A stretch of DNA of 64,000 nucleotides, taken from positions 2,046,992 through 2,110,991 of the forward strand of contig NZ_CP132333.1 in NCBI RefSeq assembly GCF_030758935.1, written 5' to 3'. The DNA is from Geothrix sp. PMB-07. GTDB lineage: Bacteria > Acidobacteriota > Holophagae > Holophagales > Holophagaceae. A program made the translations under genes and the position numbers. Shown piece after piece: positions 1 through 64,000 of the stretch. Below the pieces are notes generated by a model that was given only the letters and a program-made list of their open reading frames with translations, was not told the DNA's origin and made no database searches. Positions within the stretch are counted from its first letter, which is position 1. Each line of letters begins with the position of its first letter.

Positions 1-568
1 CCCGGCCAAAGGCCGCGATGGTGCGGGGGTGGGCGAGGAAGAAGGCCGGTTCCTTCCAGACCTTCGCCAGCAACTCATCCAGATCATCGGGAGTGGGTGG
101 GCCCTTGCGGGTGGGAATGCGGAAGGCGGGCGCGGCGTTCTTCAGCAGTCCGTAGTCCTGGTTGTTGATGAGTTCGTATTCCTGCTTTTCCTTGAGGTGT
201 TCCACCACCAGCCGGAGCTGTTCCTTGAGTTGGTCATGGGGATGGTTGTACAGATCGGTGATGCGGGTGTGGACGCCCACCACCGACTTGATGGAGCTGA
301 GCACGTATTCCCGGGGCTTTTCCACGTAGTCCAGGTACGAGGTCGGAAGCTCCTGCTCCGCCTTGCTGGTGCAGACCACCGCCACCGCGGTGTCACTGTT
401 CTTGGTCTGGTTCACACGGTAGACGCCCGCCTCGACCGGCACCCAGGACAGGAAGCGGGGCAGCCAGCGGGGCGTGATGATCGAGGTTTGCGCGACGGTT
501 TTCTGGGCGTTGGCCAGTTGCCTCGCGCCGGCATCGCCGAGCACTCGACGGGGGGTTGGGTCGGACAT
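1..568 (-). CDS. srpI: Family 2A encapsulin shell protein (SrpI-type), 3' end missing
   Basis: The first 189 residues of a HK97-fold nanocompartment shell protein; the reading frame runs off the window edge, so about 120 residues are missing if it has the usual ~310. The ATG at 568 follows a GAGGAG ribosome site. Segments match my memory of cyanobacterial SrpI closely: ITPRWLPRFLSWVPVEAG (residues ~32-49), PHDQLKEQLRL, and PTPDDLDELLAKVWKEP followed by AFFLAHP near the cut. No cyclic-nucleotide-binding domain is visible at the N-terminus, which argues for family 2A rather than 2B. Family knowledge: 2A shells package a cysteine desulfurase and are linked to sulfur storage. It is the last visible gene of a minus-strand run of sulfur-transfer genes, 62 bp after the E1/rhodanese fusion. 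Confidence 0.9.
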   Translation of the reverse strand, partial: MSDPTPRRVLGDAGARQLANAQKTVAQTSIITPRWLPRFLSWVPVEAGVYRVNQTKNSDTAVAVVCTSKAEQELPTSYLDYVEKPREYVLSSIKSVVGVHTRITDLYNHPHDQLKEQLRLVVEHLKEKQEYELINNQDYGLLKNAAPAFRIPTRKGPPTPDDLDELLAKVWKEPAFFLAHPRTIAAFGR

Positions 569-630
569 GGGGGCTCCTCGTGGGATGGGGCGGCAAGGGG
601 CCGCCTGGGGGGTGGAAGGTGGTGCCGGAA

Positions 631-2064
631 TCAGTAGCGGGGCAGGGAGTGGTCGATGCGTTCGGCCCAGGCATCCACGCCACCGGCGAGCACCTGGAGG
701 TGGCCGAATCCCGCCTTCCGCAGCAGCCGGTAGGCCTCCAGGCTGCGTCCGCTCCTGTGGCAGTGGAGGGTGTAGCTGTTGGCGGAATCCAGTTCGTGCA
801 GGCGCGCGGGAAGCTGGCTCAAGGGATAGCGGATGGCCCCGGGGATGCCGACGATCTGGGCCTCGTGGTCTTCGCGGACATCGAGCAAAGCCAACGTCTC
901 TCCGCTTTGGCGGCGTGCATGGAATTCCTCCACCGTGACCGTGGGGATGCCTTGGCCATCTCCCTCGGGTTCGGCTCCCCGGACCTGGCAGAAGGCTTCG
1001 TAATCCACCAGGGCCGTGATGCTGGGGGAAGGCCCGCAGACGGCGCAGTGGGGATCCTTGCGCACCGAGAGTTCGCGGAACTGGAAATCCAGGGCGTCAA
1101 ACCAGGACAGGCGGCCCACCAACGGCTCACCCACGCCAAGGATGAGCTTGAGGACTTCCAGGGCCTGCAGGGAACCGATGATGCCCGGGAGCACCCCGAG
1201 CACGCCGCCTTCCGCACAGGAGGGCACCAGGCCCGGAGGCGGCGGCTCAGGGAAAAGACAGCGGTAACAGGGGCCACGGCTGGCATCAAACACGCTCACC
1301 TGGCCCTCGAAGCGGAAGATGCTGGCGTAGACATTGGGCTTGCCGGAGAGCACGCAGGCATCGTTCACCAGGTACCGGGTGGGAAAGTTGTCGGTGCCGT
1401 CGGCGATGATGTCGTAGCCCTCGAACAGCTCCAGGGCGTTCCAGCTGGCCAGTTGCAGGGAGTGCGTGACGACCTCGATCTCGGGATTGAGGTCCGTGAG
1501 CCGCTCCTTGGCGGCATCCAGCTTGGGCCGCCCCACATCCGCGGTGGAATAGAGCACCTGCCGCTGGAGGTTGGTGAGATCCAGGGTGTCGAAATCCACC
1601 AGTCCGATGGTGCCCACCCCCGCGGCGGCCAGGTAGAGGGCCAGCGGCGAACCCAGTCCCCCCGCGCCGATGCAGAGCACCTTCGCGCCCTTGAGGCGCT
1701 TCTGCCCTTCCAGGGTGACCTCCGGCATGATCAGGTGGCGGCTGTAGCGGAGGATCTCCTCGCGGGAGAAGCGGACCTCCGGGGCCCCACCCGCGATGGC
1801 GGGAACGATGGTGAGAACGTCGCCGTCCTTGAGACTCACTTCCTGGAGGGAAGGGGCCAGCACGCGCACGTTCTGATCCTCCAGGTAGAGGTTCACGAAG
1901 CTGCGAAGGGCGCCTTGTTCATCCAGCAGCTGGCTGGCTAGATCGGGGCTCAGGGCCGCCAGCGCGGCGATGGCTTCTTGGGCGGTGCTGGCCTCGACCT
2001 GCACGCGTTTGGCGCCATCGACATAGCGTCGGAGCGGGGTGGGAATCAGGATGGATACAGCCAT
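631..2064 (-). CDS. moeZ: CysO/ThiS-like sulfur carrier + MoeB/ThiF E1 + rhodanese fusion
   Basis: A 477-residue three-part protein of sulfur transfer. Residues 1-93 are a ubiquitin-fold sulfur carrier ending in VPAIAGG (diglycine 92-93), very like the tail of mycobacterial CysO. Residues ~98-360 are an adenylating E1: nucleotide loop GAGGLGSP (~133-140), TDNFPTR, and zinc cysteines C266/C269 and C340/C343. Residues ~373-477 are a rhodanese domain with active-site C435 in HCHRSGRS. Family knowledge: the E1 adenylates the carrier's C-terminal glycine and the rhodanese supplies sulfur to make a thiocarboxylate. The carrier is normally separate; here its diglycine is internal and would need to be cut, and a JAMM peptidase gene lies 19 bp upstream. 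The gene is expressed with mec and cysM. Confidence 0.9.
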   Translation of the reverse strand: MAVSILIPTPLRRYVDGAKRVQVEASTAQEAIAALAALSPDLASQLLDEQGALRSFVNLYLEDQNVRVLAPSLQEVSLKDGDVLTIVPAIAGGAPEVRFSREEILRYSRHLIMPEVTLEGQKRLKGAKVLCIGAGGLGSPLALYLAAAGVGTIGLVDFDTLDLTNLQRQVLYSTADVGRPKLDAAKERLTDLNPEIEVVTHSLQLASWNALELFEGYDIIADGTDNFPTRYLVNDACVLSGKPNVYASIFRFEGQVSVFDASRGPCYRCLFPEPPPPGLVPSCAEGGVLGVLPGIIGSLQALEVLKLILGVGEPLVGRLSWFDALDFQFRELSVRKDPHCAVCGPSPSITALVDYEAFCQVRGAEPEGDGQGIPTVTVEEFHARRQSGETLALLDVREDHEAQIVGIPGAIRYPLSQLPARLHELDSANSYTLHCHRSGRSLEAYRLLRKAGFGHLQVLAGGVDAWAERIDHSLPRY

Positions 2065-2083
2065 GGATGGCCTCCGGGAAAAG

Positions 2084-2539
2084 TCAGGATGCGGTTCCGT
2101 GTTCGAGGCGGGGTTCGACGGTCAGGAAGGTGCCGCCCTGCTCATCAAGGGCGAAGGCGTTGAGATCTGCCGAATGGCCCTTTTGCACGGCGCAGATCAG
2201 GTACAGGTAGCCCTCCCAGGCATGGACCCGGTCGTATTCCGAAGGCTGCGCCGGATGGTCCGGGTGGCTGTGGTAGTAGCCAAGCACCTCCTGATCGGTG
2301 GCCAGGGCATGCCGTTCGGCCTTCATCTGGAAATCCGGCGGGATGAGGTAGCGCCGGGTCTGGTCGTCTCCGTGCTCATTCGGGGCGGGGCTGATTTCCG
2401 TCACGGCCCAAGGCGAGGCGTGGCCATCCCCGTGGCCGAACAGGGCGCCGCAGGCCTCGTTGGGATACGCGGCCTCGCAGTGGCGGCGCACCTGCGCTTC
2501 CAGGTCCGCCGGAAGGGGGCGCATGGAAGGCGCTGTCAT
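2084..2539 (-). CDS. mec: JAMM/MPN+ metallopeptidase, Mec-like
   Basis: A 151-residue zinc isopeptidase of the Mov34/MPN/PAD-1 class. The JAMM motif is complete: E28 in YPNEACGALFG, then HSHPDHPAQPSEYD with H90, H92, S100 and D103. Family knowledge: mycobacterial Mec releases cysteine from the CysO-cysteine adduct, and related enzymes trim extra residues from sulfur-carrier tails. Both jobs fit here, since the neighbours are a CysM-type synthase and a carrier whose diglycine is internal. Its ATG (2537-2539) overlaps the stop of cysM in an ATGA arrangement, so the two are probably translationally coupled. I infer the substrate from context; the sequence itself only shows the peptidase fold. 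Confidence 0.9.
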   Translation of the reverse strand: MTAPSMRPLPADLEAQVRRHCEAAYPNEACGALFGHGDGHASPWAVTEISPAPNEHGDDQTRRYLIPPDFQMKAERHALATDQEVLGYYHSHPDHPAQPSEYDRVHAWEGYLYLICAVQKGHSADLNAFALDEQGGTFLTVEPRLEHGTAS

Positions 2540-3537
2540 GGCCGACCCTCATCCCAGGAAGCCTCGCCCAGCGACTTCATGACGTTGTCCGGCAGGATGG
2601 TCACCAGCAGGCCCTGGTCCAACCCCTCGGCCACCTTGAGCGCCGCCACCACCGCCGCGCCGCCGCTGGTGCCCGCGGGCAGGCCCTCCTCGCAGGCGAG
2701 GCGACGGGCCATGGCCTGGGCTTCCTCGGTGGACACATCCACCTGCCGGTGGACCAGGCCCGCGTCGAAGATGGGAGGAATCTCCGTGGAGGCGTAGTGC
2801 TTGGTGCCCTCGATGCCGTGGTAGGCGGCGTTGGGCTGAACCGTGATGCACTGGATACCGGGCCGCAGTTCCTGCAAGCGTCGACTGACGCCTGTGAAGG
2901 TACCGCTGGTGCCCAGGATCGCCAGGAAATGGGTGACACGGCCCTCGGTCTGCTCCCAGATTTCAGGGGCGGTGCTTTCGTAGTGCGCCCGCCAGTTCAT
3001 GGGGTTGCTGTACTGGTCGAGGTAGAGGTAGCGCTCGGGGAAGTCCTCGGCCAATTGGCGGGCCACGTCCCGGGCGCCGTCGGCCCCTTCCAAGGCGTCG
3101 GTCAGCACCAGCTCCGCGCCCAGCAGGCGCAGCAGGCGCTTGCGCGAGGCACTGGCATTGGCGGGCATGCAGAGGGTCACGCGATGTCCCCGGGCGGCAG
3201 CGATCTGGGCCAGGGCGATGCCGGTGTTGCCGCTGGTGGAATCCAGCAAAGTGCGAGCGCCACCCCGGAGCAGGCCCCGGGCCTCCGCGTCGCGGATCAT
3301 CCAGAGCGCAGGCCGGTCCTTCACGGATCCGGCTGGATTCATCCACTCGCATTTCACGTAGATGTCGGCGCCCGAACGTTCGGCGCGGATCCGCTGCAGG
3401 CGCACCAGGGGCGTCCGGCCGAAGGTGGATCCGCCCGGGAGAAGCTCCGACGGACGGGCGGCGCGGCTCCGTGCCGCGATCCGGCGCAGGCGGGCGAGCC
3501 GTGCGGAAGCGTAACAGTCAGATGGCTTGGGGGACAC
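2536..3537 (-). CDS. cysM: PLP-dependent cysteine synthase, CysM/CysK family
   Basis: A 333-residue beta-substituting PLP enzyme making cysteine from an activated serine and a sulfur donor. Visible: PLP lysine K73 in NPAGSVKDRP, substrate loop STSGNTG (~100-106), phosphate-binding loop GTSGTFTG, and a C-terminal LPDN segment. I chose the GTG at 3537 because GGAG sits 5 bp upstream; the frame stays open to 3669, but that would overlap the upstream gene. The set of synthase, JAMM peptidase and carrier/E1 matches the mycobacterial CysM-Mec-CysO route, in which O-phosphoserine and a protein thiocarboxylate are the substrates. An ordinary sulfide-using CysK cannot be excluded from sequence alone. 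Confidence 0.88.
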   Translation of the reverse strand: MSPKPSDCYASARLARLRRIAARSRAARPSELLPGGSTFGRTPLVRLQRIRAERSGADIYVKCEWMNPAGSVKDRPALWMIRDAEARGLLRGGARTLLDSTSGNTGIALAQIAAARGHRVTLCMPANASASRKRLLRLLGAELVLTDALEGADGARDVARQLAEDFPERYLYLDQYSNPMNWRAHYESTAPEIWEQTEGRVTHFLAILGTSGTFTGVSRRLQELRPGIQCITVQPNAAYHGIEGTKHYASTEIPPIFDAGLVHRQVDVSTEEAQAMARRLACEEGLPAGTSGGAAVVAALKVAEGLDQGLLVTILPDNVMKSLGEASWDEGRP

Positions 3538-3596
3538 CGGGGCTCCAGGTCGGAAGGTGGGGCTGACGGACCGCAAAGGAATCCAAAGGAAGGGCC

Positions 3597-5531
3597 TCAC
3601 TTCACCGGCGCGGAGGTGGGCGGGAAACGGACGATGGGCGTGTCCTCGCGATTGCCGTACTCCTGCCAACCGGCGTCGTAGGACACGACATTCCGGTAGC
3701 CCAGGTCGCGCAGGGCGATCTCCTTCAAGGTGCAGCGGGTGCCGGTCTGGCAGTAGATGACCACCACCTTCTCCGTGTCCTTGGGCAGGTTCAGGGCCCT
3801 GAGTTTCGCTTCCACCTGGTCTGGGGGCAGCACCTTGTGGGTGACGGGATCGAGCAGGTCGTCGTAGTTGAGCAGCACCGCACCCTCGATATGCCCACCC
3901 CGCTTGTTGCCCCGCAGTTCCTTGCCTTCGAATTCGCTGGCCGAACGGGAATCCAGGAACACCACATCCTTGTCCCCGCGGTGGCTCAGCACCTGATCGA
4001 GGTTCCAGTAGTGCTTCTCATCAGGGCGGGCCTGGTACACCGCTGGCGGAAGCACCCGGGCTTCGGTGCTGGCGGGTTGGCCGAGCCGCTTCCATTCGTC
4101 GAGGCCGAGACCATCCAGGAAGCGCACATCCGGGTGCCCCAACCATTGCAGGATGGCCACCGGCACCGTGCCGTCGGCCTTGCCGGCATGCCCACCGTAG
4201 ACGACGATCCGCTGCTCCCGCGTGAGGCCCGCCTTGCCCAGGAAGGCCTCATAGCGATCCACATCGGGTTTGCCCTCAGGGGTGCGGAAAATGTAGGAGC
4301 CAATGCCTTCCTGGGAAGGCACCTTGGTGGGCGCGGTGCGCCACAGCAGGCCGGGCAGGTTGATGGCGCCTGGAATGTGCCCAGCCGCGTAATCCTGGGG
4401 GCTGCGGGCATCGATCACGAGCAGCTTTGGATCCCCCCAGGCCGCCTGCAATTGGGTGGCGCTGATGAAGGTCTTCCATTGAGGTGCGGCTTCGGCTTGG
4501 ATTCCCGTCCTGGCCGGTGGCCCCACATGGAGGCTGGAGATGTCCATGAGGTAGAGCGTGAGCAATGGGGCTTCAGTGCCGTTGGTCCGGTTCGAGGCGA
4601 AGAGCAGCCAGTGGCCATCGGGGGAAATGGCGGGGAAGCCGTCGAAGGCCTTGTCGTAGGTCAGCCGCACCTGCTCGTCGCTCTCCAGATCCCCGAGGAA
4701 CAGTTCGTAGTTCCGCTCCGGCAGCACCTTCACGAACACGTAGTGGCGGCCATCTGGAGCCGGGTAGGGGGCCCAGTTGGTGCCTTCGTCGTGAGTCCGC
4801 TGGCGCAGCCCTGTGCCGTCATCCTGGATGGTGTAGATGGCCATGGGCAGGCTGCCCTTCCGGCCTTCGTCGGCCTGCTTCCAGGCGCGGAACAGGATGG
4901 TCCGGCTGTCAGGCAGGTAGAAGGCGCCGCCGGGTTGCAGCTCTTCGAGGTGGGTGATCTGCCGCGCCTGGGAGCCATCTGGCCGCGCGCGCCAGAGATC
5001 CAGCTTGCCGTTGGTCTGGCGGGCGAAGAGCACCCACTGGCCGTCCGGGGAAACGGAGACTTCCGCATCGTACTGGGTGTTCTGGGTCAGCCGCTGGAGG
5101 TTGCCGCCGTCCAGGTCGGAGCGGTAGAGCTCTGCGCCCTGCGGGTAGTTCCGGGGGTCGGAGAAGTTGCCCTTGGGCAGGTCGAGGTGGTCCCGGGTCG
5201 AGGTCCATACGATGGATTTCCCATCGGGGAAGAAGAAGGAGCAGGCATCCTCTCCGCGATCATTGATCCGTTTGATTTCCGTCCCGTCGATCCGGAGGGT
5301 GTAGACGTGGTGGGCGGCATCGCCCTCCCGCTTGGCGGTGCCGATGATGTGCTGGGAATCCGGCGCGAAGTAGAATTCCGCTGCGGCCCCGATGTTGGGA
5401 ATCCGGTGAACGGGCAGTTCCTTGCCAGAACCTTCGGCTTGGGTGGTCTGGCCCAGCAGGCAGAGCCCGCCGAAGGTCGCCGAGAGGAGGGTTCGGAACA
5501 AGACGGGAGTGAGAGAGAACCGTGAAGCCAT
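3597..5531 (-). CDS. Exported beta-propeller (PD40) protein with tandem rhodanese domains
   Basis: A 644-residue exported sulfurtransferase. The ATG at 5531 follows AAGGAGG and begins a signal peptide (basic start, hydrophobic ~9-27, then QAEG). Residues ~40-335 form TolB/PD40-type propeller blades (repeated SPDG/FASNR patterns). Two rhodanese domains follow: ~352-485 with GGHAG (446-450) where the catalytic Cys loop should be, so likely inactive, and ~500-635 with C594 in YCQTGTRC, likely active. This inactive/active order is typical of thiosulfate:cyanide sulfurtransferases. It lies between the TonB receptor and cysM, suggesting periplasmic handling of a sulfur compound taken up by the receptor. 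The propeller-rhodanese combination is unusual; the substrate is unknown. Confidence 0.85.
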   Translation of the reverse strand: MASRFSLTPVLFRTLLSATFGGLCLLGQTTQAEGSGKELPVHRIPNIGAAAEFYFAPDSQHIIGTAKREGDAAHHVYTLRIDGTEIKRINDRGEDACSFFFPDGKSIVWTSTRDHLDLPKGNFSDPRNYPQGAELYRSDLDGGNLQRLTQNTQYDAEVSVSPDGQWVLFARQTNGKLDLWRARPDGSQARQITHLEELQPGGAFYLPDSRTILFRAWKQADEGRKGSLPMAIYTIQDDGTGLRQRTHDEGTNWAPYPAPDGRHYVFVKVLPERNYELFLGDLESDEQVRLTYDKAFDGFPAISPDGHWLLFASNRTNGTEAPLLTLYLMDISSLHVGPPARTGIQAEAAPQWKTFISATQLQAAWGDPKLLVIDARSPQDYAAGHIPGAINLPGLLWRTAPTKVPSQEGIGSYIFRTPEGKPDVDRYEAFLGKAGLTREQRIVVYGGHAGKADGTVPVAILQWLGHPDVRFLDGLGLDEWKRLGQPASTEARVLPPAVYQARPDEKHYWNLDQVLSHRGDKDVVFLDSRSASEFEGKELRGNKRGGHIEGAVLLNYDDLLDPVTHKVLPPDQVEAKLRALNLPKDTEKVVVIYCQTGTRCTLKEIALRDLGYRNVVSYDAGWQEYGNREDTPIVRFPPTSAPVK

Positions 5532-5574
5532 GGGCGGCCTCCTTGGGGAAGGGCAGAGGGTGGAGATGGAACGC

Positions 5575-8403
5575 CTAGAAGCGGACGCCAGCCTGAACGC
5601 CAAGGCTGCGGGCGGCGCCGTAGTCGCCGCGGCTGTGGGGAACCCCATTGCCTGCATCGGGCAGCCAGGCACTGCTGGTCCCTGTAGCCGGCGTGTCGTG
5701 GTTCCAGTTGTTCTGGACCTTGATGATCTGTTGCCGGTTGAAGACGTTGGCCACCGTCAGCTTGATGAAGAAGGCGAGGGGCTGGTTGCCGATGCGCAGC
5801 AGGCGGAAGTCCTGGCTGGCCGCCAAGTCGGTATAAGCCTGCGAGGGGAACACCACCTGGCCGCGGCGGCTGTCCTGATACTGGTAGAAGGTGGCGCCCT
5901 GGGCCTGGGCGGCGATGGCCGGGTTCACCTCCCGGCCCGTCAGGGTCCGGCGGATGCTGTCGTGGGCGCCGGAATCAAAGCGGTAGATCAGGCCCACCGT
6001 CGTGCGGCCCCAGGACCAATCGACGTGGTATTGGCCGTTGAGCCTCACTCGGAGGGGAATGTCGCCGAAGAGCGGGCCCTCGGGGTTGAACTGGCGCGTG
6101 TCATAGACCGAGACGCCGTCCTGGGTGGAGAAGTACTTGATGCCCTGCCCATTGGGGCCAGCTCCAGGGCTTTCGCCCTGGTAGTTGCCCTTGAGCGAGG
6201 ACCAGGTGACGTTCCCGCGCAGGTCGAAGGCGGCGGCCTCAAGGCCTCCCTCCAGCTCAAGCGCCTGATAGGTCCGGCGCGCGAGGTCGCTGTTCTCCCA
6301 GACCTGGACGTAGGCGGATCCCACCGCGTCATAGGGGGGTGGCGGCGTCACTCGGCCATCGTTCCCCACCCTCACATCGAACAGATCCTTGTACTCGCGG
6401 CGCACCAGGGTGGCCTTGGCGAACCCCTCCTGGCCCGCCACCTTGAACCCATGGGCCAGGCTCACCTGGGCCTCATCGGTGTGGGGGGCACGCAGATCGG
6501 GAGACAGGCGGGTGGTGAGGGTGGGTGAGGCGTAGCCCTGGAGGGCCGTCCAATTGGCTGGGTTGGCGGCGTTGGCCTGAGTGGCGAAACCCGGAGAGGC
6601 ATAGGGGCCGGTGTAGCCGTAGTCGATCTCCGTGGGATTGCCGGCCCCGCTGACGGAGTTGACGATGTTCGACAGAGCCTTGGCGTTGTACCGGTTGAAA
6701 CTGGCTGTGGCCTGCCAGGTGTTGTCGCCGAAGAGATCCCACTTCAGGCCCAGACGGGGCGACCAGCCGGTGGCGCCGGCGGAGGCACTGGTGTCTTCGC
6801 TGTGGGCGGAGTAGCGATCCAGCCGGAGGCCGAGGTTCAGCGACCACCTGGAATTCAGGCTCCATCGGTCGTTCACGTAGAACCCGCGGCTGTCATCGAA
6901 GGCCTTGGCCCCGGTGGATTGGAAGGTGGAATACCCAAAGGGCAGGGTGGTTCGTCCCGGCTTCCAACGACCCACCACGATGAGGGCATTGGTGGGGGAT
7001 TGGTAATCCTGGGCGCGGCGGGTGCCCTCCAGGATGTTGAAGCCGAAGGCGAGCTGGTGGGCGCCGTAGGCCTCGAAAAGGTAGGTGGCCTTCACGTCGG
7101 CGCTGCGGTTGTCGCGATGATCGCCGCCATCCAGAGCACTGTAGACGCCGTTCAGGTAGAACGCTCCGGTGAAGGCATCCAGGATGGGCGTGACGCCGGG
7201 CAGGGTGCCGCCTCGCAGAAACCCTTCCTTCTTGGCGCCCAGGCGTGCTTCCACCGACAGGTCAGAACCGAAATTGGCGGCCCAGTTGAGGCTCCAGGAG
7301 GTGTTCTGCTTGATCTGGGGGATCAGCGACTGCAGGTCGCCGGAGGCCACATCCACGTGATCGGTTTCGTTCCGGTTGGTGAGGTAGGACAGGGAGAGGG
7401 TCTGGTCGGGCAGCAGCTGATAGGTGAATTTCGCTTGCAGGCGGTTGTCTGAAAAGGTGCTGGTGTAGGGCGTGCCGGCATTGGTGGTGATGGAACTCAG
7501 CGACTTGGACAGGGACTGGGATTCCCGGTAGCCCGACAGGAAGAACCAGAACCGATCCTTGATGAAGTAGCCGCCCACGCTGAGGCTCTCGTTGTGGTTG
7601 AGTTTGTCGGACAGGCCCACGCGGCTTTGCAGCGGCTGGACCGCGTTCCAGGCGTCCTTGGAGAGGGTGCTGCGCAGGATGCCCGTGAACTGGTTGCCGC
7701 CGGATTTGGTGAGGCTGTTCACCACGCCGCCATCCACGTCGCCGTATTCGGCGGAAATGGCCCCCGTGATGATCTGCACTTCCTGGATGGCATCGGAAAT
7801 GGGATCCACACCGCGGTTGCCGAACTTCGGATCGGTCACATCCTGGCCATCGATCAGGAACTTGTTGTTGGACGTGAGCGCGCCTCGGATGGACACATTG
7901 CCGTTGATCTTCTGGGTGTCCGTGACGCCGGGCGTCAACGCCAGCAGGTCTTCGGGGTTCCTTCCGGTGGGAAGGGCTTCCACGGAAGCGAACTGGAAAT
8001 TGCTGGAGTTCCCCACTTCCGCCTTGTCCAGCTGCGAGAAGGTGGACGACACCACCACGGTGGCGCTGTCGATGGGACGGAGCACCAGGCGCGGCGTGTA
8101 GCCCTGGCCCAGGTTCACCTGGAAGGGCGCCTTGAGGGTTTGGTGTTCGGCCTTGGTGACTGCGATGAGGTATTCGCCCGGGGGCAGGAGGCGCGAGGAG
8201 AAACGGCCCTGGGCGTCCGTGAGGTGGGTGCGGAGGCCCTGAAGGGCAGGACTGGTGAGCACCACCTGGGCGCCGACGACAGGCCGTCCCTGGGGATCTC
8301 GCACCTCGCCGTCGATGTTCGAGGTTTGAACGCCCTGGGCTGCTAGGAAGAGCGGGCCGGAGGCGAGAAGGAAGGCCAAGGGGCGGAGTGGGAGGCGGTT
8401 CAT
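5575..8403 (-). CDS. TonB-dependent outer-membrane receptor with carboxypeptidase-regulatory-like domain
   Basis: A 942-residue outer-membrane receptor. The ATG at 8403 follows AGGAA, and the N-terminus is a signal peptide ending near LAAQG. Residues ~25-115 are a carboxypeptidase-regulatory-like/SusC-type beta-sandwich (IDGEVRDPQGRPVVGAQV). A plug follows at about 130-240 (PTGRNPEDLLALTPGV, SIRGALTSNNKFLIDGQDV, ISAEYGDVDGGVVNSLTKSGG). A long beta-barrel ends in GVRF with the expected C-terminal Phe. This OmpA/TonB-receptor architecture is common in Acidobacteriota. No canonical TonB box was identified. The substrate cannot be read from sequence; the downstream rhodanese/cysteine genes suggest a sulfur-containing compound, which is inference. 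Confidence 0.9.
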   Translation of the reverse strand: MNRLPLRPLAFLLASGPLFLAAQGVQTSNIDGEVRDPQGRPVVGAQVVLTSPALQGLRTHLTDAQGRFSSRLLPPGEYLIAVTKAEHQTLKAPFQVNLGQGYTPRLVLRPIDSATVVVSSTFSQLDKAEVGNSSNFQFASVEALPTGRNPEDLLALTPGVTDTQKINGNVSIRGALTSNNKFLIDGQDVTDPKFGNRGVDPISDAIQEVQIITGAISAEYGDVDGGVVNSLTKSGGNQFTGILRSTLSKDAWNAVQPLQSRVGLSDKLNHNESLSVGGYFIKDRFWFFLSGYRESQSLSKSLSSITTNAGTPYTSTFSDNRLQAKFTYQLLPDQTLSLSYLTNRNETDHVDVASGDLQSLIPQIKQNTSWSLNWAANFGSDLSVEARLGAKKEGFLRGGTLPGVTPILDAFTGAFYLNGVYSALDGGDHRDNRSADVKATYLFEAYGAHQLAFGFNILEGTRRAQDYQSPTNALIVVGRWKPGRTTLPFGYSTFQSTGAKAFDDSRGFYVNDRWSLNSRWSLNLGLRLDRYSAHSEDTSASAGATGWSPRLGLKWDLFGDNTWQATASFNRYNAKALSNIVNSVSGAGNPTEIDYGYTGPYASPGFATQANAANPANWTALQGYASPTLTTRLSPDLRAPHTDEAQVSLAHGFKVAGQEGFAKATLVRREYKDLFDVRVGNDGRVTPPPPYDAVGSAYVQVWENSDLARRTYQALELEGGLEAAAFDLRGNVTWSSLKGNYQGESPGAGPNGQGIKYFSTQDGVSVYDTRQFNPEGPLFGDIPLRVRLNGQYHVDWSWGRTTVGLIYRFDSGAHDSIRRTLTGREVNPAIAAQAQGATFYQYQDSRRGQVVFPSQAYTDLAASQDFRLLRIGNQPLAFFIKLTVANVFNRQQIIKVQNNWNHDTPATGTSSAWLPDAGNGVPHSRGDYGAARSLGVQAGVRF

Positions 8404-8683
8404 GGACGTTCCTGAAAGAGGATCGGGGTTCAACGAGCTGGGGCATCGCCTTGGCGGCGGAGCGCAGGATGCGGGGAATGGGCGGGGGGAGGTGCGGGCT
8501 GGTGAACTCAGCCGCGACAGCGTGAGGAGGTCCACCAGGGCACCCGAGTGCGCCTGCCTTCGGTGCGCCACTCCATCCAGAGATCCAGGTGCGACAAGGA
8601 TTCCCGCGGGTCAGCAGCGGGAGCTTCCGCTGCCTGGAATGGTGACCGGGTGATTTCTGAGAGGGGCTGGCGGGGGGTGGACA
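8404..8683 (-). other. Non-coding leader between dapA-like gene and TonB receptor, with strong hairpin
   Basis: A 280-base stretch without a convincing gene. On the minus strand, about 45-90 bases after the dapA stop, a GCAGCGG/CCGCTGC hairpin is flanked by ATTCC and GGAAT that could pair around it (roughly 8598-8640). No U-tract follows, so it is not a simple terminator. I looked for cobalamin, SAM-I and SAH riboswitch signatures and found none. A GTGCGCC direct repeat lies on the plus strand near 8548-8570. The AGGAA site for the receptor gene is at the 3' end of the stretch. Confidence 0.4.
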
Positions 8684-9586
8684 TCAGGCCACCTGGGCGC
8701 GGTGGACCGCGGCGGAAAGCACGGCCTGGGTTCCAGGAGAGGCTGGCAAAAGGGGCAGGCGTACCTGATCGCTGCAGAGGCCGAGGCGATGGAGCAGGGC
8801 CTTCAAGGGCACGGGATTGGTCTCATGGAAGAGGGCTTCCACGAGGGGGCGCAGTTGTTCCTGCAGACGGTGGGCCTCCGCCTGTTTTCCCTCCAGCGCC
8901 GTGTGCACCAATTCCAGGGCTGCTTCCGGATAGGCGTTGCCAAGGACACTCACCAGGCCGCGGGCACCCCGTGCGATGCTCGGCGCGGCCAGGCCATCGT
9001 CCCCGGCCAGCAGCACTTTGCCCTTGGGCAGGAACTGGGCGATTTGCCCGATCTGCACAAGGTTGCCGCTGCTCTCCTTGACCCCCACGACTTCAGGGAT
9101 TCGCCAAAGGCTGCGCAGGGTCGGGGGTTCCAGGTTCACGCCGGTGCGGGAGGGCACGTTGTAGGCGATGAGTGGAAAGCCCGGCACCGCCTCGGCGATG
9201 GCCTTGTAGTGGGCCACCAGGCCGCACTGCGTGGGGCGCGTGTAATAGGGCGTCACCACCAGCGCCGCCCGGGCCCCAAGCTGGCGGGCCCGTCGCGTCC
9301 AGGCGATGGTCTGGCGCGTGGAATGGGAACCTGTTCCCGCGACCACGGGCCGTCCCTGGGCTTCTTCCACGGCGACCTGGAGGATCGCGTCCCGCTCGGT
9401 TTCCTCCAGGGCCGAAGCTTCTCCTGTGGATCCCAGGGGGACCAGGCCCGACACGCCTGCCGCCACCACCCTTCGCGCCAACAGCCGGAAGGCCGGAAGA
9501 TCGATGGCCTGATCAGCCGTGAACGGCGTGGGCAGGGCCACGAGGAGGCCCTGAAGGTCGAGGACGATCCGCCTGAGGGGCGTCAT
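8684..9586 (-). CDS. dapA: 4-hydroxy-tetrahydrodipicolinate synthase family aldolase (DapA)
   Basis: A 300-residue Schiff-base class I aldolase. Family knowledge: DapA condenses pyruvate with aspartate semialdehyde in lysine and diaminopimelate synthesis. Visible are GSTGEA (52-57), YYTRPTQCGL (~114-123), catalytic tyrosine in YNVPSRTG (Y142) and Schiff-base lysine K170 in VGVKESSGN. Length matches the family. GGGGGAG precedes the ATG at 9586 at good spacing. Position 121 is Cys where many DapA proteins have Glu (PTQEGL), a small departure. It is the first gene of the minus-strand sulfur run, but a 280-base gap separates it from the receptor, so it may be a separate unit. Related pyruvate aldolases of the same fold (NanA, KDG aldolase) are less likely. 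Confidence 0.87.
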   Translation of the reverse strand: MTPLRRIVLDLQGLLVALPTPFTADQAIDLPAFRLLARRVVAAGVSGLVPLGSTGEASALEETERDAILQVAVEEAQGRPVVAGTGSHSTRQTIAWTRRARQLGARAALVVTPYYTRPTQCGLVAHYKAIAEAVPGFPLIAYNVPSRTGVNLEPPTLRSLWRIPEVVGVKESSGNLVQIGQIAQFLPKGKVLLAGDDGLAAPSIARGARGLVSVLGNAYPEAALELVHTALEGKQAEAHRLQEQLRPLVEALFHETNPVPLKALLHRLGLCSDQVRLPLLPASPGTQAVLSAAVHRAQVA

Positions 9587-9790
9587 CGGATCTCCCCCGC
9601 CCGGCCTTTGCCGGATTCAGGGCTTTCAACTGGAGGTGCTGCCGTCCTGTCCATCATCGCCATCCTGTGTGTTTGAACTGAGGGGCTCCATGGGGCGTTG
9701 GGGCCCCAGAATCATCAGCAGCAACACAGACAGCGCATGGTCCTCTCCAGATGGGACGGGCACCTGGCCCGGTAAACCCAGCATGGCCGA

Positions 9791-9840
9791 GGGCAATTAT
9801 ATTGTCAATCAATTATATTAAATTGCTTATATATAAAATG
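9791..9840. promoter_or_regulatory. AT-rich island with direct repeats in the dapA/AKR intergenic region
   Basis: The 462-base gap 9587-10048 separates divergent genes and holds no credible gene. Within it, 9791-9840 is almost pure A/T in otherwise GC-rich DNA. CAATTATATT occurs at 9795-9804 and 9811-9820 (16-base period), and GCAATT (9794-9799) is mirrored by AATTGC (9822-9827). This looks like a promoter/operator, possibly for the AraC-type regulator encoded two genes downstream. The remaining ~200 bases before the reductase show no clear motif beyond its start region. Confidence 0.5.
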
Positions 9841-10039
9841 ACAACCGTGGCTGCCACTCGTTCTGAGGTCATCCCATCGCAAGGGGAAGTGGGCGGCCTT
9901 GGCCATTCAGGCAAGAGCTCTGGAGCATCAGGCAAACCCGGGCTTTCCCGATTCCTAGACTTGTCTCTGGGCATTGAGTAACCACGGTCTTGCACGCGAC
10001 CCTGTGATTCAACTCAACCCAAAAACCACCCACGCCTGA

Positions 10040-11044
<1,005 letters not shown>

Positions 11045-11076
11045 CGCGACCTCGACCTGGATCAGGAAAGGGAGGG

Positions 11077-11838
11077 ATGATGAGCCTTTCGGATACTGCC
11101 CGCAGAAACCACGAGCGCTGGTTTCCGAATCACGTCTCCACGCTGAAGAAAACCGACCCGGAGTTCATCGAGCTCTTCGATAACTTCGCCTTCGACGAGG
11201 TGTTCTCCCATGGAAGCCTGGATGACAGGGCGCGGCTGATGGTCATCCTGGCAGCCTTGATCGCGGGCCAGGCGCACGGGGAGTTCAAGGTCATGCTCCG
11301 TGCGGCCCTGAATGCAGGTGTCTCGCCCGTGGAAGTCAAGGAGATCGTGTACCAGGCTGTGCCCTATTGCGGCATCGCCGACGTGTACGAATTCCTCCAT
11401 GTCACCAACGAAACGCTTGAGAGCCTAGGAATACAGCTCCCCTTGCCGGGGCAGTCCACCACCACGCCGGAGACGCGAATGGAGCAGGGACTTGCGGTTC
11501 AGAAGGCGATCTTCGGTGGGCTGATCGACAGGATGCGCAAGGAGGCAACAGCCACCCAAACTCACGTTCAGGACTACCTGTCCAGCAATTGCTTCGGCGA
11601 CTATTACACGAGGACCGGGCTGGATCTGCGGATGCGGGAACTGCTGACCTTCTCGATGCTGGCCGCCCTGCGGGGCTGCGAACCTCAGCTGAAGGGCCAC
11701 ATTCAGGGCAACGTGCAAGTGGGCAATGACAAGGGCGTGATGCTCGATGTCCTCACCCAGTTGTTGCCCTACCTCGGCTATCCGCGGATTCTCAATGCCT
11801 TCCGCTGCTTGAATGAAGTCCTCCCTGAATCGGCCTAG
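11077..11838 (+). CDS. Carboxymuconolactone decarboxylase-family protein, two CMD domains
   Basis: A 253-residue all-helical protein with two CMD-like halves: residues ~20-115 (DDRARLMVILAALIAGQ...GVSPVEVKEIVYQAVPYCG) and ~150-250 (LDLRMRELLTFSMLAALRG...LDVLTQLLPYLGYPR). The duplicated architecture resembles gamma-carboxymuconolactone decarboxylase homologues often found beside AraC regulators and oxidoreductases. A CxxC peroxidase motif of the AhpD kind is absent, so alkylhydroperoxidase activity is unlikely. Two adjacent ATGs (11077, 11080) follow GGGAGGG; either may be used. It lies 32 bp after the reductase in the same direction. The substrate is unknown. Confidence 0.85.
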   Translation: MMSLSDTARRNHERWFPNHVSTLKKTDPEFIELFDNFAFDEVFSHGSLDDRARLMVILAALIAGQAHGEFKVMLRAALNAGVSPVEVKEIVYQAVPYCGIADVYEFLHVTNETLESLGIQLPLPGQSTTTPETRMEQGLAVQKAIFGGLIDRMRKEATATQTHVQDYLSSNCFGDYYTRTGLDLRMRELLTFSMLAALRGCEPQLKGHIQGNVQVGNDKGVMLDVLTQLLPYLGYPRILNAFRCLNEVLPESA

Positions 11839-11928
11839 ATACGGGCCTAAATCCAGGGTTGGTGCACAGGGTGAAGAAGGGCACCACGTTCTGGCAGACC
11901 GGACAGATGCGAAAGGCGACAATGACCC

Positions 11929-12900
11929 ATGGCACACACCCACGCTTCAGCCTCCCCCCGTGGTCTGGGCCCGGACACCCAGCAGGCTGATCTCGCCAAC
12001 CTCACAGCTTTGCTGAAGGCCCACGCGCCCTATGACGGTGTCTTTGAACTGCGCCTTCCCGGGGTGTTCCTCAGCCGGGCCTCTCAGGCGCACAAGGCCT
12101 TCCACCATGCGGTGCAGCGCCCGGCCCTGTGCCTGGTGGCCCAGGGGGCGAAGCGGGTGATGCTGGGGCAGGAGCTCTTCGAGTACGACGCCTCGCGGAT
12201 GCTCATCTATTCGGTGGATGTGCCCGTGGCCGCCCAGGTCACCGAGGCCACCCTCGACCAACCATTCCTGGGGATTCGACTGAACCTGGATCCCAGCCGA
12301 ATCGCTGATCTGACCTCCAAGGTGTACCCGCATGGCCTCCCCAAACGGGAAGAGGGCCGCGCCATCTGCGTCGATCAGGCCGACAGCCACGTGCTCAACG
12401 CCGTGGTGAGGCTCCTGGAACTGGCCTCGCAACCGGGCGAAGCCGACCTGCTCGCGCCGCTGGTCATCGACGAAATCCTGATCCGGCTGCTGCGCAGCCC
12501 CCTGGGTCGCCGCGTGGCCCAGATCGGCCAAGAGGACGGCCGCCTCCACAGGGTTTCCAAAGCCGTGGCCTGGGTGCGGGCGAATTTCGACCAGCCGCTG
12601 GACGTGGAACGGCTGGCCACCCTGGTGCACATGAGCCCCTCCTCCTTTCATCAGCACTTCAAGGCCGTCACGTCCTTTAGCCCCCTGCAGTACCAGAAGG
12701 CGCTCCGGCTGCAGGAAGCCCGGCGCCTGATGCTCCATACCCAACTGGATGCCGGGCTGGCCGCGCAGCGGGTGGGCTATCAGAGCGCTTCCCAGTTCTC
12801 CCGTGAATACGGGCGTTACTTTGGAAACACGCCCACCAGGGACATGGCCGTCCTGCGGGAGCAGGCCGCGCACTCAGGTGCTGCTTCTCCAGACGCGTGA
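11929..12900 (+). CDS. AraC-family transcriptional regulator (YqhC-like)
   Basis: A 323-residue regulator. Residues ~25-180 match the AraC N-terminal ligand-binding type (RPALCLVAQGAKRVMLG, LIYSVDVPVAAQV). Residues ~215-310 hold two helix-turn-helix units (LDVERLATLVHMSPSSFHQHFK, then AAQRVGYQSASQFSREYGRYFG). Family knowledge: members with this N-terminal domain, such as YqhC, sense reactive aldehydes and activate adjacent reductase genes. It sits 90 bp after the CMD gene in the same direction, so it probably controls the reductase/CMD pair, perhaps through the AT-rich repeats near 9791-9840. That regulatory link is inferred. Confidence 0.9.
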   Translation: MAHTHASASPRGLGPDTQQADLANLTALLKAHAPYDGVFELRLPGVFLSRASQAHKAFHHAVQRPALCLVAQGAKRVMLGQELFEYDASRMLIYSVDVPVAAQVTEATLDQPFLGIRLNLDPSRIADLTSKVYPHGLPKREEGRAICVDQADSHVLNAVVRLLELASQPGEADLLAPLVIDEILIRLLRSPLGRRVAQIGQEDGRLHRVSKAVAWVRANFDQPLDVERLATLVHMSPSSFHQHFKAVTSFSPLQYQKALRLQEARRLMLHTQLDAGLAAQRVGYQSASQFSREYGRYFGNTPTRDMAVLREQAAHSGAASPDA

Positions 12901-12910
12901 GGGGTGGTTG

Positions 12911-13004
12911 GCCGCCCCTGCTTCTCGGCAGTCCGAGTCTGGTTCTCTCTCCGCCGTACAAACGAAGATCGGGGCCGAGGCTCCGATCTTCTGTGTGGTG
13001 GCTG
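12911..13004. repeat. 94-bp direct repeat, copy 1 (tRNA-Met 3' end plus terminator)
   Basis: Identical over 94 bases to 13129-13222. On the minus strand it contains the tRNA-Met acceptor end with encoded CCA and the hairpin that terminates the tRNA transcript (copy at 12964-12991). Offset between copies is 218 bp. Together with its surroundings it fills 12901-13213, a stretch with no protein gene. Confidence 0.9.
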
Positions 13005-13058
13005 ACCAAGGTCTTCGGGCCGCGTCCGCGCGGACCGAAGGAGGCAGACTCGAACTGC
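12996..13058 (-). pseudogene. tRNA-Met relic: T-arm and acceptor end split by a palindrome
   Basis: On the minus strand, a T-arm fragment (13040-13058, identical to 13222-13240 of the intact tRNA) is followed by an insert of about 35 bases containing the palindrome 13013-13040 (CTTCGG...CCGAAG ends with CCGCG/CGCGG inside), and then by the acceptor end and CCA (12996-13004). The 5' half of the tRNA (D arm and anticodon) is absent. It cannot make a functional tRNA and looks like a degraded tandem copy. Confidence 0.75.
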
Positions 13059-13128
13059 GCGCGTGGCTGGCCACGGCTGCGGACGCTGCGCAGGCCCCAC
13101 AGGGGCCTTGCTCACTGCAGCCTACCTG

Positions 13129-13222
13129 GCCGCCCCTGCTTCTCGGCAGTCCGAGTCTGGTTCTCTCTCCGCCGTACAAACGAAGATCGGGGCCGAGGCT
13201 CCGATCTTCTGTGTGGTGGCTG
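13129..13222. repeat. 94-bp direct repeat, copy 2 (overlaps intact tRNA-Met 3' end)
   Basis: Second copy of the repeat at 12911-13004. It covers the acceptor end of the intact tRNA-Met and its downstream terminator. The unit boundary falls inside the acceptor stem, as expected for a duplication or integration event at a tRNA 3' end. Confidence 0.9.
13182..13209 (-). terminator. Terminator hairpin of tRNA-Met
   Basis: Minus-strand hairpin GAAGATCGG / CCGATCTTC with an inner AGCC..GGCC extension, just 4 bp past the encoded CCA and followed by GTTTGT. It is repeated exactly at 12964-12991. Confidence 0.75.
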
Positions 13223-13290
13223 GAGGCAGACTCGAACTGCCGACCTAGGGATTATGAGACCCTCGCTCTAACCACCTGAGCTACCCAGCC
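13214..13290 (-). tRNA. tRNA-Met (CAT), elongator type
   Basis: A 77-base cloverleaf with encoded CCA (13214-13216). The 5' acceptor GGCTGGG pairs with TCCAGCC, D stem is GCTC/GAGC, anticodon loop CTCATAA, T arm GGCAG TTCGAGT CTGCC. It resembles E. coli elongator tRNA-Met more than initiator (no C1-A72 mismatch) or tRNA-Ile2. One T-T mismatch closes the anticodon loop. It lies 53 bp downstream of the fumarate reductase gene on the same strand. Confidence 0.93.
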
Positions 13291-13343
13291 AGAACAAACA
13301 GTCTATCGCGGCCCTGGGGCTGCGTCTACGGCGGAAATGACGC

Positions 13344-15140
13344 TCAGGGCTTGACCGGCGCGTGGGCCGCGGCGGCAGCCTGGGCACCGGCGATGCGGCC
13401 GAAGGTGATGGTCTCAGAGATGGAATTGCCACCCAGGCGGTTGGCGCCATGGACACCGCCGGTGACTTCGCCCGCGGCGAAGAACCCGGGGATGGGCTTG
13501 CCGTCCTTGGCCATCACCTCGGTGCGGGTGCTGATCTTCAGCCCACCCATGGTGTAGTGGACGCCGGGCTTCACCTCGATGGCATAGAACTTCGGCGTGG
13601 TCAGGGCCCGGGGCAGGTCGGGGCGCTTGAATTCGGCATCGGCCTTGGCGGCCACAGCCTGGTTGTAGCGGTCGAGGGTCTCCTTCAGGGCCTGGGGCGG
13701 CACCTGGATGGCGGCCGCCAGAGCTTCCGGCGTGGCACCTTCCTTCACCAACTCAAGGTGAAAATAGCCATCGATCTGCTTGAGGCTCTGGCGCACGCCC
13801 TCGTCGAAGACCATGAAGGCGCTCTGGCCCGGCTGGGCCAGGGTGGCCTTGGACGCCGCGTCGCGGGTGGTGATCTCGTTGACGAACCGCTTGCCTTCGC
13901 GGTTCACCAGGATGGCGCCGTTGCCACGGACGGCCTCGGTGATGAGGATGCGGCTGCCTGCGGCGATGCTGGGATGGATCTGGATCTGCTCCATGTCCTT
14001 GAGCACACCGCCCGCGGCGGCGCCGAGATCCAGGCCATCGCCGGTGGCGCCGGGCTGGTTGGAAGAGGTCATGCCCTGGAAGGTCGGCTGGTAGTGGGCC
14101 ACGCGTTCGGGGTTGGCGGAGAAACCGCCCGCAGCCAGCACCACGGCCTTGGCGTCGATGCGGTAGAAGCCGCGATGACGGCCCTGGACCAGAACGCCCG
14201 TGATGCGGCCCTGGCGGTTCTCCAGGAGGCGGACCACCCGGCTGTTCACGCGGACATCCAGCTTGCGCTTGACGGCATTGGCCCGCAGCACATCGACGAT
14301 GTGGGCGCCCACGGCCTTGCCGCCCTGGGGCCGGTGGGTGCGGTCCACGCTGGCGCCGCCCATGCGGCCCACGTCCGACAGATCGGCGCCCAGTTCCGTC
14401 AGATACTCCACGGAAGCCGCGGACTGCTCCGCGAGGATCTTCACCAGCTCCAACTCATTGAGGTTCTTGCCGCCGGTCATGGTGTCCTTGACCATCAGCT
14501 CGACGCTGTCCTTGATGCCTTTCTTGGCCTGGAAGCGGGTGGCGGCGGCGTTCATGCCCCCGGCGGCCAGCATGGAGTTGCCGCCGGTGATGGGCTGCTT
14601 CTCGAGCACGACCACCTTGGCGCCTGCGTCATGGGCCGTGAGTGCGGCCACCATGCCGGCGGCGCCGGATCCGATGACCACCACATCCGTGCGTTCCCGG
14701 CGGCGCACCGAGGCTGGCTGCGGCGGCTTCGGCGCCGCTTCGGCAGGTTTCATCACGGTGGCGGGGAAGGGGATCTTCAGCTCAAAGCCGTGACAGTTGC
14801 CACAGTAGGCCCAGGATCCCCGATGGCCTCCATGGCAGGCCGTGCAGGCGATGTCACCCAGGTGGGACACGTGGGGGTTGATGTGCCCTTGGGCCTTGGC
14901 GCCGACCTCCTTGAGGCTGCCGTGGCAACGGACGCATCCCTCGTTCACGGTGGTTTCGTTGTCATCGACCTTCACCGGCCGACCCTTGCCATGGCATTCG
15001 GCGCAGGCGATGCCGTTCTTGGCATGCTGGCCAGCCAGAAAGCCGGGGGCCTGCGGCAGGGCGGCCTGCATGGGAGAGGCGCCCAGGAGCAGGCCCAGAA
15101 GGCATCCGAGAATCAGCCGAGACGACGAAAGGTGACGCAT
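13344..15140 (-). CDS. fccA: Periplasmic tetrahaem flavocytochrome c fumarate reductase
   Basis: A 598-residue exported protein. The ATG at 15140 follows AGGAG, and a signal peptide occupies residues 1-26. Four haem sites are visible: C46AECH, C69VRCH, C99TACH, C113GNCH. From ~165 there is an FAD domain (VVVIGSGAAGMVAAL) and a fumarate-reductase catalytic domain with THRPQGG, EAVRGNGAILVNREGKRFVN, NEITTRDAA, HYTMGG and GGVHGANRLGG, which line up with the substrate-binding His/Arg and proton-relay residues of Shewanella FccA. It would accept electrons from quinol-linked cytochromes and reduce fumarate in the periplasm. Relatives reduce methacrylate or urocanate, so the substrate is likely but not certain. 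It lies next to the lactate-oxidation cluster. Confidence 0.92.
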   Translation of the reverse strand: MRHLSSSRLILGCLLGLLLGASPMQAALPQAPGFLAGQHAKNGIACAECHGKGRPVKVDDNETTVNEGCVRCHGSLKEVGAKAQGHINPHVSHLGDIACTACHGGHRGSWAYCGNCHGFELKIPFPATVMKPAEAAPKPPQPASVRRRERTDVVVIGSGAAGMVAALTAHDAGAKVVVLEKQPITGGNSMLAAGGMNAAATRFQAKKGIKDSVELMVKDTMTGGKNLNELELVKILAEQSAASVEYLTELGADLSDVGRMGGASVDRTHRPQGGKAVGAHIVDVLRANAVKRKLDVRVNSRVVRLLENRQGRITGVLVQGRHRGFYRIDAKAVVLAAGGFSANPERVAHYQPTFQGMTSSNQPGATGDGLDLGAAAGGVLKDMEQIQIHPSIAAGSRILITEAVRGNGAILVNREGKRFVNEITTRDAASKATLAQPGQSAFMVFDEGVRQSLKQIDGYFHLELVKEGATPEALAAAIQVPPQALKETLDRYNQAVAAKADAEFKRPDLPRALTTPKFYAIEVKPGVHYTMGGLKISTRTEVMAKDGKPIPGFFAAGEVTGGVHGANRLGGNSISETITFGRIAGAQAAAAAHAPVKP

Positions 15141-15275
15141 GGGAACTCCTGAATCCGGTGCGGACTGGTGGTCTGACCGCACCGGGTAATAGGATCCCCC
15201 AGCAGCAGATTGGAATCAATCGATACTTCATGGCTGGGTCATTAATGTTGCAATGGTTGCCTCTGGCGCGGGGCC

Positions 15276-15986
15276 TCAGGGGGCGCCGAGATCATCCACC
15301 AGAACCACGATGAGCCGCTTGGGACCATGGACGCCATAGGCCAGGGTCTGCTCGATGTCGGCGGTCTTGCTGGGACCGGAGATCATCAGGGCATTGGGGG
15401 GCAGGCTGCGACCCCAGCCCAGGGCTTTCACGGCGGACCAGAAGCTGTCCTGGATGGTGGAAGCCCGCAGCAGGGCCAGGTGGATGGGAGGCACCAGGGA
15501 GAGCAGGCGAGGCTCTGCGGCATCGGGCATCAGCAACAGGCCCCCGGTTTCAGCCACGCCGCCCACGGTGCCGGTGAAACCGGCCTCGACGCCGTTGAAG
15601 AGCTCGTCCTTGAAGCTTTCCACGGGCCGGTCGTAGGGCATGAGCTGGGTGCCTCCAGCTCCCTGATCGGCAACCCAATCCGCGGCGAGGCGGGTGCCGG
15701 CCTCGCTGCCAGGTCCGTAGAGCAGGTTCTTCAGGCCTTCCCGCGCGCAGAAACTCTGGATCACGGCGGTCCAGTCCTCCGGAGTGGCTTCAAGGAATTC
15801 GGTGTGGACGGCCTCCATGCCTTTGCGCAGGCGTTCCATGCGCTCGCGGGCGGGCCAGTGGCGGCGCTCCAGCACGGCGAGGTCGAGGGGAGGCAGGGGG
15901 GCGCTGCCTCCCGCGGCGCGCAGGCGGCCGAGGATGGCGGCGCGGGCCGTGGAAGAGGCGGTGGAGGAGGGGGTGGTGTCAGTCAT
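15276..15986 (-). CDS. lutC: Lactate utilization protein C (LUD domain)
   Basis: A 236-residue LUD-domain protein, the third part of the LutABC (LldEFG) lactate dehydrogenase complex. Recognisable are GLKNLLYGPGSEAG, GFTGTVGGVAETGGLLL, PRLLSLVPPIHLALL and the tail SGPSKTADIEQTLAYGVHGP, all typical of LutC. The ATG at 15986 overlaps the lutB stop by 8 bp, so translation is likely coupled. Catalysis is carried by the iron-sulfur partners; the exact role of LutC is not settled in the family. A 135-bp gap follows before the fumarate reductase gene. Confidence 0.93.
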   Translation of the reverse strand: MTDTTPSSTASSTARAAILGRLRAAGGSAPLPPLDLAVLERRHWPARERMERLRKGMEAVHTEFLEATPEDWTAVIQSFCAREGLKNLLYGPGSEAGTRLAADWVADQGAGGTQLMPYDRPVESFKDELFNGVEAGFTGTVGGVAETGGLLLMPDAAEPRLLSLVPPIHLALLRASTIQDSFWSAVKALGWGRSLPPNALMISGPSKTADIEQTLAYGVHGPKRLIVVLVDDLGAP

Positions 15987-17421
15987 GGCGGGCTCCCTGG
16001 CGGGCTTCATTCCGCATGCGCTCTTGCAACGAATGCCGCGCGGGAACGGGGGTCGAGCGGGTGCGGGTCCAGTGCTTGATCAGGGGAGCCCCAGCTGGCA
16101 GGGCCTTGCCGAAGCGGGTGGCGAACCAAGCCGCCAGCCGGTAGAGCCGCGGCCGTTTGAGCACCCCAGCCCAGAGGCGCCAGGCCCAATCCTCCGTGCG
16201 GGTCCGGCCTGCCCCCTTGCCCGCGACCTGTGACTCCGCGTCGGTGTGGGTGGCCTCCCGGCGCAGGCGCACCAGGATCTCCGGGATGGGGATCTCCACG
16301 GGGCAGACCTCGCCGCAGGCGCCGCAGAGGCTGGAGCCGTGGATGAGATCGTGGCGCACGCCGACGCCTTCCATTTGCGGTGTGAGGATCTTGCCGATGG
16401 GACCCGGGTAGACGGCCTCGTAGGCATGGCCGCCCACGCGGGTGTAGACCGGACAGTGGTTCATGCAGGCGCCGCAGCGGATGCAGCGGAGGGTGGCCCG
16501 CAGCTGGGGATCGGCGTAGATGCGCGAACGGCCATTGTCGAGGATGACCAGATGCACTTCCTGGGGGCCGTCCTTCTCGCCCGTGCCGCGGGGAGCGGTG
16601 ATCAGGTTGAAGTAGGTGCTCACCGCCTGTCCCGTGGCCGAGCGGGTGAGGATGGCGTAGAGCGGGGCCACATCCTCGAGGCGGGCCACCACCTTCTCCA
16701 GGCCCATGACGGCGATGTGGAGTGGCGGCACGTGGGTGCTCATGCGCCCGTTGCCTTCGTTCTCCACCAGGCAGAGGGTTCCGGTCTCGGCCACGGCGAA
16801 GTTCACGCCGGAAAGCCCGGCATCGGCATCGAGGAATTTCTGGCGCAGCACCTTGCGCGCCATGGCCGTGAGTTCGTCCACATCCTCGGTGTACTTCGCA
16901 TCCTTGATCTTCTGGCTGAACTGGCGGGCGATCTGGTCTTTGTTCTTGTGGATGGCGGGCATGATGATGTGGCTGGGCGTTTCACCATCCAGCTGGATGA
17001 TGTACTCGCCCAGATCCGATTCCAGGGCCTCGATGCCGTGCTTTTCCAGGAAGGCGTTGAGGTGCATCTCCTCCGAGACCATGCTCTTGCCCTTGACCAG
17101 GGTCTTGGCGCCCTTGGATTGGAGGATGCCCAGGATCAGCTCGTTGGCCTGCTCGCAGGTTTCCGCCCAATGCACGCGGATGCCGTTCTTCGTGCAATTG
17201 GCCTCGAATTGTTCGAGCAGATCGGGCAGGTTCAGCAGGCTGCGCGAACGGATGGCGGTGCTGAGGTCGCGCAGATCCTGCAGGTCGGCCGGATCGGGGA
17301 ACTGGGCCTTGCGCTTGGCCATGAGGCCGTCCATGGCCCGGCGGAAGTTGGCTCGGAGCTGGGGATCCAGCAGGGCCTTGGCCGCGCTCTCTTGGAAGTG
17401 GACTTCGAGCTCAGCGTGCAT
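15979..17421 (-). CDS. lutB: Lactate utilization iron-sulfur protein B
   Basis: A 480-residue LUD-domain protein with two ferredoxin-like 4Fe-4S motifs near residues ~300-380: CIRCGACMNHCPVY and CGACGEVCPVEIP. N-terminal segments LLEQFEANCTKNGIRVHWAET, GKSMVSEE and GVNFAVAETGTLCLVENEGN are characteristic of LutB/LldF. It works with LutA and LutC in oxidizing L-lactate to pyruvate. The ATG at 17421 follows GGGAGC and overlaps the end of lutA by 11 bp; the open frame extends upstream but would overlap further. Confidence 0.95.
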   Translation of the reverse strand: MHAELEVHFQESAAKALLDPQLRANFRRAMDGLMAKRKAQFPDPADLQDLRDLSTAIRSRSLLNLPDLLEQFEANCTKNGIRVHWAETCEQANELILGILQSKGAKTLVKGKSMVSEEMHLNAFLEKHGIEALESDLGEYIIQLDGETPSHIIMPAIHKNKDQIARQFSQKIKDAKYTEDVDELTAMARKVLRQKFLDADAGLSGVNFAVAETGTLCLVENEGNGRMSTHVPPLHIAVMGLEKVVARLEDVAPLYAILTRSATGQAVSTYFNLITAPRGTGEKDGPQEVHLVILDNGRSRIYADPQLRATLRCIRCGACMNHCPVYTRVGGHAYEAVYPGPIGKILTPQMEGVGVRHDLIHGSSLCGACGEVCPVEIPIPEILVRLRREATHTDAESQVAGKGAGRTRTEDWAWRLWAGVLKRPRLYRLAAWFATRFGKALPAGAPLIKHWTRTRSTPVPARHSLQERMRNEARQGARHD

Positions 17422-18157
17422 GGGTGCGCTCCCAGAGGAACTCGGCAATGTGCTGGACGCGCAGACGGCTCTGCTTGGCTTCCAGGGTGCCGTTCACGTT
17501 GAGGAGACAGCCACCGTCCGTGGACAGCAGCACGGAGGCGCCGGTGGCTTCGGCATCGGCCGCCTTGTCGCAGGACATGGCCCCGCTGATTTCCGGCTGG
17601 CGCACGGAGAAGGTGCCCCCGAAGCCGCAGCATTCATGGGTGCGGGTCAGGGGGGCCAGCTCCACGTTGGCCAGCTGTCCGATGAGCGCCTGGGGCTCGC
17701 CCTTGAGACCCAGATCCCGCACGGCGTGACAGGAGCTGTGCCAGGTGACCTTCACCGGTTCGCCCAGGTCCTTCAGCCTCACCTCGAGGACTTCCACCAG
17801 GAATTGCGTCAGTTCGTAGACCCGGCCGCTGAAGGCGCGGACCTGGGCCTCGTCGGGCTGGCCGTGGAAGAGCTCGGGGTAGTGCTTCTTCATCATGCCG
17901 GCGCAGCTGCCCGAGGGCAGGATCACCGGCAGGTCCTCAGGAAACAGGGCTACCTGGGTGCGGGCCACGTCCCGGGCCTCCTCCCAGTAGCCGCAGTTGT
18001 AGGCGGGCTGGCCGCAACAGGTCTGTCCCTGCGGGAAGACGACCTCGACTCCGGCCGCGCGCAGGAGCTGGATGCCGGCCATGCCGGCATCGGGAAAGAA
18101 CAGGTCCACCAGGCAGGTGCCGTAGAAGTAGACCTTCTTGGGCTTGGAACCGTTCAC
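17411..18157 (-). CDS. lutA: Lactate utilization protein A (CCG-domain iron-sulfur protein)
   Basis: A 248-residue protein with two cysteine-rich CCG domains: TCCGQPAYN near residue 47 and HECCGFGGTF near 175, plus SGSCAGMM and HSSCHAVRD. These match LutA/LldE and heterodisulfide-reductase-type cluster binding. The ATG at 18157 overlaps the dld stop in an ATGA arrangement, so dld-lutA-lutB-lutC are probably one transcript. Confidence 0.94.
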   Translation of the reverse strand: MNGSKPKKVYFYGTCLVDLFFPDAGMAGIQLLRAAGVEVVFPQGQTCCGQPAYNCGYWEEARDVARTQVALFPEDLPVILPSGSCAGMMKKHYPELFHGQPDEAQVRAFSGRVYELTQFLVEVLEVRLKDLGEPVKVTWHSSCHAVRDLGLKGEPQALIGQLANVELAPLTRTHECCGFGGTFSVRQPEISGAMSCDKAADAEATGASVLLSTDGGCLLNVNGTLEAKQSRLRVQHIAEFLWERTHAR

Positions 18158-21009
18158 TTGGAGGCCTCCGGGCGAGTGGCGGATTCGAGCAGGTAGAGGA
18201 AGCTGCGGTACACCGACCCCGTGGAGCGGGTCATGCCCACCTCGCAGGTGCGGCTGCTGGCGTAGTAGCCATCGTAGGTCTGGCTTTTCACTTCCTTGGC
18301 TTCGTGCTTGGTGGCCGAGGCGGTCAGTTCGGCGTGGGTGAAGCCGCGGTCCCCGGCAAAGCCGCAGCAGCCCGCATCCCGGGGCACCACCACCGTGTCG
18401 GCGCAGGCCTTGGCGACGCCTTCCAGCTTGGGCAGCAGGTTCATCTTGGTGAGCGAACAGACCGGATGGAGCACCACGGAGTTCACCTTGCGGTTCACCT
18501 GAAGGCGAGGCAGGAGCACATCATAGGCGAAGGCTGTGCTGTCGATGATCTTCATCGCATCGAACTTCTGCTGGTTCTCGGGCGTGAGGTAGCCGCGGCC
18601 TGTGACCACGCCATAGGTGCAGGGGCTGGTGTCCATGACGATGGACAGGCGGCCGCCGTCGCTCCATTCCCAGAACTTCTCGATGGCCCGGTTGAGGGTG
18701 AATTGGTGGGCCAGGTCGAAGCCCTTGGAGGAGAAAGGGACGCCGCAGCAGGTGCCTTCCACATCGAGGGGGATGTAGACAGGTACGCCTGCCCGCTCGG
18801 CCAGCTTCACCAGGGCCTCCACCAGGCTCAGTTCCTCGGGCTCGCCGGGCAGGTGGCCCATCATGCGGGAGATGCAGGCGGGGAAGTAGATGGCCTGGGC
18901 CTTTTCCTTGGAGGTGACGGGCAGGGGGGCCTTGGCCGCCTTGGGCATTTCGGGGCTCCACTGATGGGAGGCGCCGAAGGCCTTCATGATGCGCGTGATG
19001 AAGGGCATGGCCTTGGGGCCGAAGAGGCTCTGCACCAGGTGCCCCGAGCGCAGGGCCACGCGCATGACCGGTTCCACAGTGGCGAAGTTCCTGGCCACGG
19101 ACAGGGCGATCTTTTGGGCGCGGCGGCTGTGGCTGGCTTTGCGGAAGCGCTTGGTGAGCTGGCCCGTGTCGATGCTGACCGGGCAGGCCGTGGCGCAGAG
19201 GCCATCGGCCGCACAGGTCTCCACCGCCATGTAGTTGAAGGATTGCTTGAGGGAGTCGAGCAGGGCAGGGTTCTCCCGGTTCCCCTCCAGCCGGGCCATT
19301 TCACGGCGCACGACGATGCGCTGGCGTGGCGTGAGGGTGAGCTCGCGGCTGGGGCACTTGGGCTCGCAGTAGCCGCACTCGATGCACTTGTCGACTTCCT
19401 CCTCCACGCCGGGCATGGGCTTGAGGTCGGCCAAATGGCACTTGGGATCGGCATTCAGGATCACGCCGGGGTTGAGCAGGCGCAGGGGATCCACCAGATC
19501 CTTGAGCTGCTCCATGACGGCCTTGGCCTCAGGGCCCCACTCGGCCTCCACGAAGGGCGCCATGTTGCGGCCCGTGCCGTGCTCGGCTTTGAGGGCCCCG
19601 TCGTATTTCTTCACCACCAGCTCCACCACGTCGTCGATGAAGCGGGCATAGCGGTCCACGGCGGCCTGATCGTTGAAGGACTGGGTGATGACGAAGTGCA
19701 GGTTGCCATCCTTGGCGTGGCCGAAAATGATGGCCTCGTCGTAGCCGTGCTTGGCGAAGAGTTTCGTCAGATCCACGGCGGCGTCGGCCAGCTTATCGAT
19801 GGGGAAGGCCACATCCTCGATGAGCACCGTGGTTCCGCGCTTGCGCACGGCGCCCACGGAAGGGAAGGTGCCCGAGCGGATCTTCCAGAAGAGGGCCTGC
19901 TCCACGGGATCGTGGGTGAAGCGGGCGGGCTCCAGCAGTTTGAGGTCGGCGGTGGTGGCCAGGGCGGTGCGTTCCAGGTCGGCGCGGACCGATTCATCGC
20001 GGCCATGGAATTCCACCAGCAGGGCCGCGGCGCCTTCGGGCAGGGTCTTGATGCTGGGTGGAATACCCGGCTGGTTTTCCACCGAGCGCAGCGAGGCTCG
20101 ATCCAGCAGCTCCAGGGCGGCGGCGCCCGCATCCCGCAGGGGCACGATGGCGGCGCAGGCCGCATGGAGGTCGGGGAACAGGAGGAAGGCCGTCACCTTC
20201 ACCGGCAGGTCCGGCACGGACTTCAGCACGGCTTCCGCAATGAAGGCCAGGGTGCCTTCGGAGCCCACCAGCAGGTTGCGGAAGATATCCACGGGCCGGT
20301 CGAAATCGATGAAGGCGTTCAGCGAATAGCCGGTGGTGTTCTTCATGCGGTACTTGGCCCGGATGCGCTCCGCCAGGGCGGGATTGGCCAGGAGATCCGC
20401 CTTCAGCTTCAACAGCCCTGCGGTCAGGGCGGGCTCGAGGGCGCGGAACTGCTCATCGGCGTTGGGTGAGGCCGTGTCGATGACGGTGCCCGAGGGCAGC
20501 ACGAAGGTCAGTGAATCCAGGGTGTGGTAGGCGTTCTGGGTGACGCCGCAGCACATGCCGCTGGAATTGTTGGACAGGATGCCGCCCACGGTGCAGGTGT
20601 TGATGGAGGCCGGATCGGGGCCCATCTTGGCCTTGAAGGCCTTCAGCGCGTGATTGACATGGGCACCGATGACACCCGGTTGCACCTTCACCTTGGCGCC
20701 GCCTTCCAGCACTTGGATGCCGCGCCAGTTGCGGGCCACTTCCACGAGGATGCCATCGGAGACGGACTGGCCTGACAGGCTGGTGCCCGCGGCCCGGAAG
20801 GTCATGGGGATCTTCTCCGCATGGCTCAAACGAAAGAGCCCGCGCACATCCTCGACGCTGCCCGCGAAGGCCACCGCCTTGGGAATAAGCCGATAGAAAC
20901 TGGCATCCGAGGCGAAGGCGACGAGGTCGATGGGGCGATCGAGCACCCGATCCGGGCCCACGATGGCCGAAAGGGAATCCCTCAAGGAGGCGGCGGTGGC
21001 AGTGGTCAT
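18154..21009 (-). CDS. dld: FAD-linked D-lactate dehydrogenase with iron-sulfur and CCG domains (Dld-II type)
   Basis: A 951-residue enzyme oxidizing D-lactate to pyruvate. Order: FAD-binding domain (~35-270, with FRAAGTSLSGQSVSDGI and ILSNNSSGMCCG), a glycolate-oxidase-type cap (~270-540), two 4Fe-4S motifs (CIECGYCEPKCPSR and CAADGLCATACPV), and C-terminal CCG motifs (GTCCGVPF, GCCGFAGDRG). This large architecture is that of Shewanella Dld-II rather than the short Dld. Start at 21009 is preferred because AGAGGA is about 8 bp upstream; an ATG at 21018 sits directly on the ribosome site. The gene follows lctP and overlaps lutA. Both lactate isomers would be covered together with LutABC. Confidence 0.92.
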   Translation of the reverse strand: MTTATAASLRDSLSAIVGPDRVLDRPIDLVAFASDASFYRLIPKAVAFAGSVEDVRGLFRLSHAEKIPMTFRAAGTSLSGQSVSDGILVEVARNWRGIQVLEGGAKVKVQPGVIGAHVNHALKAFKAKMGPDPASINTCTVGGILSNNSSGMCCGVTQNAYHTLDSLTFVLPSGTVIDTASPNADEQFRALEPALTAGLLKLKADLLANPALAERIRAKYRMKNTTGYSLNAFIDFDRPVDIFRNLLVGSEGTLAFIAEAVLKSVPDLPVKVTAFLLFPDLHAACAAIVPLRDAGAAALELLDRASLRSVENQPGIPPSIKTLPEGAAALLVEFHGRDESVRADLERTALATTADLKLLEPARFTHDPVEQALFWKIRSGTFPSVGAVRKRGTTVLIEDVAFPIDKLADAAVDLTKLFAKHGYDEAIIFGHAKDGNLHFVITQSFNDQAAVDRYARFIDDVVELVVKKYDGALKAEHGTGRNMAPFVEAEWGPEAKAVMEQLKDLVDPLRLLNPGVILNADPKCHLADLKPMPGVEEEVDKCIECGYCEPKCPSRELTLTPRQRIVVRREMARLEGNRENPALLDSLKQSFNYMAVETCAADGLCATACPVSIDTGQLTKRFRKASHSRRAQKIALSVARNFATVEPVMRVALRSGHLVQSLFGPKAMPFITRIMKAFGASHQWSPEMPKAAKAPLPVTSKEKAQAIYFPACISRMMGHLPGEPEELSLVEALVKLAERAGVPVYIPLDVEGTCCGVPFSSKGFDLAHQFTLNRAIEKFWEWSDGGRLSIVMDTSPCTYGVVTGRGYLTPENQQKFDAMKIIDSTAFAYDVLLPRLQVNRKVNSVVLHPVCSLTKMNLLPKLEGVAKACADTVVVPRDAGCCGFAGDRGFTHAELTASATKHEAKEVKSQTYDGYYASSRTCEVGMTRSTGSVYRSFLYLLESATRPEASK

Positions 21010-21047
21010 GAGAAACATCCTCTTGGTCGTGATGAGCGCTAGAACGT

Positions 21048-21074
21048 CCCGCCGGCGATGATGCGGCCGGCGGG
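21048..21074 (-). other. Intercistronic hairpin between lctP and dld
   Basis: Perfect 9-bp inverted repeat CCCGCCGGC / GCCGGCGGG with a 9-base loop, in the 99-bp gap. No U-tract follows on the minus strand, so it may protect mRNA or partly attenuate rather than fully terminate. Confidence 0.6.
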
Positions 21075-21108
21075 ATTTGGATCATAGGGTCGGAGCCGCC
21101 AGGCCGGT

Positions 21109-22861
21109 TTAGTGGCCGGGGGCCGGGGCGGCAGGTGCGGCCGGGGCAGCAGGGCTGGCCCCTTCCGTTACAGTGGGAGCCTCCGGGGGCAGGCTGGGCA
21201 TCCAGGTGGGCGCGATCTTCGCGAAGAAGACGATCACCAGGCCCACGAGCGCGGCCAATACGATGCTGTGCAGGAAGACGTAGCGCAGGATGTTGCCTTC
21301 CTGGCCCTGCTGTTCGGTGGCCACGGAAGCCACCACGATGCTTTGGGCGTCGATCATCTTGCCCATGACGCCACCCGAGGAATTGGCCGCGGCCGTCAGG
21401 ATGGGATTGAGCCCCAGCTGGGTGGCCGTGATCTTCTGCAGGCCGCCGAACAGCACGTTGGCCGAGGTGTCGCTGCCCGTGAGGGCCACGCCCAGCCAGC
21501 CCAGCATGGCGCTGAAGAATGGGAAGATGGCGCCGGTGGCGGCGAAGGCAAGGCCGACGGTGGCGTCCAGCCCGGAGGACTTGGTGATGAAGCCGAGTGC
21601 GAGCATGGCCATGATCGTGAGGAGGGAGATCTTCACGCGTTTCAGGGTTCCCCAGAAGATCTTGATCAGGTCACCGAAGCCGAAGCCCAGGAACAGGCCG
21701 CCCAGGATGCCGGCCAGGAAGAGGCTGGTGCCGGTGGCGGACAGCCAGTTCACTGTGTAGGTGGCCGCCTCCACGGTGGGCTTGGCCACCACGGGGGGCG
21801 CCTTGATAACCATCTTGTGGAGCTTGGGAACGTCGTAGTTCTTGACGGTGTAGCCAGCGAGGAAGTTCGGGCTGGTCTTGGTGCCGCCGTTGAGGGCCGT
21901 CTTCACTTGCGGGATGCCCCACGCGAACACGAAGACAGAGAGGATGACCCAGGGCATCCAGGCGCGGAAGATCTTCTTGGTGCCGTGGTCGGGGATGGCG
22001 TCCGCGGCCTTGCCACGCTCGTGCTCGAAGCGCCAGGTGGTCTTCGGTTGCCAGAACTTGAGCAGGACGATCAGACAGACCATGGAGAAAATGGAGCTGG
22101 CGATGCTCACCACCCAGGGGCCGTGGTAGTTGCTGACCAGGTACTGGGCCAAGCCGAAGCTGACGCCCGAAACGAGGCAGGCGGGCCAGATTTCCATCAT
22201 CGCCTTGCGGCCGGCCATGACCCAGATGATCCAGAAGGGAACGATGAGGCAGAAGGGCGTGAGGATGCGGCCGACGGCGGCGCTCAGTGGGCCTAGTGGC
22301 AGGCCGGTCACGGCAGCCAGCACCACGACGGGGGTTCCCAGGGCACCGAAGGCCACGGGCGCTGTATTGCCGATGAGGGCCAGACCAGCAGCCTTGAGTG
22401 GATCAAAGCCCAGGCCGATCAGCATGGCCGCTGAAATGGCCACCGGCGTGCCGAAACCCGCTGCGCCCTCGATGAAAGCACCAAAACAGAAGGCGATCAT
22501 CAGGGCCTGGATGCGGCGGTCCTCGGCCAGACCGGCGATGGAGTGTTTCACGATCTCGAAGTCGCCTGATTTAGCTGAGATGTCGTAGACGAAGATCGCG
22601 TTCAAGACAATCCAGCCAATGGGCAGGAGGCCGTAGAAGGCGCCATTGACAGCGGCCATGCCGGCCATGGGCGCGGGCATGTGGTAGACGAAGATGGCCA
22701 CCACCAGGGCTGTGACCAGGCCGAGAAGTGCCGCGATATGGGCCTTCACATGCATGAAGGCCAGAAGACCAAGAAGGACGACCACCGGCAAAAGCGGCCA
22801 CCAGGGCCGAGAGGAATATATTCCCCATGACCGGGTTATAGATTTGGGTCCAAGGAGTCAT
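21109..22861 (-). CDS. lctP: L-lactate permease, with apparent one-base frameshift near the start
   Basis: A multi-pass lactate/proton symporter of the LctP family (characteristic: EGAAGFGTPVAISAAMLIGL, GNTAPVAFGALGTP, LTGSDTSANVLFGGLQ, ANSSGGVMGKMIDAQSI). The start is the ATG at 22861 after GGAGG; the protein opens MTPWTQIYNPV...SALVAA, the family's usual N-terminus. At the run of four T (plus-strand A 22790-22793) the frame breaks: removing one T joins SALVAA to LPVVVLLGLL and gives about 583 residues. As written, the frame from 22861 is lost and the long frame starts only at a TTG (22791) inside the first helix. It may be a base-calling error, a true disruption or slippage. Confidence 0.85.
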
Positions 22862-22942
22862 GCGTCCTCCAAAAAGGGGGGAAAGGTGATGGGTGGATAG
22901 GTTTTGTAAAAAGAACTTGGGCGAAGGTTACAATGGGTCTAG

Positions 22943-22953
22943 TGGTCAGACCA
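22943..22953. promoter_or_regulatory. GntR/FadR-type operator palindrome
   Basis: Perfect palindrome TGGTCAGACCA in the 171-bp gap between lctP (minus) and the GntR gene (plus). It fits the TNGTNNNACNA consensus of the FadR subgroup and the core known for LldR/PdhR-type sites. It probably controls the lactate operon and its regulator. Confidence 0.8.
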
Positions 22954-22972
22954 TACTGAAGACTCGTATTTT

Positions 22973-22983
22973 TGGTCACACTT
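22973..22983. promoter_or_regulatory. Degenerate second GntR operator
   Basis: TGGTCACACTT, one good half-site and one decayed, 30 bases (about three helical turns) from the perfect site. Such pairing would allow looping or cooperative binding; weak on its own. Confidence 0.45.
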
Positions 22984-23032
22984 TCCATGTCTCTCATTTT
23001 CAATAGTTGAATTTTCAGCCTAGAGTGAATCC

Positions 23033-23749
23033 ATGGATTTTACGCCGATCAAGACCAAGCGCCTCTACGAAGAGATCGTTGAGCAGATCAAGACGCTCAT
23101 CACCGATGGACGGCTCAAGCCTGGGGACAAGCTGCTGGCCGAGCGCGAACTGGCAGAGCAATTCCAGGTGAGCCGGGCCTCGGTACGAGAAGCCATCCGA
23201 ACCCTGGAGATGCTGGGTGTCATCGATATCCGACCCGGTGAGGGGACCTTCGTGCGGGGCACGGAAACCGATGACATTATCCGGCCCCTGGCCATGTTTC
23301 TGGCCGTGGAGCGGAACTCGCTCCTCGACATGTTTGAAATGCGGCGCATCTTCGAAACGGCCACGGCCGGCCTGGCCGCCGAACGGGCCACCGAAGAGGA
23401 GTTGGACCACATCGAAGCGATGCTCGAGAAGATGCGGGAACGCCTGAATGTCCTGGACCCCGAAAAGGGCGAGGAGTTCGACGCGGCCTTCCACTACGCT
23501 GTGGCTGAGGCCACCCACAACAGCCTGCTCACGAAGCTATTCAAGACAGTGTCCGAAGAGTTCGCGAAAGCCAATTCCGTGGCCAGGCGCCAGCTGTACC
23601 ACGACAATGTGCAGAATGCGCAGCGCATCATCGACCAGCATTCGGAGATCCTCGACGCGATTCGCTCACGATCTCCCAAAGTTGCGTCCAAAGCCATGCT
23701 CGCGCACCTGATCTTCGCCGAAGGAGAACTGCGCAAGTGGATTGTGTAG
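23033..23749 (+). CDS. lldR: GntR-family (FadR subgroup) regulator, probable lactate repressor
   Basis: A 238-residue regulator. Residues ~8-75 are a winged helix-turn-helix (LYEEIVEQIKTLITDGRLKP, LAERELAEQFQVSRASVREA, IRPGEGTFV). Residues ~90-230 form the FCD helical effector domain with metal-binding-type residues (DAAFHYAVAEATHN, and H-containing IIDQHSEIL). It is divergent from lctP-dld-lutABC with a matching palindromic operator between, so lactate-responsive control is the best reading. PdhR- or FadR-like specificity is possible, since effector cannot be told from sequence. Confidence 0.92.
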   Translation: MDFTPIKTKRLYEEIVEQIKTLITDGRLKPGDKLLAERELAEQFQVSRASVREAIRTLEMLGVIDIRPGEGTFVRGTETDDIIRPLAMFLAVERNSLLDMFEMRRIFETATAGLAAERATEEELDHIEAMLEKMRERLNVLDPEKGEEFDAAFHYAVAEATHNSLLTKLFKTVSEEFAKANSVARRQLYHDNVQNAQRIIDQHSEILDAIRSRSPKVASKAMLAHLIFAEGELRKWIV

Positions 23750-23795
23750 CCGTGCGTCACAGGCATTGACGTCGATTGCGCCGATGCCTGCAGCG

Positions 23796-23829
23796 ATTCC
23801 GTCCTATTTGCCTATCCTGGCAAATGGTG
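23796..23829. repeat. 34-bp direct repeat, copy 1 (tRNA-Ile2 terminator and CCA end)
   Basis: Matches 23883-23916 at 33 of 34 positions, offset 87 bp. It includes the stem ATTTGCC...GGCAAAT and the minus-strand CACCA of a tRNA end. Between the copies lie a 9-bp palindrome CGCCAGCAC/GTGCTGGCG (23831-23853) and a smaller GCCC/GGGC hairpin. Confidence 0.85.
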
Positions 23830-23882
23830 ACGCCAGCACGTCCTGTGCTGGCGCCCTTCGGGCGGAATGTCCCTGGCGAGTC

Positions 23883-23916
23883 ATTCCGTCCTATTTGCCT
23901 ATCCAGGCAAATGGTG
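23883..23916. repeat. 34-bp direct repeat, copy 2 (overlaps intact tRNA-Ile2 3' end)
   Basis: Second copy of the repeat at 23796-23829; it covers the CCA end of the intact tRNA and the hairpin beyond it. Confidence 0.85.
23893..23912 (-). terminator. Hairpin immediately after tRNA-Ile2
   Basis: Perfect 8-bp stem ATTTGCCT / AGGCAAAT with a 4-base loop, touching the last base of the encoded CCA. No long U-tract; probably a processing or termination hairpin. Confidence 0.55.
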
Positions 23917-23987
23917 GCCCCGGTGGGGTTCGAACCCACGACCAAGCGGTTATGAGCCGCCAGCTCTGACCGCTGAGCTACAGGGCC
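23912..23987 (-). tRNA. tRNA-Ile2 (CAT, lysidine type)
   Basis: A 76-base cloverleaf with encoded CCA. The acceptor is GGCCCTG/CGGGGCC, D stem GCTC/GAGC, anticodon loop CTCATAA on a GGCGG/CCGCT stem, T arm GTGGG TTCGAAC CCCAC. The body resembles E. coli ileX (GGCCCC..., GGCGACTCATAATCGC) much more than elongator or initiator Met, so it is probably the AUA-reading tRNA modified by TilS. Confidence 0.85.
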
Positions 23988-24033
23988 AGGGCCAGTGTAG
24001 CAAAGAGGATGCGAGTTGCCTGGCCGTTGCCGC

Positions 24034-24648
24034 TCAGAGAGAACGCCCGCCCACGGCGAAATCGAGCAATTGGAGCATTCGGTCGGCCAGGGTAGGAAGA
24101 TCAGGGGATTCCAGCAAGAACTGGCGTTCCGTGGGCTCGAAATCCAAGGCCATGGCCAGGGTGTTCAATCGGTCGGTGTCTTCCAGCGGAAGGTCGAGCA
24201 ACTCTTTCAACTGGGCTTCGATGCCTTCGGATGCGGCGAAAGCATCCAGAGACTCCATGAGTCGCCGCCGGTGGGGTCCGGGCCAAAGCATTGCCGAGTC
24301 GAAGGGAAGTTCTTGGTATTCCGCTTGGCGAAAGGGCTTTCCAGGGCATTCTCCCGTGATCTTGACGGTGGCCTTGCCCTGGAGCAGGAGATTCCACCTT
24401 CCACCGGTGAGAGGTTCGGCTCGCACCACTTCTGCCAGACAGCCAACATCGAAAATGGGTGCGGTTTCGCCGAGCGTACCGGGTTCGGGGGTCTGCCTCA
24501 TGAGGGTGAGGATCAAGTGATGGTGAGAATTGAGAACTTCGACCGTCATCTCCTGGTACCGGGGCTCGAAGATGTAGACCGGTAGGAAGGTCTGCGGGAA
24601 CAGTACCACCGAGGGCAGGGGGAATAGGGGGAGAATGGCTGGTAGCAT
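24034..24648 (-). CDS. LON-substrate-binding-domain protein
   Basis: A 204-residue protein consisting of the N-terminal domain of Lon protease alone (FPLPSVVLFPQTFLPVYIFEPRYQEM, then a helical part ~130-200), without ATPase or protease parts. Such stand-alone proteins are widespread and of unclear function, perhaps protein-quality adaptors. The ATG at 24648 follows AAGGTG; an upstream in-frame ATG at 24669 would overlap the divergent kdsD region. Divergent from kdsD. Confidence 0.85.
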   Translation of the reverse strand: MLPAILPLFPLPSVVLFPQTFLPVYIFEPRYQEMTVEVLNSHHHLILTLMRQTPEPGTLGETAPIFDVGCLAEVVRAEPLTGGRWNLLLQGKATVKITGECPGKPFRQAEYQELPFDSAMLWPGPHRRRLMESLDAFAASEGIEAQLKELLDLPLEDTDRLNTLAMALDFEPTERQFLLESPDLPTLADRMLQLLDFAVGGRSL

Positions 24649-24682
24649 GAACACCTTACGCCACCGCATCGGAGTCGGAACT

Positions 24683-25669
24683 GTGAAGGATGAGAACCAG
24701 GTCAGTCCGGCAGGAGAAGCCGGAAACGCCGTATTGGACGCGGCCAGTGCGGGCCTAGATCACCTTCGCAGGACATGGGATCCGAAAAAAACCGAGGGCT
24801 GGGTCAACATGGTGGTGGACCGCAGCGGACGGGTCATCCTCACTGGCATGGGCAAGTCGGGACTGGTGGCCCAGAAGATTGCCGCAACCCTGGCCTCCAC
24901 TGGCAGTCCCAGCTTTTTCCTCCATCCCGCCGAAGCCCTGCACGGCGATCTCGGCATGGTGACCCGCGAGGATTCCATCCTTGCGCTTTCCAACAGCGGC
25001 GAAAGCGAAGAAGTGGTACGCCTGCTGCCGAGTCTCCTCCGCCTGGGCATTCCCATTGCGGCCATCACGGCCCGGCCGGATAGCAGCCTGGGCCAAGCCG
25101 CCACCTGGACCTTCGATTATCAGCTGCCCCAGGGAGAAGGCTGTCCCCTGGAACTGGCACCCATGGCCAGCACCACCCTCCAACTGGTTTGGGGCGATCT
25201 TTTGGCCGCAAGTCTGATGGCCCGGAGGGGCTTTACGCGGGACCTGTTTGCGCTCAATCATCCCGCTGGAACTCTCGGAGCTAAGCTTTTGAAAGTGGGC
25301 ACCTTGATGCACAAAACTTGGCCAGTGGTTTCACCCATGGCCTCCCTGGTCGATGTCCTCAAGAAGATGACGGATGGACGGTTGGGCATGACCAGCGTCA
25401 TGGCCGATGAAGCGCTTCTTGGGGTCATCACTGACGGAGATATCCGGCGCGCCCTCGGGAAGGCCGAGTCGGAAGGGCGAAATCCGTTGAACCTGACGGC
25501 CGATCAGATCATGACCAGGCACCCGGCTTCCATTGAGGAGGGAGCCTTGGCTCTGGAAGCCGCAGGCACCATGGAGAGCCGCAAGATCACCTTCCTCATG
25601 GTCACCCGAAGAGGGCAGCCATGTGGTGTGTTGCATATTCACGATTTGTTGGCATCCAAGGTGTTGTGA
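24683..25669 (+). CDS. kdsD: D-arabinose 5-phosphate isomerase (SIS + two CBS domains)
   Basis: A 328-residue isomerase converting ribulose 5-phosphate to arabinose 5-phosphate, the first step of Kdo synthesis for lipopolysaccharide. The SIS domain (~30-170) has LTGMGKSGLVAQKIAATLAS, HPAEALHGDLGMV, LSNSGESEEV and ALNHPAGTLG. Two CBS domains follow (~205-325). Start is uncertain: I use the GTG at 24683, with GGAG 8 bp upstream and clear of the divergent gene; ATGs at 24647 and 24635 are also in frame. It is followed by the LPS transport permease gene, consistent with an LPS role. Confidence 0.9.
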   Translation: MKDENQVSPAGEAGNAVLDAASAGLDHLRRTWDPKKTEGWVNMVVDRSGRVILTGMGKSGLVAQKIAATLASTGSPSFFLHPAEALHGDLGMVTREDSILALSNSGESEEVVRLLPSLLRLGIPIAAITARPDSSLGQAATWTFDYQLPQGEGCPLELAPMASTTLQLVWGDLLAASLMARRGFTRDLFALNHPAGTLGAKLLKVGTLMHKTWPVVSPMASLVDVLKKMTDGRLGMTSVMADEALLGVITDGDIRRALGKAESEGRNPLNLTADQIMTRHPASIEEGALALEAAGTMESRKITFLMVTRRGQPCGVLHIHDLLASKVL

Positions 25670-25752
25670 GCCGTGGTGAGGTTTGGCGGTTCACGATTAA
25701 GGTTACATAATATACATTATCGAAAGTTGAATTTGCGCTTCCAGGTGCCGTC

Positions 25753-27981
25753 TTGCTGACCCGCTATGTCCTTCGACGCTGGGCAACCCCCTTCCTGGGT
25801 GCCCTGTTGTTCTATGGGTTCCTGTTGGTTGCCTGGGAAATGGTGGTCATTTCCAGACAGATCTTCTCCGAAGGGGCTCCGCTTCGCTGGCTGGTCCCCA
25901 TGCTCCTGACAACCTTGCCGGACGAGCTCGGGATGGTGCTGCCCATGGCCGCGGTCCTGGGTGGGCTGCTTGGAACGCAGCAGTTGATGGAGGGTTCGGA
26001 ACTGGTGGCCGCGCAAGGGCTTGGAGCCGGCCAGCGGACCTGGATTGCCCCCTGGATCAAGATGGCGTCCTGGCTTGTCGTGCTGGCAACCCTGAATGCC
26101 CACCTGCTGGTCCCGGCTGCGGCTCGGATTCAGCAGGTGGTGCAAAGCAAGATGACCGAGGAGGCCAAGGCCCGCTTTCTGCGGCCAGGTGCACCGCCCT
26201 GGCATCCACCCGGCGCGCCGAATTCAGCCTTCTGGGTATCACCCGATGGCAAGGTCCACATCATGGAATCCACTCCTCAGGGGGTTCAGCACCTCACGGC
26301 CTCTTCCATGACCTATGCCATCGAGGCCAAACCGGACGGTTCCTCCGAGCTGCAGCTGCGTTTGAATGGGCTTCAGGGGGCGCTTTACCAGACAGCTGGG
26401 GCTGGCAGTGTGATCCATTTGAGCCAGGAGAAGCAGATCCTGAGGTTCGCCGTGCCCTCCGGCACCAGACTGCTGCCCCCAACCCCATTGCGTTATCAGA
26501 GTTCGGCGACACTCTTCCGAATCCTTCGGGAACGCCCCGGCGCCATGGAAACCCCTGAATCCAAAGAACTGAGGTTGCAGGCGGCCAAGGAATTCTCTCG
26601 GAGAACCACCCTGCCCCTGGCTGCGGCCGCCCTCCTGCTGCTGGGCATTGCCCTGGGTTTTGGGCACCCGAGGTTCTACAAGGGAGGAGCCATCATCAAA
26701 AGCTTCGGGGTCATCATCGTCTACTACCTCGTGCTTAAGTTCTTTGAAAATTTATGGGACAGCGGAAAACTGAAAACAATCATCCCGCTTCTGCTCATTC
26801 CGATCCCCTTCTTCCTGACGGGCTGGCTGCTGCTTCAGTCACGCCTGAAGCCCCACCGATCCAATCCCCTGGGCCTGAGACTTTCCTTTCTGTCTCGTCC
26901 GGTGGCGACATCCTGTCTGCCATTCCTTGCCAGGATGGGAAACATCAAGGACACCTTCACGAGCTGGATTCACGGCAAGGGCACCCAACATGGCATCCTG
27001 CGGCACTGGGCCAGCCTGGCCTGGTGGCGGAACTGGGCCTCGACGCTGGGCAGTTTGCTGGTGCTGAACCTGCTGGTCGAGTACGCCAATCTGGCGGGAG
27101 ATCTTTCTAAGAATGGAGTTCATGTTCATGTCTTCATTCGATATTGGTTCTGGAACCTCCCTCCTTTCCTGGTGGTGGCACTGCCCATGGCTTTCCTCCT
27201 GGGCACCCTTCTGGCCCTGTCTGAAGCGGCCCTGAATCGGGAATGGCTGGCTCTGCGCGCCGGAGGTGTGAGCCTGGTTCGCTGGCTTTGGAGCAGCCGG
27301 TGGTCCTGGGGGGTGGTGACCTTGTTGACGCTGGTGCTTCAACTGGCCATTGCTCCAATAGCCATGGGCCGTGCAAACAGCCTTTACCGTCAAATCCTCA
27401 AGCGACCGCCCATCTCGGCAGCCGTCCATCCCTGGCTCCATCTTGGTTCCACTGGGGTGCTTTGGCACCTGCAGGGTAATGAGCGTTGGGGCTTCCCGCT
27501 CAAGGAGCCAGGAGAGGCTCCGATTTTGCTGCGCTGGCACATGGGGGATCCCTATTCCGAGGCCCTGGCCTGGGGCGGCCTTCATCTGGTTCAGGGGCCT
27601 GCGGCCGACCGGCTGTTTCCCGTACAGGCCCTGCGTAAGGCTGCCAGCGCGGAAGAAGCCCATACCACCGACCTCCTGCTCTGGCAGAAATGGGCGCCGG
27701 ATCCAGAACGGGCCTACATGCTGTGGGGGCGCATTCTGGGTTGGCTCGCGGGCCCGTGCCTGGTGTTGGCCATGCTCTCCTTCGCTTTCCCGGGGCCCCG
27801 GCAGGGGCGAGGGCAGGCTCTGGGGGCCGGGCTGGTGGCAGGGCTGCTATTCCTTGGCTCCCAGACGCTCTTTGGCGGGGCAGCCAAGGCGTCGGAGATC
27901 CCCGCCTATTGGGGTGCCTTGGCGCCCCTGCTGCTCTTGCTGTCCGTGTCGCTGCTGCGGCTCCGTCGCCTGAGGACCTGA
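25753..27981 (+). CDS. lptFG: Fused LptF-LptG lipopolysaccharide export permease
   Basis: A 742-residue membrane protein containing two YjgP/YjgQ-type permease halves in one chain. The first half (~1-365) has three N-terminal helices, a soluble beta-jellyroll (~130-275) and three more helices. The second half (~395-742) repeats this plan, with helices near 440-560, a shorter periplasmic part and three C-terminal helices. In E. coli LptF and LptG are separate and pair with LptB2 to extract LPS. Start is TTG at 25753 with AGGTG upstream; no ATG is available. An AT-rich TTACATAATATACAT stretch near 25703 may be its promoter. mnmA begins 2 bp after the stop. Confidence 0.85.
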   Translation: MLTRYVLRRWATPFLGALLFYGFLLVAWEMVVISRQIFSEGAPLRWLVPMLLTTLPDELGMVLPMAAVLGGLLGTQQLMEGSELVAAQGLGAGQRTWIAPWIKMASWLVVLATLNAHLLVPAAARIQQVVQSKMTEEAKARFLRPGAPPWHPPGAPNSAFWVSPDGKVHIMESTPQGVQHLTASSMTYAIEAKPDGSSELQLRLNGLQGALYQTAGAGSVIHLSQEKQILRFAVPSGTRLLPPTPLRYQSSATLFRILRERPGAMETPESKELRLQAAKEFSRRTTLPLAAAALLLLGIALGFGHPRFYKGGAIIKSFGVIIVYYLVLKFFENLWDSGKLKTIIPLLLIPIPFFLTGWLLLQSRLKPHRSNPLGLRLSFLSRPVATSCLPFLARMGNIKDTFTSWIHGKGTQHGILRHWASLAWWRNWASTLGSLLVLNLLVEYANLAGDLSKNGVHVHVFIRYWFWNLPPFLVVALPMAFLLGTLLALSEAALNREWLALRAGGVSLVRWLWSSRWSWGVVTLLTLVLQLAIAPIAMGRANSLYRQILKRPPISAAVHPWLHLGSTGVLWHLQGNERWGFPLKEPGEAPILLRWHMGDPYSEALAWGGLHLVQGPAADRLFPVQALRKAASAEEAHTTDLLLWQKWAPDPERAYMLWGRILGWLAGPCLVLAMLSFAFPGPRQGRGQALGAGLVAGLLFLGSQTLFGGAAKASEIPAYWGALAPLLLLLSVSLLRLRRLRT

Positions 27982-27983
27982 CC

Positions 27984-29114
27984 TTGAGCCACCTTCTGGA
28001 TCAAACCCTGGCCCTGCTGAGGTCCCACCCCACCCTCCGCCAGGGGGACCGGATCTTGGCTGCGATGTCGGGAGGCGTGGATAGTTCGGTCATGGCGGCC
28101 CTGCTTCACCGCGGCGGGTATGAAGTCATCGGGGTTTCCATGCAACTCTTCGACAAGAAAAGTGCTCAAACTTCTGATGGCAAATGCTGCACTTTGGATG
28201 ATTTCCAGGATGCCAGAAGGGTCGCCTACGAACTGGGGTTTCCCCACTACGTCATGGATTTCGAAAGCCGATTTCGAGAGACCGTCATTGAGGGTTTCAT
28301 CCAGGGGTACTTGAATGGTGAAACTCCAAGTCCTTGCATTCGATGCAATCAGCATCTCAAGTTCTCTGCTTTGATGGAGCGGGCTGATTCCATGGCGGCG
28401 CATTTCGTGGCCACTGGTCATTACTCCACCATCTCGTGGGACGGCGGAAAGTGGCAGCTTCGCAAGGCGGCCGATCCAGCGAAGGATCAAAGTTATTTCC
28501 TTTTCCACCATACCCAGGCCACCCTGCCTCGCACGCTCTTTCCGCTGGCCCACCTCTCCAAGCCAGAGGTTCGGAGACTGGGAGCGGAGTTGGGTCTCCA
28601 TCTGGCCGACAAGCCTGAAAGCCAGGAAATCTGCTTTGTCACGCAGGACCGCTATGACGCCTTTCTGGCGGCGGAGGGCCGCGATCCAGGCCTGGGTGAA
28701 GGGGACATTCGCCATTTGGATGGTCGTGTTCTGGGCCAGCACCAAGGGTTCTGGCGGCACACCGTGGGACAGCGTCGGGGGCTGAGAATTGCCGCCGCGG
28801 AGCCTTTGTACGTCATCCGGGTGGAGGCTGCTTCCAACACCGTGTGGGTGGGCTCCGAATCGGACCTTATGTCCACCGATCTCGTCGCCCGCGAAATCAG
28901 CTGGGTGAACGAACCCCCAGTGGGACCCCTCGCCTGCGAAGCGCGCATCCGCAGCCGCTCCCCCGAGGCCGAGGCCCTGGTGATCCCGTTACCGGACGGC
29001 CGAGTCAAGGTGGCCTTCGCCGAATCCCAGCGGGCCATTGCCCCGGGACAAGCGGTGGTTTTCTATCGGGACGGTGAGGTTCTGGGCGGGGGCTGGATCG
29101 ACAGCCGGCTGTGA
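27984..29114 (+). CDS. mnmA: tRNA-specific 2-thiouridylase MnmA
   Basis: A 376-residue enzyme installing the 2-thio group on U34 of Lys, Glu and Gln tRNAs. Visible: PP-loop SGGVDSSVMAALL, first catalytic Cys region GKCCTLDDFQDARRVA, second Cys in SPCIRCNQHLKF, ATGHYS, and ESQEICFV. The C-terminal beta domain is present. Start is a TTG at 27984 with GAGG 8 bp upstream; the frame extends upstream inside lptFG, which is not coding there. It depends on a persulfide donor chain, so it is one cytosolic consumer of desulfurase-derived sulfur. Confidence 0.94.
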   Translation: MSHLLDQTLALLRSHPTLRQGDRILAAMSGGVDSSVMAALLHRGGYEVIGVSMQLFDKKSAQTSDGKCCTLDDFQDARRVAYELGFPHYVMDFESRFRETVIEGFIQGYLNGETPSPCIRCNQHLKFSALMERADSMAAHFVATGHYSTISWDGGKWQLRKAADPAKDQSYFLFHHTQATLPRTLFPLAHLSKPEVRRLGAELGLHLADKPESQEICFVTQDRYDAFLAAEGRDPGLGEGDIRHLDGRVLGQHQGFWRHTVGQRRGLRIAAAEPLYVIRVEAASNTVWVGSESDLMSTDLVAREISWVNEPPVGPLACEARIRSRSPEAEALVIPLPDGRVKVAFAESQRAIAPGQAVVFYRDGEVLGGGWIDSRL

Positions 29115-29149
29115 TCCCCGCCCGCCTCCAGGGCCGCTAGCCTTCTGTC

Positions 29150-29686
29150 ATGAACGCTTATCGCCTTTGGGTCCAGGCCCACCCCTTTCTCTCTGCCGCC
29201 CTCCAGTTCGGCCTCCTCGGCACCCTTGGTGAAGTTGTCGCTGCCAGCCTACGGGCCCGGCGCTTCTCCCTGCCCTGCACCGTTCTCGAACTGCTCGCGA
29301 AAGTCTTTGCCTGGGCCCTGCTGGGTCTGGTCATCAAGGCCGGCTTCGTGGGCATGAAGGGGTTCACCCGCGCCTTGCTGGAGCATCACATCCTGCCCGC
29401 CTTCCTCGCCACAGGTCTGGGCTGGGCCTTTGCTTTGTCGACGCTGACCAACGTGTTCTTCGGCCCCCAGATGATGCTGTTCCATCGGTTGGAGGACAAC
29501 CTCATCCTGCGTCGCCGCGGGTTTGACGGCATGGCACCTGCTATCAAGACCCTCATCTGGTTCTGGATTCCCGCGCACACGCTGACGTTCAGCCTGCCGG
29601 TGGACTTCCAGGTGGGTCTGGCGGCTCTGTGGTCTCTGGCCCTGGGGTTGATTCTGGGACTCGCCTCGGGGCGCAAGAACGCCTGA
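29150..29686 (+). CDS. Conserved-looking membrane protein of unknown function
   Basis: A 178-residue protein with about four hydrophobic segments (near 12-35, 48-68, 82-105, 150-172). The stretch FGPQMMLFHRLEDNLILRRRGFDG and the ending FWIPAHTLTFSLP-VDFQ are distinctive. The C-terminal Trp/Pro pattern is reminiscent of Mpv17/PMP22-type proteins, but I cannot assign it. It lies 35 bp after mnmA on the same strand and before two tRNAs on the other strand. Confidence 0.7.
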   Translation: MNAYRLWVQAHPFLSAALQFGLLGTLGEVVAASLRARRFSLPCTVLELLAKVFAWALLGLVIKAGFVGMKGFTRALLEHHILPAFLATGLGWAFALSTLTNVFFGPQMMLFHRLEDNLILRRRGFDGMAPAIKTLIWFWIPAHTLTFSLPVDFQVGLAALWSLALGLILGLASGRKNA

Positions 29687-29709
29687 TCGAGCACTACCGG
29701 ATCGCCGAC

Positions 29710-29733
29710 AAAAAAAGCCCCCTTGCGGGGGCT
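29710..29733 (-). terminator. Rho-independent terminator after the tRNA-Gly/tRNA-Cys unit
   Basis: Minus strand AGCCCCC GCAA GGGGGCT followed by seven T; a textbook terminator 3 bp past the tRNA-Cys CCA. Confidence 0.93.
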
Positions 29734-29736
29734 GTC

Positions 29737-29811
29737 TGGAGGCGCCGATCGGAATCGAACCGATGAATACAGGATTTGCAGTCCCGGGCCTTACCACTTG
29801 GCTACGGCGCC
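29737..29811 (-). tRNA. tRNA-Cys (GCA)
   Basis: 75-base cloverleaf with encoded CCA, acceptor GGCGCCG/CGGCGCC, discriminator T, anticodon loop with GCA (ACTGCAAAT), T arm TCGG TTCGATT CCGA. Second gene of a Gly-Cys pair. Confidence 0.95.
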
Positions 29812-29841
29812 TTGCTGTGAAGAACTGGCTGTCAAACAATG

Positions 29842-29861
29842 CGGGCCGCTTGCGCGGCCCG
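29842..29861 (-). other. Hairpin between tRNA-Gly and tRNA-Cys
   Basis: Perfect 8-bp stem CGGGCCGC / GCGGCCCG with a 4-base loop, followed on the minus strand by CATTGTTT. A likely processing signal or weak terminator in the 56-bp spacer. Confidence 0.55.
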
Positions 29862-29867
29862 GCAGAG

Positions 29868-29942
<75 letters not shown>

Positions 29943-29978
29943 GTGAGAGATCAAGATTAGCAATGGCGGGCCTTCGGG

Positions 29979-30479
29979 TCAACGGTCAATTTCACGGGCC
30001 CCATCCTTTGTTCCGGTTTTCCGTTGATGGCCCTCTGCGTTCGCGGCCGTCTCAGCACCACAAATCCCACACAGGCCAAAGAGCATGAGCTGGTGGCGCG
30101 TGATCTGAAAGCCAGAAAGAGCCTCCAAGTTCTTGAGCGATTCTTCGAGGCCGCAGGCATCCACTTCGGCGGTGCGTCCGCACCGTTCACACTGGAGGTG
30201 ATGATGGTGGTGGCGGGAATCACAGCGTACGAACCGCATCACCTGGTCAGCGCCAAGGATGCTCTCCGCCCAGCCTTCGCGGACAAAGCGCTCCAGGTTG
30301 CGGTAGACGGTGGGCAGCCCTGATCGCCGTTCGGGCATGCGTTCCCAGATCTCCTCCACCGTCATGGGCCGGTCGGAATCCTTCAAAACCCGGAGAATGC
30401 CTTCGCGCTGGGGCGTCTGCCGCATGCCCGCGGCGCGGAGGGATGGGGTGGATGGGGGATGGGCGTTGGACACGCCCAT
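29979..30479 (-). CDS. Fur-family metal- or peroxide-responsive repressor
   Basis: A 166-residue Fur-family regulator. The N-terminal winged helix is visible (RQTPQREGILRVL, PMTVEEIWERMPE, GLPTVYRNLERFVREGW). The regulatory domain has the histidine cluster HHHHH, CERCGR and CGICGAE, two CxxC zinc-structural pairs. Whether it senses iron, zinc or peroxide cannot be settled from sequence. I use the ATG at 30479; neither it nor the ATG at 30425 has a clear ribosome site. It is divergent from the sensor-kinase gene with almost no gap, so their promoters overlap the coding starts. Confidence 0.88.
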   Translation of the reverse strand: MGVSNAHPPSTPSLRAAGMRQTPQREGILRVLKDSDRPMTVEEIWERMPERRSGLPTVYRNLERFVREGWAESILGADQVMRFVRCDSRHHHHHLQCERCGRTAEVDACGLEESLKNLEALSGFQITRHQLMLFGLCGICGAETAANAEGHQRKTGTKDGAREIDR

Positions 30480-30482
30480 AGA

Positions 30483-32195
30483 ATGGCAGATTCGGGCAAC
30501 ATGGTGGCCATGCTCCAACGCACCCTGGGCCGGTTGGGCGCCGCAGACGCCACCGCGCCTTTTCTGCCTCTCTCCTTCCGCCTCTTTGCCACCTTCGGCC
30601 TGCTGGTGGTGCATGCCGCCCTTCCGCTGGAGGGCTTGGCCTCCGCCCCCGGGGAGCCCGTCTACCTCAGCGCCCTGGGGTTGATGCTGATGGAAGCCCT
30701 GTGGGAATCAGGCCGCGGCTTGAAGGCCTCGGGCCAGCTGTTCCCCATTCCCCGCATCGGCTGGATCCGCTGGAACCTGGCCTTGGACCTGGCGCTGGTA
30801 TCCCTCATCATCGCCTACCATGGCGTGGCCCAGGAACGGTTCGCCACGCTCTACATCTTTCCTGTGCTGGCATCGGCGTTCTACCTGCGAACGGTGGAGA
30901 TTGTCTGGGTGGGTGTGGCCTCTTCCATGACCCACCTGATGCTGGTGCTGGCTTTCACCCTCGGTTGGGCCCCGCCTTTTGGCCTCTCTGGGGCCATCCC
31001 CGATCCCGACCAGAGCCAGCTCTCGTTCCTCCTCGGCATTGCCTCTCTCCAGGTGTTCGCGGCAACTCTGGTCGTGGTGCTCATCCGTCGCAACCTGGAA
31101 CGGCTCCGCACGGATCTGAGTGTCAGCGAAGCCGCGGTGGACGAATTGTCGGCCCTGCATCAGCGGGTGGTGGAGTCCATGACTTCCGGTTTGATCACCC
31201 TGGATTCCCAGGGCCGGATCACCTCTGCCAATCCCGCGGCAGAGGCCATTCTCGGGTGCGGAATTGCGCTGGGGAGCCCTATCCATGATGTGCTGCCCAT
31301 TGGCGACGCCTCACTTCCGCAACAGGGACGTGAACACCGCTTCGAGGTGACGCTCACGAACATCGGGGCAAGCCGCCGCATAGTGGGCGGCCATCTGGCC
31401 TCCATGCGGGATGCTGCCGGGCTGGAATCGGGCCAACTGCTGCTTTTCCAGGACCTCACAGAGTTCAAGGCGCTGGAAGAACGCACCCGGATCAGCGAAC
31501 GGTTGGCCGCCATCGGGCAGCTGACTGCCGGCCTGGCCCATGAACTGCGCAACCCGCTGGCCTCCATCAGCGGATGTGTGCAGCTGCTGCATCGTCCAGC
31601 TTCTCCCGAGGAGGTCCGCACCCGCGTGCTGGGCATTCTTGATCGTGAAACCCAGCGGGTGGGGGCCATCGTTTCGGACTTCCTGGACTTTGCCAAGGTC
31701 GCAGTGCCGCGCGGTTCCCGGCTGCCCCTTCCGCGCGTGCTGGAGGACATCCGCGCCAGTTGGGAGATGGACCCCCGGACCGCGGGGCTGCCTCTGCAGA
31801 TGGATCCGGTCCCAAACGTCTGGATCGAGGCGGATCCCACGGGCATCCACCGGGTGATCACGAACCTCCTCAGCAACGCGAGGAAGGCCGTCAAGGAGAC
31901 CTCTGCTCCGACCGTGAGGCTGTCCTGTGCCGTGACGGAGGCCGTTCTGCGCCTGTCGGTCACAGACAATGGCTGCGGCATGACGGGGGAACAGCTGGAC
32001 CGCCTCTATGTGCCTTTCGCGGGCAGTTTCGAGGAGGGATCCGGGCTGGGGATGAGCCTCGTCTACAAGTTCATAGAAACCATGGGCTGGCGCATTGAGG
32101 TGGAAAGCCACCCCGGCAGCGGCACCAGCGTCCAGATCCACCTTCCCTGCCTCCGGCCGGAAGAGGCGATGGCGTCGGCGCAGGATCAGCCGTAG
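30483..32195 (+). CDS. Membrane sensor histidine kinase with PAS domain (PilS/NtrB-like)
   Basis: A 570-residue kinase. About six membrane helices cover residues ~28-210, followed by a short coiled segment, a PAS domain (~230-330, SMTSGLITLDSQGRITSANPAAE), a HisKA domain with the phosphorylated His in GLAHELRNPLASISG, and a HATPase domain (N box LLSNARKAV, DNGCGM, GSGLGMSLV). The layout resembles PilS, the sensor of pilus gene regulation, but no response regulator is adjacent, so its partner is unknown. The ATG at 30483 is chosen by position; no strong ribosome site is visible. Confidence 0.88.
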   Translation: MADSGNMVAMLQRTLGRLGAADATAPFLPLSFRLFATFGLLVVHAALPLEGLASAPGEPVYLSALGLMLMEALWESGRGLKASGQLFPIPRIGWIRWNLALDLALVSLIIAYHGVAQERFATLYIFPVLASAFYLRTVEIVWVGVASSMTHLMLVLAFTLGWAPPFGLSGAIPDPDQSQLSFLLGIASLQVFAATLVVVLIRRNLERLRTDLSVSEAAVDELSALHQRVVESMTSGLITLDSQGRITSANPAAEAILGCGIALGSPIHDVLPIGDASLPQQGREHRFEVTLTNIGASRRIVGGHLASMRDAAGLESGQLLLFQDLTEFKALEERTRISERLAAIGQLTAGLAHELRNPLASISGCVQLLHRPASPEEVRTRVLGILDRETQRVGAIVSDFLDFAKVAVPRGSRLPLPRVLEDIRASWEMDPRTAGLPLQMDPVPNVWIEADPTGIHRVITNLLSNARKAVKETSAPTVRLSCAVTEAVLRLSVTDNGCGMTGEQLDRLYVPFAGSFEEGSGLGMSLVYKFIETMGWRIEVESHPGSGTSVQIHLPCLRPEEAMASAQDQP

Positions 32196-32396
32196 ACTTG
32201 CCACAGCGTTCAAACTCACCACAACTTGGGCATCCACTCTTGCAGGGGCCGATGGGCACCTGCCACAGTGGATCATCCCCGATCAGCATGTCCAGTCCGC
32301 CCCTCTTCCAGGTTCGGCTGTCCAGGTTCGAACGGAGGTCGGCCAACGGCCGATGCCTTTGACATTCCCGTACCGCCCACTGGGCCAGGATTCTCC

Positions 32397-32879
32397 ATGA
32401 ACCGGAAGCTCATCCGACCAAACCTCAGTGAACTGAAGGACAAGCTCGGAATCCCCGCCAAGAGCGGCGGGGAGGCGATGACGCCCCTGCCCCCGGCCAC
32501 CACCTCAAGCGGCGAGCCCAATCCGGCGGTCAACCCCGCGGCGGCCACGGCTCCCCAGGGATTGGGAAGCCCGCGCCGCAAAATCGCTCCGCCCGAGCAG
32601 ACCAACGCGGAAAGTTTCTATTACCTGAAGCAGATGCAGTCGAAGACGCCCATGGTGATCGTGCTGCAGGATGACGAGAAGGTGCGTGGTGTCATCGAGT
32701 GGTACGACAAGCACTGTCTGAAGATCAATCGGGTGAAGGAACCCAACGTTCTGGTGCCCAAGCACAACATCAAATACATCTACAAGCAGGAAGAGGAACC
32801 CCGGATCCGCCGCAGCCGGACATCCAAGAAGGAAGAGCCCGTCGCGCCGACCGAGGTTGATATCGCGGTCTACGATTGA
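32397..32879 (+). CDS. hfq: Hfq-like RNA chaperone with long N-terminal extension
   Basis: A 160-residue protein. Residues ~73-131 form an Sm/Hfq domain: the Sm1 strand region [20 protein letters not shown] and the Sm2 motif PKHNIKYIY correspond to the KH-containing YKHAISTVVP of classical Hfq. Residues 1-72 are a Pro/Ala-rich, probably disordered extension that classical Hfq lacks, and residues ~132-160 are a basic then acidic tail. Expected role: hexameric ring for sRNA-mRNA pairing. ATG at 32397 follows AGGA. The frame stays open upstream, but the basic start [10 protein letters not shown] is the natural one. pdxA begins 17 bp downstream. Confidence 0.85.
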
Positions 32880-32896
32880 GCCAGGGACAGCTTCCC

Positions 32897-34123
32897 GTGA
32901 GTTCCAACCTCCGTGTGCACCTCGCCATCAGTTTGGGGGATCCCTGTGGCATCGGCCCGGAGCTGCTGCTTTCGAGCCTTGCCGTCTTGCTGGCGAGAGC
33001 CGATGTCACCGTGGTGGGGTGCCGGGCAGGTCTGGACCTTCTCGCAGACTCGCCTGGAGCGCCCGTGGCATGGCGCTGGATTGACGCACCGGAGAACGCC
33101 CCCGTGGGTTTCCACGGTCGGGCCTACCGGCTCCAGGTCAGGGCACTGGATTTGGGGCAGCCCCTGCTGGCAGAGGTGCTCTGGCTCGACCCCGCGCCTG
33201 AGATCGTCCGCGACCAGCTCTGCCTGGGCCAAGGCTCCGCTGCCTCCGGCCGGGCCACCGTGGAGGCCGTTCGCGTGGCTGCCCTCCTGACCATGGCAGG
33301 CCTGGCGGATGCCCTGGTGACGCTGCCCATGGCCAAATCCGCCGCCCATCTGGCGGGCTTCGACATCCCGGGTCATACCGAGTACCTCCAAGAACTCTCG
33401 GGCGCCCCCATGACGCGCATGGCTTTCGTGAGCCCGCGCCTCAACGTGGTGCTGCACACCGTTCATCAGAGCCTGCGTTCGGTGGTGGAAACCTTGGATG
33501 CGAACGGCGTGGCCGAAACCCTCGCCTTTTCCGCGGAACAGTTCATCCGTCTCACAGGGAAGCAGGATCTCCGTGTGGCGCTCTGCGCCCTGAATCCCCA
33601 CGCCGGTGAGCATGGGGCCTTCGGCGAGGAGGAGCGTCTGCTGGAGGACGCCCTGGTGCAGGCGGAAGCGGCTTTCCTCGACTTCACGCCAAGGCCTGGC
33701 AGTCCCTTTTTCGCGAACGGCGACCCCCATCAAGACTCGGCAAAACCCCATTCTGTGGGGCAGCGGGGGCTCGAAGTCGTATCCACCGGGGGCACCGAAG
33801 AGGCGCGTCCTGCGCCGGTGTTTTTCGGCCCCCTGCCCTCGGACAGCGTTTTCCAGCGGGCCTCCAAAGGCGAGTTCGACCTGGTGGTGGCCCTGTACCA
33901 CGATCAGGGGCTCATCCCCGTGAAGCTGCTGGAGCCCACCCGCGCCGTGAACCTCACGCTGGGACTGCCTTTCATCCGCACCAGCCCTGATCACGGTACC
34001 GCCTTTGACAAGGCGGGGAAGTGGGTTGGCGAAGCCGAGAACTTCCTCGAAGCCGCCGCCCTGGCGGTGCGACTGGCAGGGCGAGGACGTGAAAGCCTGT
34101 TGACCCTGCTGCCCCGAGACTGA
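32897..34123 (+). CDS. pdxA: 4-hydroxythreonine-4-phosphate dehydrogenase PdxA, with insertion
   Basis: A 408-residue enzyme of pyridoxal 5-phosphate synthesis. Visible: SLGDPCGIGPELLL at the start, metal-binding His in PGHTEYLQ, LHTVHQSLRSV, LNPHAGEHGAFG, GPLPSDSVF, YHDQGLIPVK and DHGTAFDKAG. The family is usually ~330 residues; here about 35-40 extra residues lie between the helix ending DFTPRPG and GPLPSDSVF, plus a longer early part. GTG at 32897 is used, with AGGGA about 9 bp upstream; a TTG at 32876 overlapping the hfq stop is the alternative. The stop overlaps the pabC start (TGATG). Confidence 0.9.
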   Translation: MSSNLRVHLAISLGDPCGIGPELLLSSLAVLLARADVTVVGCRAGLDLLADSPGAPVAWRWIDAPENAPVGFHGRAYRLQVRALDLGQPLLAEVLWLDPAPEIVRDQLCLGQGSAASGRATVEAVRVAALLTMAGLADALVTLPMAKSAAHLAGFDIPGHTEYLQELSGAPMTRMAFVSPRLNVVLHTVHQSLRSVVETLDANGVAETLAFSAEQFIRLTGKQDLRVALCALNPHAGEHGAFGEEERLLEDALVQAEAAFLDFTPRPGSPFFANGDPHQDSAKPHSVGQRGLEVVSTGGTEEARPAPVFFGPLPSDSVFQRASKGEFDLVVALYHDQGLIPVKLLEPTRAVNLTLGLPFIRTSPDHGTAFDKAGKWVGEAENFLEAAALAVRLAGRGRESLLTLLPRD

Positions 34124-34836
34124 TGAGCTTGGAACGATTCTTCGGCCCTGGCTTCCACCTGGCTTCTGCAGCCAGCCATGCGGCCATGGAAGGCTTCCCA
34201 CGAACGGCCCTTGCCGTCCACGAGGGACAGCCGTGCCACCTGCACGCCCACCTCCACCGGCTGCAGGAAGCCGCGGCTGCCCTCCACCATTCTGGAGATT
34301 GGGTGGAGTCGCTTGGACCGGAGATCACGGCACAGATCAGCGTCTGGATGAGCCGGTCGGATGCGGTGCCAAGCGCGGCCCTTCGTCTGGCGCTTCAGCC
34401 GGAGTTTGGTTTTCTGAGGGTGCGCCTGGAGTCCCTTCCTGGGATTTCCCAGCCCTACCTTTTGGCACCGATGCCCCATCCCCTGGCCCACCGTCAGGGC
34501 GACCCCCTGCTTCGACACAAGGGACTTGGGGGGCCCTGGAGCACGGCCGCACTCGCGGAAGCCCGCACCCTCGGGGCCGCGGACGCGCTGCTGCTCTGGG
34601 CGGACGGAACCCTGGCTGAAACCGCCATTGCCGCCGTGGGCGTGGAGCGGGATGGCGTCCTCACGGTGCCTCCTCCCGAGGGACGGGTGGCCAGTCTGGC
34701 TGAACAGCTCGATCTCCCCCATTGGGCCGCTCAGCGGGGACTGCAGGTGGAAGTGGGCCCTCTGGCCCTGCCCCAGCATGGGCAGATATGGTGCATGAAC
34801 GCGCTGCGGGGCATCTGGAAGGCCCAGCTTGCGTGA
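34123..34836 (+). CDS. pabC: Aminotransferase class IV, probable aminodeoxychorismate lyase
   Basis: A 237-residue PLP fold-type IV protein. HLHAHLHRLQEAA near the N-terminus, the PLP lysine region RHKGLGGPWSTAALAEARTLG, ADALLLWADGTLAETAIAAV and the late MNALRG match PabC/IlvE-like enzymes. PabC would release 4-aminobenzoate for folate. It is somewhat short and lacks parts of branched-chain aminotransferases, which favours PabC. Start overlaps the pdxA stop by one base, suggesting coupling. Confidence 0.75.
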   Translation: MSLERFFGPGFHLASAASHAAMEGFPRTALAVHEGQPCHLHAHLHRLQEAAAALHHSGDWVESLGPEITAQISVWMSRSDAVPSAALRLALQPEFGFLRVRLESLPGISQPYLLAPMPHPLAHRQGDPLLRHKGLGGPWSTAALAEARTLGAADALLLWADGTLAETAIAAVGVERDGVLTVPPPEGRVASLAEQLDLPHWAAQRGLQVEVGPLALPQHGQIWCMNALRGIWKAQLA

Positions 34837-34998
34837 ATCTCCTTCATCTCGGGTTCCTGGCTTCCGGCCACCCCCTGTGGCCTTGGCTCAACTCACGCCG
34901 AGATCTGGCCTGCTACGCTTATTTCCGCATCTCATGCTGGGCCTGCCTGGCACCTTCGCCTTCTGGCGGGGTTTGATAAACACACGAACGGAGGTGGC

Positions 34999-36384
34999 AT
35001 GTCCACGGTAGCGGTCATTCTGGCGGCGGGGCTTGGAACCCGCATGAAATCCCGGCTCCCGAAGGTCCTGCACCCCATTCTCGGCGACCCCTCCCTCCTG
35101 TGGGTGCTGCGCACCCTGCCTCAGGGCCTGGGCGGCGCCGTGGTGGTGGTTCATCACGGCAAGGAGCAGGTTGTGGCGGCCCTGGAAGCCTGGCAGAAGG
35201 CCGGGCTCCTGCCCTGCCCCGTCAGCACCGTGGACCAGGGCGAACCCCTCGGCACCGGTCATGCGGTGCAGGTGTGCATTCCGGAGCTGGATCGCCTGGG
35301 TGCCAGCCGGGTCGTCATCCTCTCCGGCGATGTCCCCCTCACCACCGCTGCCACGGTTGCCCGCCTCTGCGCGGCGGAGGCCCTGCTGCTGGCCATGGAC
35401 CTGCCCACACCCGGTTCCTATGGCCGTGTGCTTCAGCATGGCGATGGGCGCTTGGCAGGCATTGTGGAGGCCAAGGATGCCACCCCCGCCCAGCTGGCGG
35501 TCCAGCGGGTGAACGGCGGCGCCTACGCCCTGCCCTGGCCCGCCCTCCGCAAGGCCCTGCTGGGCCTGACCAACGACAACGCGCAGAAGGAATATTACCT
35601 TACAGACGCGGTGGCAGCGGCGGCGGCCGAGGTGCGGGTGGCCGTGGATATTTGCGATCCGCAGGAGCTCGCCGGCATGAACTCGCGCATGGATCAGGCC
35701 GAGCTGCAGGCCTGGGCCCAGCGGCGCATCCAGAGGCACTGGATGGCCGAAGGCGTGACCTTCCTGCACCCCGACAGCATCCAGGTGGGACCACGGGTCA
35801 CCCTCGACCGCGATGTGTTCCTGGAGGCGGGCGTGACTCTGGAGGGCGCGGTGCGCGTGGGCGAAGGCACCCGCATCGGTCAGGGAACGGTCATCGCGGA
35901 TTCGGTGCTGGGGGCTGGGGTCGAGGTGCGCCCCTACTGCGTCATCGAGCAGGCTCAGGTGGGCAACGGCGCCAAGGTGGGCCCCTTCGCGCGGCTGCGG
36001 GAAGGCACCGACCTGGGCGAGGCGGTGCACATCGGGAATTTTGTGGAAACCAAGAAGGCGAAGCTGCACCGGGGCGCCAAGGCCAATCACCTGGCCTACC
36101 TCGGCGATGCGGAGATCGGCGAGAAGACCAACATCGGCGCGGGCGTCATCACGTGCAATTACGACGGGGTGAATAAACACAAGACGAGCATCGGCCGTAA
36201 CGTCTTCGTGGGATCGGACACTCAGCTGGTGGCCCCTGTCACCATTGGCGATGGGGCGCTTATTGGCGCCGGAACCACGGTCACTGCCGATGTTCCTGGT
36301 GATGCCCTGGCCCTCAGCCGAGTGCCCCAGACCTCCAAGGAAGGTGGCGCCGCCCGCATCCGGGCCCGCCAACAGAAGAAATAA
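34999..36384 (+). CDS. glmU: Bifunctional UDP-GlcNAc pyrophosphorylase / GlcN-1-P acetyltransferase
   Basis: A 461-residue enzyme making UDP-N-acetylglucosamine for peptidoglycan and LPS. The N-terminal uridyltransferase has LAAGLGTRMKSRLPKVLH, LSGDVPL and NGGAYALPW. From ~250 a left-handed beta-helix of hexapeptide repeats ends in the acetyltransferase site (HIGNFVETKKAKLHRGAKAN, GAGVITCNYDG). The ATG at 34999 follows GGAGG at 4 bp. A 162-bp gap upstream separates it from pabC and probably holds its promoter. Confidence 0.96.
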   Translation: MSTVAVILAAGLGTRMKSRLPKVLHPILGDPSLLWVLRTLPQGLGGAVVVVHHGKEQVVAALEAWQKAGLLPCPVSTVDQGEPLGTGHAVQVCIPELDRLGASRVVILSGDVPLTTAATVARLCAAEALLLAMDLPTPGSYGRVLQHGDGRLAGIVEAKDATPAQLAVQRVNGGAYALPWPALRKALLGLTNDNAQKEYYLTDAVAAAAAEVRVAVDICDPQELAGMNSRMDQAELQAWAQRRIQRHWMAEGVTFLHPDSIQVGPRVTLDRDVFLEAGVTLEGAVRVGEGTRIGQGTVIADSVLGAGVEVRPYCVIEQAQVGNGAKVGPFARLREGTDLGEAVHIGNFVETKKAKLHRGAKANHLAYLGDAEIGEKTNIGAGVITCNYDGVNKHKTSIGRNVFVGSDTQLVAPVTIGDGALIGAGTTVTADVPGDALALSRVPQTSKEGGAARIRARQQKK

Positions 36385-36423
36385 CGCGACTCGGTTAAGC
36401 TGATTCTTTTGGTTCGGAGCCCC

Positions 36424-37200
36424 ATGGTCCTGACTGCCATTGACAAGGTCGGCACGGCAGTGCTGAAGGCCACAGACACCTTTGGTGACTTTGCCGTCCT
36501 GGCCGGCCGGACCTTTGCGGCCATCTTCAAGCGGCCCTTCGACGGAAAGAGCCTGCTGAACCAGTTGCAGTCCGTGGGCGTGAATTCCATTCCCGTGGTG
36601 GTGCTCACCAGCCTCGCGGTGAGCATGGTGTTCGCCGTGCAGCTGGCCTTCGGTTTCAAGCAGTTCCAGGCCGAGGGCCTGGCCTCCCAGGTGGAGGGCC
36701 TTGCCATCATGCGGGAACTGGCCCCAGTGATCACCGGCCTCATGCTGTCCGGGCGCATCGGCTCGGCCATGGCCGCCGAGCTGGGCACCATGCAGGTCAC
36801 GGAACAGATCGACGCCCTGGAATGCCTGGCCACCGACCCTATCCACTACCTCTTCGTGCCCCGGCTGCTGGCCTCCATGATGGTGGTTCCCCTGCTCACG
36901 GTGGTCTCGGTGTACGTGGGATTCTGGGGTGGGTATCTCATCCTGGTAGGTGTCGAAGGCCAGAGCGCCTTCGTCTACGGCAACGAGTTCTACAAGCTGC
37001 TGGCCTTCCGGGACCTCCGCATTGCCCTCTACAAGGCGCTGGTCTTCGGCATGATCATCGCGCTGGTGGGCTGCTGGAAGGGCTATCGCACCCAGGGCGG
37101 CGCGGAAGGCGTGGGTAATGCGCCCACCAGCAGTGTGGTGACCAGCTCGCTGTGGATTCTGATCGCAGATTTCTTCCTCACCAAACTGCTGCTGGTGTGA
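36424..37200 (+). CDS. mlaE: MlaE-type ABC permease
   Basis: A 258-residue inner-membrane permease of the Mla/MCE lipid transport system. Five or so helices and the family segments MRELAPVITGLMLSGRIGSAMAAELGTM, QIDALECLATDP and YLFVPRLLASMMVVPLLTV are clear. The ATG at 36424 sits 4-5 bp after CGGAG. It is the first gene of mlaE-mlaF-mlaD; mlaF starts 4 bp later. It forms the channel through which MCE rings exchange phospholipids with the inner membrane. Confidence 0.95.
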   Translation: MVLTAIDKVGTAVLKATDTFGDFAVLAGRTFAAIFKRPFDGKSLLNQLQSVGVNSIPVVVLTSLAVSMVFAVQLAFGFKQFQAEGLASQVEGLAIMRELAPVITGLMLSGRIGSAMAAELGTMQVTEQIDALECLATDPIHYLFVPRLLASMMVVPLLTVVSVYVGFWGGYLILVGVEGQSAFVYGNEFYKLLAFRDLRIALYKALVFGMIIALVGCWKGYRTQGGAEGVGNAPTSSVVTSSLWILIADFFLTKLLLV

Positions 37201-37204
37201 CGAC

Positions 37205-37996
37205 ATGGCCGTGATCGATGTCGTCAACCTGTCCAAGGCCTTCGGGCCCAAGGTCGTGCTGTCCAACGTGAACCTGCAGGTGGAGGAAGGCGAAAGCCTT
37301 GTGGTGCTGGGCGGCTCCGGCACGGGCAAGACCGTGCTGCTGCGCAACATCATGGGCCTGCTGACACCCGATTCCGGCCACGTGGCGGTGGAAGGCAAGA
37401 TCATCGCCCAGCTGTCGCGCGAAGAACTCTTCGAGGTGCGCCAGAGCATCGGCATGTGCTTCCAGATGGCGGCCCTCTTCGACTCCATGACGGTCTTCGA
37501 GAACGTGGCTTTCGGCCTCCGCCGCCACCGTGAGATGGGCGAAGAGGAGATTCGCGCCCGGGTGGAGGAGTGCCTCTCCATGGTGGGCATGAAGGGCACG
37601 GATCAGCTGAAACCTGCTGAGCTGTCCGGTGGCATGAAGCGGCGCGTGGGGTTTGCCCGCGCCATCGCCCTCAAGCCCAAGATCCTGCTCTTCGACGAGC
37701 CCACGACAGGGCTCGATCCTGTGATGACGGACGTCATCGGCCGCATCATCCTCGACCTCAAGCACGAACTGGGTGTCACAAGCATCACCATCACGCACGA
37801 CCTGAAGTCAGCCTTCGAGATCGCCGACCGCATCGCCCTGATCTTCCGGGGTGAATGCATTGCCTGCGAGACGCCGACCCAGTTCAAGGTCAACCCGCAC
37901 CCGGTCATTCAACAGTTCCTGCGGGGGGATGCCGATGGCCCCTTCCTGCAGGATCCGCCCCCGCCCAAGCGCAAGAGCCAGGAGGCCCACGCATGA
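37205..37996 (+). CDS. mlaF: MlaF-type ABC ATPase
   Basis: A 263-residue ATPase driving the MlaE permease. Walker A GGSGTGKTVLLRN, Q-loop CFQMAALFDSMTV, signature LSGGMKRRVGFARA, Walker B ILLFDEPTTGLDP and switch TITHDLKSA are all present. The MKRRV wording of the signature is typical of MCE-system ATPases. The stop overlaps the mlaD ATG (ATGA). Confidence 0.96.
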   Translation: MAVIDVVNLSKAFGPKVVLSNVNLQVEEGESLVVLGGSGTGKTVLLRNIMGLLTPDSGHVAVEGKIIAQLSREELFEVRQSIGMCFQMAALFDSMTVFENVAFGLRRHREMGEEEIRARVEECLSMVGMKGTDQLKPAELSGGMKRRVGFARAIALKPKILLFDEPTTGLDPVMTDVIGRIILDLKHELGVTSITITHDLKSAFEIADRIALIFRGECIACETPTQFKVNPHPVIQQFLRGDADGPFLQDPPPPKRKSQEAHA

Positions 37997-39459
37997 AGCT
38001 GGAAACCAAAGTTGGCCTCTTTTTCACCGGCGCCATTGCCCTCATGGCCGTGCTCATCTTCCGCACGGAAAAGCTCGAAATCGGAGGCAAGCGCAATCAG
38101 ACGGAGCGCTACACCTATTTTGACCAGGTGGCTGGCCTGAACCTTCAGAGCAAGGTCCTCATCGCGGGCGTCAAGGTGGGTGAAGTGCGCACCATCACCC
38201 TGGAGAACGGGAAGGCCCGGCTGACCATTGGCCTATCCAATGAATACCCGATCTACGCGGATGCGGTGGTATCCCTGGGTTCCATCGGCATTCTGGGTGA
38301 GAAGTACGTGGATCTGGATCCCGGCCATAGCGCCAAGGGCCCCTTCCCCGAGGGCAGGCCACTGCCCAGCAAGGCCGGGGTGAGCATGGATAGCCTCATG
38401 GAGACCCTGGCCGATATTGGCAAGAATGTGAAGGGCGTGACCCAGGCGCTGAATGAATCCATTGGGGGCGAGCAGGGGCGGCAGAAGCTCGATGAGATCG
38501 TGGACAACATCCGCCTCCTGACTGGCGAGGTGCGGGCCATGGCGCAGGAGAACCACGGCGCCATCAACCACACCCTGGCCAACGTGGAAGCCATCACCGC
38601 TGAACTCAAGGACAAACTGCCGAAGCTGGCTCAACAGTATGAAAACGTGGGCAAGAACCTCAACGCCATGATCGAGGAGAACCGTCCCGAGATCAAAGGC
38701 GTGGTGGGTGATGTCCGCAAGCTGGCCCAAAGCTTTCAAGGTTCTGCGGACAACATCCGAACCCTCACGGACAGGCTGAACCGGGGTGAGGGCACCATCG
38801 GCAAGCTGCTGAACGATGACACCACCGTGAAGAAGATCAACGAGGCCGTGGACAACCTCAATGGGCTGCTCGGCGGCGTGAACAAGATGGACTTCCGCCT
38901 CGACATGAACGGCGCCCAGTGGGACAAGCGCAAGGACAGCCGGGTGGGCCTCGACATCGAGATCGCGCCACGCCCGGACTACTGGTACGCCCTCGGTCTG
39001 GGCTCCACGCCAGACGGCAAGATTGCTGAAAGCACCCGCACCGTCACCAAGCTGGATCCCATCACGGGTCAGCCGGTCACCGTGCTGGAGAGAAGCCAGT
39101 TCGTCACCAGCGACCGGGCTCTCACAGCCTCGGCCCAGTTTGCCAAGCGCATCGGCCCCGCCGTGTTCTCTGCGGGCATCGTGGAGGGCAAGGGCGGCGG
39201 CGGGCTGGAGTTCCGGACCCTCGACGGCGATAAGCTGCGCCTGGGCATTCTGGCCTACGACTTCACCAAGCGCGACGACAAGCCCAATCCCCGCTACCGC
39301 TTCACCACCAGCTACCAGTTCTGGAAGGGGGCCTACGTCCAGGCCGGCATCCAGGACATCGGCAACAAGGATCTCCGCACCGTCTTCTTCGGCGGCGGTC
39401 TGCGCTGGTGCGACGACGATCTCAAGAAGCTGGTCGGTCTCGCCGGGGCCGCCAAGTGA
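37993..39459 (+). CDS. mlaD: MlaD-type MCE protein with long helical stalk and barrel-like C-terminus
   Basis: A 488-residue MCE protein anchored in the inner membrane (helix ~8-23). The MCE domain is at ~40-115 (FDQVAGLNLQSKVLIAGVKVGEVR, GSIGILGEKYVDLDPG). A long alpha-helical, coiled-coil region at ~125-290 (repeated IDNIR/ENVGKNL/TDRLN patterns, LNRGEGTIGKLLNDD) follows. The last ~190 residues alternate polar and hydrophobic positions (MDFRLDMNGAQ, SRVGLDIEIAPRPDYWYALGLG, YRFTTSYQFWKGAYVQAGIQD, RTVFFGGGLRW), as in outer-membrane beta-barrel strands. E. coli MlaD (183 residues) lacks both added parts. A single chain could span the periplasm. Confidence 0.88.
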   Translation: MKLETKVGLFFTGAIALMAVLIFRTEKLEIGGKRNQTERYTYFDQVAGLNLQSKVLIAGVKVGEVRTITLENGKARLTIGLSNEYPIYADAVVSLGSIGILGEKYVDLDPGHSAKGPFPEGRPLPSKAGVSMDSLMETLADIGKNVKGVTQALNESIGGEQGRQKLDEIVDNIRLLTGEVRAMAQENHGAINHTLANVEAITAELKDKLPKLAQQYENVGKNLNAMIEENRPEIKGVVGDVRKLAQSFQGSADNIRTLTDRLNRGEGTIGKLLNDDTTVKKINEAVDNLNGLLGGVNKMDFRLDMNGAQWDKRKDSRVGLDIEIAPRPDYWYALGLGSTPDGKIAESTRTVTKLDPITGQPVTVLERSQFVTSDRALTASAQFAKRIGPAVFSAGIVEGKGGGGLEFRTLDGDKLRLGILAYDFTKRDDKPNPRYRFTTSYQFWKGAYVQAGIQDIGNKDLRTVFFGGGLRWCDDDLKKLVGLAGAAK

Positions 39460-40244
39460 AGACCTTGCGCACCCTGCCGGCCCCCGGGCCGTTGCCGGAG
39501 GAATCGGGTTTCCTGTTCCTCCTGGTTCGCAGGGGTTTGCCCATCGGAATGGCGCTGGCCGCGTTCCTGGCTGCCGCCATGCACAGCGTGGGCCGGGGCT
39601 GGTGGATGCTGGCGGGGGTGGGCGCATTGGCGGCGGCCTGGCCCAGTTTCCTGAAGGGCGAAGCCTTTCTCCGCAACCGGGCCGCCATCCTGCGGCAGGA
39701 TGGTCTCTGGGCCAATGCCATCCGGCCCCTGGCCAAGTGGCTGGGGTACGAGGACGCGTGGATCCTGTCCTTCTGCGGCCACAACAACCGGCGGACCCGC
39801 GAATCCTTCGGCACACGCCGTGCCCGCCGCGCCTTGATCCTGCTGCCCCACTGCATCCAGATGGCCCGCTGCAAGGCCGGCATCCTGGATGATCTGCAAG
39901 CCTGCTATGACTGCGGCCTGTGCCCAGTGGGTGACTACATGAACGCTGCCCTGCTGAACCGCTGGGAAGGCCGCATCACCAACCGGAGCCACAAGGCCTA
40001 CCGCGAGGCGAGGGAGTACCGGCCCGATCTCATCGTCGCCGTCAGTTGCACGGACCGCCTGCTCAAGGGCCTCACCAAGCTGCCCGAGATTCCCTCCTAT
40101 GTGATTCCCCTCGCCCTGCCCCACGGCATGTGCGTGGACACGGATTTCAGCGTGCCTCATCTGGTCGCGGCCATGGAATCGCTGGTGGAGCCCCGTCGCC
40201 CCTCGGGTGAGATTCAACCGCTCCGCAAGGAGGGCATTGCATGA
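39456..40244 (+). CDS. DUF116-family cysteine-rich membrane protein
   Basis: A 262-residue protein with one or two N-terminal hydrophobic segments (~35-65) and a cysteine-rich domain: LPHCIQMARCKAGILDDLQAC, YDCGLCPVGDYM, later VSCTDRLLKGL and GMCVD. This is the DUF116 pattern; the Cys spacing suggests a metal or iron-sulfur site, but function is not established. GTG at 39456 overlaps the mlaD stop. The stop overlaps the next gene's start (ATGA), linking it to the prenyltransferase and loosely to the Mla genes. Confidence 0.78.
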   Translation: MKTLRTLPAPGPLPEESGFLFLLVRRGLPIGMALAAFLAAAMHSVGRGWWMLAGVGALAAAWPSFLKGEAFLRNRAAILRQDGLWANAIRPLAKWLGYEDAWILSFCGHNNRRTRESFGTRRARRALILLPHCIQMARCKAGILDDLQACYDCGLCPVGDYMNAALLNRWEGRITNRSHKAYREAREYRPDLIVAVSCTDRLLKGLTKLPEIPSYVIPLALPHGMCVDTDFSVPHLVAAMESLVEPRRPSGEIQPLRKEGIA

Positions 40245-41137
40245 CGGGGGGAACCTTCCCCGTCCGGCGGTTTTTTGAGCGGCTGATTGGACCGCGGGCC
40301 ATGCCCTACCTGCTGCACCTGCGGCCCCTGGAATGGCCCATCATGAGCGCCCACTTTCTGCTGGGCACCTTGCTGGCCGCAGGATGGGGCCTACGGGCCA
40401 AGCCCTCCTTTCTGGGTTGGCTGGTCTTCGTGGCCCTAATGAACGGCGGCACCCTCGCCATCAACAGCGCCTTCGACAAGGATGAGGGCGACATCGGCTA
40501 CCTGAAGGCGCCGCCGAAGCCACCCGACCACCTGTTGGCCTTTTCACTGGTGCTGCTCGGTGCCAGTTCCTTGCTGGGCTTTCTTCTGCCCCGGCCCTTC
40601 ACCTACATCAACCTGGCCTGCGTGGTCATGAGCCTGCTCTATTCGGTACCGCCGCCTCGTCTCAAGGCCCGGGCTGGATGGGATCTGATCATCAACTGCC
40701 TGGGTTTCGGCCTCCTGACGCCCCTGGCTGGCTGGGCCCTCACGGGCCTGCCCTTCAGCCGGGCCATTCTTCTGGCTGGCGTCGGCTTCGCGTTCCTGTT
40801 CGGCACCCTCTACCCCATGACCCAGATCTACCAGGTAGCGGAAGATTCGCGACGGGGCGACCGGACTCTGGTCATCCAGGTGGGTGTGGGGCGCAGCCTC
40901 TGGTTCGCCTTGGTCGTGGCCCTCGTGGCCCATGCCTGCTTCTTCGCAGCCCTGGTCTCTCAAGGGCGCCCTGTGCTTTTCCTCCTGCCATCCCTTCTGG
41001 CCTGGCTTGCAGTGCTGATCCCCTGGATTCGCCAGTGGCGAAACTGGACCGATCAGCGGCACGAAGCTGGCATGTACTGGGGGCTGGCTGCCTGGGCTGT
41101 GACGGATTTGAGCCTCCTCGCCTTGCTTTGGCCTTAA
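40241..41137 (+). CDS. UbiA-superfamily prenyltransferase
   Basis: A 298-residue integral membrane protein with about eight helices. The two Asp-rich motifs of UbiA enzymes are present: NSAFDKDEGD (~82-91) and EDSRRGDRTL (~200-210). Family knowledge: UbiA members transfer a polyprenyl chain to an aromatic or other acceptor (quinone, haem O, chlorophyll). LKAPPKPPDH after the first motif is characteristic of a less-studied subgroup, so acceptor is unknown; menaquinone synthesis is possible but not shown. Coupled to the DUF116 gene. Confidence 0.85.
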   Translation: MTGGTFPVRRFFERLIGPRAMPYLLHLRPLEWPIMSAHFLLGTLLAAGWGLRAKPSFLGWLVFVALMNGGTLAINSAFDKDEGDIGYLKAPPKPPDHLLAFSLVLLGASSLLGFLLPRPFTYINLACVVMSLLYSVPPPRLKARAGWDLIINCLGFGLLTPLAGWALTGLPFSRAILLAGVGFAFLFGTLYPMTQIYQVAEDSRRGDRTLVIQVGVGRSLWFALVVALVAHACFFAALVSQGRPVLFLLPSLLAWLAVLIPWIRQWRNWTDQRHEAGMYWGLAAWAVTDLSLLALLWP

Positions 41138-41203
41138 GTGGAAATCGCCTTTTTCCGATAGACTAGGAAGATGCAAGAACAATCGAATTCTTCAGGAGTG
41201 GGC

Positions 41204-42043
41204 ATGGGATTCGGGAAGGGCGTGCGTTGGGCGGGTTCTTTGCTGGCCACAGGCTGCCTCTGTCTCAGCGCCGGGGCTCCTCACGCGCCTGCCCAGCTGG
41301 CCCTGAAATCGGCCTCAGCCCTGGTGCTGGATCAAAACACAGGCAAGCCGCTGGTGGAAAAGCAGGCCGGGGCCGTGGTACCCATTGCCTCTCTCACCAA
41401 ACTTATGACAGCGATGGTGCTGCTGGATGCCCACCTGGATCCCAAGGAAAAACTCACCATCACCAAGGACGACTTGGATGTGCTCCGCCACAGCCGCTCC
41501 CGGCTGCCCGTGGGCACGCAACTCCCGCGGGAACAGGCTCTCCTGCTGGCACTGCTGGCCTCGGAAAACCGTGCGGCTCATGCCCTGGGGCGCACCTTCC
41601 CTGGCGGACTGCCGGCCTTTGTCCACGCCATGAATGCCAAGGCCGCCCAGTTGGGCTTGACGGGCACCCGCTTTGAGGACCCCACGGGCCTCTCCAGCGG
41701 TAACGTTGCCACAGCCTGGGATTTGGCCCGGATCCTTCAGACGGCCTACACCTATCCCGAAATCCGGGATTTCACCACCCGCCCCGAGGCGAACCTCCAG
41801 GCTGGGCGCCGCAGCATCGCCTTCCCCAACACCAATGCCCTGGTGCGCAACTCCCGTTGGAATATCGGCCTCTCCAAGACCGGCTACATCGAGGAGGCTG
41901 GCCGTTGTCTGGTGATGCAGGCCATGCTGGCCAACCGGCCCGTGCTGGTCATCCTGCTGGATTCCTGGGGCAAGTACAGCCGGCTGGGCGATGCCAACCG
42001 CATCAAGCAATGGCTGGAGGCCCGTCGCGGCTCCAAGGGCTGA
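41204..42043 (+). CDS. pbpG: D-alanyl-D-alanine endopeptidase/carboxypeptidase (PBP7/S11 type)
   Basis: A 279-residue serine peptidase acting on peptidoglycan in the periplasm. Active-site motifs: ASLTK (SxxK), SEN (SxN) and SKTGYIEEAG (KTG). N-terminal signal sequence WAGSLLATGCLCLSAG. The ATG at 41204 is chosen because AGGAG sits 6-7 bp upstream, whereas the in-frame ATG at 41171 would add 11 polar residues before the signal. The short form without a C-terminal amphipathic domain resembles PbpG (endopeptidase) more than DacA. pgeF follows after 3 bp. Confidence 0.9.
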   Translation: MGFGKGVRWAGSLLATGCLCLSAGAPHAPAQLALKSASALVLDQNTGKPLVEKQAGAVVPIASLTKLMTAMVLLDAHLDPKEKLTITKDDLDVLRHSRSRLPVGTQLPREQALLLALLASENRAAHALGRTFPGGLPAFVHAMNAKAAQLGLTGTRFEDPTGLSSGNVATAWDLARILQTAYTYPEIRDFTTRPEANLQAGRRSIAFPNTNALVRNSRWNIGLSKTGYIEEAGRCLVMQAMLANRPVLVILLDSWGKYSRLGDANRIKQWLEARRGSKG

Positions 42044-42046
42044 TCG

Positions 42047-42712
42047 GTGCTGACACCTGGCGTTGAACCCCCCTTCCCCTTGCGCTGGGGCTTCAGCACT
42101 CGCCTGGATCCTGAAGCATCCTTGCCCGCCCGGCGCCTGAACCAGGTGCATCGCTGCGGCGTGGTGGAAGCCTCCGATGCGGTTGTCGAAGGCGATGGCC
42201 TCTGGACCGCGACCCCCGGCCGCCGGATTGGCGTGCGGGTGGCCGATTGCGTGCCGGTGTTGTTGGCGGGCCCGCTGAAGGATGGAACGCCGTGGGTGGC
42301 GGCCCTGCATGCGGGTTGGCGCGGTGCCACGGGCCACGGAGATCCCACGCCCGGGGGCGGCATCCTGCGTCGCGGCGTGGCCCGGTACCGAGCCCTGGGT
42401 GGCGACCCGGCGCGTCTGGTGTGGGCTTTCGGCCCCGCCATTCTGGCCTGCCACCTGGAGGTGGGCGAGGAGGTCATCGACGCGGCCCGGCTCGACCCAG
42501 CTTGGCAGGAGGGCCTGCGCAGCGCAGGCCCTTCGGGCAAACCCCACCTGGACCTTCACGGTCTGTTGCGGGCCCAGGCCCTCGATCTGGGTTTGGCGGC
42601 GGAAAAGGAAGGCACCGTGGCCCTCTGCACCGTTTGCCGCCCCGACCTGCTCTACTCCTACCGCCGCGGGGAAACCACCAGCCGCCAGTGGGGCTGGATC
42701 GAGATCGGCTAA
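42047..42712 (+). CDS. pgeF: Peptidoglycan editing factor PgeF (YfiH/DUF152 family)
   Basis: A 221-residue copper/zinc-type domain protein. Signature LNQVHRCG, RVADCVPVLL, HAGWRGATG and CTVCRPDLLYSYRR are all present. Family knowledge: YfiH corrects misincorporated serine in peptidoglycan precursors, and homologues also show purine nucleoside phosphorylase or laccase activity in vitro. The adjacent murein peptidase gene favours a cell-wall role. Start GTG at 42047. Confidence 0.9.
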   Translation: MLTPGVEPPFPLRWGFSTRLDPEASLPARRLNQVHRCGVVEASDAVVEGDGLWTATPGRRIGVRVADCVPVLLAGPLKDGTPWVAALHAGWRGATGHGDPTPGGGILRRGVARYRALGGDPARLVWAFGPAILACHLEVGEEVIDAARLDPAWQEGLRSAGPSGKPHLDLHGLLRAQALDLGLAAEKEGTVALCTVCRPDLLYSYRRGETTSRQWGWIEIG

Positions 42713-42766
42713 CCTGGAGAGCCGCCGCCGTTGTCGGTTGCGGCCTGAATTGACCGAGGACTGCCC

Positions 42767-43126
42767 ATGCTCAACATCACGGATATCCGCATCACCAAGG
42801 TGGAAGGCGACGACAAGCTGAAGGGCTTCGCGGCCCTGGTCATTGATGACTGCTTCCTGGTGGGCGACCTTCGCGTGGTGGAAGGCGAGGACGGCTACTT
42901 CGTGGCCATGCCCAGCCGCCGCAAGCGGGACGGCAGCTTCAAGGACATCGCCTATCCCCTGAACAACAACCTGCGCGAACAAATCGAAGAGAAAGTGTTG
43001 CTGGCCTATGAAGCGGCCACCGGGCACCGCGCCATCAGCCGCATCGAACGGGGCGAGGCCGCCCAGGTTCGGCCTGATCTGCTCAGTGTCGAAGAGTTCG
43101 GCTTCACCCCCAAACCCAATCCCTGA
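42767..43126 (+). CDS. spoVG: SpoVG-family RNA/DNA-binding regulator
   Basis: A 119-residue protein with the SpoVG fold: MLNITDIRITKVEGDDKLKGFAAL is longer than the usual start but aligned, then FLVGDLRVVEGEDGYFVAMPSRR and KDIAYPLNNNLREQIEEKVL. In Firmicutes it regulates sporulation and virulence and binds nucleic acid. Here it occurs in a diderm, with a C-terminal tail of about 30 residues rich in acidic and proline residues. It lies between pgeF and tRNA-Gln. Confidence 0.9.
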   Translation: MLNITDIRITKVEGDDKLKGFAALVIDDCFLVGDLRVVEGEDGYFVAMPSRRKRDGSFKDIAYPLNNNLREQIEEKVLLAYEAATGHRAISRIERGEAAQVRPDLLSVEEFGFTPKPNP

Positions 43127-43190
43127 GCCCTGAGTCCCGAACCGCAGGCTTGGGCTATGGCTGAAGCCGCGCTATGCTTGTGTTTCCGTT

Positions 43191-43265
43191 TGGGGAGTAG
43201 CCAAGTGGTAAGGCAGCAGGTTTTGATCCTGCGTATCGAGGGTTCGAATCCTTCCTCCCCAACCA
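43191..43265 (+). tRNA. tRNA-Gln (TTG)
   Basis: 75-base cloverleaf starting with T (TGGGGAG/CTCCCCA acceptor), discriminator A, encoded CCA, anticodon loop TTTTGAT, T arm GAGGG TTCGAAT CCTTC. No duplicated 3' flank, unlike the two CAT tRNAs. Confidence 0.95.
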
Positions 43266-43315
43266 ATCAGCCTTGAGCCAACGCGCTCTGAGCGTCGCCC
43301 CGGACAGCCGCCATC

Positions 43316-43858
43316 ATGTTTCCTGTGCTGATGCTCTTTCTCCTGCCCTTCGGGGGCGGCATTCCTGGTGGCGTCCTCCTCGCCCAGGCGAAAGGCCTGC
43401 CCTGGCCCATCACGGCGGGGTTGTACCTGCTCTCGGATGTGATTCTGGCGCTGATCCTGGAGCCCATTCTCTGGCTGCTGGTCCGGCTGGGAGCGCGGAT
43501 CCCGGCACTGGCCCAGGGCATGATCGTCATGCAGGCCGCCATGGCGCGCAGCCTGGCGCTGTTCAAGGGCACGGGCGCGGGCCCCATCACCTTCATCTTC
43601 GTTGCCTTCGGCCTGGATCCCATGTCGGGGCGGGCCGTGGCCCTGGCCGCAGGGCATGGCTTCGTGGCTGGATGGGCCTTCGCCATCGCTGGCGACATGC
43701 TCTATTACGGCGCCGTCACGCTCACAACGCTCAAGCTGAACACCCTCATCAAGGACCCAAGCACGACGATATCCATCGTCCTCCTGGCCATGTTCGCCAT
43801 CCCCATGGTGATTGGCATTCTGCGGGCCCGAGGCAAAATGCCCGGACGAAAAGCCTGA
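43316..43858 (+). CDS. Small multi-pass membrane protein of unknown function
   Basis: A 180-residue protein with about four to five hydrophobic segments and Gly/Pro-rich turns (PFGGGIPGGVLLAQAKGLPWPI, FKGTGAGPITFIFVAFGLDP, AGDMLYYGAVTLTTLKLNTLI). It ends in a short basic tail (RARGKMPGRKA). I do not recognise the family. It is convergent with the Ser/Thr kinase gene, 17 bp away. Confidence 0.65.
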   Translation: MFPVLMLFLLPFGGGIPGGVLLAQAKGLPWPITAGLYLLSDVILALILEPILWLLVRLGARIPALAQGMIVMQAAMARSLALFKGTGAGPITFIFVAFGLDPMSGRAVALAAGHGFVAGWAFAIAGDMLYYGAVTLTTLKLNTLIKDPSTTISIVLLAMFAIPMVIGILRARGKMPGRKA

Positions 43859-43875
43859 CCTCTTCCGCCTCAGGT

Positions 43876-45783
43876 CTATAACGGGAATTTGAGGGTCTTG
43901 TCACCGGTGAGGTCCACGGTCTGATGCTTGATGCCCTTGGGGCCGCGGACGGTGATGGAATGACGGCCCTGGGCGATCTGGACACTGCTGCCATCGCTTT
44001 CGATGCCCGTGTCCTGGTCATCCACGAAGACCTTGCCTGTGCCTGGGAACGTCTCCACCGTGAGCGTGGCCAGCCCCGGAAGGGTGAGCGCCAGCGTTTG
44101 GCCCGCGGCGATGGTGACGCTGCGGCGATCCCTGTAATGGTGCCGCACACTCGACAGCTCCAGTTGGTGCGGGCCCGGATCGAGGGGCAGTTTGGCGCCG
44201 GGGCTCAGCTCGCCGAGATCTTTGCCATCGGCCTTCACCTTCACACTGAACCCGCCGGATAGCTTGACCGCACCGGGGGCTTTGGGGTCCAGGGCCGGCT
44301 CCTGCAAGGTCTCGGCGGTGGCAGCTTCCTTCAACTCGAAGGCCCGTCCGCCGGGGGTCTCGCCAGGACCGAAATCCGCTGCAAAGCCCAGGCGCCCCTT
44401 GGTGATGGTCAGCCGGTGCGGCTGACCCTGGTTCCACTGGACCTTCAAAGGCGTTTGCCCCTCGATGGCCTTCTCATCGAGCACCACTGTGGCTTCGGCT
44501 GGCGTCGAGTTCACCAACTCTTCCGTCACAATCGGCAGGAGGGGGAATTCAGCTGGTGCCGTCTCTCCGGCCTTGAGGTCATAGGCCACGGGGCGATACC
44601 CCTTCAGTTCGAGTCGCAGCCGATCCCCGGGGACCAGGGGCTGGTTCACGGGTGTGCGGCCCACCGGCAGATCGTTCACGAAGACCTCGGCCCCCGAAGG
44701 CTGAGATTTGATCTGGAGTCGGGTGCCCTTGGGCCCGCGCAGGAACAGCCACCAGCCCATGGACAGGGCAGCGACGAGGCCCAGGGCGACCAGCCAGGTC
44801 CGGTTGGGTTTCTTGTCCTCGGACCGCCCCACCACCATGGTTTCGTCGAAGGAGGTGGAGGTGATCTCGGGAATGGTGGCATCCCGGCTCATGCCCATGA
44901 GGCCCAGCAACTCGCGCCGATCCTCCTTGCCCAGTTCCACCACGGCATCCAGAAGGTCGCGCACGAAAGCTGTGCAGGAAGGGTGGCGATCCGCGGGCTG
45001 CTTGGCGAGCACGCGGTCGAAGACCCGCCGCCAGCCCTCAGGAAGGAGGCCCACCACGGGCGGCTGCACCTCAATGGGGGGCTCGTTCACGATGCGGTAG
45101 AGGATGGTGTTGATGGACGTTCCGGGAAAGGGCGACTGCCCGCTCATGAGCTCGAAAACCAGCACACCGAAGCTGAAGATGTCCGAGCGGTTGTCGACGG
45201 AGCCATCCTTGATCTGTTCGGGGCTTGCGTAGCTGGGGGTTCCCAGGAAGGTGCCGGTCTGTGTGAGGCTGGCATCCTCCCGTTTGGCGATGCCGAAATC
45301 CATGAGCTTGGCCCGCCCATCCTCGGCCACCATGACGTTGCCAGGTTTCACGTCCCGGTGTACGACGCCCTTGGCATGGGCGTGATCCAGGGCTTCGGCC
45401 AGCCCCACGGCGATCCGGAACTTCTCCTTGAGGCTCAGGAGGGAATCGCCCTTGAGGATGCCGTCCAGGGGCCTGCCTGGAACGAACTCCATGGCCAGAA
45501 AGGGCCCCAGCCCCTCCACCTCTCCCACGTCGTAGATGGCCACGATACCCGGGTGGTTCAGCAGGCCAGATACTTCCGCTTCTCGCTGAAAACGAGCCAG
45601 ATACTCATGCTTATCGGCTTCGGTGCGCACGTAGTCGAACCGCATGAGCTTGATGGCCACCTTGCGCTTGATCCGGGGATCCTCGGCCAGAACCACGCTG
45701 CCCATGGCCCCAGTTCCCAGCAGCCGGATGACCTGATACCGGCCAATCGCGCTGGGGAGGTTGAGGTTGTCGAGATCGCCCAT
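43876..45783 (-). CDS. Transmembrane Ser/Thr protein kinase with PEGA repeats
   Basis: A 635-residue eukaryotic-type kinase. Catalytic domain ~12-285: glycine loop LLGTGAMGSV, VAIKLM, HRDVKPGNV, MDFGIAK, GTPSYASPEQI. One membrane helix (~330-350, WLVALGLVAALSMGWWLFL) precedes an extracytoplasmic part with PEGA-type beta repeats (LQIKSQPSGAEVFVNDLPVGRTPV, similar blocks later ending GKVFVDDQDTG). Family knowledge: such kinases phosphorylate regulators in response to envelope signals. The ATG at 45783 follows AGGA; in-frame ATGs at 45792 and 45840 exist. Divergent from the glycosyltransferase gene. Confidence 0.9.
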   Translation of the reverse strand: MGDLDNLNLPSAIGRYQVIRLLGTGAMGSVVLAEDPRIKRKVAIKLMRFDYVRTEADKHEYLARFQREAEVSGLLNHPGIVAIYDVGEVEGLGPFLAMEFVPGRPLDGILKGDSLLSLKEKFRIAVGLAEALDHAHAKGVVHRDVKPGNVMVAEDGRAKLMDFGIAKREDASLTQTGTFLGTPSYASPEQIKDGSVDNRSDIFSFGVLVFELMSGQSPFPGTSINTILYRIVNEPPIEVQPPVVGLLPEGWRRVFDRVLAKQPADRHPSCTAFVRDLLDAVVELGKEDRRELLGLMGMSRDATIPEITSTSFDETMVVGRSEDKKPNRTWLVALGLVAALSMGWWLFLRGPKGTRLQIKSQPSGAEVFVNDLPVGRTPVNQPLVPGDRLRLELKGYRPVAYDLKAGETAPAEFPLLPIVTEELVNSTPAEATVVLDEKAIEGQTPLKVQWNQGQPHRLTITKGRLGFAADFGPGETPGGRAFELKEAATAETLQEPALDPKAPGAVKLSGGFSVKVKADGKDLGELSPGAKLPLDPGPHQLELSSVRHHYRDRRSVTIAAGQTLALTLPGLATLTVETFPGTGKVFVDDQDTGIESDGSSVQIAQGRHSITVRGPKGIKHQTVDLTGDKTLKFPL

Positions 45784-45911
45784 GATTGCCATCCTACCGG
45801 ACGCATCGGAGATGTGACGGTAGATTGTTAGGTTTTTCATGGAATTTCCAAGAACTGCTGACACAATAAAGCAGACCCGCCGACCCGGGCCATGGGGGGA
45901 TTTGTTCCGTG

Positions 45912-47435
45912 ATGGAAGTCGTCAAAACCGTCGTGCTTGGCACCTACTTCACCCTGCTCACCATCCTGAGCATCTACGGGGCGCACCGCCTCTGGATGCT
46001 GCTGCTCTACTATCGCCACAAGAAGGACGTGCCTCAGCCCGTGGGCGATGAGAACTACCTTCCGATGGTCACGGTGCAGCTGGCCGTGTTCAACGAGATG
46101 AACGTCATCGAGCGCCTCATGGACTACGTCGTGAAGATGGACTGGCCCAAGGAGAAGCTCGAGATCCAGGTGCTGGATGACTCCACGGACGACACCGTGA
46201 AGGTGGCGAGCGCCGTGGTGGACCGCTACAAGGCTTTGGGTTTCGACATCCACTACCTGCACCGGACGGATCGTACCGGCTTCAAGGCTGGCGCCCTCTC
46301 CGAAGGCCTCAAGGTCGCCAAGGGTGAACTGGTGGCCATGTTCGACGCCGACTTCCTGCCCACGGTCGACTTCCTCCGCAAGGCCGTGCCCCATTTCGCC
46401 AATGAGAAGGTCGCTTTCGTGCAGGGCTGCTGGGCCCACCTGAACCGCGAATTCTCCCTGCTGACCCAGGTCCAGGCCATCCTGCTCGACGGCCACTTCG
46501 TCTTCGAGCACACCGCCCGCCACCGCTCCAAGGCCTTCTTCAACTTCAGCGGCACTGCCGGCATGTGGCGCGTGTCCGCCATCGCCGATGCGGGTGGCTG
46601 GGAGCACGACACCATCACTGAGGATGCGGATCTGTCCTACCGCGCCCAGCTCAAGGGCTGGAAGGGCGTCTACCTGAAGGACCTCGTCGTTCCCGCCGAG
46701 CTGCCCGTGGAAGTCAACGCCTTCAAGAGCCAGCAGCACCGCTGGGCCAAGGGCAACGCCCAGGTCATCCGCAAGCTCATGAAGACCATCTGGAAGTCCA
46801 ACGAGAGCCTGCACACCAAGCTGGAGTGCTGGTTCCACCTGACGGCCAACTGCAACTACATGCTGATGGTGGTGCTCTCCATCATCATGGTGCCCGCCAT
46901 GATCTTCCGGGCCGGCACGCCCGTTCACATCCTGCTGCTGACCGATGGCCCCTTCTTCCTGCTGAACGCCGTGAGCGTGGGCCTCTATTTCGGCCTCTCC
47001 CAGAAGGAACTGACGGACAACACCGGTTGGGTGCGGCGCCTGAAGTACATCCCCGGCCTCATGGGCCTGGGCATTGGCCTCGCCCTGAACCAGGCCAAGG
47101 CCGTGCTGGAAGGTTTTTTTACCGATGACAAGGAATTCAAGCGCACGCCGAAGTATGGCGTGGATGCCGAGGGCAATTCCGTGACGAAGCGGGCCTACAA
47201 GGTGCCCAAGAGCCTCATGACCTTCCTGGAGCTGGGCTTCGCCATCTACTACTTCGGCGCGGTGCTGGTGGCCATCTACATCCGCAAGTGGGCCTCGGTG
47301 CCCTTCCTCTGGCTGTTCTTCAGCGGCTTCTCCTACATGAGCATCCTGTCCCTGGCCGACGTGAAGCTGTTCCGTCGACTGGCCATGGATGAGCCCGCCG
47401 ACGACGCCCAGAACGCGGCGAATTTCGTCCAGTAA
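45912..47435 (+). CDS. GT2 cellulose-synthase-like membrane glycosyltransferase
   Basis: A 507-residue processive-type glycosyltransferase. One N-terminal helix, then a GT-A domain with VLDDSTDD (D90), MFDADFLP (DxD 145-147), TEDADLSYR and the QQHRW motif (Q/RxxRW) that marks chain-elongating enzymes, followed by about four to five membrane helices. It resembles CslA/mannan-synthase-like and bacterial BcsA-like proteins but has no PilZ domain. Product polysaccharide unknown. Start ATG 45912 (GTG directly before it). First gene of a plus-strand run. Confidence 0.87.
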   Translation: MEVVKTVVLGTYFTLLTILSIYGAHRLWMLLLYYRHKKDVPQPVGDENYLPMVTVQLAVFNEMNVIERLMDYVVKMDWPKEKLEIQVLDDSTDDTVKVASAVVDRYKALGFDIHYLHRTDRTGFKAGALSEGLKVAKGELVAMFDADFLPTVDFLRKAVPHFANEKVAFVQGCWAHLNREFSLLTQVQAILLDGHFVFEHTARHRSKAFFNFSGTAGMWRVSAIADAGGWEHDTITEDADLSYRAQLKGWKGVYLKDLVVPAELPVEVNAFKSQQHRWAKGNAQVIRKLMKTIWKSNESLHTKLECWFHLTANCNYMLMVVLSIIMVPAMIFRAGTPVHILLLTDGPFFLLNAVSVGLYFGLSQKELTDNTGWVRRLKYIPGLMGLGIGLALNQAKAVLEGFFTDDKEFKRTPKYGVDAEGNSVTKRAYKVPKSLMTFLELGFAIYYFGAVLVAIYIRKWASVPFLWLFFSGFSYMSILSLADVKLFRRLAMDEPADDAQNAANFVQ

Positions 47436-47457
47436 CGTTTCCAGCCGATAAGGGCCC

Positions 47458-47760
47458 ATGGCTCGTCCCACGGCCCGTCCCGGATCCACCCGTTCCCACG
47501 CTGTCGCTTTGCGGTACCGGCCGGAGGCTCCTTTCCAGGACGCCGCCCCGAGACTTGTTGCCAAGGGCCAGGGGCTTCTGGCCGAGCGCATCCTGGAGCT
47601 GGCCAAACAGCACGGGGTGTCCGTCTCTAAGGACCCTGACCTGCTGGCGGCCCTGGAACCCCTCGATCTGCACCGACTCATCCCACCGGACCTCTTCCAG
47701 GCCGTAGCCGTGCTGTTGGCGAACCTTTACAGGGCCAACAAAGAACTGACGCCACGATGA
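47458..47760 (+). CDS. Stand-alone FlhB C-terminal-like export switch domain
   Basis: A 100-residue protein homologous to the cytoplasmic domain of FlhB/YscU (AVALRYRPE, APRLVAKGQGLLAERILELAKQHGV, DPDLLAALEPLDLHRLIPPDLFQAVAVLLANLYRAN). The autocleavage NPTH site and the membrane part are missing. Such small FlhX-type proteins can replace the cleaved FlhB tail in some flagellated bacteria; no flagellar genes are seen here. Its end overlaps the PHP gene start. Confidence 0.82.
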   Translation: MARPTARPGSTRSHAVALRYRPEAPFQDAAPRLVAKGQGLLAERILELAKQHGVSVSKDPDLLAALEPLDLHRLIPPDLFQAVAVLLANLYRANKELTPR

Positions 47761-48608
47761 TCGACCTCCACTGCCATACCCTCCACTCGGATGGAACGGA
47801 TACGTCCGAAGGGCTGGCTCTGCTCGGAGACGAGGCACGGCTATCGGCCCTTTGCCTCACGGACCACGACACCCTCGCCGGCATACCTGGTTTCCTGGCC
47901 ATGCAGCCCCGGGTGAAGGTGCGCCTGCTGGTGGGCACCGAGCTCAGCTGCCGGTTTCTGAATCAGTCATTGCACGTGCTCGGCCTGCTGGTCGATCCGG
48001 CCAATGCCCGGTTCCAAGCCCGCCTGGTGGAGCTTCGCGGGCGGCGGGATGACCGGAACCGGCGGATGATTCTGCGGCTGGCTGAGCTGGGTTGCCCTGT
48101 CACCTACGAGGATGTCCAGGCCCAGGCGGATTCCCCCCTGCTCTCCCGGGTGCACTTCGCCAAGGCCCTTGCGGCACGGGGCTTCGTGCGCCGTCCCCAG
48201 GAAGCCTTCACACGGCTCATCGGCGATGATTGCCCGGGGTTCGTCCCCCGGGAGGAACTGAGCCCTGCCGAAGCCTCCCTCTGGATCCGCGAGGCCGGAG
48301 GCGTGCCCGTGGTGGCTCATCCGGGCCGTTTCGCCGGCGGCGGTTTCCGCTGGGAACAGGCCATGGCCGAGCTGCAGCGCGAGGGGCTGGAGGGCCTCGA
48401 AGGCTACTACGGTGAATACCGTGCGGCCGAGCAGAAGTACTTTGTGACCTTGGCCGCGAAACTGGGCATGGTGGTCACCGGCGGCAGCGACTACCACGGG
48501 GGGAACAAACCGGGCCTTCGGCTCGGCCGTGGCAGGGGGGGGCTTCAGGTACCAGACGACCTGCTGGATCGTTTGGAAACGCAGCAAAGAATTGGCAGTT
48601 ACAGGTAG
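47757..48608 (+). CDS. PHP-domain phosphoesterase (RNase AM/YciV-like)
   Basis: A 283-residue metal-dependent phosphoesterase. Metal ligands in IDLHCHTLHSDGT, CLTDHDTL, GTELSC, VVAHPGR and GGSDYHG. The layout matches YciV/TrpH enzymes that hydrolyse 3',5'-bisphosphonucleotides and trim 5' ends of RNA. The ATG overlaps the preceding stop (ATGA). Exact substrate is inferred. Confidence 0.87.
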   Translation: MIDLHCHTLHSDGTDTSEGLALLGDEARLSALCLTDHDTLAGIPGFLAMQPRVKVRLLVGTELSCRFLNQSLHVLGLLVDPANARFQARLVELRGRRDDRNRRMILRLAELGCPVTYEDVQAQADSPLLSRVHFAKALAARGFVRRPQEAFTRLIGDDCPGFVPREELSPAEASLWIREAGGVPVVAHPGRFAGGGFRWEQAMAELQREGLEGLEGYYGEYRAAEQKYFVTLAAKLGMVVTGGSDYHGGNKPGLRLGRGRGGLQVPDDLLDRLETQQRIGSYR

Positions 48609-48639
48609 GAAACGATAGTCTGGAAGGACCGAGGCGTTC

Positions 48640-49038
48640 ATGTCCAACCGCATCCTCCTGGTGGAGGACGATCCCATCAATGTGAAATTCATCCAGACCG
48701 TGCTCGTCAAAAAAGGCGGGTACGAAGTGCTGGTCTCTGAAGAAGTGGATGAGATCCTTCGCCTCGCCCATGAGGCCGATCTGCTGGCCATCATCATGGA
48801 TGTGAGCCTTTCCAGATCCAACTACGAAGGGCGTAAGGTCGATGGCATCTTCATCACCCAGCTCCTGAAGAAGGATGAAATCACGCGCCACATTCCGGTG
48901 CTGCTCGCCACGGCCCACGCCATGTTCGGCGACCGCGAAAAGTACCTGGAACTCACGGGCGCCGAAGGCTACATAGCCAAGCCGATCCACGACCCCGCCA
49001 CCCTGATCGATGCGGTCAAGGCCGTCATCGCACCCTGA
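48640..49038 (+). CDS. Single-domain response regulator
   Basis: A 132-residue receiver domain (CheY/DivK-like). Acidic pocket VEDD (8-11), phosphoacceptor Asp in IIMDVSLS, conserved Thr/Ala in LLATAHAM and Lys in YIAKPI. No output domain. A short insertion (SRSNYEGRKVDG) extends the loop after the phosphoacceptor. Two orphan sensor kinases occur in the window, but no pairing can be shown. Confidence 0.92.
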   Translation: MSNRILLVEDDPINVKFIQTVLVKKGGYEVLVSEEVDEILRLAHEADLLAIIMDVSLSRSNYEGRKVDGIFITQLLKKDEITRHIPVLLATAHAMFGDREKYLELTGAEGYIAKPIHDPATLIDAVKAVIAP

Positions 49039-49039
49039 C

Positions 49040-49870
49040 ATGGCCCTGAAACCCGCCCCCCCGGCCGCTTTCCGGCTGTTGATCGAATACGATGGCAGCC
49101 GTTTCCAGGGCTGGCAGAAACAGGGCGCCAAGCAGTCCCGCGAAGGGGTGCGCACGGTCGCCGGCAGCCTTGAACATGTCATCCACGAAGCGGGTTTGCG
49201 CCTGGTCTACCTCGGCGGCGCGGGCAGAACCGATGCCGGCGTCCACGCCCTGGGCCAGGTGGCGCACCTGCATCTGGAGGCCAAGGGCGCGCCCAGGCCC
49301 GGCGAACTGCGGCGGATGCTCGACACCGCCCTGCCCCAGGACATCGCCATCCGGGATGTGCGCAGTTGCCCGCCCCGCTTCCACGCGCGGCATGATGCGG
49401 TGGACCGGATCTACCTCTATCAGATCAGCCGCCGCCGCAGCGCCTTCGCCAAGCCCTGGATCTGGTGGGTGAAGCGCAGCCTGGATCTCGACCGCCTGAA
49501 CCAGGCCTGGTCTTCTTTCGCGGGTGACTGGGAACTGTCTTCCTTTGCCGACCTGGATACGGAAGAAGATGGCCGCTCCCGCATCCTCCGCTGTGAGCTG
49601 GTGGAGAGCGGTTCCCTCCTCCTGCTGCGAGTCCGCGCCACCCACTTCTTCCGGCGCCAGGTGCGGCGCATGGTGGGTGCGGCCGTGGCTTGCGCCCTCG
49701 GGGAGGAAGAACCCCGCCGCGTCATGGAAGATCTCCGCAATCCCACCGAAGCGGCCAACCTCTACTGGGGCGCCAAGGCCGCGCCAGCCTCGGGCCTCTT
49801 CCTCGAAGCGGTCCGGTACTCTGGCGACCCCGAACCCGGCCCGCCGAAATCCACCGTCATCGTTCCCTGA
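49040..49870 (+). CDS. truA: tRNA pseudouridine synthase A
   Basis: A 276-residue enzyme forming pseudouridine at tRNA positions 38-40. Visible: IEYDGSRFQGWQKQ, catalytic Asp in GAGRTDAGVHALGQVAHL, and the C-terminal ATHFFRRQVRRMVG. The ATG at 49040 lies 1 bp after the receiver gene's stop, so it is probably in the same transcript. Confidence 0.95.
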   Translation: MALKPAPPAAFRLLIEYDGSRFQGWQKQGAKQSREGVRTVAGSLEHVIHEAGLRLVYLGGAGRTDAGVHALGQVAHLHLEAKGAPRPGELRRMLDTALPQDIAIRDVRSCPPRFHARHDAVDRIYLYQISRRRSAFAKPWIWWVKRSLDLDRLNQAWSSFAGDWELSSFADLDTEEDGRSRILRCELVESGSLLLLRVRATHFFRRQVRRMVGAAVACALGEEEPRRVMEDLRNPTEAANLYWGAKAAPASGLFLEAVRYSGDPEPGPPKSTVIVP

Positions 49871-49890
49871 ATCATCCTCTGAGGCCGCCC

Positions 49891-50448
49891 ATGCTGACCC
49901 GCGACGAAGCCTGGCCGCTGCTCTGCGAATGGACGCCCTCCGACAAGCTGCGCATCCATGCGCGGGCCGTCGAGCTGGTCATGAGGGATCTGGCCGTGCA
50001 CCTGGGCCAGGATGTGGAACGCTTCGGATTGGCGGGCCTGCTGCACGATGCGGACTACGATCGCTGGCCGGAGGAGCACCCCAAGCGCATCGTGGCCTGG
50101 CTGCGGGAGCGCGGCGAAGAGGAGCTGGCCCACGCCATCAGTGCCCACTACACCCGCTGGGGCGTCGATTATGACAGCCTGCTGGACAAGGCCCTGCTGG
50201 CTTCCGACGAAATCACCGGCTTCGTCATGGCCTGTGCCCTGGTACGTCCCACTCGCACCGAGGGGCTGGAGCCCAAGAGCGTGAAGAAGAAGCTGAAGGA
50301 CAAGGCCTTCGCCGCGGGCGTGGACCGTCACGAAGTGGCCGAGGGCCTGCGGATGCTCGTGGAGGCGGCGGGTGGTACCGAAGAGGAACATCTGGCTCGC
50401 ATCATCGCCACGCTGCATGCCCACCGGGAAGAGCTGGGACTGGCCTAA
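49891..50448 (+). CDS. HD-domain phosphohydrolase
   Basis: A 185-residue protein with the HD pattern: HARAVELVMRDLA, LLHDADYDRWPEEHP and later SDEITGF. This matches small stand-alone HD hydrolases of unknown substrate often annotated as YedJ/HDIG-like. The ATG at 49891 follows GAGG; the frame is open upstream within truA but that part is not coding. Last gene of the plus-strand run; convergent with the kinase gene. Confidence 0.85.
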   Translation: MLTRDEAWPLLCEWTPSDKLRIHARAVELVMRDLAVHLGQDVERFGLAGLLHDADYDRWPEEHPKRIVAWLRERGEEELAHAISAHYTRWGVDYDSLLDKALLASDEITGFVMACALVRPTRTEGLEPKSVKKKLKDKAFAAGVDRHEVAEGLRMLVEAAGGTEEEHLARIIATLHAHREELGLA

Positions 50449-50463
50449 GGCCTTCGCTTCGCC

Positions 50464-52212
50464 TCAGCCTTTCAGCGGAAGGTAGATGGCAAAACGGGTG
50501 CCCAGCCCCGGTGTGCTCTGAACGGTAAGACCGCCGCCATGCTCCGCCACCACGCCGAACACCTCGGCCAGGCCCAGCCCCGCCGCGGCGTGCATGGGCT
50601 GGGTGGTGAAGAATGGATCAAAAAGGAGGGCCACCTGGTGCGGGGGGATGCCGATACCCGTATCGACCACCTCGATCACCGCGCGGGCGCCCTTCCCCAC
50701 CGGCAGCGGACAGGCCTCCATGGGAATCCGGACCTGCTCCTGACGGGCGGTGATCCGGAGGTTGCCGCCCTGGGGCATGGCTGCCACTGCATTCATCGCC
50801 AGTTCGCGCACCACGGATTCCAAACGGGGCAGGTCCACCGGAACCAGCAGGGGATCGTTCCCGGTGGCTACCTGGAGGGAGATGTTTGAAGGCAGGGTGG
50901 GCACCAGGCGATCACCCATGCAGCGCACGGCTTCACCGAGCTCGCAATCTTGGAGGGAGAGGAAGGACCCGCCTCCATAGGACAGGAGCTGATGGGTGAG
51001 ACGTCCGGCGCGGTCAGCAGCTTCAAGGATGACCTTGAAACCCTCCCGGAGTGAGGGATCAAGGCCCGTGGTGGCCGAGCCCATTTCGGCCCGGCCCACG
51101 ACGGCTGTCAGCAGGTTGTTGTACCAGTGGGCCATGCCACCCGCCAGGCGCCGTACCGCAGCCACCTTTTCCTCCTGCCTTTGTTTATGGTGGAGAGCCT
51201 CCTCCCGGTGAAGCCGCGCGTTCTCCCTGGAGGTGAGGAAGAGCCGGGCCAGGATGAAAACCACCTGGAGAACCATGACCGGAACCAGCAGGCGAAGGTT
51301 CCAGCTGCCGGGGACAAAGGCTCCGTAGAGCAGCAGCAGGGCGATGCCCGCGGTGGCCATCAGCGGCAGCGGGTTGAAGGTGGAGAACCAGTCCGGCCCC
51401 GGGGCCTGGTCGTCTTCGCGAATGGGATCGAACCGGAAGGCTGCCGCGGTCCAGAGGGTGCATACCGAAGTCAATCCATTCAACAAATCCCCAAAGGGAT
51501 ATGCCGCCTTCGTTCCGCCTGATGATTCCAACTGGTACACCACCAGCGTGAAGAGGTTCAGGAACACCATGGTGACGAAGAGCCAGAAGGCGCGGCGGCT
51601 CGGGTGGGCGGCCCCCCGCAGCACCAGGACATTCAGTCCGATGAGCATGAGGGTCTGGGCCCCTCCATACGCCAGGTTGTAGGTCCGGGTGACCGGATCC
51701 GCCGCGGCCACCACCTGAGGCATGGTGATCACCAGGGCCAGGGCCACCGACAGGCCCATCACTGCGGCGGCCAGGTCGAAGAGAAACTCCCACCATGCGG
51801 ACTGACGTGTCTTTCGAGTGGGCATCCAGAGAATGCCCGCCAGCCCCAGGAGGTAGGTGGAGAAGGCCACCAGGGCCGCCAGGGAGGCGGACGCCGGCCG
51901 GAGCCACCCGGCCTCGCTGGGAATGAGCCAAAGGGCATTGAAGGCGCTCAGGGCGAAGGCACAGCCGGTGATGCGCAAGGATCGTCGCAACCTCGGGTTG
52001 AGACCGAGGCGCTGGGCCGCCCAGAACACGAGCAGGCATTCGATGACGCTCTTGGCGCCCAGGTAGGCCAGGTAGAGCACCCCACTGTCTGCCGCGCGCC
52101 ATCCCAAAGGGAGCCAGCCGGACAAACCCACTGCCAGATAGAAACCGGAAAGGAGCCAAAGCCAAAGCCGGATGGTTCGTCCTTCGCTGTGCTTCAGGGA
52201 CTCCGTTCCCAT
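50464..52212 (-). CDS. Membrane sensor histidine kinase, seven to eight helices, atypical H-box
   Basis: A 582-residue kinase with eight or so membrane helices over residues ~14-325, a short linker, then a phosphoacceptor region RLAGGMAHWYNNLLTAVVGRAEM and a HATPase domain (MNAVAAMPQGG, DTGIGIPPHQVALLFDPFFTT, GLGLAEVFGVV). The H-box reads HWYNN where HDFNN is usual. No PAS or receiver domain. Adjacent regulator genes are absent; the stand-alone receiver about 1.4 kb away is a possible partner. First of a minus-strand run with the CapA-like gene upstream. Confidence 0.85.
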   Translation of the reverse strand: MGTESLKHSEGRTIRLWLWLLSGFYLAVGLSGWLPLGWRAADSGVLYLAYLGAKSVIECLLVFWAAQRLGLNPRLRRSLRITGCAFALSAFNALWLIPSEAGWLRPASASLAALVAFSTYLLGLAGILWMPTRKTRQSAWWEFLFDLAAAVMGLSVALALVITMPQVVAAADPVTRTYNLAYGGAQTLMLIGLNVLVLRGAAHPSRRAFWLFVTMVFLNLFTLVVYQLESSGGTKAAYPFGDLLNGLTSVCTLWTAAAFRFDPIREDDQAPGPDWFSTFNPLPLMATAGIALLLLYGAFVPGSWNLRLLVPVMVLQVVFILARLFLTSRENARLHREEALHHKQRQEEKVAAVRRLAGGMAHWYNNLLTAVVGRAEMGSATTGLDPSLREGFKVILEAADRAGRLTHQLLSYGGGSFLSLQDCELGEAVRCMGDRLVPTLPSNISLQVATGNDPLLVPVDLPRLESVVRELAMNAVAAMPQGGNLRITARQEQVRIPMEACPLPVGKGARAVIEVVDTGIGIPPHQVALLFDPFFTTQPMHAAAGLGLAEVFGVVAEHGGGLTVQSTPGLGTRFAIYLPLKG

Positions 52213-52236
52213 GAGGCTGGGCTCCTCGGCTTCAGT

Positions 52237-53511
52237 CTAATGGGCTTGGGTGCCGACTGGGGCCGGGATTCCTTGGAGCACGAAGGCTTCTCCCAGGATG
52301 TTGGCGATCCGCTGGCGGCGGAGGAGCAAGGTCCGCAGGTACTCCTGCTTCTCCAGAATCACCTTTCGCCGTGTCGCGTCATCCAGCGGGGGTGGCGCCC
52401 CGACCCGAGGCTCGTTCAGGTGATCCAGCTCTGCCCGAACGCGGGCTTCGGCCGAGGCCACCCGGATGACGCGGATGCTCCGCTGACCGGAGGAGGCACC
52501 CCAGTTGTTCTCAGTCCAGAGGGGTTCTGTTTCGACTTGAGCCAGGCCCATGTGGACGCGGCCATCGGCTTGGCGCCGCCCCTCAAAGCGCACCTTCAGC
52601 GCGGCGCCATCCCGGCTATCGCCCCCAGCCACGGGGAAGAGATCCGCCCGGTACATGCGGTCCTGGTTGCTGATGAAATTCCCCAGGGAATAGGCCACGA
52701 GGGCCTTCCGGCCCTCCACGTCCAGCAGTTCCATGGGCTGCAGGACATGGGGATGGTGGCCCAACAGCACGTCACAACCTGCTGCCACGAGAGCCTGGGC
52801 GATGTCCTTCTGACGCTTGGTCGGCTGGTGCTGGTATTCGTTGCCCCAGTGGATGCTGACCACCACCAACTCTGCCCTGGTGCGGGCCTCGCGCACGGCC
52901 TGCAGGGCAGGCTCCAGGTCCAGGGGACGCACCCAGGGCTCCGTGGCGCGATGGTTGAGATCCAGGTTGAAGATGTCGGTGAAGCCAAGGAAGGCTACGC
53001 GCACACCCTGCCTTTCGACAATCTGGAGGCTCTCCGCCTGGGCCTGATCCAGGCCGCTGCCCACCGCCACCAGCCGCTCGGCGTGGAGCCGCTCCAGGGT
53101 TTCCCGCACACCTTTGGCGCCCTGGTCGAAGGCGTGGTTGTTGGCCGTGGACAGCACCGTGAAACCGCTGGCCCTGAGGGCCGAGGGAAGGGTTTCCGGG
53201 GCGTTGAATTGGAAGGGGACTCCAGGCCGTCCTGTCGCGGGCGCCACCGGTGTTTCCAGGTTGCCGAAGGCCAGATCAGCTCCCTGGAACAGGGGCACCA
53301 GGTCGGCCCAGAGGGCCGGAAACCCGGCGAGATCCCTGGTCGCGGCTGCCTTCACATCCTGGTGCATCATGATGTCGCCGACGGCGACCAGGCTGAGGGT
53401 GATGGGGGCCGGTGGTGCCGGTTTGGGTTTGGCGCGGCAGCCGAAGATGCCCAGGGTCAGGCCCATCAACAGAGCCAGGCCCAGGGCCCCGCCTGGAACG
53501 GACGAACGCAT
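52237..53511 (-). CDS. CapA/PgsA-like metallophosphatase-fold lipoprotein
   Basis: A 424-residue protein of the PGA_cap family. Motifs VAVGDIMMHQD, FGNLETPVA, STANNHAFDQG, SIHWGNEYQ and GHHPHVLQPMEL mark the calcineurin-like fold. The N-terminus is a lipoprotein signal (LTLGIFGC), so it sits on a membrane. In Bacillus CapA serves poly-gamma-glutamate export; many bacterial members lack capBC, as here, and their role is unknown. The ATG at 53511 has GGAGGA 9 bp upstream and overlaps the previous gene's stop. Confidence 0.87.
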   Translation of the reverse strand: MRSSVPGGALGLALLMGLTLGIFGCRAKPKPAPPAPITLSLVAVGDIMMHQDVKAAATRDLAGFPALWADLVPLFQGADLAFGNLETPVAPATGRPGVPFQFNAPETLPSALRASGFTVLSTANNHAFDQGAKGVRETLERLHAERLVAVGSGLDQAQAESLQIVERQGVRVAFLGFTDIFNLDLNHRATEPWVRPLDLEPALQAVREARTRAELVVVSIHWGNEYQHQPTKRQKDIAQALVAAGCDVLLGHHPHVLQPMELLDVEGRKALVAYSLGNFISNQDRMYRADLFPVAGGDSRDGAALKVRFEGRRQADGRVHMGLAQVETEPLWTENNWGASSGQRSIRVIRVASAEARVRAELDHLNEPRVGAPPPLDDATRRKVILEKQEYLRTLLLRRQRIANILGEAFVLQGIPAPVGTQAH

Positions 53512-54389
53512 CAAGCCCATTCCTCCGGGCCGTAGTAGACCTCCACGGGCAGGCTGGGGATGCGGCTCCGCAGGTTGGCAGCGATGGCATCCATTTCCAG
53601 GCGCCGCAGGGGCCGGGCCTCCGGCTCGGGCGTGGGGCGTGCCACGGTGTAGAGTTGCACCGCCTGCAGCTGCCCACCCTCCCGCTGGAGGTGCTCCAGG
53701 CGTTGGCAGTAGGCCTCGAACTCCGCGTTGTCGGGCCCCCGCCCCTTCCATTCGAGGAACAGGGTCTGGATGACCATGGGCCAGCGCCGGGAGGTGGCCA
53801 GCAGGTTGTCGAGAATCCGCTCGAAGGGGACCTTGCTGCGGCAGATTTCGCGGTAGTAGTCCTCGGTGCCGGCGTCGAGCTTCGCCCAGATCTCGCCTTC
53901 ATGGGCCATGAGGGTATCCAAACCCCTGACCACTTCCGGTGCCTGAAGGCGGCTGGAATCGGTGATGAGGACGAGTTTCACCAGCTCGAGGCTCCGTTGG
54001 ACCTTGAGTCGGGCCACCCGCGCCACCACCTCGGGGAATTCGCGCGCGGTGGTGGGTTCTCCGTCTCCACTGAAGGCGATGTCGTTCAAGCGCCGGTGCT
54101 CGGGCCTTGCAGAGTTGAAGGGGGGGATCTCGTAGATTTCCCCGCTGATCGTGAGGTCCAGCAGGGTGGCCAACTCCCGGTCCAGCTGGTCGAGGTCCAG
54201 ATCCTTCCGCTTGGGCGGCGCAAGGCGATCCACCTCGCAGTACACACAGTCAAAATTGCACACTTTGTCGGGGTTGAGGTTCACCCCCAGGCTCACGCCG
54301 CGGCTGCGCCGGGAGATGACGGGATAGCAGTAATCGAAATCCCGCCACACGCGACGATGGTCCAGGTGGGCCTTGATCAGATCTGTCAT
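53511..54389 (-). CDS. Radical SAM protein
   Basis: A 292-residue enzyme with the radical-SAM cluster CNFDCVYCEVD near residue ~37-50 and the downstream FSGDGEPTT, the GEP-type motif binding SAM. It also has LITDSSRLQAPEV and WAKLDAGTEDYY. It resembles a poorly characterised group related to wyosine-type radical SAM enzymes. No accessory cluster (SPASM) is visible. Start ATG 54389 after GGAGG. Substrate unknown. Confidence 0.85.
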   Translation of the reverse strand: MTDLIKAHLDHRRVWRDFDYCYPVISRRSRGVSLGVNLNPDKVCNFDCVYCEVDRLAPPKRKDLDLDQLDRELATLLDLTISGEIYEIPPFNSARPEHRRLNDIAFSGDGEPTTAREFPEVVARVARLKVQRSLELVKLVLITDSSRLQAPEVVRGLDTLMAHEGEIWAKLDAGTEDYYREICRSKVPFERILDNLLATSRRWPMVIQTLFLEWKGRGPDNAEFEAYCQRLEHLQREGGQLQAVQLYTVARPTPEPEARPLRRLEMDAIAANLRSRIPSLPVEVYYGPEEWA

Positions 54390-54406
54390 GCCTCCAGGAT
54401 AACGGA

Positions 54407-54835
54407 TCAGGACCGGTCCGCCCGGAATCCCATGCGGGTCCGGTGGGCTTCCTCGGCGGCGCGGACCATGTCCGGTTTCCACAGGACGGGCTCCGGGCGC
54501 AGGTCGGCATCCACGGCCACCATGACGAATTCTCCGCTGGTGACATCACGGCGCGCATCCGAGCGGGGATCGTAGACCTCGACCTGGATCTGCAAGGTGA
54601 GGCTGGTGTGGCCTTGGCGGGCGATGGCGATGTGGAATTCGATGATCTCCCCAGCCCGCACGGGGCTGTGGAAGAGCAGTTCCGATACCTTCACCGTGAG
54701 GAAACGGCGGTTGCGGGAAAGCAGCGAGGCCGCGATGCCAGCCACCTTGTCCATGCGGGCCATCATGTCACCGCCGAACAGCGCGGCATTGAGGCCAATG
54801 TCCTGATCCAGCACCATCTCGCGGGAGATCAGCAT
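54407..54835 (-). CDS. Acyl-CoA thioesterase (hotdog fold, YciA-type)
   Basis: A 142-residue hotdog-fold thioesterase. LNAALFGGDMMARMDKVAGIAA (helix with the catalytic Asp region), then VSELLFHSPVRAGEIIEFHIAIARQGHTSLTLQIQVEV, matches YciA/BACH-like acyl-CoA hydrolases. The ATG at 54835 begins 5 bp after the PepSY-TM gene's stop; the frame is open further upstream but would run inside that gene. Confidence 0.88.
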   Translation of the reverse strand: MLISREMVLDQDIGLNAALFGGDMMARMDKVAGIAASLLSRNRRFLTVKVSELLFHSPVRAGEIIEFHIAIARQGHTSLTLQIQVEVYDPRSDARRDVTSGEFVMVAVDADLRPEPVLWKPDMVRAAEEAHRTRMGFRADRS

Positions 54836-54840
54836 GGCGG

Positions 54841-55485
54841 CTACCAGGCCCGGGAGGCGACGAGGATGAGGGCCAGCAGCCCCGCCGACGCCAGGCCCAG
54901 GGCCAACAGGCGCGGCCCGGCCAGCCGCGTCCACAGCAGGGTACCGCTCAGGGTCATGAAGACCAGCGCCCCGGCAAAACAATCGGTCAGAAGAATCAGG
55001 CCCGCCTGCCCCGCTTCGGCCTTGTGCATGCGTTCCAGGGCCTCGATGAGGTTGGCGTCGCTGCGTTCCAGATCCACTGTGCGGTTGCCCGGAAGGTAGG
55101 TGGCCCGCGCAAAGTGGGCATGGCCGCTCACCATCACCATCCATTGAGGCGCAGCGGTCACTTGTTGGCCTCCGAAGCGCGCGGCCTTGGGTGCCTGCAC
55201 CCGCCAGCGCATACGCGACAGGGGAACGCCAAACTTGGCGGAAAGGGCATGGGCCAGGGCTTCGATGGTGGGCGGGGGCTGGTCCAGTTCGATCTGAACC
55301 TTGTGCTCCTCCACCTGCCCCGCTTCGATCTTCATGACCGCGCGATGGCTCATGAGGAATCCGGTCACGCCGAACAGCAGGCCGAAGGTAGCTCCCGTCA
55401 GGCCCACCCAGGCGTGAAAGCGGCGGAGGATCCGCAGAAACGCCACCCGGCGGGCGTCGGATCGAAGATCTGTACTGGGCGTCAT
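54841..55485 (-). CDS. PepSY-associated membrane protein
   Basis: A 214-residue protein with an N-terminal helix (~27-47), a periplasmic PepSY-like region (~48-155) and two C-terminal helices (~162-212). RFHAWVGLTGATFGLLFGVTGFLMSHR is the typical PepSY_TM opening; relatives are iron-regulated or act as flavin-dependent reductases/peptide inhibitors. This short form has one PepSY segment only. Role unknown. Confidence 0.8.
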   Translation of the reverse strand: MTPSTDLRSDARRVAFLRILRRFHAWVGLTGATFGLLFGVTGFLMSHRAVMKIEAGQVEEHKVQIELDQPPPTIEALAHALSAKFGVPLSRMRWRVQAPKAARFGGQQVTAAPQWMVMVSGHAHFARATYLPGNRTVDLERSDANLIEALERMHKAEAGQAGLILLTDCFAGALVFMTLSGTLLWTRLAGPRLLALGLASAGLLALILVASRAW

Positions 55486-55545
55486 GACAGCATGATGAAG
55501 GGAATGCCTGCGCGGGGAAAGGCCCGATCTGTGGCCAGCGCCATG

Positions 55546-55570
55546 AAAAAACGGCCTCCGGAGAGGCCGT
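55546..55570 (-). terminator. Rho-independent terminator after sucCD
   Basis: Minus strand ACGGCCT CTCCGG AGGCCGT followed by six T, 20 bp past the sucD stop. Confidence 0.93.
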
Positions 55571-55589
55571 TCAAAGAGGTGGAGCTGAT

Positions 55590-56465
<876 letters not shown>

Positions 56466-56582
56466 GTCATACCTCTCTGGATTCGAATTCCGGTTTCGCG
56501 GGTGGGATGAGGGTGCGGGTCTCCCGCGCACTCATCCTGGGGGCCCGGGGGTGTGCGCGCAGCGCGGAACCCCCGGACAGCA

Positions 56583-57740
56583 TTAACTGATGGAGGCAAC
56601 CACCTTCTCGGCGGCGTGCTTCAGATCCTTGGCGACGATGAGGTTCAGGCCGCTGTCCGCGAGGATCTGCTTGCCCTCTTCGACGTTGGTGCCTTCCAGG
56701 CGCACCACCACGGGTACCTTGATGCCGATCTCCTTCGCGGCCTTCACGATGCCCGCCGCCACGATGTCGCAGCGCATGATGCCGCCGAAGATGTTCACCA
56801 GCACCGCCTTCACGGCCGGATCCTGCAGGATGATGCGGAAGGCGTTCTTCACCGCATCCTCGGTGGCTCCGCCGCCGACATCCAGGAAGTTGGCCGGAGA
56901 CCCGCCGTGGTACTTGATGATGTCCATGGTGCCCATGGCCAGGCCCGCGCCGTTGACCATGCAGCCGATCTGGCCATCCAGCTTGATGAAGTTCAGGTTG
57001 AACTTGCTGGCTTCCACTTCCTCCTCGGCCTCTTCGTTGAGGTCGCGGTAGGCCAGGACATCGGGATGGCGGAAGAGGGCGTTGTCGTCGAAGCCGATCT
57101 TGGCGTCGAGGGCCGTCACGTCACCATCTTTGGTGATCACCAGGGGGTTGATCTCCACCATGGAGCAGTCCTTCTCCACGAAGAGCTTGTAGAGGTTCTG
57201 GAGGAAGACCACGCCTTTCTTGAAGGCATCGCCCTCGAGGCCCAGGGCGAAGGCCACCTGGCGGGCCTGGAAGCCGGCGAGGCCCAGGGCCGGGTCGATG
57301 GCGATCTTCACGATCTTCTCAGGGGTCTTCTCGGCCACTTCCTCGATCTCCACGCCGCCTTCTGTGGAGGCCAGCACCGTCACGCGGCTGGAACCGCGGT
57401 CCACCAGGAAACTCAGGTAGAGCTCACGCGCGATGTCCACAGGCTTCGAGATGAAGACCGTGCGCACCTTCCGGCCCTCGGCGCCGGTCTGCTTGGTGAC
57501 GAGCTGCATGCCGAAGATGGACTTGAAGAGCTCCGCCGCCTTGTCGGGGTCGGTCGCGAATTTCACGCCGCCGCCCTTGCCGCGGCCACCGGCGTGGATC
57601 TGGGCCTTCACCACGCTGGCGCCACCGTACTCCTTGGTGATCATGCGGGCCTCTTCGGCATCCTGGGCCACCTTCCCATCCGGGGTGGCCACTTTGTAGA
57701 TCCGAAGCAGTTCCTTGGCTTGGTACTCGTGGATATTCAT
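56583..57740 (-). CDS. sucC: Succinyl-CoA synthetase beta subunit
   Basis: A 385-residue ATP-grasp subunit. [12 protein letters not shown] start, [51 protein letters not shown] and [10 protein letters not shown] are diagnostic. The ATG at 57740 follows GGAG at 5 bp. First gene of sucCD. Confidence 0.97.
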
Positions 57741-57862
57741 GCTCACTCCAGGAAAGGTGGTTTCCTCCAGTCTAGCGGCCAGAAGGCCAAGCCCGAACCC
57801 CCAATCACCTGGCCTCCTGCGCCGGGCCTCGTGGCATCCTTGGTCAGACCGGAGACGCTGCC

Positions 57863-59470
57863 ATGGCCCAGTTAGACCGTCTGCTCACCCACGTCATCGC
57901 CCGAGCCGGCAGCCGTCTGGAACTGAAAGCCGACCGGAAGCCCCGGCTGGAGCTGAAATCCGGGGAGACTGTGGACCTGCTGCCCAATCCCCTGCCCGCG
58001 GTGATGGTGGACGTTCTTGCCGGGGACGTGGTGCCTGCGGAGCTCAAGGCCACCTGGCAAAAGGATGGCGCGGCGGAATTCGACTACGACCTCTCCGGCC
58101 AGAGCTTTCGCATCAAGCTGAGCCGCTACATGGACACGCCGCAGATCCTGGCGGAGCACCAAGGTCTCTCGACCGCGCCTGCGCCCAAGGCTCCAACCCC
58201 AGTGGAAGCGGCCCCCGGCCCGAAGGTTCAGCTCTCCCCGACACCCGCCCCTGCGGCGGCTGCCGAGCCCATTCCCACGGAAACGCCCCGCCCTGTTGCC
58301 CCGGAGCCAAGGCATCCCGCACCGGAGCCAACGCGTCCGCTGCCACGGCCGCCCCGTTCCCACAGCCATCCCCTCGCCGAGAAGCTGTTTGCGGCCCTGT
58401 TGGAGCGCAAGGGTTCAGACCTGCACTGCACCACCCACGAACCACCCCTGGCGCGCATCCACGGCGACATGAAAGAGCTGGATGGGTTCGGCCCCATGGA
58501 CGCCTCGACCCTGCTGGAGATGATGGAATCCCTGGCCACGCCAGCGGTCTGGCAGCGCTTCGAGGAACACAACGATGCGGATTTCGCCTATGCCTACGAG
58601 GCCGGCGGCTGCCGCCTCCGCGTGAACTTCTTCCACGACCGCGTAGGCCCTGGCCTGGTCTGCCGGGTCATCCCCAACCAGCTGCCCGATCCCGACCGCC
58701 TGGGCCTGCCTGATCCCGTGCGCCGGTTGGCCACCCTGGCCAAAGGCCTGGTGCTGGTGACCGGCCCCACCGGCAGCGGCAAGTCCACCACCCTGGCGGC
58801 CATCGTCGATATCGCCAACCAGAAACGGAAGGATCACATCCTCACCATCGAGGATCCCATCGAGTTCGTGCATCCACGCAAAGGCTGCCTGGTGAACCAG
58901 CGGGAGGTGGGCACCCACACGGACAGCTTCAAGACGGGCCTGCGGGCGGCCCTGCGCGAGGATCCCGACGTGGTGCTGGTGGGCGAGATGCGCGATCTGG
59001 AAACCATCGCCATCGCCCTGGAAACGGCGGTGACGGGCCACCTGGTCTTCGGCACCCTGCACACCAGCAGCGCCATCGGCACCATCGACCGCATCGTCGA
59101 CCAGTTCCCCGCGGACCGGCAGCAGCAGATCCGGGTGATGCTGGCGGATTCCCTCAAGTGCGTGATCAGCCAAGTGCTCTTCAAGCGCATCGGCGGCGGA
59201 CGCGTGGCCGCCCTGGAAACGCTCTTCATCACCCCCGCCATCGCCAACCTCATCCGCGAAGGCAAGAATTTCCAGATCGCCAGCGCCATGCAGACGGGCC
59301 GCAGCTATGGCCAGCGCCTCATGAACGACGCCATCATCGACCTGATCCAGGCCAAGAAGGTGGAGCCCATGGAGGCCTACCTGAAGTGCCCCGACAAGGA
59401 ATCCTTTATCGCCTCCTGCAAGCGGGCGGGCATCCCCTTCGACTTGCGCCTGGGCGAAGCGGAACTCTGA
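57863..59470 (+). CDS. pilT: PilT-family type IV pilus ATPase with duplicated N-terminal domain
   Basis: A 535-residue ATPase. The PilT core occupies ~168-535: FAALLERKGSDLHCTT, Walker A GPTGSGKST (301-309), Asp box with EDPIEFVHP, Walker B DVVLVGEMRDLETI and His box TGHLVFGTLHTSSA. Ahead of it, residues ~1-95 look like a second, divergent copy of the same N-terminal domain (ARAGSRLELKADRKPRLEL parallels RKGSDLHCTTHEPPLARI), joined by a Pro/Ala-rich linker (~103-168). Classical PilT is ~345 residues. It powers pilus retraction or a related step; the other pilus genes are not in the window. Confidence 0.88.
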   Translation: MAQLDRLLTHVIARAGSRLELKADRKPRLELKSGETVDLLPNPLPAVMVDVLAGDVVPAELKATWQKDGAAEFDYDLSGQSFRIKLSRYMDTPQILAEHQGLSTAPAPKAPTPVEAAPGPKVQLSPTPAPAAAAEPIPTETPRPVAPEPRHPAPEPTRPLPRPPRSHSHPLAEKLFAALLERKGSDLHCTTHEPPLARIHGDMKELDGFGPMDASTLLEMMESLATPAVWQRFEEHNDADFAYAYEAGGCRLRVNFFHDRVGPGLVCRVIPNQLPDPDRLGLPDPVRRLATLAKGLVLVTGPTGSGKSTTLAAIVDIANQKRKDHILTIEDPIEFVHPRKGCLVNQREVGTHTDSFKTGLRAALREDPDVVLVGEMRDLETIAIALETAVTGHLVFGTLHTSSAIGTIDRIVDQFPADRQQQIRVMLADSLKCVISQVLFKRIGGGRVAALETLFITPAIANLIREGKNFQIASAMQTGRSYGQRLMNDAIIDLIQAKKVEPMEAYLKCPDKESFIASCKRAGIPFDLRLGEAEL

Positions 59471-59474
59471 ACCA

Positions 59475-60470
59475 TCACATGCTGCGTGACAGCAGTGCCT
59501 CGGGGATATCGCGGAGCAACTCGCCTGTGGCCCCATCGCCGGTCATGCCGTTGATGTGAGCCACGGCATTGCGGGAGGCCGTGAGGGCCAGCTCGCGGGT
59601 CTCCGCCAGGGCCTGGTGCTTCTCGATGAGGGCCCGGAGTTTGACCTCTTCCGCTTCGGGAATGGGCACTTCCTCGCCGCGATCCCAGATGGTGCGGATC
59701 ATGGGCCTAACTTCGTCGGGCGCCTTCTCCAGCAAGGTGAGCATGGGCAGGGTCAGCTTGCCTTCGCGCAGATCGCTGAAGGCGGGCTTACCCAGCTGGT
59801 CGCTGGTGGCGGTGTAATCCAGCAGGTCATCGATGAGCTGGAAGGCGCGGCCAACTTCCAGTCCATAGCCCCGCATGGCCACGCAATCCGCCACGCTGCG
59901 GCCGGTCAGCACTGCGCCGGTCTCGGTGCAGCCGCTGAACAGCAGGGCTGTCTTGCGCTCCTGGATGTCGAAGTAGTCCTTGCGGCTGGTGTCGAGCTTG
60001 AAGAGCACATCGTTCTGAATGAGCTCGCCCTCGATCATCCTCGTGGTGACTTCAGCGAAAATCTCCATCATTCGCCAGCTGCGGCAGGCGATGGCCTCGC
60101 CCATCGCAACCAGGTAAAGAACGTCGCCAAAAAGCACCGTGAGCGTATTGCCCCAGAGCCGGTTGAGGGTGGGCATGCCCCGGCGGAGCTGGGCGTGGTC
60201 AATGACATCGTCGTGCACCAGGGTGGCGGTGTGAATTAACTCGAACACAGCCCCGAAGCGGACATCATCGTCGTTCTGCACACCGCAAAAACGCGAAGAG
60301 AGCATCACCAGGGCCGGCCGCAGACGCTTGCCCTGCCCGCCCCGCACATGATCGGCCAGCTTCTCGACCACCTCCACATCGCTTTGCAGGATGCGCTGCA
60401 GCTCCGCCTCCACGCCCGCCAATTTGGGGGCGATGGGCAAGAAGTAACGGGCGAGGTCCAGTCGGCTCAA
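59475..60470 (-). CDS. ispB: Trans-polyprenyl diphosphate synthase (octaprenyl type)
   Basis: A 331-residue prenyltransferase building the isoprenoid side chain of quinones. First Asp-rich motif LVHDDVIDHAQLRRG and second LIDDLLDYT are present, with GKRLRPALV and GGxGK-like start region. Chain length cannot be read with certainty. Last gene of the udk-to-ispB run, 1 bp after yajQ; it ends 4 bp from the convergent pilT gene. Confidence 0.93.
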   Translation of the reverse strand: MSRLDLARYFLPIAPKLAGVEAELQRILQSDVEVVEKLADHVRGGQGKRLRPALVMLSSRFCGVQNDDDVRFGAVFELIHTATLVHDDVIDHAQLRRGMPTLNRLWGNTLTVLFGDVLYLVAMGEAIACRSWRMMEIFAEVTTRMIEGELIQNDVLFKLDTSRKDYFDIQERKTALLFSGCTETGAVLTGRSVADCVAMRGYGLEVGRAFQLIDDLLDYTATSDQLGKPAFSDLREGKLTLPMLTLLEKAPDEVRPMIRTIWDRGEEVPIPEAEEVKLRALIEKHQALAETRELALTASRNAVAHINGMTGDGATGELLRDIPEALLSRSM

Positions 60471-60471
60471 A

Positions 60472-60969
60472 TCATCCTCGGTAATTCGTGAACTGCAGGT
60501 CCAAACCCTGATCGTCCTTCTTGAAGAGGGCGATGACTTCCTGCAGGTCGTCGCGGCTCTTGCCGCTCACACGCAGTTGATCGCCCTGGATGCTGGCCTG
60601 AACCTTGATCTTGGCATCCTTCACGGCCTTGATGAGGCCCTTGGCCTTCTCGACAGGGATGCCCTGCTGGATGGTCACCTCCTGGCGCACGGTGCCTTTG
60701 GCGGCGGGCTCGATCTTGCCGTATTCCATGCTGCGGATGCTGACGCCGCGCTTGTGCAGCTTGGTCTGCAGCACGTCGATGACGGCCTTGAGCTTCACCT
60801 CGTCATCACTGGTGAGCACCAGCACCTTGTCGTCCTTCAGTTCGATCTTGGAGACCGAGCCCTTGAAGTCGTAACGCTGGCCGATTTCCTTCATGGCCTG
60901 GGCCAAGGCGTTCTTGACCTCATCCAGGTCCACTTTGCAGACGACATCAAACGAGCATTCACTGGCCAT
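60472..60969 (-). CDS. yajQ: YajQ-family nucleotide-binding protein
   Basis: A 165-residue protein with two ferredoxin-like halves: SFDVVCKVDLDEVKNAL start, RYDFKGSVSKIEL, LHKRGVSIRSMEYGKIEPA, GDQLRVSGKSRDDLQEVIALFK. Family knowledge: YajQ proteins bind nucleic acid or cyclic di-GMP and one group acts in virulence signalling. Function in this organism unknown. Confidence 0.93.
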   Translation of the reverse strand: MASECSFDVVCKVDLDEVKNALAQAMKEIGQRYDFKGSVSKIELKDDKVLVLTSDDEVKLKAVIDVLQTKLHKRGVSIRSMEYGKIEPAAKGTVRQEVTIQQGIPVEKAKGLIKAVKDAKIKVQASIQGDQLRVSGKSRDDLQEVIALFKKDDQGLDLQFTNYRG

Positions 60970-61024
60970 GGGGCACTCCTCAGCGGGATCAGGCTTTCAG
61001 ACTAACCCCTGCATCTCCCCGGGC

Positions 61025-62119
61025 TCAAGGCTTGGCACCGCCGCCCAGGCTCCGGAAGAAGGCCACCGTGCTCAGACGGAAGCCCATGAGCACCACGGCC
61101 TCATCCTTCCCGTGGCCGCCCTTGTTCACGGAACCTTCCATGTAGAAGTCGCCGCTGGCGCCCTGGGAGCCGAACTGCGTGAGCACCACACGCCCCCGCA
61201 TGTAGATGCGGTCCTGGTAGCGGAACAGGGGGTCCCGCAGGTAGGACCACTCCGCAAAAGAGCCCTTGAAGGCCCCCTCTTCCTGGCGGGTGGTGACGCC
61301 GATCTTGAAGCGGTTGCGGAATTCATCCCGGGAGGTGCCGGTGAGGTCGGACTGGGTGACGGGCTGGCTGAACCCCACCACGCCCGCGGTGCCCACCACG
61401 CCCCAGCTCACCCGCTCGGTGAGGGTCTGCATCCACCAGAGACCCACCTCCCCGTGGAAATGACCACTGGAGGTGATCACGTTCAAGGTCTCTGATGTTT
61501 CAAAACTGGAGGACTGGAAGGCCAGGGTGCTGAACAATTCCCACCAGGTGTCCTGGGCGGGGCGCCGGAAGGTCTGGCGGATGTCCAGGGCCACGAAGGG
61601 CCGGGATTTTGAGAAGAATGATCCCTTCTGCTGATCTGGCTCGCTGAAGAGGCTGGAGAACTGAAACCCGCCATAGAGATCCACCTTCAGTTCATCGGCG
61701 TCCAGTTTCAGGGAATCCTCAGCCCACCGCGTGCGGGCGATGACCTTGTCCATCTCCCGAAAGGCCTCCAGCAGGTTGGCCTGGCCATCCACCAGGGCCT
61801 GGCCCTGCGGCAGATTGGGCGAGTGCTCCCGCTCCAGGGTGTTGCGCAGGGATTGGGCTTCATGAAGGCCCCGTTCCACTTCCAGGATGCGGTGGTTCAG
61901 CTCCCTCTGCTTGGCGCGCAGGGCCTTGAAGAAGGGCTTGCGCTCGGCGGGCGCCAGGGCCGCCACGGCGCTGGCCAGATCCGCTTCAAAACGCGCATTA
62001 GGAATCCCGGCGATCTGGCAGGGCGGTACCTCGGGCACGGTGGCCGTCGCGACTCCGGACACCGCTGCCTGGGCGAGCAGGGCCGTGCCCACAGATAGGA
62101 GGACCGCCGCACGGATCAT
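61025..62119 (-). CDS. Exported protein with coiled coil and barrel-like C-terminus
   Basis: A 364-residue protein not assigned to a family. Signal peptide 1-19 (LLSVGTALLAQA), a helical region ~45-145 with heptad-like charge pattern (LRAKQRELNHRILEVERGLHEAQ), then ~150-360 of alternating strands (LKVDLYGGFQFSSLF, RPFVALDIRQTFRRP, IYMRGRVVLTQFG, EAVVLMGFRLSTVAFF) as in an outer-membrane barrel. It lies between the nudix and yajQ genes in the same operon. Possibly an outer-membrane protein of unknown role. Confidence 0.7.
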   Translation of the reverse strand: MIRAAVLLSVGTALLAQAAVSGVATATVPEVPPCQIAGIPNARFEADLASAVAALAPAERKPFFKALRAKQRELNHRILEVERGLHEAQSLRNTLEREHSPNLPQGQALVDGQANLLEAFREMDKVIARTRWAEDSLKLDADELKVDLYGGFQFSSLFSEPDQQKGSFFSKSRPFVALDIRQTFRRPAQDTWWELFSTLAFQSSSFETSETLNVITSSGHFHGEVGLWWMQTLTERVSWGVVGTAGVVGFSQPVTQSDLTGTSRDEFRNRFKIGVTTRQEEGAFKGSFAEWSYLRDPLFRYQDRIYMRGRVVLTQFGSQGASGDFYMEGSVNKGGHGKDEAVVLMGFRLSTVAFFRSLGGGAKP

Positions 62120-62120
62120 C

Positions 62121-62726
62121 TCAGGCCTCCAGACGTCGCTGCAGCTCCGGCCAGCCTTCCCACAGACTGAGGAACTGGAAGGCGGTGAGCACCAGGGCGT
62201 GCTGGATTTCGCCGCGGCGCATGCGCTCCATCCACTCGGGCCAGGACGTGGCCCAGACCCGGAGTTCCTCGGCCGGATCCAGCTCGAGGGCCCCCTCCGG
62301 TTCGCAGTCCAGGGCCAGGAAGCTGTGGCAGCGGTTGTTCTGGGTGGCGGGATTGGGGGTGCAGCTGCCCAGGGTCACCCAGCGCTGCGACACGAACCCC
62401 GTTTCCTCGCGGAGTTCCCGGCGGGCGGCCTCGGCGGGATCCTCCCCCGCATCGCAGCCGCCCCCGGGGATTTCCAGCGTGGCCTGGTCGATGCCGTGGC
62501 GGAACTGCTCCACCAGCAGCAACTCGCCAGCGCGGTTGAAGGCCACCACGTTCACCCAGTCCGGCCCCAGCAACCGGTAGAAGGCATGCTCCCGCCCCGT
62601 ATGCGGGCTGCGCCGCTGGGCCACCACCTGCCGAAAGAGCCGGGAATCCTGGCGGATGCTTTCGGATTCCTGGGGCCAGGGCGTGGCAGGGTCAAAACCC
62701 TCTGGCTGGGCGTGCAGCAGGCGCAT
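62121..62726 (-). CDS. NUDIX hydrolase (ADP-ribose pyrophosphatase type)
   Basis: A 201-residue hydrolase with a complete Nudix box: GGGCDAGEDPAEAARRELREETGF (GX5EX7REUXEEXGU). The segment LLLVEQFRHGIDQATLEIPGG before it is typical of ADP-sugar pyrophosphatases. The ATG at 62726 overlaps the rhodanese stop by one base. Substrate inferred from subgroup. Confidence 0.9.
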   Translation of the reverse strand: MRLLHAQPEGFDPATPWPQESESIRQDSRLFRQVVAQRRSPHTGREHAFYRLLGPDWVNVVAFNRAGELLLVEQFRHGIDQATLEIPGGGCDAGEDPAEAARRELREETGFVSQRWVTLGSCTPNPATQNNRCHSFLALDCEPEGALELDPAEELRVWATSWPEWMERMRRGEIQHALVLTAFQFLSLWEGWPELQRRLEA

Positions 62727-63046
62727 CAATACCTCGGCACGGAGGGATCCAGCCGGCTATAGGCGTCGATGCCGCCGGAGAGGTGGGCCAGATCCTTGAA
62801 GCCCATGCCCCGGAGGAAATGCAGGGCTTGCAGGCTGCGCATGCCGTGGTGGCAGTAGGCGGCCACAGGCTTGGTGGAGTCCAGTTCCTTGACCCGTTCC
62901 ACCAATTCGCCCAGGGGGATCAATACGGCACCGGGAATGCGGGCCTTGTCGAACTCCCACTGCTCACGCACGTCGAGGATTTGCACCTGGGTGGGATCGA
63001 GGGCCTGGAAGGTGGAAGCGTCGAGATGGGGTCCGCTTTCAAACAC
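62726..63046 (-). CDS. Single-domain cytosolic rhodanese
   Basis: A 106-residue sulfurtransferase with active-site Cys in YCHHGMRS and the domain signature ILDVREQWEFDKARIPGAVLIPLGEL. No signal peptide. Its C-terminal DAYSRLDPSVPRY closely parallels DAWAERIDHSLPRY at the end of the carrier-E1-rhodanese fusion (631-2064), so they are probably paralogues. Overlaps udk by 8 bp. Confidence 0.93.
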   Translation of the reverse strand: MFESGPHLDASTFQALDPTQVQILDVREQWEFDKARIPGAVLIPLGELVERVKELDSTKPVAAYCHHGMRSLQALHFLRGMGFKDLAHLSGGIDAYSRLDPSVPRY

Positions 63047-63692
63047 GGGGGAGTCCCTCCTGGCCGAGCACGCGGCTGCAGATGTGGTGGATGATCACGT
63101 CCAGGGCGGTGCGGTTCTCCACACCCGTGGGGACGATGAGGTCGGCCCAGCGCTTGCTGGGCTCGACGAATTCGAGATGCATGGGCCGCACGCTGTTCTC
63201 GTACTGATCCATGACGCTTTCCAGGCTGCGGCCCCGCTCGTGGGTGTCGCGGCGGATGCGGCGCAGGATGCGGATGTCGGCGTCCGTATCCACGAAGATC
63301 TTCACGTCCAACTGGTCGCGAAGCTCCTTGAGGGCGAAGAGCAGCAGGCCCTCCAGGATCACCACCTGGCCGGGCGGCACAGGCTCTTCCCAGCCTGTGC
63401 GGTCGGACTGGGTGAAGTCGTAGCGCGGCTTGCGGATGGATTCACCCTCGTGCAGGGCCCCCAGATGGGCGGCCATGAGCTCCAGATCGAAGGCGTGGGG
63501 ATGGTCCCAGTTCACGGGACGGCTGCCGAAGCGGCCCTTCACCACTTCCAAAGGGGCATAGTAGGCGTCCATGTCCAGCAGCATGGTGGCGACGCTCTTC
63601 TTCTTGAGGCGTTTCACCAGTTCAGCGGCCACGGAGGTCTTGCCGCTGCCGGAGCCCCCCACGATGCCCACCAGCATCGGTCTATCCGCCAT
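63039..63692 (-). CDS. udk: Uridine kinase
   Basis: A 217-residue P-loop kinase phosphorylating uridine/cytidine. Walker A GGSGSGKTS, DAYYAPLE, NWDHPHAFDLELM and RRDTHERGRS match Udk. Probably first gene of the run udk-rhodanese-nudix-OMP-yajQ-ispB, all tightly packed. Confidence 0.94.
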   Translation of the reverse strand: MADRPMLVGIVGGSGSGKTSVAAELVKRLKKKSVATMLLDMDAYYAPLEVVKGRFGSRPVNWDHPHAFDLELMAAHLGALHEGESIRKPRYDFTQSDRTGWEEPVPPGQVVILEGLLLFALKELRDQLDVKIFVDTDADIRILRRIRRDTHERGRSLESVMDQYENSVRPMHLEFVEPSKRWADLIVPTGVENRTALDVIIHHICSRVLGQEGLPRV

Positions 63693-63753
63693 GACATCCC
63701 CCTTCCCTCCATGCTACTTCAACGCGGCCCTCCGCTCTGGTATGGTTCGGGCC

Positions 63754-64000
63754 ATGAGCTGCGTTCGATCTGCCACTGTCCTGGCCTTCCTGGCCCTGCT
63801 GGCGGGGTGCAGCTCCGAAGATCCCAGGCTCCCGGCCAACCTCTACGAGGAGTCCCGCAAGCTCAACCTCGAAGGCCGAAGCCTGGAAGCACGGGCCATG
63901 ATGAAGCAGCTGACGGAGCGCTACCCGGATTCCGAAGCGGCCGCCCAGGCCAAGCGGGATCTCTACCTCATCGAGGCCTTCGTCAACCGCGACATGGCCG
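63754..64000 (+). CDS. Lipoprotein with TPR-like helices, start only
   Basis: First 82 residues of an exported protein cut by the window end. The signal peptide ends in a lipobox (ALLAGCSS), and the following helices (YEESRKLNLEGRSLEARAMMKQ, LTERYPDSEAAAQAKRDL) resemble tetratricopeptide units as in BamD or tol-pal-associated proteins. Divergent from udk with a 61-bp gap. Identity cannot be settled from the visible part. Confidence 0.7.
   Translation, partial: MSCVRSATVLAFLALLAGCSSEDPRLPANLYEESRKLNLEGRSLEARAMMKQLTERYPDSEAAAQAKRDLYLIEAFVNRDMA

Follow-up and report, generated by a model that had tools for sequence, protein, structure and literature searches.

Downstream of the tRNA-Met(CAT) gene in the window (the whole stretch of 64,000 nt from Geothrix sp. 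PMB-07 analysed here), we found a short array of hairpin units, one of them complete and one truncated. These units represent a family-wide, tRNA-matched hairpin element that is absent from the libraries and papers searched. With a probability of about 0.5, we propose that the locus belongs to a group of gene-less, attC-like hairpin cassettes that were inserted at the T loops of tRNA genes by a putative recombinase acting in trans. What we observed directly is the anatomy of the units, their link to tRNA and tmRNA genes, the match of their arms to these genes, the covariation of their base pairs, their presence or absence at an orthologous tRNA and their occurrence in tandem.

Anatomy of the tRNA-Met locus

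The features of the locus are listed in Table 1; the tRNA gene is presumably of the elongator type. Read on the tRNA strand, positions 13160-13043 form a 118-nt imperfect hairpin composed of an inverted T-arm copy, a structured core and a direct T-arm copy, scoring 121 bits with our second covariance model (R2, see below). The 68-bp spacer at 13059-13126 is the core of this conserved hairpin, whose left arm (13160-13145) inverts the T arm. Unit 2 gave only a weak R2 match (12942-12837, E=0.031), and its truncation point lies 8 bp from the stop codon of an AraC-like ORF (11929-12900).

Table 1. Features of the tRNA-Met array in window coordinates, in the order of the tRNA strand
Feature	Position	Strand	Evidence
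Intact tRNA-Met(CAT), target gene of the unit	13290-13214	minus	ARAGORN; Rfam RF00005, 62.5 bits
Terminator-like hairpin 1, start of unit 1	13182..13209	minus	inverted repeat
Unit 1, inverted T-arm copy (left hairpin arm), CCAGACTCGGACTGCC	13145..13160	minus	
Unit 1, structured core: unpaired CGAGAA, L-like stem with one extrahelical A, GGTAG, variable stems	13058..13144	minus	R2 match, pair counts
Unit 1, direct T-arm copy (right arm), CAGTTCGAGTCTGCC	13043..13057	minus	exact repeat and R2 match
38-nt stretch from T arm to acceptor end of unit 2, containing the 28-nt hairpin 13013-13040	13005..13042	minus	
Copy of the acceptor 3' end of the tRNA, CAGCCACCA	12996..13004	minus	
Terminator-like hairpin 2	12964..12991	minus	inverted repeat
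Unit 2, inverted T-arm copy, identical to 13145-13160 via the 96-bp repeat	12927..12942	minus	
Unit 2, core, left half only; breaks off here	12909..12926	minus	

A preliminary description of the locus had reported an exact repeat of 94 bp. The repeat is real, although its length is 96 bp (12909-13004 = 13127-13222), and it comprises the acceptor end, the terminator, the inverted T arm and the left half of the core. That the downstream copy keeps the T arm, as also stated there, is borne out by a 19-bp exact repeat (13040-13058 = 13222-13240). With two exact repeats of such size in register, chance can be excluded. The 28-nt palindrome between T arm and acceptor end (13013-13040) is likewise present as described, with a 12-bp stem, one mismatch and a 4-nt loop. 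A unique palindrome together with a duplication caused by misassembly had been named as grounds for abandoning that reading. The palindrome indeed occurs only once in its own genome, according to a search that used 21 of the 28 bases and tolerated up to three mismatches; an assembly artefact, on the other hand, is ruled out because the genome is a single contig (4,242,863 bases, with the 401-bp region present in full once) and because the comparison with other genomes, suggested at the time, recovered the same layout.

The further idea that a small palindromic element had been inserted here has to be given up: in the tRNA-Met arrays of eight other genomes, the second unit has an equally long hairpin at this position, with compensatory changes. 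Altogether, the stretch with the 12-bp hairpin between the T arm and the acceptor end of the second unit was seen as nine distinct sequences in nine genomes (G000, which is the genome of the window, G018, G006 and G060, G001, G009 twice, G023, G012, G066). It always measures 38 nt, and its stems are altered on both sides, as in GGCCAACG/CGTTGGCC versus GGTCAACG/CGTTGACC. Because of the constant length and the two-sided stem changes across genomes, we regard it, judging from sequence comparison, as an old and structurally kept part of the Met lineage. We suspect that the palindrome prevents the use of the second acceptor copy as a target or its processing. As to the decayed attachment site that had been considered as well, the duplicated tRNA 3' end is att-like; a decayed private relic it is not, with the unit recurring across the family and its base pairs covarying.

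Distribution of the units and their match to tRNA genes

Matches to the region were obtained in 51 of 60 genomes (own genome included), and in several species they extend, at 80-85% identity, over the tRNA, the terminator and the supposed relic. The order of the repeated unit is terminator, inverted T arm, GAGAAGCAGTGGCGGCC, variable stems, GGCCAGCCACGC and direct T arm, after which a further acceptor end, terminator and unit often follow. When intact, the copies form a long imperfect hairpin. A covariance model built from 17 tRNA-Met units (R1) found matches in 34 of 47 Geothrix genomes, many of them away from tRNA-Met. The second model, R2, was derived from 56 sequences and searched on 396 genomes of the phylum, 32 of which had matches: 25 of 26 Geothrix genomes and 5 of 13 other genomes of the family (30 of 39 sampled within the family), as well as two of the 357 genomes outside it. 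Both outside matches are marginal (E 0.0026 and 0.007), and for one of them (G089) the stretch examined held no tRNA. A pattern scan of genome contigs yielded at least four true units among the 80 loci listed (Geothrix; Holophagaceae, two; Acidobacteria). For viral carriage, none of 31 IMG/VR stretches with the core pattern matched R2, and a 21-base junction pattern had no match in IMG/VR. Except for tRNA, no Rfam family exceeded its gathering cut-off in the window, and we found no description of the unit in the searched libraries or among the open-licence PubMed Central papers that our searches listed.

The link to tRNA genes is close. Our set of 98 sense matches (101 aligned matches less three antisense echoes) was selected by the element models and not by tRNA proximity. 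In this set, 93 units immediately follow a tRNA or tmRNA gene, or a 3' fragment of one, on the same strand: 88 behind an intact gene (within 650 bp), five behind a tRNA-Met 3' fragment, and none arranged otherwise. The five others have no RNA gene within 650 bp, with 0 to 653 bases of upstream sequence in three cases and 744 and 918 bases in two. Thirteen tRNA species and tmRNA are covered, with Met over-represented because R1 was built from tRNA-Met units. The R1 units away from Met are located behind tRNA-Val(GAC), Arg(TCT), His(GTG) and Leu(CAA) and have arms matching those tRNAs; R2 added Ala, Cys, Ser, Gln, Glu, a second CAT tRNA and tmRNA.

For the 57 units that could be placed behind a tRNA or tmRNA by a simple core pattern, we compared the arms with the RNA genes. 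For the inverted arm, the highest score came from its own RNA gene in 54 units (a tie counting as highest), and the direct arm was top-ranked against its own gene in 44. The units that missed the top rank mostly have eroded right ends or belong to tmRNA, where the inverted arm is only 7 nt long. Measured from the CCA end, the usual positions in the Val, Met, Arg, His and Ala units are 30 nt for the end of the inverted arm, which lies two bases past the T stem, and 25-29 nt for the start of the direct arm, beside G|TTCGA. The corresponding points in the Cys and Leu units are mostly 23 and 20 nt from CCA, inside the T loop. In the Met units of G021 and G004, the arms are changed to fit the variant T arm of their tRNA, although core identity is 94% between the two and 91-95% with other Met cores. 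Mean core identity is 0.80 for the same tRNA in different genomes versus 0.59 for different tRNAs, with values of up to 0.85 for His and Met. The cores thus cluster by tRNA type and jumps between tRNAs are rare, which counts against the cassette reading.

Hairpin structure and proposed mechanism

The consensus structure has 37 pairs, an unpaired CGAGAA and one extrahelical A between two 5-bp inner stems; a GTAG ahead of the inner stem is invariant or nearly so. Two-sided changes were found in 32 of the 37 pairs, and 94.3% of cells are paired (101 aligned matches, including the three antisense echoes). The covariation score is 0.504, compared with a mean of 0.146 after shuffling and no more than 0.070 after sliding the partners, numbers that are favoured by an alignment fitted to the model and made up of related rows. 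Counting over the 98 sense rows gave 23 G.U and 51 A.C among 2199 cells of the core helices. The acceptor and T stems of 41 tRNAs of the same loci gave 27 G.U and no A.C in 492 cells, and the arms of the units 114 G.U and 26 A.C in 1076 cells, the G.U excess residing mostly at a single position, the one that faces the second T of the T loop. Since the wobble pattern of the core is unlike that of tRNAs, it argues for a DNA hairpin rather than a transcribed fold, and the structure is probably under selection as DNA. The surplus of A.C over G.U in the core, read on the top strand, is at most a hint of bottom-strand recombination by an integron integrase, and the G.U excess in the arms speaks against this reading. 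A transcribed tRNA-like RNA was considered and rejected, since the long hairpin fold has far better support and the wobble pattern does not fit.

We infer that the hairpin acts as DNA and that it is recombined by an enzyme acting in trans. A unit extends from the T loop of the tRNA over the restored acceptor end with CCA and the terminator to the long imperfect hairpin, the arms of which are inverted and direct copies of the 3' part of the same tRNA. The putative recombinase would read the folded strand, as an integron integrase reads a folded attC, and the folded unit would be exchanged with the T loop near G|TTCGA. A match of the inverted arm to the tRNA would be needed for the arms of the folded site to pair, and a match of the direct arm for strand exchange to succeed and the tRNA to be rebuilt. 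Tentatively, the units might even constitute an undescribed class of mobile DNA, i.e. gene-less cassettes that enter the T loops of tRNA and tmRNA genes via a folded single-stranded hairpin, form tRNA-matched sub-lineages, use tRNA genes as an integron-like platform for arrays and occasionally carry cargo, such as a cytochrome-like gene in G012.

Like integron attC sites, the units are long imperfect hairpins with paired outer arms, an unpaired spacer, an extrahelical base in the inner stem and a variable apical part. As in integron cassettes, sequence is free and structure conserved, units occur in tandem, the break lies near G|TT, and intI is present in the same genus. In contrast to attC, the T-arm copy reads GTTCGAG, GTTCGAT or GTTCAAA instead of GTTRRRY; the complementary left arm is present. 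The target is a tRNA T loop and not attI, the arms match the tRNA, the array is not beside intI or attI, and the units are almost always gene-less. According to PMC10127599, it is through two to three extrahelical bases that attC sites are recognised, and for secondary sites GNT is sufficient, with GTTRRRY as the extended form. The attC-type repeats of the own genome had no match to the unit covariance model; for this reason, and because of the outer box GTTCGAG, we do not class the unit as an integron cassette, although by analogy it may work like one. The own chromosomal integron (L039 1456-5253, corresponding to G000:C1:716456-720253) comprises intI and four attC-type repeats of ~68 nt, and a second intI of this genome is found ~1.3 kb downstream of the tmRNA gene.

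Of 60 relatives, 26 had integron integrases above the cut-off (24 of 37 in Geothrix; two genes in the own genome), as had 12 of 23 additional family genomes. By a hand count that includes some antisense echoes, there are 47 unit matches in 24 genomes with an integron integrase and 19 in 13 genomes without, so the presence of the enzyme does not clearly predict the number of units. G030, a fragmented assembly, has six matches yet no integron integrase. In the own genome, intI lies at 166 kb and 719 kb and the unit at 2.06 Mb. A unit was near intI in only one of ten intI neighbourhoods (G065, beside tRNA-Arg). An intI close to a tRNA or tmRNA gene was seen in G065 and once in the own genome, and in none of the eight other neighbourhoods, which we take as chance. 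A tight link between intI and the units is not supported. Tyrosine recombinases occurred in all ten unit-rich genomes examined, as a rule none of them close to a unit.

A competing explanation is that the units are attachment-site debris, in which case islands with their own integrases would have entered tRNA genes and left duplicated, eroded attL or attR pieces. Larger islands do use the same tRNAs in G006, G007, G004 and G028, with partial tRNA copies from the anticodon loop on located kilobases away, and cargo without an integrase was found in G009 and G008. Islander-type tRNA and tmRNA islands of tyrosine integrases (PMC4383910) share with our units the split and restored target and the direct repeat of the tRNA 3' end; a displaced tRNA 3' fragment at the far end and a restored target were found in G009 and in the pair G062/G032. 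Unlike such islands, the units (~180-220 bp) are too short for an integrase gene, have no cargo, and contain a conserved hairpin core as well as the tRNA 3' end in inverted form. We consider debris unlikely, given that compensatory change has kept 32 of 37 pairs, that the same core recurs at 13 tRNA species and tmRNA with an inverted arm tracking each tRNA, and that island repeats start near the anticodon loop and unit repeats at the T loop. Alternatively, template switching at the tRNA terminator hairpin could have inverted the tRNA 3' end by fold-back duplication, requiring no dedicated enzyme. The succession of tRNA 3' end, terminator, inverted 3' end, core and direct 3' end is indeed a palindrome chain, and an inverted copy that extends into or through the acceptor end was seen in units of Ser, Val (G169) and Ala (G208). 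Such events would leave unexplained both the homologous core (CGAGAA, GGTAG, extrahelical A) at unrelated tRNAs and the restriction to one family, which makes this origin quite unlikely.

The strong covariation, the constant orientation relative to the tRNA and a fold z of -3.6 for 13126-12960 would also suit a cis-acting RNA, transcribed past the terminator, that controls maturation or turnover of the tRNA by pairing with its 3' end or mimicking it. We judge this very unlikely, considering the wobble counts given above for tRNA stems (G.U 27, A.C 0) and unit cores (G.U 23, A.C 51), the terminator separating the tRNA from the unit, the many orthologous tRNAs devoid of a unit and the lack of an Rfam match. 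The (nearly) invariant GTAG before the inner stem resembles, as we assume, the tetranucleotide of REP elements and might point to REP/REPIN-like elements moved by a Y1 (RAYT-type) transposase. Like REP, BIME and REPIN elements with RAYT transposases (PMC3116915, PMC2817692), the units are short, non-coding and hairpin-forming, with a GTAG-like motif; they differ from these elements in being tied to tRNAs, in having arms that copy the tRNA, in their low copy number and in mostly lacking a Y1 transposase. PF01797 was absent from 13 of 15 family genomes searched, including the unit-rich G006, G015, G009, G018, G060, G208, G169, G001 and G008, and the units are few per genome and tRNA-bound. REP/RAYT identity is thus largely refuted, and we rejected it because the Y1 transposase is missing from most host genomes. 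The own genome has seven matches to Y1 (IS200-like) transposases, six with identical scores (G000:C1, at 701572, 1199946, 1205686, 1215559, 2679164, 2979456 and 3289546), which are absent in most of the relatives searched.

If hairpin cassettes are indeed inserted by a recombinase in trans, tRNA genes would be docking platforms for them, independent of attI, and two textbook systems, integron cassettes and tRNA-integrated islands, would be joined. The units would offer a natural target set for how a recombinase reads structure over sequence, and would account for duplicated tRNA 3' ends missed by annotation pipelines. Even with an ordinary enzyme, the family is a clear, countable, tRNA-specific element, undescribed in the searched libraries and papers.

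Empty sites, arrays and associated genes

In the case of an orthologous tRNA-Val, the site is empty in G062 and occupied in G032, where a 259-bp insertion is accompanied by a 61-bp direct repeat reaching from the T arm through the terminator. Positions 1-504 of both sequences align at 98.8%, and positions 444-1175 of G062 with 703-1434 of G032 at 94.0%. The insertion also includes a copy of a second repeat family (see below), and the difference could reflect loss by recombination between terminator copies instead of gain. Out of 46 genomes with a match, 30 tRNA-Val loci were inspected; by pattern, 13 have the inverted arm, one of the 30 being without downstream sequence. Tandem units were found at Met, Val, Arg, His and Cys tRNAs. 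The far end of the G009 array has an acceptor end and a terminator that resembles the one of the element-free G032. No excised circle was seen.

Some of the loci contain protein genes. Between the tRNA-Met array of G009 and a partial tRNA copy (L043 4054-7762), there is an integrase-less pair coding for an AAA ATPase and a subtilase-like protease, possibly a defence pair. In G012 (L044 5500-6560), a small cytochrome c-like ORF, identified by eye from the sequence, is situated in the tRNA-Met array between an acceptor copy and the next terminator with inverted T arm; this is the sole gene-bearing unit seen. The core of a tRNA-Met unit in G023 (L042 5100-9990) is split by ~4.8 kb encoding an FMN oxidoreductase and a DUF3187 protein.

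Additionally, we noticed a second, hairpin-rich repeat family of Geothrix, ~95 nt in length (TGACTCGG...GGATTCCGTCCTAT...GGATGGT). It is inserted in many tRNA-linked units (L145, L146, L125, L122, L128, L141, L016, L025 and L044), often in the T-arm copy or after the GG of GGTAG. In the window, a copy (23820-23911) stands in reverse orientation behind the second tRNA with a CAT anticodon.
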